This document shows, one piece after another, positions 1 through 42,196 of a stretch of 42,196 nt of DNA. Source of the stretch: Minisyncoccota bacterium (GTDB taxonomy: Bacteria; Patescibacteriota; Minisyncoccia; UBA6257; JAGOQP01). Each line of letters opens with the position of its first letter. The stretch's first letter is position 1. The stretch is from assembly GCA_017991375.1 (NCBI GenBank), contig JAGOQP010000002.1:66259-108454 (forward strand). The letters are read 5' to 3'. The notes beneath the pieces were generated by a model. It saw nothing but the letters and a program-made list of their open reading frames with translations, made no database searches and was not told where the DNA came from. The position numbers and the translations under genes were made by a program.

Positions 1-246
1 GGGGGAGCGCCAGCCGCCGCCGCGGCAGAGGAAAAATCAGCGTTTAACGTAGTGCTCAAAGACGGAGGAGAGCAGAAGATTAACGTTATTAAAGTAGTCA
101 AAGAAGCAACGGGACTTGGGCTTAAGGAAGCAAAAGATCTTGTTGATGGAGCTCCAAAGACGGTAAAAGAAGGCCTCAAGAAAGAGGAAGCGGAAGAGCT
201 CAAAAAGAAGCTTGAAGAAGTTGGGGCGGTAGTGTCTCTTGAATAA
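1..246 (+). CDS. rplL: 50S ribosomal protein L7/L12, C-terminal part (5' end outside window)
   Basis: Frame 1 is open from the first base. It begins with an Ala/Gly/Pro-rich hinge ([15 protein letters not shown]) and continues into the conserved C-terminal domain: [32 protein letters not shown], then a Lys/Glu-rich helix and a final VSLE. This is the factor-binding domain of the L7/L12 stalk, which recruits EF-Tu, EF-G and other GTPases to the ribosome. The N-terminal dimerisation domain lies upstream of the window. A strong hairpin terminator follows within 20 nt, so rplL ends its transcription unit. The identification is very secure. Confidence 0.97.
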
Positions 247-260
247 AGATTGAGATAACA

Positions 261-294
261 AAAACACCTTGGCATTGCGCTAAGGTGTTTTTTT
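261..294 (+). terminator. Rho-independent terminator after rplL
   Basis: AACACCTT (263-270) pairs with AAGGTGTT (282-289) and a T-run follows to 294. Confidence 0.9.
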
Positions 295-323
295 GTCTAA
301 AATCAAACGTGTTAGATAAAAAC

Positions 324-359
324 ATTGCCCTGGAAGAACGTCAACATTTTGGGCGTTTA
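324..359 (+). repeat. Upstream copy of the tRNA-Val leader plus tRNA nucleotides 1-9
   Basis: These 36 bp are identical to 461-496, which is the real leader and first nine bases of tRNA-Val; the offset is 137 bp. After tRNA nucleotide 9 the copy runs directly into a hairpin (TCCGCC-TTC-GGCGGA, 360-374) instead of the D-arm. The spacer up to the second copy also contains an 11-bp stem with a 4-nt loop (409-434). Confidence 0.92.
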
Positions 360-460
360 TCCGCCTTCGGCGGACAGGGCTCACCAATACGCACCCTTAG
401 TTTAGTGGGTTAAAACAATTGTCATTGTTTTAACGGGCAATCTTATGAAAGATGTTTGGT

Positions 461-496
461 ATTGCCCTGGAAGAACGTCAACATTTTGGGCGTTTA
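461..496 (+). repeat. Second copy of the 36-bp repeat, leading into tRNA-Val
   Basis: Identical to 324-359. It comprises 27 nt of leader and the first 9 nt of the tRNA, after which the authentic tRNA continues. Confidence 0.92.
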
Positions 497-561
497 GCTC
501 AGTTGGTTAGAGCGTTGCATTCACATTGCAAAGGTCACTGGTTCGAATCCAGTAACGCCCA
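488..561 (+). tRNA. tRNA-Val (anticodon CAC)
   Basis: All arms fold: acceptor GGGCGTT/AACGCCC, D-stem GCTC/GAGC, anticodon stem TTGCA/TGCAA around loop TTCACAT (anticodon CAC at 522-524), T-stem ACTGG/CCAGT with loop TTCGAAT, and discriminator A561. The 3' CCA is not encoded, so it must be added by the CCA enzyme. It reads the GUG codon. Confidence 0.97.
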
Positions 562-616
562 CAAATTCTATTTCTATATTTTGCGAAGGTTGCAAGTTCG
601 TCTATCCGGCGTAGCG

Positions 617-653
617 GAGAAGGAGAATGTTCGTATCACGAAACACCCTTCTC
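617..653 (+). other. Hairpin that would sequester a GGAGAAGGAG purine stretch
   Basis: GAGAAGG (617-623) pairs with CCTTCTC (647-653), with an inner stem TTCGT/ACGAA (630-634/638-642). It lies between tRNA-Val and the next gene. The stem contains an SD-like stretch in front of an ATG at 627 that opens a 19-codon hydrophobic micro-ORF. Whether this is a processing structure, a terminator without a U-tract or a leader peptide cannot be told. Confidence 0.45.
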
Positions 654-705
654 TTGCTTCTGGTTTTTTATTTAGTTATTCTATAAGCAGTACAAGGAGG
701 ATGAC

Positions 706-1734
706 ATGGGAGATGACAATGGCAGTACTCCGCAACGTGCGTTAGTCGTACATAACGAAGCGCTGCTTGAAGTCATCAAGCGTGGTCTTGCTGATTGTGG
801 CATTGAGAGCGAAACACTCTCATGCGACACGAGCGCTCCACCGGTTGTTGGTTTTCGTAAGAATACTAAAAAACGCAATGGAGTTGTGAGTGCCTTGATT
901 GATGCGCGAAACAATGTTCGCATCGCAATGAGCCGCGTTAGAGAACATGGGAGGAAGTACGATTTTGTTTTGTGTGGTTGCAACGAAAACGAAATTGAAA
1001 AAGAGAAGTCAAGTATAGATGAATTGTTGTTTTTGATATCACTATGCGCGGAACGGCATATCCCGTGCTTGGTATTTCTTCCTACTATACGGGGATGTTT
1101 CGTTGGACGCATACGTATTCTTGTCTCAACGTGTCCCGCCAATTCATTTGAGGGTCTTAAGGAAAAAAGTCAGTACTCTCGCTGGCCGCAAGGAGATCCC
1201 ACTAACCACTCTTTTTGGGCGCAGATAGTACTACAAACGCTTGATCGCACGCGTGCGATGGAGTTGTGGGATGCTACCCATACAAGGAGATTCCGCCTAG
1301 CGTACTATGATGAGCAAGGGCGAGAGTGGGAGTTTCCCAGACCCATTCTCTATTTTCCTTCTCTGTTAAGACGATCAACTCGTGGGGCGGCGAGAAACGC
1401 GCAACCAAGCGCGATTGACCCAGACGAACTGTCTCAAACCGCGCTACAACATCGTGCTCAAGCTTCCACTATTAATCGCGAGACGCACAATCGCTTAAAA
1501 AAGCGTGAAGCAAAGAATCTTAAAATAAGAGAAAAGCCAGTACCAAAAGAGCGAAAAACAAAACCCAAAGGAAACCCTCCTATATCGCACAAGAAAACAA
1601 CAAAGACGGAACGAAAGGACCAAAAGAGACGCATGCGCGATGAGCGCAAACGCTTTCTTAAAAAACAGCGCAAGAATGCCCGTGTGGTAAAGTCGACAGA
1701 ACGTGAGCGCGGTCTGGTTCTTCTTTCGAATTAG
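706..1734 (+). CDS. Unknown protein, 342 aa, with long basic C-terminal tail
   Basis: The start is fixed by an excellent SD (AAGGAGG, 694-700) five bases before ATG 706. I do not recognise the family. The N-terminal 140 residues alternate hydrophobic strands and helices (ALVVHNEALLEVIKRGLADCG, YDFVLCGCNENEI, HIPCLVFLPTIRG), loosely like a Rossmann or receiver fold, but the phosphoacceptor motif of response regulators is not evident. Residues 255-335 are extremely rich in Lys and Arg with almost no hydrophobic residues and could bind nucleic acid. It stands alone between tRNA-Val and a terminator. It belongs to the strong-SD gene class common in this window. Real gene: confident; function: unknown. 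Confidence 0.75.
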   Translation: MGDDNGSTPQRALVVHNEALLEVIKRGLADCGIESETLSCDTSAPPVVGFRKNTKKRNGVVSALIDARNNVRIAMSRVREHGRKYDFVLCGCNENEIEKEKSSIDELLFLISLCAERHIPCLVFLPTIRGCFVGRIRILVSTCPANSFEGLKEKSQYSRWPQGDPTNHSFWAQIVLQTLDRTRAMELWDATHTRRFRLAYYDEQGREWEFPRPILYFPSLLRRSTRGAARNAQPSAIDPDELSQTALQHRAQASTINRETHNRLKKREAKNLKIREKPVPKERKTKPKGNPPISHKKTTKTERKDQKRRMRDERKRFLKKQRKNARVVKSTERERGLVLLSN

Positions 1735-1740
1735 TCGGTA

Positions 1741-1764
1741 GCCCACCACCAGGTGGGCTTTTTT
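1741..1764 (+). terminator. Rho-independent terminator after the 342-aa gene
   Basis: GCCCACC (1741-1747) pairs with GGTGGGC (1752-1758), followed by TTTTTT. Confidence 0.9.
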
Positions 1765-1823
1765 GTATTTTTATTTTTTTGAACAAATTATTTGTGTGAA
1801 TATTGAGCAAAAACATAAATTTC

Positions 1824-1863
1824 CCCAACCCCTTTTTTCACGATCGTGAAAAAAGGGGTTGGG
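1824..1863. repeat. Perfect 40-bp palindrome, family A copy 1 (CGATCG centre)
   Basis: Every base pairs across the centre 1843/1844. The half-site reads CCCAACCCCTTTTTTCACGA. The identical 40 bp recur at 41649-41688. No loop bases are needed, so it could form a cruciform as well as an RNA hairpin. It is intergenic. Confidence 0.95.
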
Positions 1864-1950
1864 AGAGAAAAAAAGACATCGTGGTGAATAAAAAGCACTC
1901 ATTTCTTATATTTCTTGTGTATGTCTCTTATGCCACGCACTTCAACAAAG

Positions 1951-1986
1951 TGTTACAAAAATTAGCGATCGCTAATTTTTGTAACA
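1951..1986. repeat. Perfect 36-bp palindrome, family B copy 1 (GCGATCGC centre)
   Basis: The half-site is TGTTACAAAAATTAGCGA. The same palindrome, including six upstream bases, recurs at 10965-11004. It lies about 150 bp before mraZ. Confidence 0.95.
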
Positions 1987-2021
1987 TGTGAATGCCATGA
2001 AGGCATTTCCTACGCTCAAAA

Positions 2022-2098
2022 AGTTATCCACTTGCATAAAGTGGGGATGGTGGTGCATAATAACATAGAAGTGGGGAAAAGTGGATAACTGTGTGGGT
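2022..2098 (+). promoter_or_regulatory. mraZ upstream region: phased GTGG repeats and inverted TTATCCACT boxes
   Basis: GTGG blocks start at 2041, 2071 and 2081, with GTGTGGG at 2091, giving a 10-bp period over the last three. MraZ proteins are known to bind TGGG-type direct repeats spaced by about one helical turn, so autoregulation is likely. AGTTATCCACTT (2022-2033) and AAGTGGATAACT (2079-2090) form an exact 12-bp inverted repeat, one base away from DnaA boxes. Confidence 0.5.
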
Positions 2099-2132
2099 GC
2101 TCCTTTTTAACCCCTGCTTTAGACCTATTTTT

Positions 2133-2564
2133 ATGTTTTTAGGAGAGTTTAAACACACAGTAGATACCAAAGGGAGAATGGCAATTCCTTCCAAATTCCG
2201 ACCAAATTTGGCAGGAGGTGCCATTCTCACGCGTGGACTTGATCATTGTCTGTTTTTGTTTTCGCGTGGCGAATGGGATGCGCTTGCGGTAAAGCTTGTG
2301 GCGCTACCACTTTCACAATCAGGGTCACGCGCGTTTGTACGACTTATGCTTGCCGGGGCTAGTGACGTTGAGTTTGATGCTCAAGGAAGAATTTTAATTC
2401 CCGAATCCTTGCGAGAGTACGCCGGTATTACTAAAAAAACAGTCATCACCGGTCTGTATAATCGCATTGAAATATGGAATGACATCGCGTGGAAGCAGTA
2501 CAAACAAAAGACAGAAAGTGCGTCTGATGACATTGCTGAGAAGTTGGGTGATTTGGGTATTTAA
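2133..2564 (+). CDS. mraZ: Transcriptional regulator MraZ
   Basis: 143 aa starting at ATG 2133. The usual MraZ opening MFLGEFKHTVDTKGRMAIPSKFR begins here; in-frame sequence upstream (WVLLFNPCFRPI) is not part of the family. Two SpoVT/AbrB-like halves are visible: DTKGRMAIPSKFR near residues 10-22 and DAQGRILIPESLREYAGI near 84-101. MraZ binds phased repeats in front of the division/cell-wall cluster and regulates it, usually its own operon. It is followed after 5 nt by rsmH, the classical order. Length and motifs are normal. Confidence 0.95.
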   Translation: MFLGEFKHTVDTKGRMAIPSKFRPNLAGGAILTRGLDHCLFLFSRGEWDALAVKLVALPLSQSGSRAFVRLMLAGASDVEFDAQGRILIPESLREYAGITKKTVITGLYNRIEIWNDIAWKQYKQKTESASDDIAEKLGDLGI

Positions 2565-2569
2565 CGTAT

Positions 2570-3505
2570 ATGCATATTCCAGTTTTGCTTAATGAGGTTG
2601 TCAATGGGCTGAAGTTAGAAAAAGGAGGGGTGATTGTGGATGGGACAATAAATGGTGGCGGGCACGCGCGAGAGATCATAACGCGCATTATGCCGGAAGG
2701 AATGTTTATTGGTATTGAGTGGGACCGTGCTGTGTGCGTGCGTACGAAAGAGGCGCTACACAAAGAGTTTTCCCAATATGCATCGGTAATTGTCTGTGAG
2801 TGGGAGAATTACAAGAACATTAAAACGATTATAGAGAAATACGGCGTGTCAAAAATCGACGGAATGCTGATTGACTTGGGATTTTCATCTCTTGATTTAG
2901 AAGAATCACGCAGAGGTTTTTCGTTTCAAAAAGATGAAATACTAGATATGCGATACGACAATACCTCCGGGGCGCCTGCGTGGCAAATGCTCGCACAGGC
3001 GGATGAAAAAACGATTGCCGATAAGCTTTTTGAATATGGAGAGGAACGGTATTCCAGGTCTATTGCGCGGGCGATTGTGCGAGCACGAACAACAGAATCA
3101 GTATCTCACACCAACCGTCTTGCCGAGATTGTTCGAGCCGCGGTTCCCAGATCATATCGCTATGGGAAAATTCATCCGGCGACCAAAACATTCCAGGCAC
3201 TACGTATATGGGTAAATAGCGAACTTGATAATATTCGCGCACTCTGTGATAGCTTGCCCGATGTGCTTGCGCACGGAGCTCGAGTCGCGATCATATCTTT
3301 CCATTCACTAGAAGATCGAATTGTTAAACAGTGGTTTGTGAAAGCAAAAAAAGAATACAACTGCCATATCATAACAAAAAAACCAATCGTCGCGACCAAC
3401 GAAGAACAAAAAAGAAATCCACGATCACGATCAGCAAAGCTCAGAATTCTCGAGTGGGCGACAGGGGATCAATACAAAACAAAAAAACAAAAATACTTTA
3501 AATAA
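2570..3505 (+). CDS. rsmH: 16S rRNA (cytosine-N4) methyltransferase RsmH
   Basis: 311 aa, normal length. The start MHIPVLLNEVVNGL is typical. The SAM-binding loop DGTINGGGHA is at residues 24-33 (DATLGGGGHS in model enzymes). The family motifs GMLIDLGFSSLDLEESRRGFSF, HPATKTFQALRIWVN and SFHSLEDRIVK follow in order. RsmH methylates N4 of C1402 in the ribosomal P site and is nearly always the second gene of the mraZ cluster, as here. The C-terminus ends in a Lys-rich tail. Confidence 0.97.
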   Translation: MHIPVLLNEVVNGLKLEKGGVIVDGTINGGGHAREIITRIMPEGMFIGIEWDRAVCVRTKEALHKEFSQYASVIVCEWENYKNIKTIIEKYGVSKIDGMLIDLGFSSLDLEESRRGFSFQKDEILDMRYDNTSGAPAWQMLAQADEKTIADKLFEYGEERYSRSIARAIVRARTTESVSHTNRLAEIVRAAVPRSYRYGKIHPATKTFQALRIWVNSELDNIRALCDSLPDVLAHGARVAIISFHSLEDRIVKQWFVKAKKEYNCHIITKKPIVATNEEQKRNPRSRSAKLRILEWATGDQYKTKKQKYFK

Positions 3506-3526
3506 TAATACGTATACATTATACTT

Positions 3527-3844
3527 ATGACAGCACTTGAGTTTGGAAAAAGAGATGGTCGGATTGACGCAACCACGGCGCTGCTGGTTGTGCTGATTAT
3601 CGCTTCGTGCGGGGTGTACGCGATGCTGTATATTCATCAGGTATCGCTGGGGCGCGATATGCAACACACCCAGTTGCTCATAGAGAAAGCTCAAGTGAAA
3701 AATGCTGATTTAAAAAACAACTTATATAGCGTTCTTGATAGCATCTCGCCCGAGGATATGCTTTCTCAAAGAGGGTTAGTGCTGGATCGCTCTCCGGAAT
3801 ACGCGCTTCCTCAGGTGGTGGCTCAAAAAGATCGCTTGCAGTAG
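3527..3844 (+). CDS. FtsL-like division protein (single-pass, coiled coil)
   Basis: 105 aa. A short cytoplasmic segment is followed by one membrane helix (TALLVVLIIASCGVYAMLYI, about residues 18-37) and a periplasmic helical region with heptad character (residues 45-75). That topology, the size and the position between rsmH and ftsI match FtsL/septum-formation-initiator proteins. FtsL works with FtsB to activate FtsW-FtsI. Sequence conservation is weak in this family, so the call rests on topology and synteny. The ATG follows a TATACA box (3513-3518) by 8 nt, so it may also be transcribed without a leader. Confidence 0.7.
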   Translation: MTALEFGKRDGRIDATTALLVVLIIASCGVYAMLYIHQVSLGRDMQHTQLLIEKAQVKNADLKNNLYSVLDSISPEDMLSQRGLVLDRSPEYALPQVVAQKDRLQ

Positions 3845-3851
3845 TGATTGT

Positions 3852-5483
3852 ATGAAAATAACATGCTGGATCATTCGAGGCCTGTTTATCAGTGCATTTT
3901 GCGTACTGGTGATAAACATGTACGCTATTCAAGTTAAAAAAGGTGGCGAATATGCTCGTCGAGCACAGGCACAGCAGGAATCACGAGGTATGACCGAGCC
4001 CGTCCGGGGCGGTATTTTTTTTACCGATAAAAATGGAACACATATTCCGGCAGTCATAAACAAAGAATATCCAATTATTTACGCGGTTCCGACTCAAATA
4101 AAAGATCCACAAGAAACGGCAAAGCGCGTGGCGGTTTTATTACATATTGATGAGATAACACTAGAAAAACAACTTTCAAAGAAAAATGACCAATATGAGT
4201 TATTGGTGGCAAAGGCGAGCCCCGAACAAGTTGACGCGATCAAGGCGGCGGCTATAGAGGGTCTTTTTATAAAAAACGAAACATTTCGTTACTATCCATT
4301 TAGAGAATTAGCCGCGCATGTGTTGGGGATTGTCTCTCCTTCGAGTGATGGAACAATCGCGGGGCGTTATGGCATAGAAAAATTATTTGATTCTGTTCTA
4401 AGGGGAATAGCAGGAGCGTTTTTGGGAAGCAAAGAAGAAGCTGTCCCGATTGCGGGGAATGAAATACATTTGACTATTGACCGTACTATTCAAGCAGAGG
4501 CGGAAAAAACAATCACGCGTCTTATCCAGCAGTGGAATGGGACGGGCGCCACTGCTATCGTGCAAGATCCCATGAGTGGCAGAATATTGGCAATGGCAAG
4601 TGCGCCGACGTTTGATCCAAACGAATACGGCTCATATGATCTCAAGACATTTTTGAATCCAGCGGTTGAAGCGATTTATGAGCCGGGCTCTATTTTTAAG
4701 CCCATTACTATGTCGGCGGGTATTGATTCGGGAGCAATTACCCCTGATACCACATATGTTGATAAGGGATACATACAATTAGATAAATACACCATTAAAA
4801 ACTGGGATGGAAAAGCTCATGGAAAACAGACGATGACCAATGTGATAGAAAAATCGTTAAACACCGGAACCGTATTTGCTCAGCGTACTATGGGGAGAAA
4901 AGTATTTGCTGATTATGTAAAGCAGTTTGGATTTTCTGAAAAAACGGGGGTTAAACTCCCTGGTGAGGTTCGTTCAAATAGCGGTAATCTTGAAAAAGGA
5001 AGAGAAGCTGAGTACGCGACTATGTCGTATGGGCAAGGGATATCGGTCACTCCAATCGCGATGATTGGCGCGTTTTCAGCAATTGCTAACGGGGGAGTGC
5101 TTATGCGTCCTCTTATTACTCAAGATGAAAAGGCAGAAGTGGTGCGGCGTGTTATAAGTGTTGATACTGCAAAAAAAGTAACCGACATGATGGTATCTGC
5201 GGTTGAAATAAATCAATTAGCGCGTGTGCCTCATTATCGCGTGGCGGGAAAGACGGGAACCGCTTTTATCCCGGTTAATGGGGGGTATAGTGAAGAGAGA
5301 GTTATTCATTCGTACGTTGGATTTGCGCCAGCAGATAATCCTCGTTTTGTAGTATATCTCAAACTCACAGAGCCATCGGCGCCGCTTGCGGGCCAGACTG
5401 TGGTGCCAGCTTTTCAAAAAATGGCTGAGTTTTTGCTTAACTACTATGAGGTTGCGCCAGACACTCTTTCTGAGGCACAATAG
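3852..5483 (+). CDS. ftsI: Peptidoglycan transpeptidase FtsI (class B penicillin-binding protein)
   Basis: 543 aa. An N-terminal membrane anchor (residues 6-26) precedes the dimerisation/pedestal region (EPVRGGIFFTDKNG near 49-62) and the transpeptidase domain. The three active-site motifs are intact: SxxK as S280-I-F-K283 (YEPGSIFKP), SxN as S335-L-N337, and KTG at 467-469. The enzyme cross-links septal peptidoglycan with FtsW. It starts 7 nt after the ftsL-like gene and is followed 8 nt later by murF, so the cluster is co-transcribed. The length is close to that of other class B PBPs. Confidence 0.95.
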   Translation: MKITCWIIRGLFISAFCVLVINMYAIQVKKGGEYARRAQAQQESRGMTEPVRGGIFFTDKNGTHIPAVINKEYPIIYAVPTQIKDPQETAKRVAVLLHIDEITLEKQLSKKNDQYELLVAKASPEQVDAIKAAAIEGLFIKNETFRYYPFRELAAHVLGIVSPSSDGTIAGRYGIEKLFDSVLRGIAGAFLGSKEEAVPIAGNEIHLTIDRTIQAEAEKTITRLIQQWNGTGATAIVQDPMSGRILAMASAPTFDPNEYGSYDLKTFLNPAVEAIYEPGSIFKPITMSAGIDSGAITPDTTYVDKGYIQLDKYTIKNWDGKAHGKQTMTNVIEKSLNTGTVFAQRTMGRKVFADYVKQFGFSEKTGVKLPGEVRSNSGNLEKGREAEYATMSYGQGISVTPIAMIGAFSAIANGGVLMRPLITQDEKAEVVRRVISVDTAKKVTDMMVSAVEINQLARVPHYRVAGKTGTAFIPVNGGYSEERVIHSYVGFAPADNPRFVVYLKLTEPSAPLAGQTVVPAFQKMAEFLLNYYEVAPDTLSEAQ

Positions 5484-5491
5484 GGGAGTAT

Positions 5492-6742
5492 ATGAAAAAA
5501 GCCGGAATCAGATTTTTAAAAGCAATACTTGCCTGGTGTGCGCGGTTGACTATCGCGCGTTTTAAGCCAATCGTTGTTGCGGTTACTGGAAGCGTTGGAA
5601 AAACATCTGCTAAGGAGGCAATTAGCATTGCTTTGGCAAGCGAACATACTGTCCGGGCAACATCGGCTAATTTTAATAACGAACTCGGAACCCCGCTCAC
5701 GATTCTTGGTGGATGGAAAAAAATAGCGCGACCAGCATTTCTGTTTTGGCTGTGGGTCATTTTTATATCTCTTACGCGTGTGTTTTTTGGTAAAAAGGCC
5801 TCGTATCCAACGTACCTCGTGCTTGAGTACGGCGCGGACAAACCGGGCGATATTGAATATTTATGTACCATTGCGCGACCGCGTATTGGGGTTATCACCG
5901 CGGTGGGAGATGTGCCAGTGCATGTTGAATTTTATCCCGATAGCCAGGCGCTTATGAGAGAAAAAGCGACGCTCGTGTGGCAACTTCCTGTGTCGGGAAA
6001 AGCAATCGTCAACGCGGATGATGTGTGGGCGAAAAATATTATTGAAAAAACACGCGCATCAGTGACTACGTTTGGTACCACAGATGACGCGCAGGTTAAG
6101 ATAGTTAATTGTGCACATACTACTAATGGATTGGGGGATATAACCGGCATGACGGGAAAGATAGAATGGGACGGTGTGTCTATCCCTATTTCCATTCCTG
6201 GAGCTTTTTCATTTTCTCATATGTATGCGGTTGCTGCGGCGTGTGCGGTATCTCATGTATCGCATGTGAATATGGTGAAAGCAATTGAAGCGCTGGGCGC
6301 TTTGTATAGTCCTATTAAGGGACGATCGGTTTTGATGAGAGGGATAAATGACACTCAACTAGTTGATGAAAGCTACAACTCTTCTCCTCTCGCGCTTGAA
6401 ATGGCACTAAAAAGTATGGGGTCTATTTCATCAAGACGTAAGATAGCAATCCTGGGAGATATGATGGAATTGGGAAGTCAATCGGAAAAAGCACACGCTA
6501 CCCTGGGAGCATATGCCACGCGTTGTGTTGATGTTGTGGTGACTATTGGAGCACGTGCCCGATGGTTTGCACAAGGAGCTCAAAAAGCGGGTATGAATTC
6601 AGAGAGTGTATATTCGTATGAAACGGTAGCTCAAGCACAAGAAGTTATTAAGAATCTCATACACCAGGGTGATATCATCCTTATTAAAGGATCTCGCGTT
6701 GTTGGTCTGGAAAAAATAGTCGAACAACTAAAAGATGGGTAG
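5492..6742 (+). CDS. murF: UDP-N-acetylmuramoyl-tripeptide:D-Ala-D-Ala ligase, MurF-like, short form
   Basis: 416 aa. The ATP P-loop VTGSVGKTSAKE sits at residues 31-42, far closer to the N-terminus than in E. coli MurF, so the UDP-binding first domain is missing or reduced to one hydrophobic helix. Mur-ligase signatures follow: SANFNNELGTPLTI, LEYGADKPGDIEYL, VVGLE near the end, and DESYNSSPLALEMAL, the equivalent of the ligase-specific YNANP motif. A further hydrophobic stretch (about residues 75-95) suggests membrane contact. It adds D-Ala-D-Ala to the muropeptide precursor. Preceded by an SD-like GGGAG. It is the last gene of the cluster in this window. Confidence 0.88.
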   Translation: MKKAGIRFLKAILAWCARLTIARFKPIVVAVTGSVGKTSAKEAISIALASEHTVRATSANFNNELGTPLTILGGWKKIARPAFLFWLWVIFISLTRVFFGKKASYPTYLVLEYGADKPGDIEYLCTIARPRIGVITAVGDVPVHVEFYPDSQALMREKATLVWQLPVSGKAIVNADDVWAKNIIEKTRASVTTFGTTDDAQVKIVNCAHTTNGLGDITGMTGKIEWDGVSIPISIPGAFSFSHMYAVAAACAVSHVSHVNMVKAIEALGALYSPIKGRSVLMRGINDTQLVDESYNSSPLALEMALKSMGSISSRRKIAILGDMMELGSQSEKAHATLGAYATRCVDVVVTIGARARWFAQGAQKAGMNSESVYSYETVAQAQEVIKNLIHQGDIILIKGSRVVGLEKIVEQLKDG

Positions 6743-6748
6743 CATTTA

Positions 6749-6777
6749 TTGATTTTTACCTCTAAAACCGATACTAT
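6749..6777 (+). promoter_or_regulatory. Promoter of tRNA-Glu
   Basis: TTGATT (6749-6754), a 17-bp spacer and TACTAT (6772-6777). The expected start is about 42 nt before the tRNA. Confidence 0.7.
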
Positions 6778-6802
6778 TCTTGTGCTTCGTTTTTTGTAGT
6801 CA

Positions 6803-6822
6803 GTTGTGTGTTGTTAGTTATC
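6803..6822 (+). repeat. 20-nt leader element shared by tRNA-Glu and tRNA-Lys
   Basis: GTTGTGTGTTGTTAGTTATC occurs identically at 21852-21871 in front of tRNA-Lys. The -10 box is about 49 nt before the mature tRNA in both cases. Confidence 0.85.
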
Positions 6823-6825
6823 TTG

Positions 6826-6897
6826 GGCCCTTTCGTCTAACGGTTAGGACGGCGCCCTCTCACGGCGCAAATACGAGTTCGATTCTCGTAGGGGTCA
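6826..6897 (+). tRNA. tRNA-Glu (anticodon CTC)
   Basis: Acceptor GGCCCTT/AGGGGTC (one G-U and one U-G pair), D-arm beginning GTCT, anticodon stem GCGCC/GGCGC around loop CTCTCAC (anticodon CTC), T-arm ACGAG/CTCGT with TTCGATT. Discriminator A6897; no encoded CCA. Confidence 0.94.
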
Positions 6898-6898
6898 C

Positions 6899-6933
6899 AA
6901 AAATAAATAACGCCGAAGGTGTTGTTTATTTTT
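6899..6933 (+). terminator. Terminator after tRNA-Glu
   Basis: AAAATAAATAAC pairs with GTTGTTTATTTT (one wobble) around GCCGAAGGT and ends in TTTTTG. Confidence 0.75.
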
Positions 6934-7034
6934 GTCTGCAAAAACATATCACACTATTTACACTTTGTATTCTTTGTGTTACGTTAATGGTCAGCAGAGC
7001 CATATCGGCTCATTTGAAAAAGGAAGGGGGCATC

Positions 7035-7334
7035 ATGCTCACTATTGAACTGTTTGGATTTACCGAAAGAGAAGCCATGGAAGTCGAGGACTATATATCT
7101 TCATTTCTTGAGAAAGGCGCGGGGCCACCGTGTAGTACAAAAGCGATCTTCGTAAGGCACATGGTCAAAACGCGTCATAGTGCCACATGGAAGTGCTCCC
7201 CATTCGTGCGCTTTTGGGCTTCGTGGCCGGCTGAATTGGTTGTTATGAGCGAAATACAAAAAGGTTCTAAGCCGTTAACGATGCATGGTGCTTTACTTCA
7301 CGCGTGCGTCAATGCGCCAGGAGTAAGCCCGTAA
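7035..7334 (+). CDS. Unknown small protein, 99 aa
   Basis: Chosen start ATG 7035 because AGGAAGGGGG (7021-7030) is a good SD; the frame is open much further upstream, but there it runs through tRNA-Glu. The protein begins MLTIELFGFTEREAMEVEDYI, an acidic helical segment, followed by a mixed region with Cys and Trp (TWKCSPFVRFWASWP). No recognised domain and no membrane segment. It is a one-gene unit with its own terminator at 7367 and belongs to the strong-SD class of orphan genes here. Confidence 0.6.
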   Translation: MLTIELFGFTEREAMEVEDYISSFLEKGAGPPCSTKAIFVRHMVKTRHSATWKCSPFVRFWASWPAELVVMSEIQKGSKPLTMHGALLHACVNAPGVSP

Positions 7335-7366
7335 TTTTCTGGCGCGCCCTCCACTAACCGCGCTCG

Positions 7367-7390
7367 CCCCGATGTTCTATCGGGGTTTTT
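7367..7390 (+). terminator. Rho-independent terminator after the 99-aa gene
   Basis: CCCCGAT (7367-7373), loop GTTCT, ATCGGGG (7379-7385), then TTTTT. Confidence 0.9.
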
Positions 7391-7422
7391 GTTTGCTGGC
7401 CGTATCTGGTATACTTTTTTAT

Positions 7423-8178
7423 ATGGCTATCTCAAATAGGGGTATTGTTGCACTAGGGGTGATACTAGGAATCGCGCTCGTGGCGGTTTCGTATGTTATT
7501 TCTCTTACTCTCTACAACATCAAAGCGTCAGAAAATATTATTAGTGTTGCGGGGTCATCAGAGCAGGTGATTAGATCAGACGTGGTAAAGTGGCGCGCGA
7601 CTATATCACGCACGAGTGGTGTGGATAATCTCAAACAAGTTTCTGCTCAAATGCAGAAAGATTTGCAAGCAGTGCTTTTATATATGAAAGCAAATGGCGT
7701 AGCTGAAAATGAGATCACTGTGGGAGTGATGAACACTAACACTATGTATCCGTATGGAAATGGTTACTACGCGGAAAAAGGCGACGGATCGGGACAGATA
7801 ACTGGCTACTCGCTTGCGCAGGATGTTACTGTTCAATCGTCAAACGTTGAGGTGATAACTAAGGCAGCCCAGGGGGCAACGGCGCTTACTAATCAAGGAA
7901 TTGTTTTCTCAAGTGGAGGACTCGAATATTACTACAGCAAGCTCGCCGATCTTAAGCTACAAATGCTTGCTAAAGCTACCGAAGACGCAAAACAACGAGC
8001 GCAAAAAATAGCTCAGAGCACTGGCGCGCGAGTAGGGGCGCTTAAATCAGCAAGCATGGGAGTGTTTCAAGTAACGCCAGTAAATTCAACAGAACTTTCT
8101 GATTATGGGTATTACGACACAACATCCATAGATAAACAAATTACGGCTATCGTAAGGACGTCATTCATTCTCAAATAA
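7423..8178 (+). CDS. SIMPL (DUF541) domain protein, membrane-anchored
   Basis: 251 aa. The start at ATG 7423 lies 7 nt after the -10 box TATACT (7410-7415), so the mRNA is probably leaderless; the in-frame extension to 7372 overlaps the upstream terminator. One N-terminal membrane helix (GIVALGVILGIALVAVSYVI) is followed by the extracytoplasmic SIMPL domain: ISVAGSSEQVIRSDVVKWRATIS, an internal strand/helix repeat, QRAQKIAQSTGARVGALKSA and a final hydrophobic strand. SIMPL proteins (BP26/OMP28, YggE-like) form ring oligomers at the cell surface; their role is poorly defined. The next gene follows after 6 nt, so the two are co-transcribed. Confidence 0.87.
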   Translation: MAISNRGIVALGVILGIALVAVSYVISLTLYNIKASENIISVAGSSEQVIRSDVVKWRATISRTSGVDNLKQVSAQMQKDLQAVLLYMKANGVAENEITVGVMNTNTMYPYGNGYYAEKGDGSGQITGYSLAQDVTVQSSNVEVITKAAQGATALTNQGIVFSSGGLEYYYSKLADLKLQMLAKATEDAKQRAQKIAQSTGARVGALKSASMGVFQVTPVNSTELSDYGYYDTTSIDKQITAIVRTSFILK

Positions 8179-8184
8179 AATAGT

Positions 8185-8832
8185 ATGACCGATATGGCGA
8201 CCCGTATTCCGTGGGAGTATGTTTTATTTGCAGTGAGGGTGGTGGTGTTTGGGTGTGCCGTTTTTTGGTACGCGCGCAGACATACCTATTCATCAACTTT
8301 GTTATTGCGGCGTATTTCATGGGTGATGGGGGTGTCTTATGTGCTATATGCGTTTGTGCTTTCGACGGTTCAATACATCGTCTGGGCTCGCAGTCCACTA
8401 GGAGAACCTTTTATTACCTTGCCTCTCGATAAAAAAATCCCAACTCTTTTGTGGTTTTGCAAAGAAATTCCTGGAGGCTATTTTATTCACTATAGCGTAG
8501 GCCGATTTTTCCTTCCCGTGATTCTTGCTGTGGTAGTTGCTCTGGCGTGGGGAGCATTCTTGCGTGCACTCAAAAAGTATAAAGGTAGATTTTTTGATAC
8601 TGGAGATATTGAGCTTGCCATTGTGGGGGCTTTGGTGGTGGGATGGCCCGGTGTGCTTGTATACATCGTGCTTTCATTAATAGGCACGGTATGTATTGGA
8701 CTTTTCCGCGCATTTTTTCAAAAAGAACACTACACCACTATTGGGTTGCCGGTAGTGATGGCCGCGGCGATAACGTTATTGTTTTCAGGCCTTTTTATAT
8801 CTTTGTTTAATATTGGCGTGCTCGTAGTGTAA
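8185..8832 (+). CDS. Polytopic membrane protein resembling A24 prepilin peptidases
   Basis: 215 aa with about six membrane helices. The segment FFDTGDIELAIVGALVVGWPGVLVYIVLS (near residues 137-165) resembles the GxGDxxL region and following helix of type IV prepilin peptidases (GMGDVKLAALIGLFLGWPG); the first Gly of the motif is Thr here. The second catalytic Asp and the N-terminal methylase/Cys domain of PilD are not obvious, so this could be a degenerate or non-peptidase relative. It is probably translated with the SIMPL gene 6 nt upstream and ends at a bidirectional terminator. The peptidase relation is tentative. Confidence 0.55.
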   Translation: MTDMATRIPWEYVLFAVRVVVFGCAVFWYARRHTYSSTLLLRRISWVMGVSYVLYAFVLSTVQYIVWARSPLGEPFITLPLDKKIPTLLWFCKEIPGGYFIHYSVGRFFLPVILAVVVALAWGAFLRALKKYKGRFFDTGDIELAIVGALVVGWPGVLVYIVLSLIGTVCIGLFRAFFQKEHYTTIGLPVVMAAAITLLFSGLFISLFNIGVLVV

Positions 8833-8838
8833 TAGAAA

Positions 8839-8871
8839 AAAATCACCCTCGTTATACAAGGGTGATTTTTA
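8839..8871. terminator. Bidirectional terminator between convergent genes
   Basis: AATCACCCT (8841-8849) pairs with AGGGTGATT (8859-8867), flanked by A-runs and T-runs suited to both strands. Confidence 0.85.
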
Positions 8872-8879
8872 TAGTAGGT

Positions 8880-9245
8880 TTATTTTTTCGATTTTTTAGC
8901 GGGTTTCTTTGTTGTCACTAGATCTTTTTTGATATTTTTCCAATGATTTTTGAGCTCTGCGATAAGCATTTCAACATCGCGTGCGTCAATGTGCTTCATT
9001 GCCTTATATTTACGAGAAACGGTTGCGAGTGCTTTTTCGTAGAGCGGCTCGGTAATTTCTTTAGCGTTTTCTAATTGTTCGAGTACTTCTGCCTTTGCTT
9101 TAAGTGCCCAACTTCGTGCTTGTGCGCGGTGCGCGGCGGCACGCTTGCCGTACACAAAGTATGATCCCGCTAACGCTGCAGCGGCGGCGGCTAGTGAAAG
9201 CCCCACGCCCGCTTTAACGATTTTTTTTGTTGTCTTTTTTTTCAT
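8880..9245 (-). CDS. Small membrane-anchored helical protein (YtxH-like architecture)
   Basis: 121 aa from ATG at 9245; the longer in-frame extension overlaps the upstream gene. A Lys-rich start (MKKKTTKKIVKAG) leads into an Ala-rich membrane helix (GVGLSLAAAAAALAGSYFVYG, residues 13-33), then a long charged helix (RAQARSWALKAKAEVLEQL) and a Lys-rich tail (KKPAKKSKK). This resembles general-stress YtxH-type proteins in shape only. Its start overlaps the end of the upstream minus-strand gene by 32 nt, so the two are translationally coupled. Confidence 0.7.
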   Translation of the reverse strand: MKKKTTKKIVKAGVGLSLAAAAAALAGSYFVYGKRAAAHRAQARSWALKAKAEVLEQLENAKEITEPLYEKALATVSRKYKAMKHIDARDVEMLIAELKNHWKNIKKDLVTTKKPAKKSKK

Positions 9246-9519
9246 ATTTTTTATATGTGTTAGTTTTTGGACGCACCAGTGAAGATAACCATCCCACAAG
9301 ACCACTGAGCCCCCGTCCTTGAGAAATAATATCAGCACGTACGTCATCAAGTGTGTGTGAAAAATGTTCTACCTGTTCGCGAGCAATGCGTGATATGGTC
9401 CGTAGATCTCTTGCGAGTACGATCAGGTATATACCAACAACCGTACCAATGATGCCAAATAAAATAAACCCAACCGACGCGATAAAGAAGAAAAGATCCG
9501 ACTTGATAATAGAGTCCAT
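9214..9519 (-). CDS. Small membrane protein with DUF948-like architecture
   Basis: 101 aa. One strong N-terminal membrane helix (FFFIASVGFILFGIIGTVVGIYLIVLA, residues 10-36) is followed by a helical segment (RTISRIAREQVEHFSHTLDDVRADI) and a basic tail. The arrangement of a membrane helix plus coiled coil, paired with a YtxH-like partner, recalls DUF948/YtxG-YtxH pairs, but the sequence match is not strong enough to name it. First gene of a two-gene minus-strand unit. Confidence 0.65.
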   Translation of the reverse strand: MDSIIKSDLFFFIASVGFILFGIIGTVVGIYLIVLARDLRTISRIAREQVEHFSHTLDDVRADIISQGRGLSGLVGWLSSLVRPKTNTYKKYEKKDNKKNR

Positions 9520-9621
9520 ACTATTAATCGTAATGGTTTACCTTCTAAAGTAAAGGGGATAACTAAAATAGTAAATGGTGAATAGTGGGCAAGACGTATA
9601 TCACAATACACTAATCACTTT

Positions 9622-10485
9622 TCACTGTGCCTGGTATCTCGCAAACACACTACAAGGAAGTGTTCGCTTGCCGTCTTTCTCCTGAAGATGTAATTCCCCG
9701 CACTCGATGGAAGAAAGGGGGAGAATATCCCCAAGCATATTAGCAATAGTGGTTGCCGAAAATCCAAGCGAATAACTGTTTATAAGCACAAAAAGTGGGC
9801 GGGGAGAGAGAATTTGTTTCACTAGATTAAGCAAGCGAGGAACATCACGTTCAAAAGTAAACACGTTTCCCTTGGGGTCTCGCCCAAACGCGGGAGGATC
9901 CATAATGACCGCGTCGTAGCGCGATGCTCTTCTAACCTCACGAGCGGTGAACGAAACGGCGTCGTCTACTATCCATCTGATGGATGCGTCAGCAAGTCCG
10001 CTGAGTGCCTGGTTTTCACGCGCCCAAGTGATTGATGGACGAGAGGCGTCAACGTGAGTTACCATCGCTCCCGCGCGTGCCGCCGCAAGCGTTGCCCCGC
10101 CGGTATATCCAAAAAGATTAAGCACGCGAGGCGGTTGTTTTTCTCGCGCGATTAAAGATGAAAACCATTTCCAATTTTCTATGTGCTCAGGAAAAAGCCC
10201 TGTGTGCTTAAACGGCGTAAGGCGCAATTTTAAGCAGATGCTCTCATGTGAAAACTGCCACGGTTCCGCGACTCGTTTATTGTTCCAATGTGTTTTCCCA
10301 AATCGTTTTTGTGGGTCGAAAACAGCATCGGCATTATTCCACATAGATGGAGCTTGTCGTGGTTTCCACAGCGCGTTGGGATCGGGGCGGGAGAGGGTGT
10401 ATATACCAAAGCGCTCCAGCTTCATTCCGTTTCCCGAATCGAGTAATTGGTAGTCTGGGTAGTTGTGTCCAACGAGAATACGCAT
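9622..10485 (-). CDS. Class I SAM-dependent methyltransferase, RlmI/RlmK-like
   Basis: 287 aa. After an N-terminal region with a PUA-less cap (LERFGIYTLSRPDPNALW) come the methyltransferase motifs: LNLFGYTGGATLAAARAGA (motif I), VDASRPSITWARENQALSG (motif II), VDDAVSF, and YDAVIMDPPAFGRDPKG (motif IV, DPPAF). Those match the COG1092 family, which includes RlmI (23S rRNA m5C1962) and the RlmK half of RlmKL (m7G2069). The PUA domain of E. coli RlmI is absent, so the exact target is open. It is monocistronic on the minus strand. Confidence 0.83.
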   Translation of the reverse strand: MRILVGHNYPDYQLLDSGNGMKLERFGIYTLSRPDPNALWKPRQAPSMWNNADAVFDPQKRFGKTHWNNKRVAEPWQFSHESICLKLRLTPFKHTGLFPEHIENWKWFSSLIAREKQPPRVLNLFGYTGGATLAAARAGAMVTHVDASRPSITWARENQALSGLADASIRWIVDDAVSFTAREVRRASRYDAVIMDPPAFGRDPKGNVFTFERDVPRLLNLVKQILSPRPLFVLINSYSLGFSATTIANMLGDILPLSSIECGELHLQEKDGKRTLPCSVFARYQAQ

Positions 10486-10559
10486 AAAAAGATCATACCA
10501 CAGATTTGCTTAAAACAAAGGAGATTGAGTGATGACGTGTTATGGGGTACAATGTCGTC

Positions 10560-10916
10560 ATGATCAATTGGGTCCACGCAAAACAATTTGTGAGCGACAA
10601 ATATGTTCTGGTAGCGATATTGGTTGCGGCGGCGCTATGGGCGTTCGCTTTTGGCTATATGGTCTCACTTTTGGGTTTGGATGTTGATTCGTTCGTGTTG
10701 CATGTTAACTATCGACATGAAATTGATGTTATAGGAACTCGCGCGGACGTTGTTATGATGATTGTATTGCTCGCTTTAGTGGGTGTGTGTGATGTCGCTA
10801 TCGCGTATATGCTCTATATGCGGGAACGGTTTTTGTCATATGGCGTGGCCTATACTTTAGTACTTATTATGGCGTCTGGACTCTGGGTGTCGTATATTTT
10901 GTCTTTGCTTAATTAA
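10560..10916 (+). CDS. Small polytopic membrane protein, unknown
   Basis: 118 aa starting at ATG 10560. The promoter TTGAGT-17-TACAAT (10525-10530, 10548-10553) leaves only 6 nt between the -10 box and this ATG, so it is probably leaderless; an in-frame ATG at 10542 would lie upstream of the -10. Three hydrophobic helices (about residues 15-40, 62-86, 93-116) are separated by short loops. No family recognised. A family B palindrome follows 48 nt after the stop. Confidence 0.65.
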   Translation: MINWVHAKQFVSDKYVLVAILVAAALWAFAFGYMVSLLGLDVDSFVLHVNYRHEIDVIGTRADVVMMIVLLALVGVCDVAIAYMLYMRERFLSYGVAYTLVLIMASGLWVSYILSLLN

Positions 10917-10964
10917 GCGAATAGCGAATTATCTCGTTCTCGTAACCATCCAACCATCCGACAA

Positions 10965-11004
10965 AGTGTTACAAAAATTAGCGATCGCTAATTTTTGTAA
11001 CACT
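10965..11004. repeat. Perfect 40-bp palindrome, family B copy 2 (GCGATCGC centre)
   Basis: Same core as 1951-1986, extended by two pairs on each side. It lies between the small membrane-protein gene and the rplU promoter. Confidence 0.95.
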
Positions 11005-11053
11005 GTATAAAATTCATCTTATATTTTATAGATAGTATTTGTGCTAGCGACGT

Positions 11054-11083
11054 GTTGACTTTAGCCACATTTTTTGGTATCTT
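11054..11083 (+). promoter_or_regulatory. rplU promoter, leaderless type
   Basis: TTGACT (11054-11059), an 18-bp spacer, TATCTT (11078-11083), then 8 nt to the ATG at 11092. Confidence 0.65.
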
Positions 11084-11091
11084 TTCCATAT

Positions 11092-11397
11092 ATGTTTGCG
11101 GTTATAAAAACAGGGGGAAAACAATATGTCGTTACTCCTGATCAGAAAATAAAAATAGAAAAGATAACAGGCGATCAAGGCGCTAATGTTTCCTTTGATA
11201 GGGTGCTTTTGGTTGCTGACGGAGACAAGGTTAGTGTTGGCACGCCCGATGTCTCAGCTCGGGTTGAGGGAAGTATTATCCGCCAGGCGCGAGATAAAAA
11301 GAAAATTGTTTTTAAATATCACTCAAAAGCTCGTGTAAGAAAAACAAAAGGACATCGTCAGCCGTTTACTGAAGTTCAAATCACCTCAATAAAATAA
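11092..11397 (+). CDS. rplU: 50S ribosomal protein L21
   Basis: 101 aa, the normal bL21 length. The start is MFAVIKTGGKQYVV, and the conserved C-terminal signature KYHSKARVRKTKGHRQPFTEVQI is intact. bL21 binds domain II of 23S rRNA. The usual partner rpmA (bL27) does not follow; a bidirectional terminator and the convergent recR gene come instead. The ATG sits 8 nt after the -10 box, so translation is probably leaderless. Confidence 0.96.
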   Translation: MFAVIKTGGKQYVVTPDQKIKIEKITGDQGANVSFDRVLLVADGDKVSVGTPDVSARVEGSIIRQARDKKKIVFKYHSKARVRKTKGHRQPFTEVQITSIK

Positions 11398-11428
11398 AAA
11401 CATCCCCCTTGTATAAGGGGATGTTTTT
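11396..11428. terminator. Bidirectional terminator between rplU and recR
   Basis: AACATCCCC pairs with GGGGATGTT around a short loop, with A-run and T-run on either side. It overlaps the last bases of both genes. Confidence 0.88.
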
Positions 11429-12029
11429 ATGACCGTCTGTTAATGGCATGACCGATAGTGTCTTCGTCGGCGAACTCAATTTCTCCACCAGTGGGAATAC
11501 CTCTTCCGATGTGCGTGATGGTTTGAGCACAACCAGCAAGCTCGCGCTCAAGTAATCCGCTGGTAAGGTCACCGTAAGTGGTTGGATTGAGTGCGATTAT
11601 AATCTCTTGAGCAGTTTTTTGCGGTAGTGTGGCAATGTACTCTTTGAGCGCGTATATGCGCTTCTTTTGTTCGTCTTCAAGAATGCCTCCACGAGTAAGT
11701 TCTCCGAGCACCATATAGGTTCCTCGGTACGTCCTGCTATTTTCAATAGTCATAAGGTCCGTCTCTTTTTCCACGATCATAATACGATCCTGCTCTCTGT
11801 GTGGGTCAGAACATAGCGGGCAGAGTGCTAGGGTATCGTTTGTATGAACAAAAAAACAGCGAACACATAATCGCACCGAACGTAAATTGGCAACAGAGCG
11901 AGCAAGATCGTTTAAGAAGGTGGTGCCTTTTTTTATCAACCAGAACGCGAGCCGAGTTGCCTGGCGTGGGCCGATTGAAGGAAGCTTTGAAACAAGTGAA
12001 ATAAATTGTTGTATCGGTTCAGGAAGCAT
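11427..12029 (-). CDS. recR: Recombination mediator RecR
   Basis: 200 aa, normal length. The N-terminal helix-hairpin-helix reads FISLVSKLPSIGPRQATRLAF. The Cys4 zinc finger CVRCFFVHTNDTLALCPLC is at about residues 55-73. The Toprim domain follows (IMIVEKETDLMTIENSRTYRGTYMVLGE) and the C-terminal motif includes THIGRGIPTGGEIEFADEDT. RecR acts with RecO and RecF to load RecA on gapped DNA. It is the last gene of the cysS-dnaB-recR set, 60 nt after dnaB. Confidence 0.96.
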   Translation of the reverse strand: MLPEPIQQFISLVSKLPSIGPRQATRLAFWLIKKGTTFLNDLARSVANLRSVRLCVRCFFVHTNDTLALCPLCSDPHREQDRIMIVEKETDLMTIENSRTYRGTYMVLGELTRGGILEDEQKKRIYALKEYIATLPQKTAQEIIIALNPTTYGDLTSGLLERELAGCAQTITHIGRGIPTGGEIEFADEDTIGHAINRRS

Positions 12030-12089
12030 GGGTTAGGTATTAAATGTAATATGATGGTATGGGGTAATCCACGTTCTATTATTGGGCAT

Positions 12090-13457
12090 TTATCGTTCTG
12101 TTTCGCCTGTATTTTCATACCGCTGTGTTTGCTCGCGAAAAGTTACGCGTTCGGGGTCAAACACCAAGTCCACTGTTCCAATGGGTCCATTGCGGTGTTT
12201 TGCGATAATAATGGAGGCGCTGTTGTCTTCCTCTAGTTGTGGTTCCAATTGGGTGCTTTCTTTGCTCTTGCGATAAATAAGCATAACCACGTCCGCGTCC
12301 TGTTCCCATGATCCGGTTTCGCGCAGATCGGATAGTTTTGGAATTTTTGTTTCACGATTGTCAACCGAACGGTTGAGCTGTGAAAGTACCAATACGGGAA
12401 CATTAAGTTCGCGCGCGAGTGCTTTAAGGCCGTGTGAAATTTCGGTGAATTGTTGAACAAAGTTTTCGGTGTGATGAATTGGTTGAATCAGTTGAGCATA
12501 ATCTATAATGATCAAATCAAGTCCATATTCAGATTGAAGTCGGCGGCTAATTGATCGTATCTGCATCACATTAAGTCCCGGCGTATCATCTATATAAATA
12601 GGCATGCGAGAGAGCCGATCAAGTGATCCAGCAATAAGCCCAAACATATCATCACCAAGTCGTCCCGTGCGCAATTTCCACAGGGGCACTTGGGCCTCTG
12701 CGGCGATGAAGCGATCAATGATTTGATCTTTGGACATTTCTAACGAAAAGATGCCTATAGATGCTCCGCTGAGCGCTGCTTTACGTGCGACGTCCAACGC
12801 GAGCGTTGTTTTTCCCAGCGATGGGCGGGCGCCGAGAATAATCATATCCGATTTTTGAAACCCCGAAAGATAATGGTCGAGCCCCGAAAACCCCGTCGTA
12901 ACTCCACGGAGCGCGCCCCCTCCCTGATGTAATCGCTCTAAGCGCTCCTGCGCTTCGGCAAGCTCATCTTTAATACACACAAAACTTCTTGTTTGCGATT
13001 TTTGTCCCACCGAAAAAACGCGTTGTTCAATAGAATCGATAAGATGTTCAACGTCTGTTGCGTCGTCAAAAACAGAATCGGCGATGTCTGCCGAGACCGA
13101 GATTAAATCTCGTAACACGCGCTTGTCTCGAATGATTTTTGCATAGTGTCCCAAATGCGCGGACGAGGGGACTACGTTAATTAAATCAGCAACATACGAC
13201 GCGCCACCAACAGATTCCAACTCTTTTTTTGCCTTAAGCGTGTTAGTAACACTAAGTACGTCAATTGGTTCACTTTTTGAAAAAAGGTCGAGCATTGCCT
13301 GATATGCCATGCGGTGTGCAGACACATAAAAATCGGCTGGAGATAAAACATCAGCGACTTTAGTAATCGCATTACGATCTATCATAATAGATCCCAACAC
13401 CGACTGCTCTGCTTGCAGATCGTGTGGAGGAAGTTTTGGATTTTCGCTATGTGGCAT
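12090..13457 (-). CDS. dnaB: Replicative DNA helicase DnaB
   Basis: 455 aa from ATG at 13457, four bases after the cysS stop; a TTG at 13472 would add five residues and overlap cysS, with the AAGGAAGG stretch too close to serve it. The N-terminal domain reads PPHDLQAEQSVLGSIMIDRNA. The RecA-like motor domain has Walker A GARPSLGKTT, FSLEMSKDQIIDR, Walker B LDLIIIDYAQLI, and the motif LSQLNRSVDNRETKIPKLSDLRETGSWEQDADVVMLIYR. GS-W-EQDAD replaces the more usual GS-I-EQDAD. It is the hexameric fork helicase. No intein is present. Confidence 0.97.
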   Translation of the reverse strand: MPHSENPKLPPHDLQAEQSVLGSIMIDRNAITKVADVLSPADFYVSAHRMAYQAMLDLFSKSEPIDVLSVTNTLKAKKELESVGGASYVADLINVVPSSAHLGHYAKIIRDKRVLRDLISVSADIADSVFDDATDVEHLIDSIEQRVFSVGQKSQTRSFVCIKDELAEAQERLERLHQGGGALRGVTTGFSGLDHYLSGFQKSDMIILGARPSLGKTTLALDVARKAALSGASIGIFSLEMSKDQIIDRFIAAEAQVPLWKLRTGRLGDDMFGLIAGSLDRLSRMPIYIDDTPGLNVMQIRSISRRLQSEYGLDLIIIDYAQLIQPIHHTENFVQQFTEISHGLKALARELNVPVLVLSQLNRSVDNRETKIPKLSDLRETGSWEQDADVVMLIYRKSKESTQLEPQLEEDNSASIIIAKHRNGPIGTVDLVFDPERVTFREQTQRYENTGETER

Positions 13458-13461
13458 ACAG

Positions 13462-14841
13462 TTAGCGGACAACCTTCCTTACAAACGGCCCCAAGGGGGT
13501 GTCCTCTACAGAGTATCCTAGCTCTTGCAGTTTATTTCGCAAGGTGTCCGACTGGATAAACTGTTTATTTCTTCGATATGCTTCTCTTTCATCCACTAAG
13601 CGTTCTATAGCTCTTGGAACGGCTATTTTTGAGGGGAATGTAAGCCCTATGGTTGCCAATAATTCACGTAATGCCCTTTGTATGCCGAGCGCTTCTTTTT
13701 TGGTGAGTGTATGCCACGTTTTCTCGTAGGTATTGATAAAACTAAATAGAGTGGCAAGCGCTTGAGGGGTGTTAAAGTCGTCTTCTAGCGCATGGTGGAA
13801 GTCAGCGGTAAGGTGAGCTATTTCTTTTTCTATTGTGGAGGATATGGCACCTGTTTTTGACACTAGAGTAAGTCGAAGGATAAATTGTTCAATTGTTTCA
13901 AGCGCCGCTTGAGCATTGCGCGCCACCGAATCGTTGTAGTCCATAGGAGAGCGATAATGATACGAAAGAGCAAGATATCGTAGTACTTGTGGCGAGTATG
14001 TCTGGAGAAAGTTCTCTATGGTGATAAAGTTTCCCAGTGATTTTGACATTTTTTGGCCGTTAACAAGCAAAAATCCAGCGTGCATCCATATGTCTACTAA
14101 TGGTTTTTTGCCTGATGCCGCTTCCTGTTGCGCGATCTCGGCTTCGTGGTGGGGGAATTTTAAATCAATCGCTGCGCCGTGAATATCATACTGGGGGCCA
14201 AAAAAATATTCAGTGATGGCAGTGTCTTCTATATGCCATCCTGGTCGTCCAGCGCCCAGTGGAGTTTTCCATCGGGGTTCTCCTTCTTTTGAGAATTTCC
14301 ATAAATTAAAATCTCCCTTATTGCGTTTGTGGACGCTATCGTCAATGCGTGATACGCCGTCATCTGCTTGTGACACGGTTCTTTTTGAAAGTTTTCCATA
14401 ATCAGGGAATGTGGTGATATCAAAATAATAACCGTCGTGAGGAACAAGATACGCGTGGCCCTTAGCAATAAGCGTTTGAATTTGCCTAACTATCTGCTTG
14501 ATATAATCGGTCGCTCGCGCGTAACGAGTCACGCTGATGATTCCCAGCTTCTTCTCGCAGGAGTGGTACTCTTTCTCGATTTGGCGAGCTAATTTTTTCC
14601 ACGTTGTTTCGTTTTTCGCCGCGGCATCTATTATTTTATCATCAACGTCTGTTACATTTTGGAGATAAAAAACGTTCACTCCTTGCGACCGAAGGTACCT
14701 AACGAAGCTGTCGAAAAAAACATAAGTACGCCCGTGTCCTAGATGGGGACGATTATTAACGGTCATGCCGCATACGAAAAACTTAATCTGTTTTATGGGG
14801 ACCTCTTTTTTTGTTTCCGAGAGAGTGTCGTAGATACGCAT
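13462..14841 (-). CDS. cysS: Cysteinyl-tRNA synthetase
   Basis: 459 aa. Class I signatures are present: HIGH-type H33-L-G-H36 in RPHLGHGRTY, and KMSKS at 264-268. VCGMTVNN replaces the usual VCGPTVYD. GRPGWHIEDTAIT (residues 198-210) carries Asp where E. coli CysRS has the zinc-ligand Cys of HIECSAM; the other ligands (C24 and the His/Glu of FPHHEAEIAQ) are kept. The DALR-type C-terminal region follows. It charges tRNA-Cys. It is the first gene of the minus-strand cysS-dnaB-recR group. Confidence 0.95.
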   Translation of the reverse strand: MRIYDTLSETKKEVPIKQIKFFVCGMTVNNRPHLGHGRTYVFFDSFVRYLRSQGVNVFYLQNVTDVDDKIIDAAAKNETTWKKLARQIEKEYHSCEKKLGIISVTRYARATDYIKQIVRQIQTLIAKGHAYLVPHDGYYFDITTFPDYGKLSKRTVSQADDGVSRIDDSVHKRNKGDFNLWKFSKEGEPRWKTPLGAGRPGWHIEDTAITEYFFGPQYDIHGAAIDLKFPHHEAEIAQQEAASGKKPLVDIWMHAGFLLVNGQKMSKSLGNFITIENFLQTYSPQVLRYLALSYHYRSPMDYNDSVARNAQAALETIEQFILRLTLVSKTGAISSTIEKEIAHLTADFHHALEDDFNTPQALATLFSFINTYEKTWHTLTKKEALGIQRALRELLATIGLTFPSKIAVPRAIERLVDEREAYRRNKQFIQSDTLRNKLQELGYSVEDTPLGPFVRKVVR

Positions 14842-14880
14842 ATAGGGTTATTATACAGAAAAAAAGATATATCCAAAATA

Positions 14881-14909
14881 TTGACTCATAGATAAAAAAA
14901 GAGTACTAT
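14881..14909 (+). promoter_or_regulatory. Promoter of the two-gene small membrane-protein unit
   Basis: TTGACT (14881-14886), a 17-bp spacer and TACTAT (14904-14909). The leader to the first ATG is about 50 nt. Confidence 0.8.
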
Positions 14910-14967
14910 ATTGACCAGCACCGAGAATAAAAATCAACAGAAAACCAAGAAAGAAAGGGGATCAAAG

Positions 14968-15201
14968 ATGGCACAGCAGATTACTCTCATCTTTGTCATT
15001 GTGGTTCTTGTGGTGGTCGCCTTCATTTGTTTTCGCGAAGTATATAGGGCGTGCAAAAAAGCAGGAGCAACTTCTACATGGTATAAATTTCTTTTTTGGA
15101 TTATCGTGGCTACCACGTTTGGATTGGTGGCAACAGGCCTCTTGATGCTGGCCAATATCGGCAGTGGCTTGCTCATCCTTTCGTTCGCTCTAGTTGGGTG
15201 A
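14968..15201 (+). CDS. Small membrane protein, unknown, 77 aa
   Basis: The start at ATG 14968 is set by the SD-like AAAGGGG (14954-14960) and by the promoter at 14881-14909. Two membrane helices: residues 4-23 (ITLIFVIVVLVVVAFICF) and about 42-72, separated by a short basic loop (REVYRACKKAGATSTWYK). No family recognised. It is followed 16 nt later by a second small membrane gene of the same style, and the pair ends at a terminator. Confidence 0.65.
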   Translation: MAQQITLIFVIVVLVVVAFICFREVYRACKKAGATSTWYKFLFWIIVATTFGLVATGLLMLANIGSGLLILSFALVG

Positions 15202-15217
15202 TAAAAGGGAGAAATCA

Positions 15218-15448
15218 ATGGAGATGATTCCCATTCTCCTAGGGCTTGCCTTACTCGTCTGCCTCGGTTGGTTTTCGATCACGGTCTGCGTGGCTCGAAT
15301 TTTTTACAATGAAACAGTAAAGGATTGTGTGTATGTACCGCGGGGTAAGACATGCTTACTCATGCTTCTATCTGTAGCTGTTTTGCTTGGTGTTATTACA
15401 ATATTCATTCTTGTCTCACTTTTGTGCTTCGTTCTTTTGTTGTCTTGA
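15218..15448 (+). CDS. Small membrane protein, unknown, 76 aa
   Basis: ATG 15218 is preceded by AAAAGGGAG. Two hydrophobic helices (IPILLGLALLVCLGWFSITVCVA and the C-terminal LLMLLSVAVLLGVITIFILV) flank a short polar loop with one Cys. Like its upstream neighbour it has two membrane segments and no known domain; the two products may form a small membrane complex, which is only a guess from co-transcription. Confidence 0.62.
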   Translation: MEMIPILLGLALLVCLGWFSITVCVARIFYNETVKDCVYVPRGKTCLLMLLSVAVLLGVITIFILVSLLCFVLLLS

Positions 15449-15472
15449 TCCTGGCACTCGCGCTCTTTCAAA

Positions 15473-15506
15473 AAAGCGACCCCCTTGTGGGAAGTCGCTT
15501 TGTTTT
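15473..15506. terminator. Bidirectional terminator between convergent units
   Basis: AAAGCGAC (15473-15480) pairs with GTCGCTTT (15494-15501); A-run before and T-rich stretch after. Confidence 0.85.
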
Positions 15507-16417
15507 TATAACCATTTCTTCCTTCTGAATATTGTTGTCATAACTAATATGCCAATAACAACAATCGCTGTCATAATCCAAAAGTCATGGGGGCTTTTTC
15601 CGATAATCGGCTTGTCTGCCGTCTCGAGCATGAAAAGCGTGAGAAACAGCATCCAAGGAAAAGTCAGAAACGCAAGCACCGAAAAACGCTGCATCACTTT
15701 TGTCATTTTAATGGTCATGAGTTGCGTATTGGTGTGTTCAAACGACTCAATGGTCTGTCGATAATTTTCGCACATTTGGTTTACCTTGAGAAAGTCGCCC
15801 TCAAGATCGGAGAAATAAATAGATGTCTTTTCACCAAAAAAGGTTGGGCCGATTTTTCCAAGCGACTTAAATATACTTTCTTGTGATCGAAGAATGAGAG
15901 AGTAGCTTAGAAGATCTCGCTTGACGTATGATATCTTTTCAAGAAGTTCCTCTTCCTTGCTGGTAAAGAGATTGTTACGAACATCCTCAATCTTTTCGTC
16001 AATGTGCCTCAGTTGTCTTAACGCGTGGAGGAGCGCTGTTTCTAGTATGTAGTACAGTAGCCGAGCCGGTTCTCCACCCAAGAGACGCTCTTTGTAATTT
16101 GCGGAGGAATCAAGCCGATCCATAATATCAGTGAGTGGTTCTAATGGTTCGTAGTGAACCGATACCACACTGTTCTTGGTTACCAAAAAATCAATTTCCC
16201 CTTTACGCGAGACACGATCTATCCGATCAAAAATCGGCATATGGTACACAATGAACATACATTCACCATAGAGTTCGACTTTTGATCGTGCCGATGTGTC
16301 TCTGAGCTCCTCAATAATAATAGGATGAAGTTTGAATTCTTTTTTAAGCGCGCTCAACTCTTTATCATGTGGGTGGGTTAAGTCAACCCAACTCGTTTTT
16401 CCCTTTTTGATAATCAT
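15506..16417 (-). CDS. CorA-family divalent-cation transporter lacking the GMN motif
   Basis: 303 aa from ATG 16417, which lies 6 nt after a minus-strand TATACT (16424-16429), so it is leaderless; the longer frame extension is upstream of that promoter. It has a soluble alpha/beta funnel domain (SWVDLTHPHDKELSALKKEF, FIVYHMPIF), long stalk helices (LRQLRHIDEKIEDVRNNLF) and two C-terminal membrane helices, ending in the typical basic RRKKWL. In CorA the end of the first helix carries YGMN; here it reads FLTLFMLETADKP, so the selectivity motif is absent. Divergent CorA-like proteins may carry other ions or be regulators. Confidence 0.8.
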   Translation of the reverse strand: MIIKKGKTSWVDLTHPHDKELSALKKEFKLHPIIIEELRDTSARSKVELYGECMFIVYHMPIFDRIDRVSRKGEIDFLVTKNSVVSVHYEPLEPLTDIMDRLDSSANYKERLLGGEPARLLYYILETALLHALRQLRHIDEKIEDVRNNLFTSKEEELLEKISYVKRDLLSYSLILRSQESIFKSLGKIGPTFFGEKTSIYFSDLEGDFLKVNQMCENYRQTIESFEHTNTQLMTIKMTKVMQRFSVLAFLTFPWMLFLTLFMLETADKPIIGKSPHDFWIMTAIVVIGILVMTTIFRRKKWL

Positions 16418-16518
16418 ACATATAGTATATCGCACCGCGTATGAAAAAGGTAGAAATAATGAATACTTTGTGATTATGTCTATTTTTACGCGTAGTATTT
16501 TTTGGTTGGGCGGGTGAA

Positions 16519-16542
16519 AGTATCTCACGCTCGTGAGATACT
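16519..16542. promoter_or_regulatory. Putative heat-shock operator: 24-bp palindrome overlapping the -35 box
   Basis: AGTATCTCACG (16519-16529), CT, CGTGAGATACT (16532-16542) is an exact inverted repeat. Its last base is the first T of TTGACA. A repressor bound here would block the promoter of the grpE-dnaK-dnaJ operon. It is not a CIRCE element (TTAGCACTC-N9-GAGTGCTAA). Confidence 0.75.
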
Positions 16543-16569
16543 TGACAATGAATCTTGGGTGCGTATAAT
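16542..16569 (+). promoter_or_regulatory. Consensus promoter of the heat-shock operon
   Basis: TTGACA (16542-16547), a 16-bp spacer and TATAAT (16564-16569), both perfect hexamers. The first usable ATG (16577) is 7 nt downstream, so the transcript is leaderless. Confidence 0.88.
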
Positions 16570-16576
16570 GGCTGTT

Positions 16577-17149
16577 ATGAGAGGTGAGTATACATACAAA
16601 TTGCTCCAAGCAATTAACCGAAAATCAGACATTGATCTTGACGCGTTAAGCGATTTGTTTGTCAGCTCTTTTTTTGACGAAGGTGATATGGATCGGCGTG
16701 TACGGAGCGAGTACGAAAGCATAGACCCTCGTCGTGTGGTCTGTCGGTTTCACGCGCTGGTTCGATACTTAGAGCAAGATGGTCTCATTGAGCGCGAGGA
16801 GGCAGACGAGGGCGTTGTGTGGATCACTATCACCGGACGAGGCAGAGAAAAACTTGAAACACTCAAAGAAGTCATAGCCGAATCTCTTCCTCCTCCACGG
16901 TATGAATCGCCACACGCTCTCGCGCGATCAACTATTGTGGCGTTTAGCATTCCAGAGAAAGAACGCAGAAAACGAGATTGGTTAAGGACAGCGCTACGTA
17001 ATATGGGATTGGAGTTAGTTCAAAATGTGTGGATGGGAGAGGTCGCTCTTCCAAAAAAATTTCTCTCTGATATTCGCGATCTGGGGCTTACTGAATTTAT
17101 CAACATCTTTCAGGTCGGTTCTAAAGGTTCACTTGAAAAAATAATATAA
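16577..17149 (+). CDS. PaaX-like regulator (winged helix plus Cas2-like domain), first gene of the heat-shock operon
   Basis: 190 aa from ATG 16577. An earlier in-frame ATG (16568) overlaps the -10 box and cannot be on the transcript. Residues 1-95 are helical with a winged-helix feel (VVCRFHALVRYLEQDGLIEREE, VVWITITGRGREKL). Residues 115-190 match the Cas2-like ferredoxin domain of PaaX-type proteins: STIVAFSIPEKERRKRDWLRTALRNMG, VQNVWMGEVALPKKFLSDIRDLG, FINIFQV. Such proteins are easily mis-called Cas2, but there is no CRISPR here. Position 6 nt before grpE and the palindrome over its own promoter suggest that it replaces HrcA as an autoregulated heat-shock repressor. That role is inferred. 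Confidence 0.75.
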   Translation: MRGEYTYKLLQAINRKSDIDLDALSDLFVSSFFDEGDMDRRVRSEYESIDPRRVVCRFHALVRYLEQDGLIEREEADEGVVWITITGRGREKLETLKEVIAESLPPPRYESPHALARSTIVAFSIPEKERRKRDWLRTALRNMGLELVQNVWMGEVALPKKFLSDIRDLGLTEFINIFQVGSKGSLEKII

Positions 17150-17155
17150 ATATAT

Positions 17156-17674
17156 ATGGACGATACACAAAACATACAACATACTGATGCGTCAGCGGAT
17201 AACGAACAGGAATCTCAACAACAATCACCAGCAACAACAAACCAAGACGTGGTTGCCAAAGAACGCGATGAATATCTAGACGGATGGAAACGCGCCAAAG
17301 CGGATCTTATTAACTATAAAAAAGAAGAGGCAAAACGTTTTGAATCAATGCTCAAATTTGCCAATGAGCATATCATTAAAGAATTATTGGTGGTTTTGGA
17401 TAGTTTTGATCTGGCTTTGGCCGCGATGGGCGGAGAATCAAAAATAGAAAAAGGGGTATATCTTATCCGCGCGCAACTGGAAGACGTTCTCAAACGATAT
17501 GGCCTTGAGCGCGTATCAGTGTCTGTGGGAAAAGAATTTGACCCGGCTTTGCATGATGCGATAGTAACAAGTGAATCCGAACAACCATCGGGCACGGTGT
17601 TGGAGGAGATAGAAAAAGGATATATGTTAGGCGGAAAATTAATTCGCGCGGCGCGCGTGCGTGTGGCAAAATAA
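17156..17674 (+). CDS. grpE: Nucleotide exchange factor GrpE
   Basis: 172 aa. A polar, Gln/Asp-rich N-terminal tail (residues 1-38) leads into the dimerising long helix (RDEYLDGWKRAKADLINYKK) and the compact C-terminal beta domain with YGLERVSVSVGKEFDPALHDAIV and GYMLGGKLIRAARVRVAK, the GrpE signature. GrpE releases ADP from DnaK. It starts 6 nt after the PaaX-like gene and precedes dnaK by 29 nt. Confidence 0.96.
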   Translation: MDDTQNIQHTDASADNEQESQQQSPATTNQDVVAKERDEYLDGWKRAKADLINYKKEEAKRFESMLKFANEHIIKELLVVLDSFDLALAAMGGESKIEKGVYLIRAQLEDVLKRYGLERVSVSVGKEFDPALHDAIVTSESEQPSGTVLEEIEKGYMLGGKLIRAARVRVAK

Positions 17675-17703
17675 ACATAATCAAAATATAGATATAAAAA
17701 CAT

Positions 17704-19581
17704 ATGGCAAAAATATTAGGAATCGATTTAGGAACAACTAATTCCGCGATTGCGGTCGTGGAGGGCGGAGAGCCCAAAGTGCTTGAAAACAGCGAAGGAA
17801 ACAGAACAACGCCGTCGGTGGTCGCTATGAGCAAAAGCAATGAACGCTTGGTGGGAATGCTTGCAAAACGTCAGGCGGTGGTGAATCCAAAAAACACTAT
17901 TGCGTCAATAAAGCGATTGATTGGAAGAAAATTTTCAGACCCGGAGGTGCAAGGCGATATAAAGTTTTTTCCCTTTGACGCGCGAGAGTCATCAACAGGA
18001 GGCGTTGAAGTAAAAACGGGAGACGCGTGGTATAAACCCGAAGAAATATCGGCAATGGTACTGGCAAAACTCAAAGCGGACGCGGAGAGTAAGGTGGGAG
18101 AAAAGATAGAAGAAGCGGTCATTACCGTGCCAGCGTATTTTGATGATTCTCAGCGCCAGGCGACAAAAAATGCGGGTGAGATAGCCGGCCTTAAAGTTCG
18201 TCGCATCATTAACGAGCCGACCGCTGCCGCTCTCGCCTATGGTCTCAATAAAGGAAAAAACGAAAAAATCGTGGTCTATGATTTTGGTGGTGGCACATTT
18301 GATATTTCGGTTTTGGAAATCGGAGATGATGTGGTAGAGGTAAAAGCAACCGGTGGAGATACTCATCTAGGGGGAGATGATATCGATAAGCGCATTATTG
18401 ATTTTTTGATGAGCGAGTATAAAAAATCGGAAGGGATAGATCTTTCAAAAGATCCTCTCGCGGTACAACGTCTCAAAGAAGCAGCGGAAAAAGCAAAACA
18501 CGAACTTTCAACTGTTATGGAGACGGAAGTTAATCTTCCGTATGTTACCTCAGACGCGTCTGGCCCCAAGCACTTTTTAATGAAACTCTCTCGAGCGAAG
18601 CTGGAAGAGTTGGTACGTGATTTGATTGAAAAATCTATTACGCTTGTTGAGCACGTGGTCAAAGAAGCGGGACTTGCTATGACAGATATAAATGAGATTG
18701 TTCTCGTAGGTGGCCAAACACGCATGCCGATGATTCAGGAGTTGGTTAAGAAATTGTTTGGTAAAGATCCACATCGTGGTATTAATCCAGATGAAGTTGT
18801 CGCTATCGGGGCGGCGGTTCAGGGGGGTATTTTCCAGGGAGACGTTAAAGATGTGTTGCTTCTTGATGTAACACCGCTTTCGCTCGGCATCGAGACCATG
18901 GGAGGAGTAGCAACGCCTATTATTGAAAAAAATACCACCATCCCAACATCTCGATCGCAGGTATTTTCAACAGCTGCCGATAATCAAACATCTGTTGACA
19001 TTCATATCTTGCAAGGAGAACGTCCTATGGCCACGGATAATAAAACACTGGGGCGTTTTATCCTGGATGGTATTCCTCCCGCTCCACGTGGCATTCCACA
19101 AGTTGAGGTAACGTTTGATATTGATGCAAACGGCATTCTCAACGTCTCTGCGAAGGACAAGGCATCAGGGAAAACGCAGTCAGTGCGCATTGAAGCATCA
19201 ACGCAACTTTCTAAAGACGAAATTGAAAAACTTAAACAAGAAGCTGCTGCGCACGCAACCGAAGACGCCGCAAAAAAAGCACTCGTAGAAGCGCGCAATC
19301 AAGCTGAGCAATTGGTGTATCTGGCACAAAAAAATCTTACCGAGTGGAAAGATAAAATAGCTGCGGATGTTAAAGATTCTATTGAAAAGAAAATCGCATC
19401 GGTGCAAGAAGCGATCAAGGGAGAAGATGCTCACGTAATTACTCAAGCGAGTGACGAGCTTTCTGGCGAACTTCAAAAGATTGGCCAGTCGATGTATACT
19501 AAAGGAAATGAAAACGGCCCAACACAGGAAGAGGGACCTGCTCCAGAAAATAACACTCAACCTGGGGACGCTACTCAATAA
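17704..19581 (+). CDS. dnaK: Molecular chaperone DnaK (Hsp70)
   Basis: 625 aa. ATPase domain: [15 protein letters not shown] at the N-terminus, [58 protein letters not shown] and [18 protein letters not shown]. Substrate domain: [17 protein letters not shown] and the linker VLLLDV. The C-terminal lid ends in a disordered Glu/Asn/Pro-rich tail without the EEVD-like end. It refolds proteins with DnaJ and GrpE. All signatures are intact. The gene is 18 nt before an unknown membrane gene that separates it from dnaJ. Confidence 0.98.
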
Positions 19582-19599
19582 CAAATCATTTCCTACGGT

Positions 19600-20646
19600 A
19601 TGAATGATGCGCCTTCTCATTACTTGTCGACAGAATCAGCCATAGCTACCGCGTACACGGGGCGGGTATCGTATCTAAAGATAATTATTCTTGGCGTCTT
19701 GACACTTATAACGTCGATCGCAACAGGATATTTGCTTGAAAAGATCTTATATCAAAACGGCGGTGCTCAAAGTATTGCCGGCGCCGCCCCGTTCTTTTGG
19801 TCCTTTCTCGTCGCCTTTCTCTTAATGCTTTCTTTTCTTGTTTTAGTGGCGCTTTTTGTCTCTCGGTGGTGGATGGCGTTTGTTATATGGTCGGCGAGCG
19901 CGATTGCGGTGGTTGGATTTTTAATTCCGCATATGACGGTGCATCTTATCGTGGGAGCAATAGCGTTTTTCCTTATTTTCGTCAGCGCTTGCATAGCGGG
20001 ACGAATTGAACTTAAAGACGAACTCAAGATTAGATTTTTCCGCATAGCAAAAGTTGTTCTGGTGCGAATAATTTTAGCGTGCGCGATATTAGTAAGCGTT
20101 GTGTTTTTCGACGCGTTTGCTTCATCACCGCTTACCGGCGACAACTTCCTGCTTCCCGAAAGTGTATTTGAAAAAAGCATAGACGCGCTGGGGAGATCGG
20201 GATTACCCTTTGCGGGGAAGCTTGATCTTTCGCTTTCACTTGAGCAATTAACCGAAAAAGCGGTACAAGAAAGCATTCAAGAATCAGGGCCGCTTGCGCA
20301 GTCAATTCCAAAATCAATGATCCAACAAATGACGGTAAAATACCTTACTGAGTATCAAAATAAAATAAAAGAAGTGATTGGTGTTTCTATTGATCCAAAC
20401 AAAAAACTGTCACTCGCTATCTATCAAGGGCTTCTTACAAAGTTTAACGCGTTAGATGAGAGCGCAAAAACAATCGCGCTTTCCATTGTATCGGTGCTTA
20501 TCTTTCTTACCGCGATGGCCCTTTCTCCGTTTATCAGATGGGCGGCGGCGTTGATTGGATTTATATTATATCGACTCGTGTTGCTTACTGGCATTGGCTC
20601 GGTGATATACGAACCAAAAAGCAAAGAAATACTTATTCTTCCCTAA
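19600..20646 (+). CDS. Polytopic membrane protein between dnaK and dnaJ, unknown
   Basis: 348 aa. Four membrane helices in the first half (about residues 27-45, 65-88, 92-110, 114-131), another at 151-170, then a soluble segment of about 120 residues with Gln/Glu-rich helices (LSLEQLTEKAVQESIQESGPLAQSIPKSM) and two C-terminal helices (292-311, 314-334). The soluble part probably faces outward. I recognise no family. It lies 18 nt after dnaK and 18 nt before dnaJ, so it is co-transcribed with the chaperones; it could be an envelope-stress component, but nothing in the sequence proves that. Confidence 0.75.
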   Translation: MNDAPSHYLSTESAIATAYTGRVSYLKIIILGVLTLITSIATGYLLEKILYQNGGAQSIAGAAPFFWSFLVAFLLMLSFLVLVALFVSRWWMAFVIWSASAIAVVGFLIPHMTVHLIVGAIAFFLIFVSACIAGRIELKDELKIRFFRIAKVVLVRIILACAILVSVVFFDAFASSPLTGDNFLLPESVFEKSIDALGRSGLPFAGKLDLSLSLEQLTEKAVQESIQESGPLAQSIPKSMIQQMTVKYLTEYQNKIKEVIGVSIDPNKKLSLAIYQGLLTKFNALDESAKTIALSIVSVLIFLTAMALSPFIRWAAALIGFILYRLVLLTGIGSVIYEPKSKEILILP

Positions 20647-20664
20647 CACGCATTCACGTACCGT

Positions 20665-21777
20665 ATGAAGGACTATTACGAGTTACTCGGTGTTCCCAAA
20701 AATGCATCATCAGAGGATATTAAGAAGGCATTTAGGAAATTAGCGCATCAATATCATCCTGATAAAGCGCACGGTAACGAACAAAAATTCAAAGAGATAA
20801 ACGAGGCCTACCAGGTTCTCTCTGACGAAAAAAAACGTGCTCAATACGATCGTTTTGGCAACGCATTTTCTGGCGCGGGAGGGGGTGGTTTTTCTGGGTC
20901 TGGTGGTCCGTTTTCGGGATTTGGATTTGGACAAGAGGGGGTGGAGTTTGATTTTGGAGATTTGGGGGATCTCTTTGGATCAATGTTTGGCGGAGGATTT
21001 GGAGGGCATGCCAAAACAAAAAAACACAAAGGGAATGATATTGAAGCGACGATTGATATAACACTGAAGCAATCTTTTTTTGGGGAGACCATAACCGTTT
21101 CGATAAAAACGGACGTATCGTGTCAATCGTGTTCTGGGAAAGGTGTTGAGGCGGGGTCGGGATTTAAAACGTGCTCGGTGTGTGCCGGGAACGGATCGGT
21201 TCGAGAACAGCGATCATCTCTTTTTGGAATTTTCTCCCAAGTGCGTCAGTGTGAGACATGCTTTGGTACGGGGAAAATTCCGGAAAAGCCATGTAAAGCA
21301 TGCCATGCGACAGGAAGAATATCTTCAACGCGTCAAATCCCGCTTACTATTCCCGCGGGTATCCGCGATGGGCAAATGGTAAAAGTAAGTGGCGCTGGGC
21401 AAGCGGGTTTTCGTGGAGAGCCGTCGGGAGATTTATATGTTCGTATTCGTGTTCGTGCCGATAAACAATTTGAAATAGATGGTGATAATCTAATCGTCCA
21501 CAAAGATATTTCTTTTTCTGCTGTTTTGAGGGGGGCAACGCTTACTGTGTCAAGTATAAGCGGATCAGATGTTTCTTTTTCTATACCACCCCACGCGGAC
21601 ATACATGAGCCAATTACCATAAAAGGCGAGGGACTGCATCATCAAGGAATGTTGGGACAATCAAAAAAACGAGGTGATATGATTGTGGTATTGCATGTCA
21701 AAACACCTAAAAAGATGAGCACAAAAGCAAAAGAATTAGCTGACCAGCTCGCTCGTGAGCTTGAAAAAGATGAGTAA
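20665..21777 (+). CDS. dnaJ: Co-chaperone DnaJ (Hsp40, type I)
   Basis: 370 aa. J-domain at the start ([21 protein letters not shown]) with the HPD triad in YHPDKAHG, then a long Gly/Phe-rich linker (about residues 70-112). Four zinc-binding repeats follow: [24 protein letters not shown] and CKACHATG; the last has Ala in place of the first Gly. The C-terminal substrate domains follow ([20 protein letters not shown]). It stimulates DnaK ATPase. Last gene of the heat-shock operon; a terminator follows. Confidence 0.97.
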
Positions 21778-21794
21778 ATATAGTATAAAAAAGT

Positions 21795-21820
21795 AACGAG
21801 AAAACTCTCGTTTTGTTTTG
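21795..21820 (+). terminator. Terminator of the heat-shock operon
   Basis: AACGAGA (21795-21801), loop AAAC, TCTCGTT (21806-21812), then TTGTTTTG. Confidence 0.8.
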
Positions 21821-21828
21821 TTGTGGGT

Positions 21829-21834
21829 TATAAT
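21829..21834 (+). promoter_or_regulatory. -10 box of tRNA-Lys
   Basis: TATAAT, 48 nt before the tRNA. No good -35 at 17 bp. Confidence 0.5.
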
Positions 21835-21851
21835 TCATGTTCCCGTTGTTG

Positions 21852-21871
21852 GTTGTGTGTTGTTAGTTATC
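21852..21871 (+). repeat. 20-nt leader element shared with tRNA-Glu
   Basis: Identical to 6803-6822. Here 11 nt separate it from the tRNA, against 3 nt before tRNA-Glu. Confidence 0.85.
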
Positions 21872-21882
21872 GGTTACAGATT

Positions 21883-21955
21883 GCCCCGCTAGCTCAGTTG
21901 GTAGAGCAGCTCCCTTTTAAGGAGACGGTCGAAGGTTCAAGTCCTTCGCGGGGCA
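21883..21955 (+). tRNA. tRNA-Lys (anticodon TTT)
   Basis: Acceptor GCCCCGC/GCGGGGC, D-stem GCTC/GAGC, anticodon loop CTTTTAA (TTT), T-arm GAAGG/CCTTC with TTCAAGT, discriminator A. The 27-43 pair is G-A, a minor defect. No encoded CCA. Confidence 0.95.
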
Positions 21956-22090
21956 CTTTAACAAGCGAGCATGCAAACTGCTTTGCATGCGCAAGTTCGC
22001 CGCGGCGAAGAACGACGGAGTATGTGCGAGTACCAACGAGCACGGCGAGTCGGTGGTTAGGCAGATTTTTGTGACGACAAAAATCTAGTT
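21956..22090. other. Palindrome-rich non-coding stretch after tRNA-Lys
   Basis: It contains a 9-bp stem GCATGCAAA/TTTGCATGC with a 4-nt loop (21969-21990), a 14-bp perfect palindrome TTCGCCGCGGCGAA (21996-22009), and a 10-bp stem AGATTTTTGT/ACAAAAATCT near 22062-22086. None has a clear U-tract. No gene is seen. Confidence 0.6.
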
Positions 22091-22124
22091 GAGACCAAGT
22101 CCTATTTTCTGCTATACTTACTCC

Positions 22125-22589
22125 ATGGAAGTAAAAAGAGAAAATCAGGAAAAGAGGGGCATATTTAAAAGAATATCAAATGCGTTTGATCATCTAGAAA
22201 GTAGGGTGCGGCATGTGTTGAGCAAACATCCTACTATATACGCGCTTATCGGTGGATTTTCTATTGTTCTTTTTTGGCGGGGAGTGTGGGAATTTGCGGA
22301 TCAATTCTCATTTATGACACCGCTTGCCTCAATGATTATAAGCGCGGTGGTGATGTTGGTCACTGGAACATTTGTCTCGTTTTTTATCGGAGAACAAATT
22401 ATTATTTCTGGCCTTAAAGAAGAAAAACGCGTTGACCAAAAGACCGAAGTTGATCTTAAGCGAGAGGAGTGGCATGTTCAACGCTTGGTGCGTCAAATAG
22501 AAGAGATGCGTACCGACATATCGGAAATAAAAAAGAACTTAAACCGTGTTTTGCGAGTAAAAAAAGAGGAGGATAAATCAAAACCATAA
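22125..22589 (+). CDS. Membrane protein with C-terminal coiled coil, unknown
   Basis: 154 aa from ATG 22125, which is 6 nt after TATACT (22113-22118), with TTGAGA at 22089: a leaderless start. A charged N-terminal region (KRENQEKRGIFKRISNAFDHLESRVR) precedes two membrane helices (YALIGGFSIVLFWRGVWEFA and MIISAVVMLVTGTFVSFFIG). The C-terminal 50 residues form a charged coiled coil (VQRLVRQIEEMRTDISEIKKNLNRVL). obgE starts 6 nt later, so the two are co-transcribed. No function assigned. Confidence 0.72.
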   Translation: MEVKRENQEKRGIFKRISNAFDHLESRVRHVLSKHPTIYALIGGFSIVLFWRGVWEFADQFSFMTPLASMIISAVVMLVTGTFVSFFIGEQIIISGLKEEKRVDQKTEVDLKREEWHVQRLVRQIEEMRTDISEIKKNLNRVLRVKKEEDKSKP

Positions 22590-22595
22590 CGCGTT

Positions 22596-23567
22596 ATGTT
22601 TGTAGATGAAATAACCATACGCGTACGCTCCGGAAACGGTGGTTCCGGCGCTGTTGCGTTTAACAAAAACATGATGGAGCTTGGGCCTACTGGCGCGAGC
22701 GGTGGCACCGGAGGCAATGTAGTGCTCCATGCGGTAGCCGACTTAAACGCGCTGGCGCATTTTCGATATAAAAAAGAATGGAACGCGCAAGATGGAGAAA
22801 ATGGCCGCGCGCAATTTCATGATGGAAAAGATGGCGCCGATATCATATTGCAAGTGCCAGTGGGAACAGTGGCTCACCATCTTACTACTAAAGAAGATAT
22901 TGAATTAACACACGTGGGGGAGACGGTTATTCTTGCTAAGGGTGGTGCGGGCGGGAGAGGGAATTTCCATTTTAGATCGTCAACCAACACAAGCCCCAAA
23001 AGAGCAGAAAATGGAAAACCAGGAGAACAATTTGAAATTCGGCTCGAGCTTAAATTAATCGCGGACGTGGGGCTTATTGGTCTTCCGAATGTGGGAAAGT
23101 CCAGCTTACTAAACGAGCTCACGCGAGCTAAAAGCAAAGTTGCTAATTATCCGTTTACCACGCTTGAGCCCAATTTGGGAGTGTACTATGGGGGAGTGAT
23201 TATTGCCGATATTCCAGGACTTATTGAAGGCGCTGCTCATGGCAAAGGATTGGGAGATAAATTCTTGCGGCACATTGAACGAACGCATGTATTATTTCAT
23301 TTGGTCTCGGCAACATCGCACGACCCCGTTGGTGACTATAAGGTGGTTCGTAACGAATTGGCGACATACAATAAAACACTTTGCAAGAAAACGGAGTACG
23401 TGCTGATAAGCAAAAGTGACGAAGTTGATGATAAAATGCTCAAAAAAATAGTAAGCGCTCTTAAAAAACAAAACAAAAACACCATAGCTATTTCGGCTAT
23501 AGATGATCAGAAAATGGAAGCGGTACGAGCCCTTCTTAACCAACTAGAAAAAGAAAAGAGTGGATGA
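22596..23567 (+). CDS. obgE: GTPase Obg/CgtA
   Basis: 323 aa. The Gly-rich Obg fold occupies residues 1-155 (FVDEITIRVRSGNGGSGAVAFN, GPTGASGGTGGNV, AKGGAGGRGNFHFRSSTN). The GTPase domain follows: G1 GLPNVGKSSLLNEL, switch NYPFTTLEPNLG, G3 ADIPGLIEGAAHGKGLG with FLRHIERTHVLFHLV, and G4 ISKSDEVDD, where SKSD replaces the common NKID. The C-terminal OCT domain is absent, as in many short Obg proteins. It acts in late 50S assembly and the stress response. Confidence 0.95.
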   Translation: MFVDEITIRVRSGNGGSGAVAFNKNMMELGPTGASGGTGGNVVLHAVADLNALAHFRYKKEWNAQDGENGRAQFHDGKDGADIILQVPVGTVAHHLTTKEDIELTHVGETVILAKGGAGGRGNFHFRSSTNTSPKRAENGKPGEQFEIRLELKLIADVGLIGLPNVGKSSLLNELTRAKSKVANYPFTTLEPNLGVYYGGVIIADIPGLIEGAAHGKGLGDKFLRHIERTHVLFHLVSATSHDPVGDYKVVRNELATYNKTLCKKTEYVLISKSDEVDDKMLKKIVSALKKQNKNTIAISAIDDQKMEAVRALLNQLEKEKSG

Positions 23568-23707
23568 AATAGAACGGCTAACGTAAAAAGACAAACGAAA
23601 ACACAGCGTCTAACAAAATCGTATATCTAACGCTCCACGTTACATAAGTGATTCTATAGCCGCGCCATGCCCTTCGTGTAACTTTTAACATTAACTATTT
23701 CACGTAT

Positions 23708-23905
23708 CTACAACCCTGCTGGAAGAGTGATGCTACTCAAAAGCATTGGAAGTAATAGCGCGATGCCAACCAGTGGAAGAACGATAACTACCACAGTAAT
23801 AATCAATGTCCACAGAAAATATTTTCGTGTTTTTTCTGCTGACGTGAGTGTGGCATCAATTTTTTGCTCAAGCGTAGTAAGTTTATCACGTAGTTCTTGA
23901 TCCAT
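23708..23905 (-). CDS. Small protein: short coiled coil plus C-terminal membrane helix
   Basis: 65 aa. MDQELRDKLTTLEQKIDATLTSAEKTRKY forms an amphipathic helix, followed by one strong membrane helix (FLWTLIITVVVIVLPLVGIALLLPMLL). The ATG lies 6 nt after a minus-strand TATACT (23912-23917), so it is leaderless. Tail-anchored proteins of this shape are common in CPR genomes; no function is known to me. The 140 nt between this gene and obgE hold nothing recognisable. Confidence 0.65.
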   Translation of the reverse strand: MDQELRDKLTTLEQKIDATLTSAEKTRKYFLWTLIITVVVIVLPLVGIALLLPMLLSSITLPAGL

Positions 23906-23989
23906 GTTTTTAGTATAACATATCGTGTCTGCTAATGATTGTTTGTGATCCCATAGGCCTTAAGTGGCGGGGTATTATAGGTAATTCTA

Positions 23990-24018
23990 TTGACATCAAT
24001 AGTGGTCGAGCATATAAT
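23990..24018 (+). promoter_or_regulatory. Consensus promoter of the 76-aa gene
   Basis: TTGACA (23990-23995), a 17-bp spacer and TATAAT (24013-24018), giving a leader of about 67 nt. Confidence 0.88.
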
Positions 24019-24092
24019 AACATCCGGCACACCAAGGTCGCACATGGTGCGCGATTATTTTTTTCGCAAAACAAAAAAGAAGGGAGCTCTAC

Positions 24093-24323
24093 ATGAGCAA
24101 AGTAGAAGTCGGGCACGCCATCTTTCAGGAGAAACTGTGTGGCGAGGGCGGCGGTTGCTGTCCTACTGTCACAGTGCTTGAACTCACTGAGGCGCATCAT
24201 CCGCCAAAGAGGTTGGTACAGATTACCGACGACAATGGTGGGGTGATTGTTCTCACGAGCACGGAGTTCACGGTGCTCATGCGAGTCAAGGGCGCTCGTG
24301 CGCTTGGCGCGCTCCTCGCGTAG
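24093..24323 (+). CDS. Unknown small protein, 76 aa
   Basis: The SD AGAAGGGAG (24069-24077 region) precedes ATG 24093 and the unit has a consensus promoter and its own terminator. The protein has a Cys/Gly-rich patch (KLCGEGGGCCPTVTV) and a C-terminal half VQITDDNGGVIVLTSTEFTVLMRVKGA that loosely resembles the strand-helix ending of DUF397 proteins (RDSK..GPVL.FT..EW..F...VK). That resemblance is weak and may be chance. It sits directly upstream of the structured RNA. Confidence 0.6.
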   Translation: MSKVEVGHAIFQEKLCGEGGGCCPTVTVLELTEAHHPPKRLVQITDDNGGVIVLTSTEFTVLMRVKGARALGALLA

Positions 24324-24345
24324 TAGCAATCTACGCATCCAACCC

Positions 24346-24370
24346 GGCCCGTATCACGCGGGCCTTTTCT
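24346..24370 (+). terminator. Terminator after the 76-aa gene
   Basis: GGCCCG (24346-24351) pairs with CGGGCC (24359-24364), followed by TTTTCTTTT. Confidence 0.88.
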
Positions 24371-24413
24371 TTTGTATGGATTTTCTGGAATAATTGGCTC
24401 TGTTTGTATGGGC

Positions 24414-24442
24414 TTGACATTTTAATAAAGATATGCTAGTAT
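24414..24442 (+). promoter_or_regulatory. Promoter of the structured RNA
   Basis: TTGACA (24414-24419), a 17-bp spacer and TAGTAT (24437-24442). Expected start near 24449. Confidence 0.82.
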
Positions 24443-24448
24443 TACTCT

Positions 24449-24834
24449 GTGGAAACTGTGGCGATTCTTACGCGAGGAGCCATCAAGCGGCGCACCGATG
24501 GGGTCGGTGGTCGGCCACTGAGAGGGTAGTCTCCTAGAGGGACTAATATCCTCGCAAAGAACGAACCATAGGTTCGCAAAATGCCCGGAGGGGCACTGGG
24601 GTTCTGGAAACAATCCAACCCCAAACAAAAAGGGGGTGTAAGCACTCTTGCCCTACACAACACAGCCCGAGAGGCCAAACGTTGTAGGAAAGACAGCTGC
24701 TCACCCCACCTAAAACAACGGGGAAACCCGTAAAATGTACCAGAGGTTATGCGACATAACCTCGGCGGGCCTTCCAAGAGTTCGCCAAAAAATGTCGCTC
24801 TAACCGCCTAGGGAGACCGAAGCGGTTTTTTTTT
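24449..24834 (+). ncRNA. Independently transcribed structured RNA, about 385 nt, not recognised
   Basis: It has a strong promoter (24414-24442) and a terminator (24802-24834), and no SD-led ORF on the plus strand. Helices I can draw: a closing P1 TGGCGA/TCGCCA (24459-24464/24782-24787, extended by CTT/AAG); GCGAGGA/TCCTCGC (24472-24478/24549-24555) enclosing ACCGA/TCGGT and TAGTC/GACTA hairpins; CGAACC/GGTTCG (24562-24576); TGCCC/GGGCA (24582-24595); TGGGGTT/AACCCCA (24597-24623); a long-range helix GGGGTG+AGCA/TGCT+CACCCC (24633-24644/24698-24707) enclosing CCTAC..AAC/GTTGTAGG; ACGGG-GAAA-CCCGT (24718-24731); GAGGTTAT/ATAACCTC (24743-24763). RNase P, tmRNA, SRP and 6S hallmarks were looked for and are absent. 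A novel or highly divergent RNA is the best reading. Confidence 0.75.
24802..24834 (+). terminator. Terminator of the structured RNA
   Basis: AACCGC (24802-24807) pairs with GCGGTT (24822-24827), followed by a long T-run. Confidence 0.88.
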
Positions 24835-24862
24835 AAAACAAAACCCGCCGATGGCGGGTGGG
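24835..24862 (-). terminator. Minus-strand terminator, repeated type (copy 1)
   Basis: CCCGCC-GAT-GGCGGG (24844-24858); read on the minus strand it ends in TTTTGTTTT. The same block (AAAACAAAACCCGCCGATGG and beyond) recurs at 26064-26094. Confidence 0.82.
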
Positions 24863-24889
24863 TGAGTGATATGGTGCTGTATATAAAGA

Positions 24890-25279
24890 TTAGGAGCTTG
24901 GGATGTCTTCTCCAAAAAGAGCAGCTTTTTCGGCCATGGTGAGCTTTGACAATGCTTTGCTGCGGAGCCCCTCTCCCACTTTCTTATCTATGAGTGCAAT
25001 CTCCACGGGGGGCGATAGGAGAATAACTTTAGTGTTCCTAAGTCGACATGCAATCCTTGGTTCAACATCTGCATCGTGTCCCATAATACCAAGCCCACTT
25101 GCCCCAATAGTAGCCTCTAGCTCAGTAAGATGGTAAGAATGATCGATGTACTCACCACGTCCTTCAGTTGAGTCGGTATTGACAACAACGGCGTAGATAA
25201 CGATAACCGTTCCGAACAATTCTGTTCCTTTGGGGAAAATGTCAAAAAGTTCACTGGTTATAAGTTTACTTTTTGTCAT
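24890..25279 (-). CDS. Unknown soluble protein, 129 aa
   Basis: The start at 25279 is set by GGGAGG five to ten bases upstream; a longer frame to 25327 runs back into the promoter. The protein begins MTKSKLITSELFDIFPKGTELFGTVIVIYAVVV. The middle (EYIDHSYHLTELEATIGASGLGIMGHDADVEPRIACRLRNTKVILLSPPVEIAL) is rich in beta strands, followed by a helical end. No motif recognised. The promoter, on the minus strand, is TTGACA with a weak TACCAT. It has its own terminator and belongs to the strong-SD class. Confidence 0.65.
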   Translation of the reverse strand: MTKSKLITSELFDIFPKGTELFGTVIVIYAVVVNTDSTEGRGEYIDHSYHLTELEATIGASGLGIMGHDADVEPRIACRLRNTKVILLSPPVEIALIDKKVGEGLRSKALSKLTMAEKAALFGEDIPSS

Positions 25280-25313
25280 CGTCTTATCCTCCCGCCAGCA
25301 TGGTATCATGCGG

Positions 25314-25349
25314 ATATCTTTTGTCAAATACGGACAAAAACAAACCGCC
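25314..25349 (-). repeat. Terminator-tail/promoter junction, copy 1
   Basis: On the minus strand GGCGGTTTGTTTTTGTCC followed by GTATTTGACAAAAGATA occurs here and at 26388-26422. It joins the U-tract of one gene's terminator to the -35 box (TTGACA) of the next. Confidence 0.85.
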
Positions 25350-25369
25350 TAGTCGGATAGCTAGGGTTT
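25335..25369 (-). terminator. Terminator of the 206-aa gene
   Basis: Minus strand AACCCTAG pairs with CTAGG..GGTT (2-nt bulge), then TTGTTTTTG. Confidence 0.7.
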
Positions 25370-25383
25370 TTGTAAAACTTAAC

Positions 25384-26004
25384 TTAAGGAGTATATTGCT
25401 CCTTTATGCCGACAACTATATTAAGAGGATTTATAGTTATAACAAATAAATTATGAAACTTTCCACCGTCAGGCGTTAAATTGCTTTCGTTATTGAATGC
25501 TTTGTATAAAAGATCTACGCGCGTCAAATTGCCCGTGGTGTTCAATCCCACGCTGTCATCGAATTTTCCCTCATTCGTCACATTTGTTGTCACAAACACT
25601 GATGCGTTTTTATCTATCTCAAAAGTTCTTACAAACGGATTTGAGTTAATAATACAATAACCATTATTAAATTCCCCCCATTGATTACTCGCTCTACATA
25701 TCTTCTCATCCGTTATCCATTGTATATAATCTATATCTAAGTAGTATGTGTTATTTTTGAAATAAATATTTTTTATGAATCCAGTTTGCTGGTCTATTGT
25801 GGCATGTGGTGAAACGATCGGGGTTATAACTTGATTTGGTGTCTGTGTGAGAGATTGGCGAGCGTTTTCTCCTGCTGTTGTTGGTGGGGCTGATTTATAC
25901 TTGGTTTTAAAATAATATAATTCACCGCCGATGACTAGGAGGCCAGTAATAATAAATAATATTGCTGTTGCAGTAAGTAAGGTCTTTTTTGATGAAGATT
26001 TCAT
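25384..26004 (-). CDS. Exported or membrane-anchored protein, 206 aa
   Basis: One N-terminal membrane helix (LLTATAILFIITGLLVIGGELYYF, residues 9-32) and a Pro/Thr/Gln-rich linker (40-70) lead to an extracytoplasmic domain of strands: FIKNIYFKNNTYYLDIDYIQWI, GYCIINSNPFVRTFEIDKNASVFVTT, LFVITINPLNIVVGIKEQY. Two Cys residues (about 104 and 118) could form a disulfide. Similar single-anchor surface proteins are frequent in CPR genomes. Function unknown. A weak TAATAT lies close to the ATG, suggesting a leaderless mRNA. Confidence 0.68.
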   Translation of the reverse strand: MKSSSKKTLLTATAILFIITGLLVIGGELYYFKTKYKSAPPTTAGENARQSLTQTPNQVITPIVSPHATIDQQTGFIKNIYFKNNTYYLDIDYIQWITDEKICRASNQWGEFNNGYCIINSNPFVRTFEIDKNASVFVTTNVTNEGKFDDSVGLNTTGNLTRVDLLYKAFNNESNLTPDGGKFHNLFVITINPLNIVVGIKEQYTP

Positions 26005-26061
26005 TTTTATATTACATCAAAAAATGCTCTAAAAAGCAAGCATAATCGATTTCTATAGATA

Positions 26062-26094
26062 CAAAAACAAAACCCGCCGATGGCGGGTGGGTGA
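26062..26094 (-). terminator. Minus-strand terminator, repeated type (copy 2)
   Basis: CCCGCC (26073-26078) and GGCGGG (26082-26087); sequence nearly identical to 24835-24866, including the flanking AAAACAAAA and GTGGGTGA. Confidence 0.82.
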
Positions 26095-26116
26095 ATACAA
26101 AGAGTACTGTGTGGGA

Positions 26117-26350
26117 CTAGGGGACTATTGGGCTTGAGTTGTTGAGCAGGAAAATGGTTGAGAGATGCCCCTCAGTAGTAACGTCTGGGTCGTTCCTGTC
26201 CCCGGAAATGATATACAACCCCACCTTATAACCTTCATCCTCTCTTGATGAAACCAAACTTACTGTCGCGCGGATTCTGGAGACAAAAAAGAAAAATGCG
26301 ATCAACAAGAGAAGCAATAACTCAAAACGTCCCAAGAGCTCGTGTACCAT
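26117..26350 (-). CDS. Small membrane-anchored protein, 77 aa
   Basis: The SD GAGGAGGG lies 7 nt before the ATG at 26350. The promoter on the minus strand is TTGACA-17-TAGTAT, in the repeated junction at 26388-26422. One membrane helix (FELLLLLLIAFFFFVSRIRA, residues 9-28) is followed by a polar beta-rich tail (VSLVSSREDEGYKVGLYIISGDRNDPD). No domain recognised. It is a one-gene unit with a repeated-type terminator. Confidence 0.65.
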   Translation of the reverse strand: MVHELLGRFELLLLLLIAFFFFVSRIRATVSLVSSREDEGYKVGLYIISGDRNDPDVTTEGHLSTIFLLNNSSPIVP

Positions 26351-26387
26351 GTAAGAGCCCTCCTCGCTATATACTAGCACTAATAGT

Positions 26388-26422
26388 ATCTTTTGTCAAA
26401 TACGGACAAAAACAAACCGCCC
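26388..26422 (-). repeat. Terminator-tail/promoter junction, copy 2
   Basis: Same junction as 25314-25349. Here the TTGACA belongs to the 77-aa gene and the U-tract to the 75-aa gene's terminator. Confidence 0.85.
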
Positions 26423-26440
26423 AAGGCGTTTCTGGGCGGT
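26405..26440 (-). terminator. Terminator of the 75-aa gene
   Basis: Minus strand ACCGCCCA pairs with TGGGCGGT (26416-26423/26433-26440), then TTTGTTTTTG. Confidence 0.85.
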
Positions 26441-26461
26441 GAGTGTACTACTTGATGAGCG

Positions 26462-26689
26462 TCAGGTTGACATCACCATGACGGGGATCGTGCCCAAGTT
26501 CGTCACGATCTCCACCATGAACGCCAGCCCGCCGCGAGAGGGATGGGGGAGAATCTCTACGTTCTCCCCGTCAATCCCAATCTCGGCGAGGCGGGACCGG
26601 ATGTCTGCCTCTGAGCGAGGCGGGGCGGGCCCTCGAACGGCAGCCCGCGCGCGGTTGGACAATTCAACAAACGGAGACGGTTTGAGCAT
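26462..26689 (-). CDS. Unknown GC-rich small protein, 75 aa
   Basis: The SD AAGGAGGAAGGAA lies directly before the ATG at 26689. The protein has an Ala/Arg/Pro-rich first half (ELSNRARAAVRGPAPPRSEADIRSRLAEIGI) and a hydrophobic C-terminal strand region (GLAFMVEIVTNLGTIPVMVM). The coding sequence is markedly richer in G and C than its neighbours, which hints at a different origin. No domain recognised. The A+T-rich promoter region upstream contains TTGACAAATCG on the minus strand. Confidence 0.6.
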   Translation of the reverse strand: MLKPSPFVELSNRARAAVRGPAPPRSEADIRSRLAEIGIDGENVEILPHPSRGGLAFMVEIVTNLGTIPVMVMST

Positions 26690-26775
26690 TTCCTTCCTCC
26701 TTTTCTGATATCGAACACATATTAGCACACTAAGTACGATTTGTCAAGCCCTCTGGGAGAAATAGCGTTACGATC

Positions 26776-27243
26776 CTATTTTAATAAATCACTTGGGGTA
26801 ACCCATTTGGCGTTAGGCAAGCTATTACAAGACGCGCGAGCATAGGGGACTGACTCTTCATCATATTCACCTGGGCCTTCTTTGTAGACCCACGCGATTA
26901 TTTCCATTACAGTCCCGCCATTTGTTTGACAACCACCAAAGTCAGAATAAGGGCACGCGTATGTTGAAAAAGTTCCCGCGTTGGAGCAATTAAGTTGCGC
27001 CATATTGTTATCGTTCCACATTGACCCGACGTAATCTATGCAATTGCTCGCGTTCGTAATCGCGTTACAGCTTCCGTACACCGTTCTTTTTCCTGTCTCT
27101 TTAAGGGCCTCTTTAATAGTCCCGACATCTTCGCTTTCCACGGCGGTATTATCGTGTGGTAGTTCGCTGCTATCTCCACCTATGAGATAGTACGCGAACC
27201 CTGCCGCGCCAAAAATAAGGATAACTGCTAAAACTTTGTACAT
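26776..27243 (-). CDS. Exported Cys-rich protein, 155 aa
   Basis: MYKVLAVILIFGAAGFAYYLIGG is a membrane anchor or signal. The rest is extracytoplasmic with eight Cys residues (GSCNAITNASNCIDYVG, QLNCSNAGTF, YACPYSDFGGCQTNGG, ARASCNSLP), so two or more disulfides are likely. The ATG follows a minus-strand TATACA (27251-27256) by 7 nt: leaderless. Family unknown. Confidence 0.65.
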   Translation of the reverse strand: MYKVLAVILIFGAAGFAYYLIGGDSSELPHDNTAVESEDVGTIKEALKETGKRTVYGSCNAITNASNCIDYVGSMWNDNNMAQLNCSNAGTFSTYACPYSDFGGCQTNGGTVMEIIAWVYKEGPGEYDEESVPYARASCNSLPNAKWVTPSDLLK

Positions 27244-27300
27244 ATGTGTATGTATAATTAATAATCACCAATAACGCAATTGTATCACACTAATTGTTTT

Positions 27301-28419
27301 CTAGTACTTTGATCTAAATTTTTTTAAATCCTTTTTGGCTTTTTTTATAAATTTTCCAAACTGTTTATTTTTTTCTCTTTTTTCAAAATCGCTCATATCA
27401 TAATGCGCAGCTTCTTTTTTAAGAGTAATGTAGTTGGCGTATTGTTTTTGGTCTAACGTGCCAGCCGTCACGGCTGCCACTACGGCGCACCCGGGCTCGT
27501 GAGTGTGTGTACAATCTACATATCGGCACTCGTGGGCCTCTGCGGTGATGTGATCAAAGAAAGAATCAACTCCCGCGCGAGCGTTACCAATGCCAACCTC
27601 GCGCATGCCTGGATTGTCAATAACCATACCACGGGTAACGGTAGAACCATCCTCGGACAGAACATACATATGTCGACTGGTAGTAATGTGTTTACCTCTG
27701 CCCGAATATGAACTAATATCCTCCGTTTTTATAGTGTCATTTTTGAGCAGTCTGTTTATCAATGTTGATTTTCCAACTCCCGAAGAGCCAAGAAAACAAT
27801 ACGTTTTTCCCGTGGTGATGCGCGCTCTTAACTCATCAAGACCTTTATCGCTCAGGGTGCTGGTGAGAATAACATCAATAGCGGGAAATCTTTTGGTGAG
27901 CTCGGATAGTTTTTCTTGCAATTCTTTCTCAGGGAGAAGATCTATCTTGTTTAGTACAATAATTGGTTGTACTCCACCGTCTTGCGCGATTGCACAATAA
28001 CGTTCAAAACGATTTAAACTGTAGTCACGGTCAACAGATTGGATAATAAATGCCGTATCAATGTTTGTGGCAATGGGTTGTTCCGCTCCTTTATATGTTC
28101 TTTTGATAGTGGTTGCCCTCGGGAGTATGCCACGAATAATAGCGCGGCTCAGTGTGCGCGTGGTCGCTGACGCTGATTTGTCACTGTGATCAATTACTTC
28201 AATAGCAACCCAATCCCCAACAACCGGATAATCTATGCGACTTGATGCTCGAAATATATGCTTACCTGTTATGGTGGCCCAATATTCTCCCTCACTATTC
28301 TTTACTTGATAAGCTCCTTTATGTTCGGTAATTACTCGAGCAACGGAAAAACAACTCAAACCGAGCTCTTTTCTTTTTTCTTCAAAAAATAAATTATATC
28401 CTAAATCTTCAAGCGTCAT
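27301..28419 (-). CDS. rsgA: Ribosome-dependent GTPase RsgA (YjeQ)
   Basis: 372 aa. An N-terminal OB fold (ARVITEHKGAYQVKNSEGEYWATITGK) is followed by the circularly permuted GTPase with motif order G4-G1-G3: VLNKIDLLPE, FLGSSGVGKSTLINRL, MVIDNPGMREVG. The C-terminal zinc motif is CRYVDCTHTHEPGC. RsgA checks 30S maturation and releases RbfA. A minus-strand TAGGAT lies 9 nt before the ATG, but the sequence in front is the terminator of the upstream MFS gene, because a 2-kb segment has been inserted in the promoter region (see the 77-bp repeats). Confidence 0.95.
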   Translation of the reverse strand: MTLEDLGYNLFFEEKRKELGLSCFSVARVITEHKGAYQVKNSEGEYWATITGKHIFRASSRIDYPVVGDWVAIEVIDHSDKSASATTRTLSRAIIRGILPRATTIKRTYKGAEQPIATNIDTAFIIQSVDRDYSLNRFERYCAIAQDGGVQPIIVLNKIDLLPEKELQEKLSELTKRFPAIDVILTSTLSDKGLDELRARITTGKTYCFLGSSGVGKSTLINRLLKNDTIKTEDISSYSGRGKHITTSRHMYVLSEDGSTVTRGMVIDNPGMREVGIGNARAGVDSFFDHITAEAHECRYVDCTHTHEPGCAVVAAVTAGTLDQKQYANYITLKKEAAHYDMSDFEKREKNKQFGKFIKKAKKDLKKFRSKY

Positions 28420-28443
28420 AGTGTTTTTATCCTATCAAAAAAC
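28367..28443 (-). repeat. 77-bp direct repeat, copy at the intact rsgA start
   Basis: Identical to 30378-30454. It covers 24 nt upstream of the rsgA ATG, including the -10 box, and the first 53 nt of the gene. Confidence 0.95.
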
Positions 28444-28472
28444 CACCCCTAGGCAAAATGCTTTGGGGTGGG
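28436..28472 (-). terminator. Terminator of the MFS gene
   Basis: CCACCCC (28443-28449) pairs with GGGGTGG (28465-28471); on the minus strand a T6 tail follows. 32 bp (28437-28468) are identical to 29783-29814. Confidence 0.82.
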
Positions 28473-28477
28473 GGATC

Positions 28478-29716
28478 CTAGATTGCATCCAAATAGGACG
28501 AAGGGGAAACTAAAGCAATTTTTCGCTTCCAATGATGTAGAATTATCAGACCGATAATAACGAATAATGTCATAGCTCCGACGGCAATGCGATAACTTAA
28601 ACTTTGGACGCCTAATATCCATATTATCCCTCCCCAAGTAAGTGGCCCTATTAAAGTAGCAAAGCGTTCCGCTATTGTGTAAAAAGAAAATCCATATCTT
28701 TTGTCACTTTCTGGCAGCGCTTCAATCAAATGAGCTCTGGTTACAGTCCAGACTGAACCTACTAACAACCCCATAAGTGGAGTCAATATGAGTACAGTAA
28801 TAAAATTCGGCGCTACTGCTATTAAAGGAAGAAGAATAATCCAACCAATCAAAATGAGTCTTAATGTTTTTAATGCTCCTATTTTATCTCCCAACCAGCC
28901 GGCGACAACGCTGCCGATTGCGGACGTTACTAATATTGCAAGGAGTAAGATGGATTTGATTTTATCTGGGGTTTGAAAGACTCGTTCTAGAAAAATCGAG
29001 TAGTTATTGCTCACCGTCAATAGGGCATCGTTAAAAAAGAAAAATGCGACCAACATTGGTGTGGCTGCTGATAGAGCAAAGAATGTAATCATTTTTTTCA
29101 ACGCTCCCGGAGTTATATATTCTGGTCTTTTAAGATCATCGCCTCTACTAACACGTTCTGATTCTTTAAAAAAAATCATCATCGGCAACGCAAGAATAAA
29201 AAAGACGGGTACGGATATAAGAAGTGGAATTATCCTAGAGCTGGAGAATGGTAAGGTTATTAAAATTCCAAATACAAAACCTATTGAGCTAGCAAAATTG
29301 CCGATACCAGAAACTCTCGATTTATGTAACTCGTCCGCGATATCGTCTAACATCGGATTGTAGAAGACAAAAGACAATTGATAAAAGTACTGTCCAATCA
29401 GAAACATAAATGCAATTAGATACACATTTATGCCCATCCAGGCAAAGATTGCAGAAAGGAAATAGAAGAAAAAGGTGGCAAAAGTGGAGATATTTAACCA
29501 CCATTTCGCACCACCGCGTAAGTCGGTGTGAGACGCTAATACTGGAGCTGTAAACAAAAGAATTATTGATGTTATCGCAAATATTACGTTGTATGAAAAA
29601 TCAGACAAGCCGGCATCAATAACAATCCATTGGGCAAAGTATAAGATAAAATTTATATAAACAATAGAATTGGCAAAATCATATAGTGACCACAAAAAAA
29701 GTTTTTTCTTATCCAT
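28478..29716 (-). CDS. MFS transporter of the UMF1/Atg22 type
   Basis: 412 aa with about 12 membrane helices. The opening LFLWSLYDFANSIVYINFILYFAQWI carries the WxxYDxANS signature of the Atg22/UMF1 family (amino-acid or metabolite effluxers). SHTDLRGGAKWW matches the loop after helix 2, GIGNFASSIGFVFGI helix 5, and VVAGWLGDKIGALKTL the internal repeat of that loop. The ATG is 7 nt after TATTAT (29724-29729), so it is leaderless. It lies inside the segment bounded by the 77-bp repeats and may be acquired. Substrate unknown. Confidence 0.82.
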   Translation of the reverse strand: MDKKKLFLWSLYDFANSIVYINFILYFAQWIVIDAGLSDFSYNVIFAITSIILLFTAPVLASHTDLRGGAKWWLNISTFATFFFYFLSAIFAWMGINVYLIAFMFLIGQYFYQLSFVFYNPMLDDIADELHKSRVSGIGNFASSIGFVFGILITLPFSSSRIIPLLISVPVFFILALPMMIFFKESERVSRGDDLKRPEYITPGALKKMITFFALSAATPMLVAFFFFNDALLTVSNNYSIFLERVFQTPDKIKSILLLAILVTSAIGSVVAGWLGDKIGALKTLRLILIGWIILLPLIAVAPNFITVLILTPLMGLLVGSVWTVTRAHLIEALPESDKRYGFSFYTIAERFATLIGPLTWGGIIWILGVQSLSYRIAVGAMTLFVIIGLIILHHWKRKIALVSPSSYLDAI

Positions 29717-29782
29717 ACTAAAAATAATACCACATATCCGAACCTCGCAGAAGATTCACAAAATCGTTTCACGACTTTTCAT

Positions 29783-29817
29783 AAAAAACCACCCCTAGGC
29801 AAAATGCTTTGGGGCGG
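29783..29817 (-). terminator. Terminator of the 139-aa gene
   Basis: Same hairpin as 28436-28472, with one A-C mismatch in the stem; minus-strand T-tail. Confidence 0.78.
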
Positions 29818-29846
29818 GGGGTGCGTGCGTGCGCTAGTGGAAGCGA

Positions 29847-30266
29847 CTAGTCGAGTCCGTAGAACTTTCTTGCTAGGGGAGCCCATCGCTCCGTATCGTA
29901 CTTTGAGACAACGTCCTGGATCTGGGCGATCTGGAAGCGAGAGGAAAGAGATAGCTGCCAGGTTGGAACGAGCTTGTTGGGATATTCGCTGACAAGAACA
30001 GTCCCTTGTCCCTCGTCTGGAAAGACTACGATGCTGGAACGATCCTTCCATTTGTAGACGATGAAGTCGCCCTTCTCGGCCTTCTGCAGCTTGGTCGCGA
30101 TGGCCTTGAGGTGAGCTTCGTCGTTTTCCTTCGCGAGCGTTGCTTCGATTGCTGATATTCTCACCTTGTTGGCTTTTACGACGATGAATACAACCGATGA
30201 AACGAGTACAATCAGCAGGGTAATCGCAGGTATCAAAGACAGAGTCCACTTCATTCTGATTTTCAT
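29847..30266 (-). CDS. Membrane-anchored protein, 139 aa, unknown
   Basis: The SD GAGAGGAGAGG precedes the ATG at 30266. The promoter on the minus strand is TTGACA-17-TAGCAT, placed right after the truncated rsgA copy. One membrane helix (LSLIPAITLLIVLVSSVVFIVVKA, residues 9-32), a charged helix (RISAIEATLAKENDEAHLKAIATKLQKAEKG) and a small beta-rich domain (FIVYKWKDRSSIVVFPDEGQGTVLVSEY). Its base composition is more GC-rich than the MFS gene next to it. No family recognised. Confidence 0.65.
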   Translation of the reverse strand: MKIRMKWTLSLIPAITLLIVLVSSVVFIVVKANKVRISAIEATLAKENDEAHLKAIATKLQKAEKGDFIVYKWKDRSSIVVFPDEGQGTVLVSEYPNKLVPTWQLSLSSRFQIAQIQDVVSKYDTERWAPLARKFYGLD

Positions 30267-30377
30267 CGGCCTCTCCTCTCTTCGAGCTTGCCGCTACGAA
30301 GTCCTCGTAGCCAGGAATTTCGACTGTGTTGAGCTTTTTTTATGCTAGCACATACTATAACACTTGTCAACTTCTTG

Positions 30378-30430
30378 TCTTTTCTTTTTTCTTCAAAAAA
30401 TAAATTATATCCTAAATCTTCAAGCGTCAT
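30378..30430 (-). pseudogene. rsgA: Orphan 5' fragment of rsgA
   Basis: The first 17 codons of rsgA (MTLEDLGYNLFFEEKRK) repeat here without the rest of the gene; together with 24 nt of upstream DNA the repeat spans 30378-30454. After codon 17 the frame runs into the promoter of the 139-aa gene. The sequence further upstream of this copy (to 30490) looks like the original rsgA promoter region. Confidence 0.88.
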
Positions 30431-30454
30431 AGTGTTTTTATCCTATCAAAAAAC
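30378..30454 (-). repeat. 77-bp direct repeat, orphan copy
   Basis: Exact copy of 28367-28443. The two copies bound a segment of 1934 bp with the MFS and 139-aa genes. Confidence 0.95.
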
Positions 30455-30499
30455 TTGTTATTTGACGATCTTTTCCATTGTTTAGAAACGTCAAATATA

Positions 30500-30536
30500 A
30501 AAATAAAAACGGGCGTCCGGCCAAAGCCAGACGCCT
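30500..30536 (-). terminator. Terminator of the 44-aa gene
   Basis: GGCGTC..GGC (30512-30521) pairs with GCC..GACGCC (30526-30535), one mismatch; minus-strand tail GTTTTTATTTTT. Confidence 0.82.
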
Positions 30537-30546
30537 CCCTAGTGAA

Positions 30547-30681
30547 CTACCTTCCGTAGCAATAGCCGTAGCCCGCCACCCAGGCGAGCATCCTCGCAGA
30601 CCGCCGTGCCTCGTACCCGAGGTTACGCGGTCCGTTGCGACCACGATTCTTCTTCACCCGCTCACGATTGTTTTTTCGCAT
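30547..30681 (-). CDS. Very basic 44-aa peptide
   Basis: MRKNNRERVKKNRGRNGPRN then LGYEARRSARMLAWVAGYGYCYGR. The SD AGGAGG lies 8 nt before the ATG at 30681. The promoter TTGACT-16-TACAAT is on the minus strand and a strong terminator follows, so this small frame sits in a complete transcription unit. More than a quarter of the residues are Arg or Lys, with an aromatic, Gly-rich end. It could bind RNA or be a toxin-like or membrane-active peptide; nothing decides between these. Confidence 0.55.
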   Translation of the reverse strand: MRKNNRERVKKNRGRNGPRNLGYEARRSARMLAWVAGYGYCYGR

Positions 30682-30892
30682 ATCCAATCCTCCTGACCGA
30701 TATTGTATCATATATACCAAATAAGTCAATAGCTTATGGTAATATACTTAGAATATGCCTATTAATCATTCTTTTTACTAGAAGATCACAAAAAGGTATC
30801 GCGCAAATCAGCTTTTCCCTAATAGCTTCTCTTTATTTGTCTGCGGCTATGTTTGAGATGATACAACAGTATGTAAAGCTTCCAACTTTTAA

Positions 30893-30917
30893 CAAAAAAC
30901 AGGGGATTTCTCCCCTG
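30893..30917 (-). terminator. Terminator of the 71-aa gene
   Basis: CAGGGGA (30900-30906), loop TTTC, TCCCCTG (30911-30917); minus-strand T6 tail. Confidence 0.88.
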
Positions 30918-30922
30918 TGCTT

Positions 30923-31138
30923 CTATGACGACCTTAACCCCTGTTCAATTTCTGCCATCAACCGCCCAACAATTGCTTGTCCCTCATAGAGATTGTAACG
31001 AGTTCTTATGGCTATGTGTCTTCTCTCGCTGTCAACACAAACCAAAGAGGGCAAAAACCCATGTTTAGCAAGCCATTCCTCAAAAAGAGCTTTCTCGGTA
31101 TTATTTCTGACAAGTACTTGGCGAATTTCAATTCCCAT
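30923..31138 (-). CDS. Unknown small protein, 71 aa
   Basis: The SD GTGGAGGGG precedes the ATG at 31138. The promoter TTGACA (minus strand, near 31194) with TAGCTT follows directly on the terminator of the upstream gene. The protein has an alpha/beta pattern: IEIRQVLVRNNTEKALFEEWLAKHGFLPSLVCV, then RRHIAIRTRYNLYEGQAIVGRLMAEIEQG. No membrane segment and no known motif. About 165 nt beyond the 44-aa gene (30730-30890) hold nothing recognisable. Confidence 0.62.
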   Translation of the reverse strand: MGIEIRQVLVRNNTEKALFEEWLAKHGFLPSLVCVDSERRHIAIRTRYNLYEGQAIVGRLMAEIEQGLRSS

Positions 31139-31197
31139 AGCCCCTCCACTTCCAATGTTCTATTTTTGAAGCTAAACCAAAAAGATTTCTTTGTCAA

Positions 31198-31226
31198 ACA
31201 AAAACACCCATCAATAGGTGTTTTTG
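31198..31226. terminator. Terminator after the methyltransferase gene
   Basis: AACACC (31203-31208) pairs with GGTGTT (31217-31222) with T/A runs on both sides. On the minus strand the tail TTTTTG runs straight into TTGACA of the next gene. Confidence 0.75.
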
Positions 31227-31294
31227 CTGTGCTCCGTTTCGTCAGGGCTGTTCGAGAAGAATATATAGACATTTAAGAAACTGCCCAGTTTATA

Positions 31295-32086
31295 TTATTT
31301 TAGTATTATAACGTGTGAACCAGCGTTATCTTTGATAAAACCCTTTGGTTGCCAAATTGGAATATCAATATAAACAACCAAGCCAGCTTTTTTAATTTGT
31401 TCGCTAAAAAATTTGAACGATACTTTATACTCCTCCTTGCCAACAACCTCCAAATGTTCAACTTCGACTATGGTATTAAAACTGTCTTTTGTCGAATTAC
31501 CTTTTTTGTAAAAATCTTTTAATTCTTTATAGTATAACCTGACTGCCGCTCCTCGCTCTTTTTCTGTTTTGTAATCTGGCAAAAAATTCTCACAGACGAT
31601 TATTACGCCACCTTTTTTAAGATGGTTTTTCAAATTCTTTAAGAAAGCTAATTTATCTTTATTCTTTATATGGTGATATGCGGAGCTGGCAGTAATAAAA
31701 TCAAATTTTCTGTTAAGAGAAAAAGTAGCAGCATCGGCTTCAATAAATTTCCAGTTTTTAAATTTTGTTTTATCGTATTTAAGGAAGACTTTATTTATAT
31801 CAATGCAAGTCGCCTTAATTTTAGGATAAATAAAGCTCAGGTGATTAACAAAATTTCCCAGTCCACTGCAGACATCAAGAATTTCTATTGTTTTTAATTT
31901 CTGGTTTTCAAGATAGCCAATTTTATGCCTTAAGCCCCCGTATGGCTTATTGTCTGCTCTTTTTGCCAGTTCCTGCATTAAAACGCCACCACCAACATAC
32001 CACATCAGCATTTCGTTTTTCATTCCTTCTGGTGCTTTTAGGTAAGCATTAGTTGATTTATAAAGTTGTATGTTCTTTGCTTTCAT
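31295..32086 (-). CDS. Class I SAM-dependent methyltransferase
   Basis: 263 aa. Motif I is IEILDVCSGLGNFVNHLSFIYP (residues about 68-89); the acidic residue ending strand 2 is in IKATCIDINKVF; motif III is WKFIEADAATFSLNRKFDFITASSAYHHI, and HLKKGGVIIVCENFLPDY forms the post-motif strand. An N-terminal region (KSTNAYLKAPEGMKNEMLMWYVGGG) may bind substrate. The target is unknown. The gene is AT-rich compared with its neighbours. No clear SD or -10 box is seen close to the start. Confidence 0.78.
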   Translation of the reverse strand: MKAKNIQLYKSTNAYLKAPEGMKNEMLMWYVGGGVLMQELAKRADNKPYGGLRHKIGYLENQKLKTIEILDVCSGLGNFVNHLSFIYPKIKATCIDINKVFLKYDKTKFKNWKFIEADAATFSLNRKFDFITASSAYHHIKNKDKLAFLKNLKNHLKKGGVIIVCENFLPDYKTEKERGAAVRLYYKELKDFYKKGNSTKDSFNTIVEVEHLEVVGKEEYKVSFKFFSEQIKKAGLVVYIDIPIWQPKGFIKDNAGSHVIILK

Positions 32087-32198
32087 TCTTCAAAAATTCC
32101 ATTACATTTGTTAAAAAAGTCATCAACAAATAAAATCAGCTTTCTGATACTTTCTGGAATTGAAATTGAGAGCCCTCTACTCTCAAAGTCCTACGATG

Positions 32199-32270
32199 CT
32201 CCGGTGGTAGGACTCGAACCTACAGCCATCGCCTTAACAGGGCGCCGCTCTACCATTGAGCTACACCGGA
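32199..32270 (-). tRNA. tRNA-Asn (anticodon GTT)
   Basis: Read on the minus strand: acceptor TCCGGTG/CACCGGA, D-stem GCTC/GAGC, anticodon stem GCGCC/GGCGA around CTGTTAA (GTT), T-arm GTAGG/CCTAC with TTCGAGT, discriminator G. No encoded CCA. Confidence 0.95.
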
Positions 32271-32399
32271 ATATATTATGTACTCTCCAACGTAACTTAA
32301 CCCACAAATCTGGGTTTTCTTGACACTCGCTTGAAGCGAGTTACCATTGTCCGCTTCGCCACAGCGAACGGATCCACCTACGGCGGAAGCTACACCGGA
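32271..32399 (-). repeat. 129-bp unit 1: tRNA-Asn leader, hairpins and a tRNA-Asn 5' fragment
   Basis: It ends (32388-32399) with tRNA-Asn nucleotides 1-12, which on the minus strand run directly into TCCGCC-GTA-GGTGGA (32373-32387, one mismatch). Further stems: TTCGC/GCGAA, ACTCGCTT/AAGCGAGT, AACCCA/TGGGTT. A CATAAT box lies just before the tRNA. Confidence 0.92.
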
Positions 32400-32528
32400 A
32401 TATATTATGTACTCTCCAACGTAACTTAACCCACAAATCTGGGTTTTCTTGGCACTCGCTTGAAGCGAGTTACCATTGTCCGCTTCGCCACAGCGAACGG
32501 ATCCGCCTACGGCGGAAGCTACACCGGA
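32400..32528 (-). repeat. 129-bp unit 2, tandem copy
   Basis: Differs from unit 1 at two positions. The hairpin TCCGCC-GTA-GGCGGA (32502-32516) is perfect here and again abuts tRNA nucleotides 1-12 (32517-32528). Beyond 32530 the similarity stops. Confidence 0.92.
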
Positions 32529-32643
32529 ATTTTTGTTAAAGAGCAAAGAAACTGTATCAAAAATAGGCAAAAAAAACAAGTTTTAATACTTTACTTTTTT
32601 CCTGTTTTCGTGCATTGTGTAAACAGAACAAAGGAGGTATCTG

Positions 32644-32979
32644 ATGACCATCGCCTTGGTACTATTTGTTGGTTGGATCGCAAAAAGGTCTCGTAGGGTA
32701 GGGGATGTGCTGGAGCGGTTTAATCAGAATGTGCTATGCTCTCATCCCGTTTCTTCATTCACCTATTCTCCGGGGAACGAATTTGATGGTTCATACAGAT
32801 GTGGTAAGTGTGGTAGGACATAGGTATCTCCGCCACCGTTTAAGGGTACGTTCAGATTCGATGGAGATACGTACTGTTTGGATGGCAAGGGGGGCGTCAC
32901 GATTTGTCGAGAGGGATCTGCTCGTAGCCCTCTTCGTGATCTACTTGTTGAAGAAGGGATTAACTACGACAATGATTAG
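32644..32979 (+). pseudogene. Small zinc-ribbon-like protein interrupted by an in-frame TAG
   Basis: The SD AAAGGAGG lies six bases before ATG 32644. The first 59 codons give a short hydrophobic start (MTIALVLFVGWIAKRSRR) and a ribbon C32-x-H34...YRC53GKC56GRT, then TAG at 32821-32823. The same frame stays open for another 51 codons (VSPPPFKGTFRFDGDTYCLD and on) to a TAG at 32977. CGRT-stop-VS would read naturally as CGRTWVS with TGG. Either the 59-aa form is the product, or the gene carries a nonsense mutation, or the stop is read through. A plus-frame ORF at 32705-33013 is a shadow. Confidence 0.55.
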
Positions 32980-33009
32980 TAAAAGCTCTTTTTCACAAGG
33001 AGGTCTGTT

Positions 33010-33216
33010 ATGACGGTGCGCAAGCCGGTCAACGAACAAGTGGGTGATAGCGGGGGGTTGGCTAACAAAGAATCTGTCCCATCGTCACCAAAAAAGAGCA
33101 GAGACAATCGGGCCCTTACTCATTTGTGTGGATCAGAACGGGATGGAATGTGTGAGTGTAGTAAGTGCGTTTTGAACGGTTGTCCAAAGTGTTTGCAAAT
33201 TGATTATTTCTACTAA
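33010..33216 (+). CDS. Small Cys-rich protein, 68 aa, probably metal-binding
   Basis: The SD CAAGGAGG precedes ATG 33010. The first 38 residues are polar and look disordered. The end contains LCGSERDGMCECSKC, then VLNGCPKCLQIDYFY: six Cys in a zinc-finger-like spacing. No known family. It follows the interrupted zinc-ribbon gene by 30 nt and ends at a terminator, so the two probably form one unit. Confidence 0.65.
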   Translation: MTVRKPVNEQVGDSGGLANKESVPSSPKKSRDNRALTHLCGSERDGMCECSKCVLNGCPKCLQIDYFY

Positions 33217-33260
33217 ACACGTTTTGTCTTGGGATGGTTCACGCAGAGCACCTTTCTCAC

Positions 33261-33284
33261 AGCGCTCCACGAGAGCGCTTTTTT
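33261..33284 (+). terminator. Terminator after the Cys-rich gene
   Basis: AGCGCTC (33261-33267) pairs with GAGCGCT (33273-33279), followed by TTTTT. Confidence 0.88.
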
Positions 33285-33376
33285 GTTTCAATAAAACATG
33301 GATTGACTTTTTTAATTGAAAAGATAAAACTAACCGCAGCTCTACCACAGGCGTAATAAGAGCCAAGGAGGGGATG

Positions 33377-34105
33377 ATGAGCAAAAACGAGCTAATTCCG
33401 ATGGTGATCATTAAACCAGGGTTTAAGTTTGAAGGGTGTGTAAATGGAAAAAAGATGCTCGAAGCTGTTGAGAGGGCTGCTCGAACGTGCTATCAATCGG
33501 AAGGGAAAATGGGAACAACGTATGATCCCGAGTTCATCAAAAAAGTCGTATTGACCAAGGGACATGAGTCGGTTCTTGAACATCAAAGTGTGAGCGTACG
33601 AGTTAGATGCGACCGAGGAGTGAGTCATGAGTGGGTGCGCCATCGCATAGGCGCATACTCCCAAGAGTCGACTCGGTTTTGCAACTATGGAAAAAGAGGA
33701 AAGGTGCAAGTAATTAGACCTTTTCTTTTTGCCAAAGATCAACCCAGAACGTATTGTGTTGTGCCGTTTACTGGGACTCATTCTCTTCACTCAGATGGCA
33801 GAGTTCGTAAGTCAACGCGAGTCAATATGTTTGATGTATGGCTGTTCGCGATCGAGACAGCGGCATGGTCATATCTCACGCTTCTAGAAATGGGCGCAAG
33901 TCCCCAATGGGCTCGATCAGTTCTCCCAAATTCCCTCAAGACCGAACTGGTGGTGACATTCAATCTTCGTCAGTGGCGGCACTTTTTCAAGTTGCGTTGT
34001 TCAAAGAACGCGCACCCGCAAATGCGACAAATCACCATTCCGCTCTTGCGCGCGTTCCAAGAGAAAATCCCTATTATTTTTGACGATATTGTAGCACAAG
34101 AGTGA
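33377..34105 (+). CDS. thyX: Flavin-dependent thymidylate synthase ThyX
   Basis: 242 aa from ATG 33377, 5 nt after GGAGG; the ATG at 33374 would be too close. The ThyX signature RHRxxxxSxxSxR is present as VRHRIGAYSQESTRF (about residues 87-101). Other landmarks: GHESVLEHQSVSVRV and the C-terminal LRQWRHFFKLRCSKNAHPQMR. It makes dTMP from dUMP with FAD and methylene-tetrahydrofolate. TTGACT (33303-33308) may be its -35 box. It has its own terminator. It is the only well-known enzyme among the strong-SD genes of this region. Confidence 0.95.
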   Translation: MSKNELIPMVIIKPGFKFEGCVNGKKMLEAVERAARTCYQSEGKMGTTYDPEFIKKVVLTKGHESVLEHQSVSVRVRCDRGVSHEWVRHRIGAYSQESTRFCNYGKRGKVQVIRPFLFAKDQPRTYCVVPFTGTHSLHSDGRVRKSTRVNMFDVWLFAIETAAWSYLTLLEMGASPQWARSVLPNSLKTELVVTFNLRQWRHFFKLRCSKNAHPQMRQITIPLLRAFQEKIPIIFDDIVAQE

Positions 34106-34128
34106 GCCACTGTTCTCTCAAGCTCTCC

Positions 34129-34153
34129 AAGCACCCACAGTGGGTGCTTTTTT
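34129..34153 (+). terminator. Terminator of thyX
   Basis: AGCACCC and GGGTGCT around ACAGT, followed by TTTTTTG. Confidence 0.88.
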
Positions 34154-34159
34154 GTGTGC

Positions 34160-34186
34160 AAAAAACCCGCAATCCTGCGGGTTTGT
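34160..34186 (-). terminator. Terminator of the minus-strand gene 34211-34816
   Basis: AACCCGCA (34164-34171) pairs with TGCGGGTT (34176-34183); minus-strand T6 tail. Confidence 0.82.
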
Positions 34187-34210
34187 TAATGTGCGAGTTA
34201 GTGATCTTTT

Positions 34211-34816
34211 CTATGACTGTTTTTCTGGCTCGGATATTTCCATATCGGGGACCGACCAAAGCTCGATCCGATCTCCATTTTCAACAAGGGCAAAAAGAAC
34301 GTGACCATCAGCATCCAGCATTTCATCGCTAGGCCACAACACGCCTGTTGATATTCTCTTAGTCCTAAAATCAAATGGACTGCAATCGCTTACATCACGA
34401 TCTCCGGCAAGACGATCGATAAGCCAAACAGGAACAAGAACTCGCCCAAACGCCTTGTCTTCTTCGGTAGTAACCGGAGACAGGGCGACATCTGACAGTG
34501 GGGCTATTTCCACCAAAACCGCGTCCTCGGCTCGGTTGCGAGCGCCCTCATTGGTCTCATTAACAATATCATTTATGTAACCTTCTAGATCGTACTCCTC
34601 AACCTGTTCTGGTGTGGCGTCGGTTGACACTTCTATCGTAAGATACATCGTCCCGTCTGGATATGGTTGTTCATCTTCACACGCCGAGAAGGAAACCAAA
34701 AAACGGATATTTTCATTATCGTCTGACTCGAGCGTTATTTCTTGTGTTAACACACATCGCACAAGAAGCAGAGCAACAGTTTGATCCGGGGCGAATTTAA
34801 GCTGGTAATAACCCAT
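34211..34816 (-). CDS. Unknown acidic protein, 201 aa
   Basis: GGGAGG is 8 nt before the ATG at 34816 (MGYYQLKFAP); ATGs at 34822 and 34840 are possible but sit too close to, or before, the SD. The protein is acidic and beta-rich: VALLLVRCVLTQEITLESDD, MYLTIEVSTDATPEQVEEYDLEGYI, VLVPVWLIDRLAG, HVLFALVENGDRIELWSVPDMEI. No catalytic motif and no membrane segment are evident. It faces thyX with two back-to-back terminators between them. Function unknown. Confidence 0.68.
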   Translation of the reverse strand: MGYYQLKFAPDQTVALLLVRCVLTQEITLESDDNENIRFLVSFSACEDEQPYPDGTMYLTIEVSTDATPEQVEEYDLEGYINDIVNETNEGARNRAEDAVLVEIAPLSDVALSPVTTEEDKAFGRVLVPVWLIDRLAGDRDVSDCSPFDFRTKRISTGVLWPSDEMLDADGHVLFALVENGDRIELWSVPDMEISEPEKQS

Positions 34817-34893
34817 TTCCATTCCCTCCCTTTTTGGCACCGATGGTGCTAAGCACTAGAATGCCACCAATATTGAATAAAATCAACTCATTA

Positions 34894-34931
34894 ACAATAT
34901 TCCAACATTCTTAAGAATGTTGGAATATTGT
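34894..34931. promoter_or_regulatory. Perfect 38-bp palindrome upstream of the ArsR-type gene (operator 1)
   Basis: The half-site is ACAATATTCCAACATTCTT, centre 34912/34913. The core CAACATTCTTAAGAATGTTG (34903-34922) recurs with changes only at the edges and centre at 35295-35314. It is followed directly by TATACT (34931-34936). Confidence 0.88.
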
Positions 34932-34970
34932 ATACTGGAAAATAAATATGACAAGGTGCTATAATAATAC

Positions 34971-35297
34971 ATGTCGATTTTTGTACAATATTTTTTAAGA
35001 CAAGCAACACATAGACCAAATGCCCACAGTATGAAAACAACAAAACAACTTGAGCGCTATTTTAAAGGTGCGGCAAATCATCGACGATTGGAAATTCTTT
35101 TTCTGATAAAACGGCACGACGGAATAGGACTTGAAGCAATAACGCAAGAACTGGAGTGTAATGTAAAAACGGCGTCGGAACACACAAGGCGATTAGTGCA
35201 GGCAGGCTTGCTCAACAAGAAATATACAGGACGCGCAGTAGCGCACTCACTATCGCCGTATGGAAAAAAATTTATAACCTTTGCAAAAACATTCTAA
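34971..35297 (+). CDS. ArsR-type winged-helix regulator
   Basis: 108 aa if started at ATG 34971, 5 nt after TATAAT (34960-34965); ATG 35031 gives an 88-aa form without the first 20 residues, which are not conserved-looking. The DNA-binding domain is compact: ERYFKGAANHRRLEILFLIKRHDGIGLEAI, TQELECNVKTASEHTRRLVQAG, then the wing LLNKKYTGRAVAHSLSPYGKKF. No metal-site Cys pair (ELCVCDL of ArsR) is present, so the signal is not a classical metal. Identical-core palindromes in front of it and at its own stop codon point to autoregulation and control of the next gene. Confidence 0.85.
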   Translation: MSIFVQYFLRQATHRPNAHSMKTTKQLERYFKGAANHRRLEILFLIKRHDGIGLEAITQELECNVKTASEHTRRLVQAGLLNKKYTGRAVAHSLSPYGKKFITFAKTF

Positions 35298-35324
35298 CAT
35301 TCTCAAGAATGTTAGAATGTTTTT
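35285..35324. promoter_or_regulatory. Second palindrome, at the arsR-like stop and before the alkyltransferase gene (operator 2)
   Basis: Two 19-bp arms around CA; the half-site is AAAAACATTCTAACATTCT. It contains the arsR-like stop codon and ends two bases before the next ATG. The right arm runs into a T6 stretch, so as RNA it could also act as a terminator. Confidence 0.85.
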
Positions 35325-35325
35325 T

Positions 35326-35616
35326 ATGGCAACTATGAAACCACTTTCATTTTCTGAAAAAGTATACGCGGTAGTTAGAAAAATACCCAAAGGTACTGTG
35401 TTAACGTATAAGCAAGTAGCAATAAAAGCAGGAAGTCCACGTGCATTTCGTGCGGTGGGAGCTATCTTACATAGGAACAATAGCGCAGAAATTCCCTGTC
35501 ATCGCGTCATTAAATCAAATGGAATGCTTGGTGGATACAATAGGGGGGTATCAAAAAAGAAACAGATGCTTACAAAAGAAGAAGTGGTACTTGCAAAAAA
35601 AGATCGTATGCGATAA
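35326..35616 (+). CDS. Alkyltransferase-like DNA repair protein (Ogt/MGMT C-terminal domain with active-site Cys)
   Basis: 96 aa from ATG 35326 (a second ATG at 35335 is in frame). Only the conserved C-terminal domain is present: FSEKVYAVVRKIPKGTVLTYKQVAIKAGSPRAFRAVGAILHRN, active site EIPCHRVI, then GMLGGYNRGVSKKKQML. The PCHRV Cys acceptor is intact, unlike Atl1-type proteins with PWHRV. It would remove O6-alkyl groups from guanine. The start lies right behind operator 2, and the ArsR-like regulator ends 28 nt upstream. Confidence 0.9.
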   Translation: MATMKPLSFSEKVYAVVRKIPKGTVLTYKQVAIKAGSPRAFRAVGAILHRNNSAEIPCHRVIKSNGMLGGYNRGVSKKKQMLTKEEVVLAKKDRMR

Positions 35617-35641
35617 AAAAAGAGAGAAAGAAGGAGGAGCT

Positions 35642-35833
35642 ATGCGCATATCAGAAGATTGTTCATTGTGTCTAAAGGATGGGGTATGTCCTCTTCAGCC
35701 GGTGGTTGATGGACAAATAGGAGAGAGTCCACGTGCTATGTTTGGTACGGCCATCGCTTTTGCCACACATGTTGGCACGGTGGAGTGTCCACATCGGATT
35801 CTTACCGAGATGCAGAGCGCGGAACCGCTCTGA
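35642..35833 (+). CDS. Small Cys-containing protein, 63 aa
   Basis: The SD AAGGAGGAG (35630-35638 region) precedes ATG 35642. The protein opens MRISEDCSLCLKDGVCPLQP with Cys at 7, 10 and 17 and has a CPH later (VECPHRILTE), a possible metal site. It starts 25 nt after the alkyltransferase gene and may be co-transcribed with it. No family recognised. A terminator lies 30 nt after the stop. Confidence 0.6.
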   Translation: MRISEDCSLCLKDGVCPLQPVVDGQIGESPRAMFGTAIAFATHVGTVECPHRILTEMQSAEPL

Positions 35834-35863
35834 GGGGGTTTTCTTTGCACACTGATTTTTCTG

Positions 35864-35896
35864 GAGATCGGACGAGTATCGTCGCGGTCTCTTTTT
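35864..35896 (+). terminator. Terminator after the 63-aa gene
   Basis: GAGATCG-GACGA pairs with TCGTC-GCGGTCTC (12 pairs with one bulge), followed by TTTTT. Confidence 0.82.
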
Positions 35897-35932
35897 GTAT
35901 AAAGAGGTAATACGATGATATACTGTTTATAT

Positions 35933-36337
35933 ATGAATGACGCATATACATGGTATCAAGCATTGGTAAAACCATCGTGGGCTCCACCCAGTTGGATATT
36001 TGGTCCTGTGTGGATGGTGTTGTACGCGATTATAGCGATCTCGTTTGGCACTGTTTTTTATAAAACAGCAACAAAACAACTGCCACTTTTTGTTGCTCTT
36101 CCGTTCGCGCTTAATATTGTTTTTAATCTTTTATTTACTCCGCTTCAGTTTGGGTTGCAAAATAATATTTTGGCGGCGGTTGATATTCTCTTGGTGCTCA
36201 CAACCCTAGTGTGGGCAATGATAGCGGTGTATCCATACATAAAATGGGTCACAGTAGCTAACATCCCGTATCTTTTGTGGGTTTCGTTTGCTACTGTGTT
36301 ACAAATCACCATTACTGTGATGAATTGGAACTTATAA
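35933..36337 (+). CDS. tspO: TspO/MBR family membrane protein
   Basis: 134 aa from ATG 35933, 8 nt after TATACT (35919-35924): leaderless. Five membrane helices and the TspO signature WYQALVKPSWAPPSWIFGPVWMVLYAI at the start of the protein, with ALPFALNIVFNLLFTPLQFGL for helix 3. TspO proteins bind porphyrins and other hydrophobic ligands. The next gene starts one base after the stop, a common tspO-DUF2177 pairing. Confidence 0.93.
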   Translation: MNDAYTWYQALVKPSWAPPSWIFGPVWMVLYAIIAISFGTVFYKTATKQLPLFVALPFALNIVFNLLFTPLQFGLQNNILAAVDILLVLTTLVWAMIAVYPYIKWVTVANIPYLLWVSFATVLQITITVMNWNL

Positions 36338-36338
36338 T

Positions 36339-36740
36339 ATGAGAATGTTTGCTATTACGTATCTGTGGGCACTGTTAACACTTGTGGTTATCGACGGGCT
36401 TTGGCTTTTCTTAACAAAATCGGTATATACCAACCATCTCGCCCATCTTCTTTCCGGAACGGTGCGGTGGTTCCCTGTCGCGTTGTTTTACGTGCTGTAT
36501 GCCGCCGGAATCATTTTTTTGATAGTTATTCCTCTGGTAGAGCAGGGCGCATCAACGCAGAAGATAGCGTTCATGGGAGCCTTTTTGGGATTAGTGGCAT
36601 ACGGAACATATGACTTGACCAATTGGGCAACAATAAAAAATTGGCCGCCATTTATTGTTGGCATTGATCTTCTTTGGGGTGCGTGCTTAACAATGCTGGT
36701 AAGTATGTGTTGCGTGTTTATGGCGCGCTTATTTGAATAA
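36339..36740 (+). CDS. DUF2177 family membrane protein
   Basis: 133 aa, four membrane helices. Family landmarks: YLWALLTLVVIDGLWLFLTKSVYTNHLAHLLSG near the N-terminus, FLGLVAYGTYDLTNWATIKNWP in the third helix, and IDLLWGACLTMLVS at the end. DUF2177 proteins often sit beside tspO or photolyase genes; their function is not established. It begins 1 nt after the tspO stop, so translation is coupled. Confidence 0.88.
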   Translation: MRMFAITYLWALLTLVVIDGLWLFLTKSVYTNHLAHLLSGTVRWFPVALFYVLYAAGIIFLIVIPLVEQGASTQKIAFMGAFLGLVAYGTYDLTNWATIKNWPPFIVGIDLLWGACLTMLVSMCCVFMARLFE

Positions 36741-36787
36741 ACGCGTTGTAGTAGTGTTTAAAACAGCGTAGAATAAGTAGCTGTTAT

Positions 36788-38623
36788 ATGCCGCATAGTG
36801 TTGAACAAAAACAAAAAAAAGCTACCTTTTCGTTTCGGGGCATAGGAAGCTTGTTTAAAAATACCCACAGGATTATCGCGCTGGTGTGGGGAGAAAAAAA
36901 GAAGCTCGTTATCAGTCTGGCCGTGTTGGCGATTATTGAAGCATCTATTCCATTCATTGTGTCTGGCGTGCGCGGAGAGTTAATAAACGAATTAGTGCGT
37001 ACTGCTGGACAGGGAATAGCAAGCGATCCTCTGATATGGTGGCTCGTGGCATTTGTGATAACGCTTATTATACCGGCGTTGTTTTCCGTTCTGGACATGT
37101 TTTCGTATCAGATGTTTATCTACTTTATTGAGGAGAAGTTTGAAATGTTGATTATTGCCAAAAAAGGGGAAATTGACATGGCGGTTCAGGAGGATCCTCA
37201 ATATAACGATTTATTTAATCGTGTGCGAGAAGATGGAGTCGGGCGCATCCAAAATTTTTTGGTTCGGCAATTTACTTCCATTATTAGTATTATTGGTGTT
37301 ATTGTCGCTTCTATTATTATTGTGTCGTTCAAGTGGTGGCTCCTTTTGGTTATTATTATCGGGACTATTCCCGAGCTTATCACCGAGACAAAATATGGCC
37401 AGTATATCTGGAGTATTTACGAAAGTAAATCAGAAATCAGAAGAAAATATATTAATATCAGAGAGCATTTTAATTGGCTTAACCAACTTACTGAGTTAAA
37501 ATTATTCCAGAATGTTGCTAACTTTACCGAACGCATCCGTGTTTTATTTTTGGAATTTCAAAATGAACAACGTAAAAATGAGCGCAATCGCTTGAAGGCG
37601 CGTATCGGATCCTCTATTCTTTCCCAGGCGGTAATCGCGGTTGGCGGGGTATGGTTTGTGTTTGAGGTGGTTAATGGTCGTATGGAAATTGGAACGTTGG
37701 TGTTTGCTCTTACTTCTATCACACAGCTGCGCGCCACCCTATCTGAATTTTTTGGGACCACCGCAAAACAATACCAGGACAATTTATTTGTTTCTGATGT
37801 GTTTAAATTTCTTGACATCAAACAAACACTTTCTCGATCTCACAATCCAGTCGTGCTTGATGCCAACAGCACCCCAGAAATTGAATTTAAAAAGGTGTCC
37901 TTTGCTTATCCGGGCACCACGCGGCGCGTATTAAAAAATATTTCATTCACTATTCCTGCTGGCCAAAAACTCGCGATCGTCGGTGTAAATGGAGCCGGGA
38001 AAACGACACTTATCAAGCTTCTGTGTCGTTTTTACGATCCTACTGAGGGGGTTATTCTCGTGAATGGCCGCGATCTTAAAACAATTGATATCCAATCCTG
38101 GTACCACATGATCGGGGCATTATTCCAAGATTACGCGCGGTATCATTTCGAGGTAAAAGAGGCGATCGCGGTTGGGCGCCTTGGGTTGGGGACTGATATA
38201 GAAAAAGTAAAAGCATCGGCACAAGCAGCTGAGGCGGATGTGTTTATAGAAGAGTGGGAAAAAAAGTATCACCAGCAATTGGGGAAGATCTTCTCGGGAG
38301 GTATTGAGCCGTCGGTAGGGCAGTGGCAAAAACTCGCGCTTGCGCGAACATTCTATCGCGATCCGCGGGTAATGATCTTAGACGAGCCCACATCGTCCAT
38401 TGACGCTCAGGCGGAAGCAAAAATTTTTGAAAAACTTGAACAATTACCAAAAGACAGAACCGTCCTTCTTATCTCGCATCGTTTCTCTACGGTGAGACGT
38501 GCTCACGCGATTATGGTTATAAAAGACGGCACTATGACAGAGTATGGAACACACGCACAACTACTCAAAAAGAAGGGGATTTACGCTCAATTATTTACCT
38601 TACAAGCGAAAGGATATAAGTAG
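36788..38623 (+). CDS. ABC exporter, fused permease and ATPase
   Basis: 611 aa, a half-transporter that would act as a dimer. Residues 1-350 hold the membrane domain (six helices). The ATPase follows: Walker A GVNGAGKTT (399-407), Q-loop ALFQDYARY, signature SGGIEPSVGQWQKLALAR (503-520; an LSGGQ relative with four inserted residues), Walker B VMILDEPTSS (528-537) and H-loop ISHR. It resembles lipid, peptide or multidrug exporters; the substrate cannot be told. Preceded by TAGAAT (36769-36774), 13 nt before the ATG. Confidence 0.92.
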   Translation: MPHSVEQKQKKATFSFRGIGSLFKNTHRIIALVWGEKKKLVISLAVLAIIEASIPFIVSGVRGELINELVRTAGQGIASDPLIWWLVAFVITLIIPALFSVLDMFSYQMFIYFIEEKFEMLIIAKKGEIDMAVQEDPQYNDLFNRVREDGVGRIQNFLVRQFTSIISIIGVIVASIIIVSFKWWLLLVIIIGTIPELITETKYGQYIWSIYESKSEIRRKYINIREHFNWLNQLTELKLFQNVANFTERIRVLFLEFQNEQRKNERNRLKARIGSSILSQAVIAVGGVWFVFEVVNGRMEIGTLVFALTSITQLRATLSEFFGTTAKQYQDNLFVSDVFKFLDIKQTLSRSHNPVVLDANSTPEIEFKKVSFAYPGTTRRVLKNISFTIPAGQKLAIVGVNGAGKTTLIKLLCRFYDPTEGVILVNGRDLKTIDIQSWYHMIGALFQDYARYHFEVKEAIAVGRLGLGTDIEKVKASAQAAEADVFIEEWEKKYHQQLGKIFSGGIEPSVGQWQKLALARTFYRDPRVMILDEPTSSIDAQAEAKIFEKLEQLPKDRTVLLISHRFSTVRRAHAIMVIKDGTMTEYGTHAQLLKKKGIYAQLFTLQAKGYK

Positions 38624-38686
38624 CGGTTGTGTCTTACTAGGAGTATACTGTGCGATAGGACCTTTAAAGAAAGGAGGCAAGAGGTT

Positions 38687-38971
38687 ATGGAGAACAAACG
38701 TGTTGGAAGACGTTTTTTCTTGTATCAATTTAACGGGTCATCTAATGCGGTTATCCAAGTAGAAAGCGTTGTACCGTCGTATCCTCCTCGTGTTATAGGT
38801 ACAATACTTGATACAGATACGGGGTGTATGACGCACACCGGTTTTCAGATAGAAGATTTACCACTGCTAAGCAGTTTAGGTGGTGAGCTTACCAGAGAAG
38901 AAGACCACCATTTTCGTCTTATTTTGGAAGATCGTCTAAGAATGTTTTTTCTTTACAGCGTGATAAGCTAA
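38687..38971 (+). CDS. Unknown small protein, 94 aa
   Basis: The SD AAGGAGG (38671-38677) is 9 nt before ATG 38687. Beta-rich start (VGRRFFLYQFNGSSNAVIQVESVVPSYPPRVIGTILDT) and a helical end (EDHHFRLILEDRLRMFFLYSVIS). No membrane helix and no known domain. A strong-SD gene; TATACT at 38644-38649 may be its -10 box. Confidence 0.6.
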   Translation: MENKRVGRRFFLYQFNGSSNAVIQVESVVPSYPPRVIGTILDTDTGCMTHTGFQIEDLPLLSSLGGELTREEDHHFRLILEDRLRMFFLYSVIS

Positions 38972-39090
38972 AGAACCTTCTTTTAAACAGCATCTGCTCA
39001 TTGTGCCTTCACAGTGGGCATCTTTGTTTTAAATATGTTACAATAACAACACTAAAATGGTCATTAAAATTAATTAAACTTAAAAATACT

Positions 39091-39444
39091 ATGGATCAAG
39101 ATCAGCAACACGAAGAGCACAAGCATGAAGAACACAAGAGTGAAGAACATAAGAAGAATATCGCAATGGCAATTGTTGCGTACATTCTCTTTTTTATCCC
39201 ACTTCTTACTGATGCAAAAAACGACCCGTTTGTAAAATATCATGTTAAGTAGGGGTTGTTGCTTTTTATCGGGTGGGTAGTCGCGTATGTAATCGTTATT
39301 GTGCCGGTCATCGGATGGGTACTCGCGCCAATTCTCTCGATCGCGCTCATTATTTTGTTTATTATTGGCGTGGTTAACGCCGCGAATGGAAAAGAAATTC
39401 CATTGCCAATCATTGGACACTTGGCGAGCAACTTTAATTTTTAA
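39091..39444 (+). pseudogene. DUF4870-like membrane protein interrupted by an in-frame TAG
   Basis: The first 53 codons give a His/Glu/Lys-rich start (MDQDQQHEEHKHEEHKSEEH) and KKNIAMAIVAYILFFIPLLTDAKNDPFVKYHVK, then TAG at 39250-39252. The same frame continues for 63 codons, GLLLFIGWVVAYVIVIVPVIGWVLAPIL to a normal TAA. In DUF4870-type proteins this point reads FHxKQxLLLF, so CAG (Gln) has become TAG by one transition. Everything else looks intact. It is a recent nonsense mutation, a site of readthrough, or a sequencing error. Confidence 0.8.
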
Positions 39445-39461
39445 ACGTTCGGCGACAACGT

Positions 39462-39493
39462 AAAAACACCCCACAACGCTTGGGGTGTTTTTA
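39462..39493 (+). terminator. Terminator after the DUF4870-like gene
   Basis: AACACCCC (39465-39472) pairs with GGGGTGTT (39482-39489), followed by TTTT. Confidence 0.88.
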
Positions 39494-39550
39494 CATAAAA
39501 AGTGATATACTGTGTTTAGAACTCAAGATCATCTCAAAAAGGAGGACGCC

Positions 39551-39901
39551 ATGAGCGCTCTGTTGTGTAAAAACTGTGAGAATCATGGGGGCGACATATT
39601 CTTGCATCGTTGCGTGCTACCAGAAGATAAATGTGCCTGTCCTTCGTGTCGGAAACGAGACAAAATAACCCCCCTTATGTTGGATATCGTCACGGCGCAC
39701 GCAGAAAGTTTTATGAGGAGATTGTTTCTTCATTGCGTTGGTATAAATGGCTGCGTGACCGATCTTGAGCGAGCGTGGGCAAGTAGAGAAGGGCTTGGCA
39801 CTCCGTCGTTGTTTGAGGAATGGTTGATGCTTCCTTTTATTGCTGAGAAGATAAAAGAGAGAACAAAACGAGCTGAAACGTATAGCCAACTACTTTGGTA
39901 A
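39551..39901 (+). CDS. Unknown Cys-rich N-terminal protein, 116 aa
   Basis: The SD AAAAAGGAGG precedes ATG 39551. The N-terminal 36 residues carry LLCKNCENHGG, HRCVLPEDKCACPSCRKR: seven Cys and one His in a zinc-ribbon-like arrangement. The remainder is helical (LMLDIVTAHAESFMRRLFLHCV, FEEWLMLPFIAEKIKERTKRAE). A metal-stabilised small regulator is possible but unproven. A strong-SD gene. Confidence 0.65.
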   Translation: MSALLCKNCENHGGDIFLHRCVLPEDKCACPSCRKRDKITPLMLDIVTAHAESFMRRLFLHCVGINGCVTDLERAWASREGLGTPSLFEEWLMLPFIAEKIKERTKRAETYSQLLW

Positions 39902-39978
39902 AAGAACATTGCGTAGAATCTTTGAGCGCGGCAACGCGCTCTTTTGCTTTGTATATGAACATGCTACGATAACATCGC

Positions 39979-41088
39979 ATGATGACGCGTATTGTTATTG
40001 GAATAGTAATTATTGCAGGCCTGGGGGCCCTGCTCTTTTTTGTTATGGGGTATGCCGCGTATCACGAATCAGCGTTTACAAGCACCTCCACGTATGATCA
40101 AAAAGTGATTTCTTTTTCTACTTCCCCGTCCCCAGAACCATTACCGTTTGTTACCAAACCAAAAGAGGTAAAAGCGATCTATGTAACTGCGTGGGTCGCG
40201 CTTACACCTTCACGCCTAGAAAAATTACTCGCATTAGCTCGAGAAACCGACATTAACGCGTTTGTTATCAATTACAAAGATGGAGAGCAGACATATAACA
40301 CGCAAAAAATGCGCCAAGTGCTTTGGAAAGTGCGCCAACAGGGTATATATCCCATCGCTCGTTTAGTCGCGTTTCAAGATACTGAGCTTGCCAAAAAAAA
40401 TCCCACGGTGGCGCTCAAAAACAAAGATGGATCTTTGTGGTTGGATAAAAAATATTACTGGGTTGACCCGGCAAATCAGCACGTGCTTGAGAGTAACATC
40501 CAAGCCGGCATAGACGCGATTGATTTGGGGTTTGAAGAGGTTAATTTTGACTATTTTAGATTTCCATCAGATACCTCTTTGGAGTCGGTAGTGTATCCGA
40601 CCTATACCACCTCAACGCTTAAAGAAGATGTCATTCGTAACGCGGCGCGTACTATTGTAGGGGGAATAAAAAGAGCGCGTCCTCACGCGGTCGTTTCGGT
40701 TGATGTGTTTGGGTATATTTTGCTTAGCGACAACGATCAGGGCATAGGTCAACGCATCATAAAATTTGGTCCCGAATTTGATATCATCGCGCCCATGATT
40801 TACCCATCGCACTATAAGACAGGTAATTTTGGATATAAAAACCCAGCGGAATATCCGTATGATGTTATGTTTCAAACACTTAAAAAAGGTTTGGAATTGT
40901 TCGTGGCAGCAAGCACCACAGTAGCAATTCGTCCCTGGATTCAAGCATTTGATATGGGGGCACTCTATACGCCCACTATGGTCCAAAAACAAATGCGGGC
41001 GATAAAAGATATCGGTTTATCTGAGGGGTGGTTTGCGTGGAATGCGGCAAACAACTACGAGAAAGAAGCGTATCAAATGACACCGTAA
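39979..41088 (+). CDS. Exported putative glycoside hydrolase, DUF4015 type
   Basis: 369 aa. ATG 39979 follows TACGAT (39965-39970) by 8 nt, leaderless; a second ATG is at 39982. An N-terminal anchor (IVIGIVIIAGLGALLFFVMGY) and a Ser/Thr/Pro linker precede a TIM-barrel-like domain: KAIYVTAWVALTPSRLEKLLALA, TDINAFVINYKDGEQTYN, GIYPIARLVAFQDTELA, WVDPANQHVLESNIQAGIDAIDLGFEEVNFDYFRFPSD, VSVDVFGYILL, DIIAPMIYPSHY and a final EGWFAWNAANNY. That set matches the DUF4015 glycosyl-hydrolase-like family. Substrate unknown; it acts outside the membrane. Confidence 0.88.
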   Translation: MMTRIVIGIVIIAGLGALLFFVMGYAAYHESAFTSTSTYDQKVISFSTSPSPEPLPFVTKPKEVKAIYVTAWVALTPSRLEKLLALARETDINAFVINYKDGEQTYNTQKMRQVLWKVRQQGIYPIARLVAFQDTELAKKNPTVALKNKDGSLWLDKKYYWVDPANQHVLESNIQAGIDAIDLGFEEVNFDYFRFPSDTSLESVVYPTYTTSTLKEDVIRNAARTIVGGIKRARPHAVVSVDVFGYILLSDNDQGIGQRIIKFGPEFDIIAPMIYPSHYKTGNFGYKNPAEYPYDVMFQTLKKGLELFVAASTTVAIRPWIQAFDMGALYTPTMVQKQMRAIKDIGLSEGWFAWNAANNYEKEAYQMTP

Positions 41089-41124
41089 TGTGATAGTATG
41101 TAAAAAACTATTAACCAATAACAT

Positions 41125-41382
41125 ATGCACAAAAATATGATGTGGGGAGTGATTGTTATTATAGTCGGGTTGGTGTTCCTGCTGGATAATATGGGAGTTA
41201 TCGGTGGGCCGGTGTTTGACTATGTGTGGCCGCTCATTATTATCGCGGTGGGCGTGCAACTCATACTGCGGGAACACTATCAAAAAAAGTGTGGCTATTG
41301 CGCGCAAGAGGGCTGCCCACTGTGCAAAGGTAAAAAATGTGGCAATTGTAAAGCGGAAAATTGTCCAGAGTGCCAAAAGTAA
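41125..41382 (+). CDS. Small membrane protein with four CxxC tail
   Basis: 85 aa. Two membrane helices with a LiaF/DUF5668-like look: MWGVIVIIVGLVFLLDNMGVI, then PVFDYVWPLIIIAVGVQLILR. The tail after residue 55 holds CGYC, CPLC, CGNC and CPEC spaced by 5-6 residues: eight Cys that could bind two zinc ions. That tail is unusual for the membrane family. The next small gene starts 19 nt later. Confidence 0.75.
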   Translation: MHKNMMWGVIVIIVGLVFLLDNMGVIGGPVFDYVWPLIIIAVGVQLILREHYQKKCGYCAQEGCPLCKGKKCGNCKAENCPECQK

Positions 41383-41401
41383 CCATGTCACACAAAGTAC
41401 T

Positions 41402-41566
41402 ATGACTATTATTCGTTGGATAACGGTAGTACTAATCGTTGGTTTTTTTGTCTTGCTCGTTGCCCGCTTTTTGAGCGGGGATGAAGATGTGTGGTTGTGC
41501 AATGAAGGCAAATGGACTGCTCATGGATACCCCGATGCTCCAAAGCCAACTTCTCCTTGTCGATAG
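41402..41566 (+). CDS. Small single-pass protein, 54 aa
   Basis: MTIIRWITVVLIVGFFVLLVARFLSG is one membrane helix or signal; the tail DEDVWLCNEGKWTAHGYPDA then PKPTSPCR has two Cys that could pair outside the membrane. The WLC...G-W..HG.P..P..C pattern resembles small CPR surface peptides. It lies 19 nt after the CxxC membrane gene, so the two are probably co-transcribed. Confidence 0.65.
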   Translation: MTIIRWITVVLIVGFFVLLVARFLSGDEDVWLCNEGKWTAHGYPDAPKPTSPCR

Positions 41567-41602
41567 ATAAAATTTTCCGCTAGCTGATTGTTACCTTTTA
41601 TC

Positions 41603-41641
41603 AACACCCTCTGGTCTTATTCATAAAACCAGAGGGTGTCT
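41603..41641. terminator. Strong hairpin ending the plus-strand unit
   Basis: ACACCCTCTGGT (41604-41615) and ACCAGAGGGTGT (41628-41639), a 12-bp perfect stem; the T-tract (CTTGTTGT) is weak. Confidence 0.7.
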
Positions 41642-41648
41642 TGTTGTA

Positions 41649-41688
41649 CCCAACCCCTTTTTTCACGATCGTGAAAAAAGGGGTTGGG
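41649..41688. repeat. Perfect 40-bp palindrome, family A copy 2
   Basis: Base-for-base identical to 1824-1863, at a distance of 39.8 kb. It lies between convergent genes. Confidence 0.95.
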
Positions 41689-41710
41689 GGAGTGCGTGTT
41701 GACTCTTACT

Positions 41711-41738
41711 ACAAATCTCCACGATCGTGGAGATTTGT
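41711..41738. repeat. Perfect 28-bp palindrome, family C (CGATCG centre)
   Basis: The half-site is ACAAATCTCCACGA. It has the same CACGATCGTG centre as family A but different arms, and lies 22 bp from A copy 2. Confidence 0.92.
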
Positions 41739-41799
41739 GGTGGATTCTTTTGGGTTTTAGCTTTGGTTTAACTTTTACCTTTTCACGCTTGAATCGCAA

Positions 41800-42084
41800 C
41801 TAATATCCCAATGATGCGGGGCCGTAGTAGTATACCGATGCTTGAGCGGCTTGTGAGTAGTACGCGTTCCAATAATGAGGAGAGCAATCGTTTGACTCGA
41901 TGCCCTGGGGGGTTCTAAATATAGTACGCGCGCATACATCAACGCCTGTTTGTGTCGCTGGGTATGAATATACAGTCGCGCTTGTGGTTGGTGAGCTGGG
42001 CGTCCATGCTCCTACCAACATAAGGAGTGCCAACAACGCGATGGCTCCCGCGAGAAAAACACCAAATGTGTGTGATCTATCCAT
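41800..42084 (-). CDS. Exported or membrane-anchored small protein, 94 aa
   Basis: ATG at 42084 lies 6 nt after a minus-strand CATAAT (42091-42096), with TTGCAT 17 bp further up: leaderless. MDRSHTFGVFLAGAIALLALLMLVGA is the anchor. The tail is rich in Tyr, Ser and Ala (SATVYSYPATQTGVDVCARTIF, SPHYWNAYYSQAAQASVYYYGPASLGY) with two Cys. Function unknown. Confidence 0.68.
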   Translation of the reverse strand: MDRSHTFGVFLAGAIALLALLMLVGAWTPSSPTTSATVYSYPATQTGVDVCARTIFRTPQGIESNDCSPHYWNAYYSQAAQASVYYYGPASLGY

Positions 42085-42181
42085 ATCTCTATTATGCCAC
42101 AACTGTCTGCAATATGCAAGTTTTTTTGCGTAGCGAAAAAGAATACGTGGGTGTATACTGTAACAGAAACATTTTTTACGT

Positions 42182-42196
42182 ATGGCATACATTAAA
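42182..42196 (+). CDS. Possible gene start at the window edge (five codons)
   Basis: ATG 42182 opens MAYIK and the window ends. TATACT lies near 42154. Too short to identify. Confidence 0.3.

Follow-up and report, generated by a model that had tools for sequence, protein, structure and literature searches.

OLE, ROOL and GOLLD are known as large ornate RNAs (PMC12286853), with OLE reaching a length of ~600 nt (PMC9723947). The locus examined here lies in a window of 42,196 nt (the whole stretch of DNA analysed), which forms the end of contig C5 in a genome of 687 kb that is 96.7% complete. Like OLE, ROOL and GOLLD, its predicted RNA is free-standing, large, complex and independent of a reading frame; unlike them, it has no Rfam match and no conservation across multiple lineages, and it measures ~385 nt rather than the ~600 nt of OLE. 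It also resembles bacterial RNase P RNA (RF00010) in length, fold z-score, hairpin density and possibly in its pairing ends, but it matches no RNase P model and lacks the conserved core, and the genome has a separate copy of that RNA. CsrB-type protein-sponge RNAs are likewise free-standing, multi-hairpin RNAs with their own promoter and terminator. The locus is similar to these in all such respects and in size, whereas its 387 nt contain no more than 8 GGA motifs, about the number expected from its composition. As described below, a free-standing structured RNA gene outside Rfam is well supported at this locus. It is likely to be a real, unrecognised RNA gene, and its product is probably a functional, trans-acting structured RNA specific to its lineage.

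The unit is delimited by the following elements:

24414..24442, plus strand: extended -10 promoter, TTGACA-17-TAGTAT, the -10 being preceded by TGC; one of 26 genome-wide, of which 24 fall outside genes
24449..24835, plus strand: predicted transcript of ~385 nt, from the sequence, with its start placed 7 nt after the -10
24802..24835, plus strand: intrinsic terminator with a 6-bp stem and nine T, from sequence and folding

The first-pass annotation had proposed a TTGACA-17-TAGTAT promoter and an intrinsic terminator, and both were confirmed at these positions: in the promoter, a perfect -35 is followed by a 17-nt spacer and, in addition to what had been proposed, a TG precedes the -10, while the terminator (AACCGC-N14-GCGGUU followed by nine T) folds at -11.4 kcal/mol. 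The strict motif TTGACA-N16..18-TANNNT occurs at 57 sites genome-wide (both strands, 1.37 Mb of strand), 26 of them with the TG, and the 24 counted as lying outside genes refer to genes called by a simple ORF rule. At the observed density, the probability that such a promoter occurs by chance no more than 100 nt from a chosen position is ~0.002. T runs of at least nine are found only twice in the genome, that of the terminator being one, and sites with a 6-bp stem followed by T7 number ~10. The next downstream gene (24890-25327) converges on the unit from the minus strand, where it has a promoter of its own and a terminator at 24859-24843; the RNA is therefore a separate unit, read in the plus direction. 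We also agree with the earlier claim that no reading frame led by a Shine-Dalgarno sequence is present, since the longest plus-strand ORF in the unit has 50 aa and no clear sequence of this kind. In having its own promoter and terminator and no reading frame, the unit conforms to a free-standing structured noncoding RNA. Overall, the earlier description largely holds: 24414-24835 has all the elements of a transcription unit and encodes no credible protein, its transcription being predicted from these sequence motifs.

The scan against all of Rfam that had been suggested for this locus was run and matched no known class. None of the 4227 families matched the stretch at the gathering score, and the matches at E <= 10 were at chance level only and included no RNase P, tmRNA, SRP or 6S RNA. 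No covariance model of OLE, ROOL, GOLLD, raiA or the other large RNAs in Rfam was matched either. The earlier statement that features of RNase P, tmRNA, SRP and 6S RNAs are absent was borne out by the Rfam search together with motif checks, and for two of these classes the exclusion is now demonstrated rather than inferred, as both were found elsewhere in the genome (RNase P RNA at C3:2723-3147, tmRNA at C10:46441-46766). RNase P RNA (RF00010) was rejected on this ground as well as for the missing model match and the absence of the conserved P4 core (GAGGAAAGUCC ... ACAGAA); the genome's own RNase P RNA scores weakly against its model, which, like the small genome size, is compatible with the suggested placement of this uncultured bacterium in the candidate phyla radiation. 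tmRNA (RF00023) was rejected because tRNA-like ends, a tag frame and a model match are lacking and the genome has its own copy. SRP RNA (RF00169, RF01854) was sought by a model match and by a helix 8 with a GGAA loop and AGCAG; there was no model match, the AGCAG and CAGG of helix 8 are absent, and a search for SRP RNA by motif returned nothing convincing. 6S RNA (RF00013) gave no match at E <= 10, and the fold consists of multiple hairpins, not of a long hairpin with a central bubble. As a separate observation, SRP RNA and 6S RNA went undetected by Rfam in this genome and in 20 relatives, while the controls were detected. No SRP GTPase motif was found among this genome's ORFs of at least 90 aa, in keeping with the lack of a detected SRP RNA, and the SRP pathway may be absent from the lineage, as judged from these sequences.

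For the full transcript, the predicted folding energy is -152.4 kcal/mol and the z-score is -6.57; none of 100 shuffled sequences folded as well. For comparison, the RNase P RNA and tmRNA of the genome have z-scores of -6.6 and -4.3, respectively. Fold energy alone is not exceptional here: 43 of the 243 intergenic windows of the genome reach z <= -5, and z <= -6.6 is reached by four others among 212 tiles of the window, the strongest of which coincide with a tandem duplication (z = -13.2) and with long palindromes. Hairpin density and loop composition are more telling than the z-score. Two of the three 300-nt windows of the RNA hold nine and ten hairpins, and nine or more are found in only 5 of the 243 intergenic windows (three at RNase P, one at a tRNA and one further). 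On the plus strand, A makes up 51% and U 10% of the unpaired positions, and G+C make up 65% of the paired ones; when the minus strand is folded, the unpaired bias flips to U. A loop composition as biased as this was seen in 5 of 150 background windows. Folded RNAs usually have A-rich joints on the transcribed strand.

Within the transcript, the following helices were obtained:

24459..24787, plus strand: structured core, with P1 formed by 24459-24469 and 24776-24787 (11 bp, one bulged U); central pairs at p ~0.98-0.99 without the terminator
24472..24555, plus strand: 7-bp helix GCGAGGA/UCCUCGC (24472-24478/24549-24555), a rival of the P1 extension; p 0.74 when the whole transcript is folded and 0.07 for the core by itself
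24633..24707, plus strand: rod-like stack of four helices (GGGGUG, AGC, UCUU and CCUACA with their partners) with small internal loops; p 0.91-0.97
24718..24731, plus strand: GAAA tetraloop hairpin, ACGGG-GAAA-CCCGU; p 0.99
24743..24763, plus strand: 9-bp hairpin, GAGGUUAUG-CGA-CAUAACCUC; p 0.92
24745..24805, plus strand: alternative helix of 12 bp, GGUUA.GCGACAU / AUGUCGC..UAACC, preferred when 24740-24806 is folded alone

The rod, which has z = -3.4 on its own, the GAAA hairpin and the 9-bp hairpin are present in most folds, as are hairpins at 24562-24576, 24582-24595 and 24597-24623. The way in which the ends are closed depends on the terminator: when it is omitted, P1 dominates and the 7-bp helix falls to its lower value, whereas in the minimum-energy fold of the full transcript the 7-bp helix forms and the 5' end is paired with the U run of the terminator in place of forming P1. 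A fold constrained to contain P1, the 7-bp helix and the terminator at once is penalised by ~9 kcal/mol, and the competing end-closure states differ by no more than ~3 kcal/mol. The alternative helix cannot coexist with the 9-bp hairpin or with the 5' arm of the terminator, which it would block, and in the full transcript it costs 2.9 kcal/mol relative to the best fold. The helices named in the first-pass annotation exist, but not all together in one fold. Its closed multi-branch architecture and ribozyme-class role were not supported, as no homologue that would allow a covariation analysis was found and several single-sequence folds are nearly equal in energy. The P1-type pairing of the two ends, scored as a duplex, is no better than chance (p ~0.08), and because of this value P1 was rejected as proof of a closed architecture. 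The exact fold and the ribozyme idea are unproven.

The RNA is present in a single copy in the genome, and searches of 243 other genomes of the order, 383 other genomes sampled from the class, 100 relatives, phages and plasmids gave no DNA homologue. In the comparison set, 12 genomes represent the same family and none the same genus. Two single-sequence covariance models gave only chance scores in 120 relatives and in other loci, and viral contigs, probed with short exact patterns only, yielded no relative. The best DNA match, an exact stretch of 22 nt (L048), was discarded since the DNA around it does not have the fold. As a control, blastn matched the genome's RNase P across the family with E down to 1e-23. 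Because RNase P is matched across the family and the RNA in no relative, it is not a shared housekeeping RNA; as far as these searches indicate, it is new in the lineage, acquired or fast-evolving. The surroundings were also compared. The gene obg ends at 23567 and rsgA begins at 27301 (minus strand), with small genes filling the interval; those tested had no match in Pfam (above cut-off), PHROGs, PADLOC or NCBIfam, and synteny behind obg is not preserved within the family. A 145-aa neighbour protein is absent from every relative searched, and a 76-aa neighbour protein was dropped as a lead, its spirochaete match being a response regulator hit by chance. Five of the genome's 26 extended -10 promoters fall within 6 kb (24414-30370 of the window), where 0.2 would be expected by length, and they precede small orphan genes and the ~385-nt RNA. 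These unmatched small genes and the promoter cluster indicate that the RNA is one unit within an island of monocistronic orphan genes.

Several other explanations were weighed against a functional RNA. Decayed or horizontally acquired DNA, perhaps transcribed but without function, would account for the absence of relatives everywhere searched and for the GC content of the RNA stretch (53% vs 43.5%), and structured intergenic windows are numerous in this genome; however, the promoter and terminator are intact and consensus-like and the composition of paired and unpaired positions is coherent, which makes such a remnant unlikely. We consider it quite unlikely that the unit is a cis-acting switch, in which a 5' domain would govern termination through two exclusive folds in the manner of a riboswitch or attenuator, one state holding the 9-bp hairpin with the terminator and the other the alternative helix, in which the terminator's 5' arm is sequestered. 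The alternative helix and the terminator do share AACC, which is the geometry of an antiterminator, but there is no gene to control: no same-strand gene lies directly downstream of the terminator, the convergent neighbour with its own promoter and terminator counts against a leader role, and a plus-strand ORF at 24903 is antisense to that gene and looks spurious.

An mRNA for a small protein, encoded by the 50-aa frame (24581-24733) or by a leaderless 26-aa frame at 24449, would suit a region rich in small orphan genes that share the promoter type. Yet these frames cross the most stable helices and, unlike those of the 76-aa and 129-aa neighbours, have no clear Shine-Dalgarno sequence, so that this reading appears very unlikely. 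It is still less probable that the locus encodes a very diverged known RNA, such as SRP RNA or 6S RNA, or else an additional copy of RNase P RNA or tmRNA. The failure of Rfam to find SRP RNA or 6S RNA in this genome or 20 relatives would leave room for it, but cmscan at E <= 10 yielded none of these classes, the SRP helix 8 motifs and the RNase P core are missing, the genome's ORFs are without an SRP GTPase motif, and blastn recovers RNase P across the family while the RNA is present in no relative.

For the preferred reading, a lineage-specific structured RNA acting in trans, the promoter and terminator motifs, the hairpin density, the plus-strand loop bias and the lack of a known family or detectable relatives come from the sequence; transcription itself, the fold, the action in trans and protein binding are what we infer from it. 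RNA polymerase would start near 24449 at the strong extended -10 promoter, and ~385 nt would be transcribed up to the terminator ending near 24835. The transcript is predicted to fold into closely packed hairpins linked by A-rich joints, and this folded RNA probably acts in trans rather than as the leader of a neighbour, most likely by binding protein or by serving as the scaffold of a small ribonucleoprotein. Genomes of ~0.7 Mb keep little noncoding DNA, and an RNA of this size with a strong promoter and no family in such a genome suggests a lineage-specific RNA function. It is possible but rather doubtful that the RNA, as a ribozyme or a ribonucleoprotein scaffold, belongs to a class of large structured bacterial RNAs that is new and confined to one genus-level lineage of ultra-small bacteria. 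The RNA would serve as a test case for how large RNAs arise and stay inside a single lineage.

Other structured DNA was also observed. At 32259-32530 of the window, a 129-bp unit is present in 2.1 tandem copies (98%) and repeats the 5' end of tRNA-Asn (32198-32270, minus strand). Two perfect palindromes of ~40 and 36 nt with GATC centres lie at 1824-1863 and 1951-1986, upstream of what we take, from reading the ORFs, to be an mraZ-like gene and rsmH. Elsewhere in the genome, ~400 nt at C4:20317-20710 (from base 317 of L118, C4:20001-35709) are densely filled with different perfect palindromes, with z ~-12.
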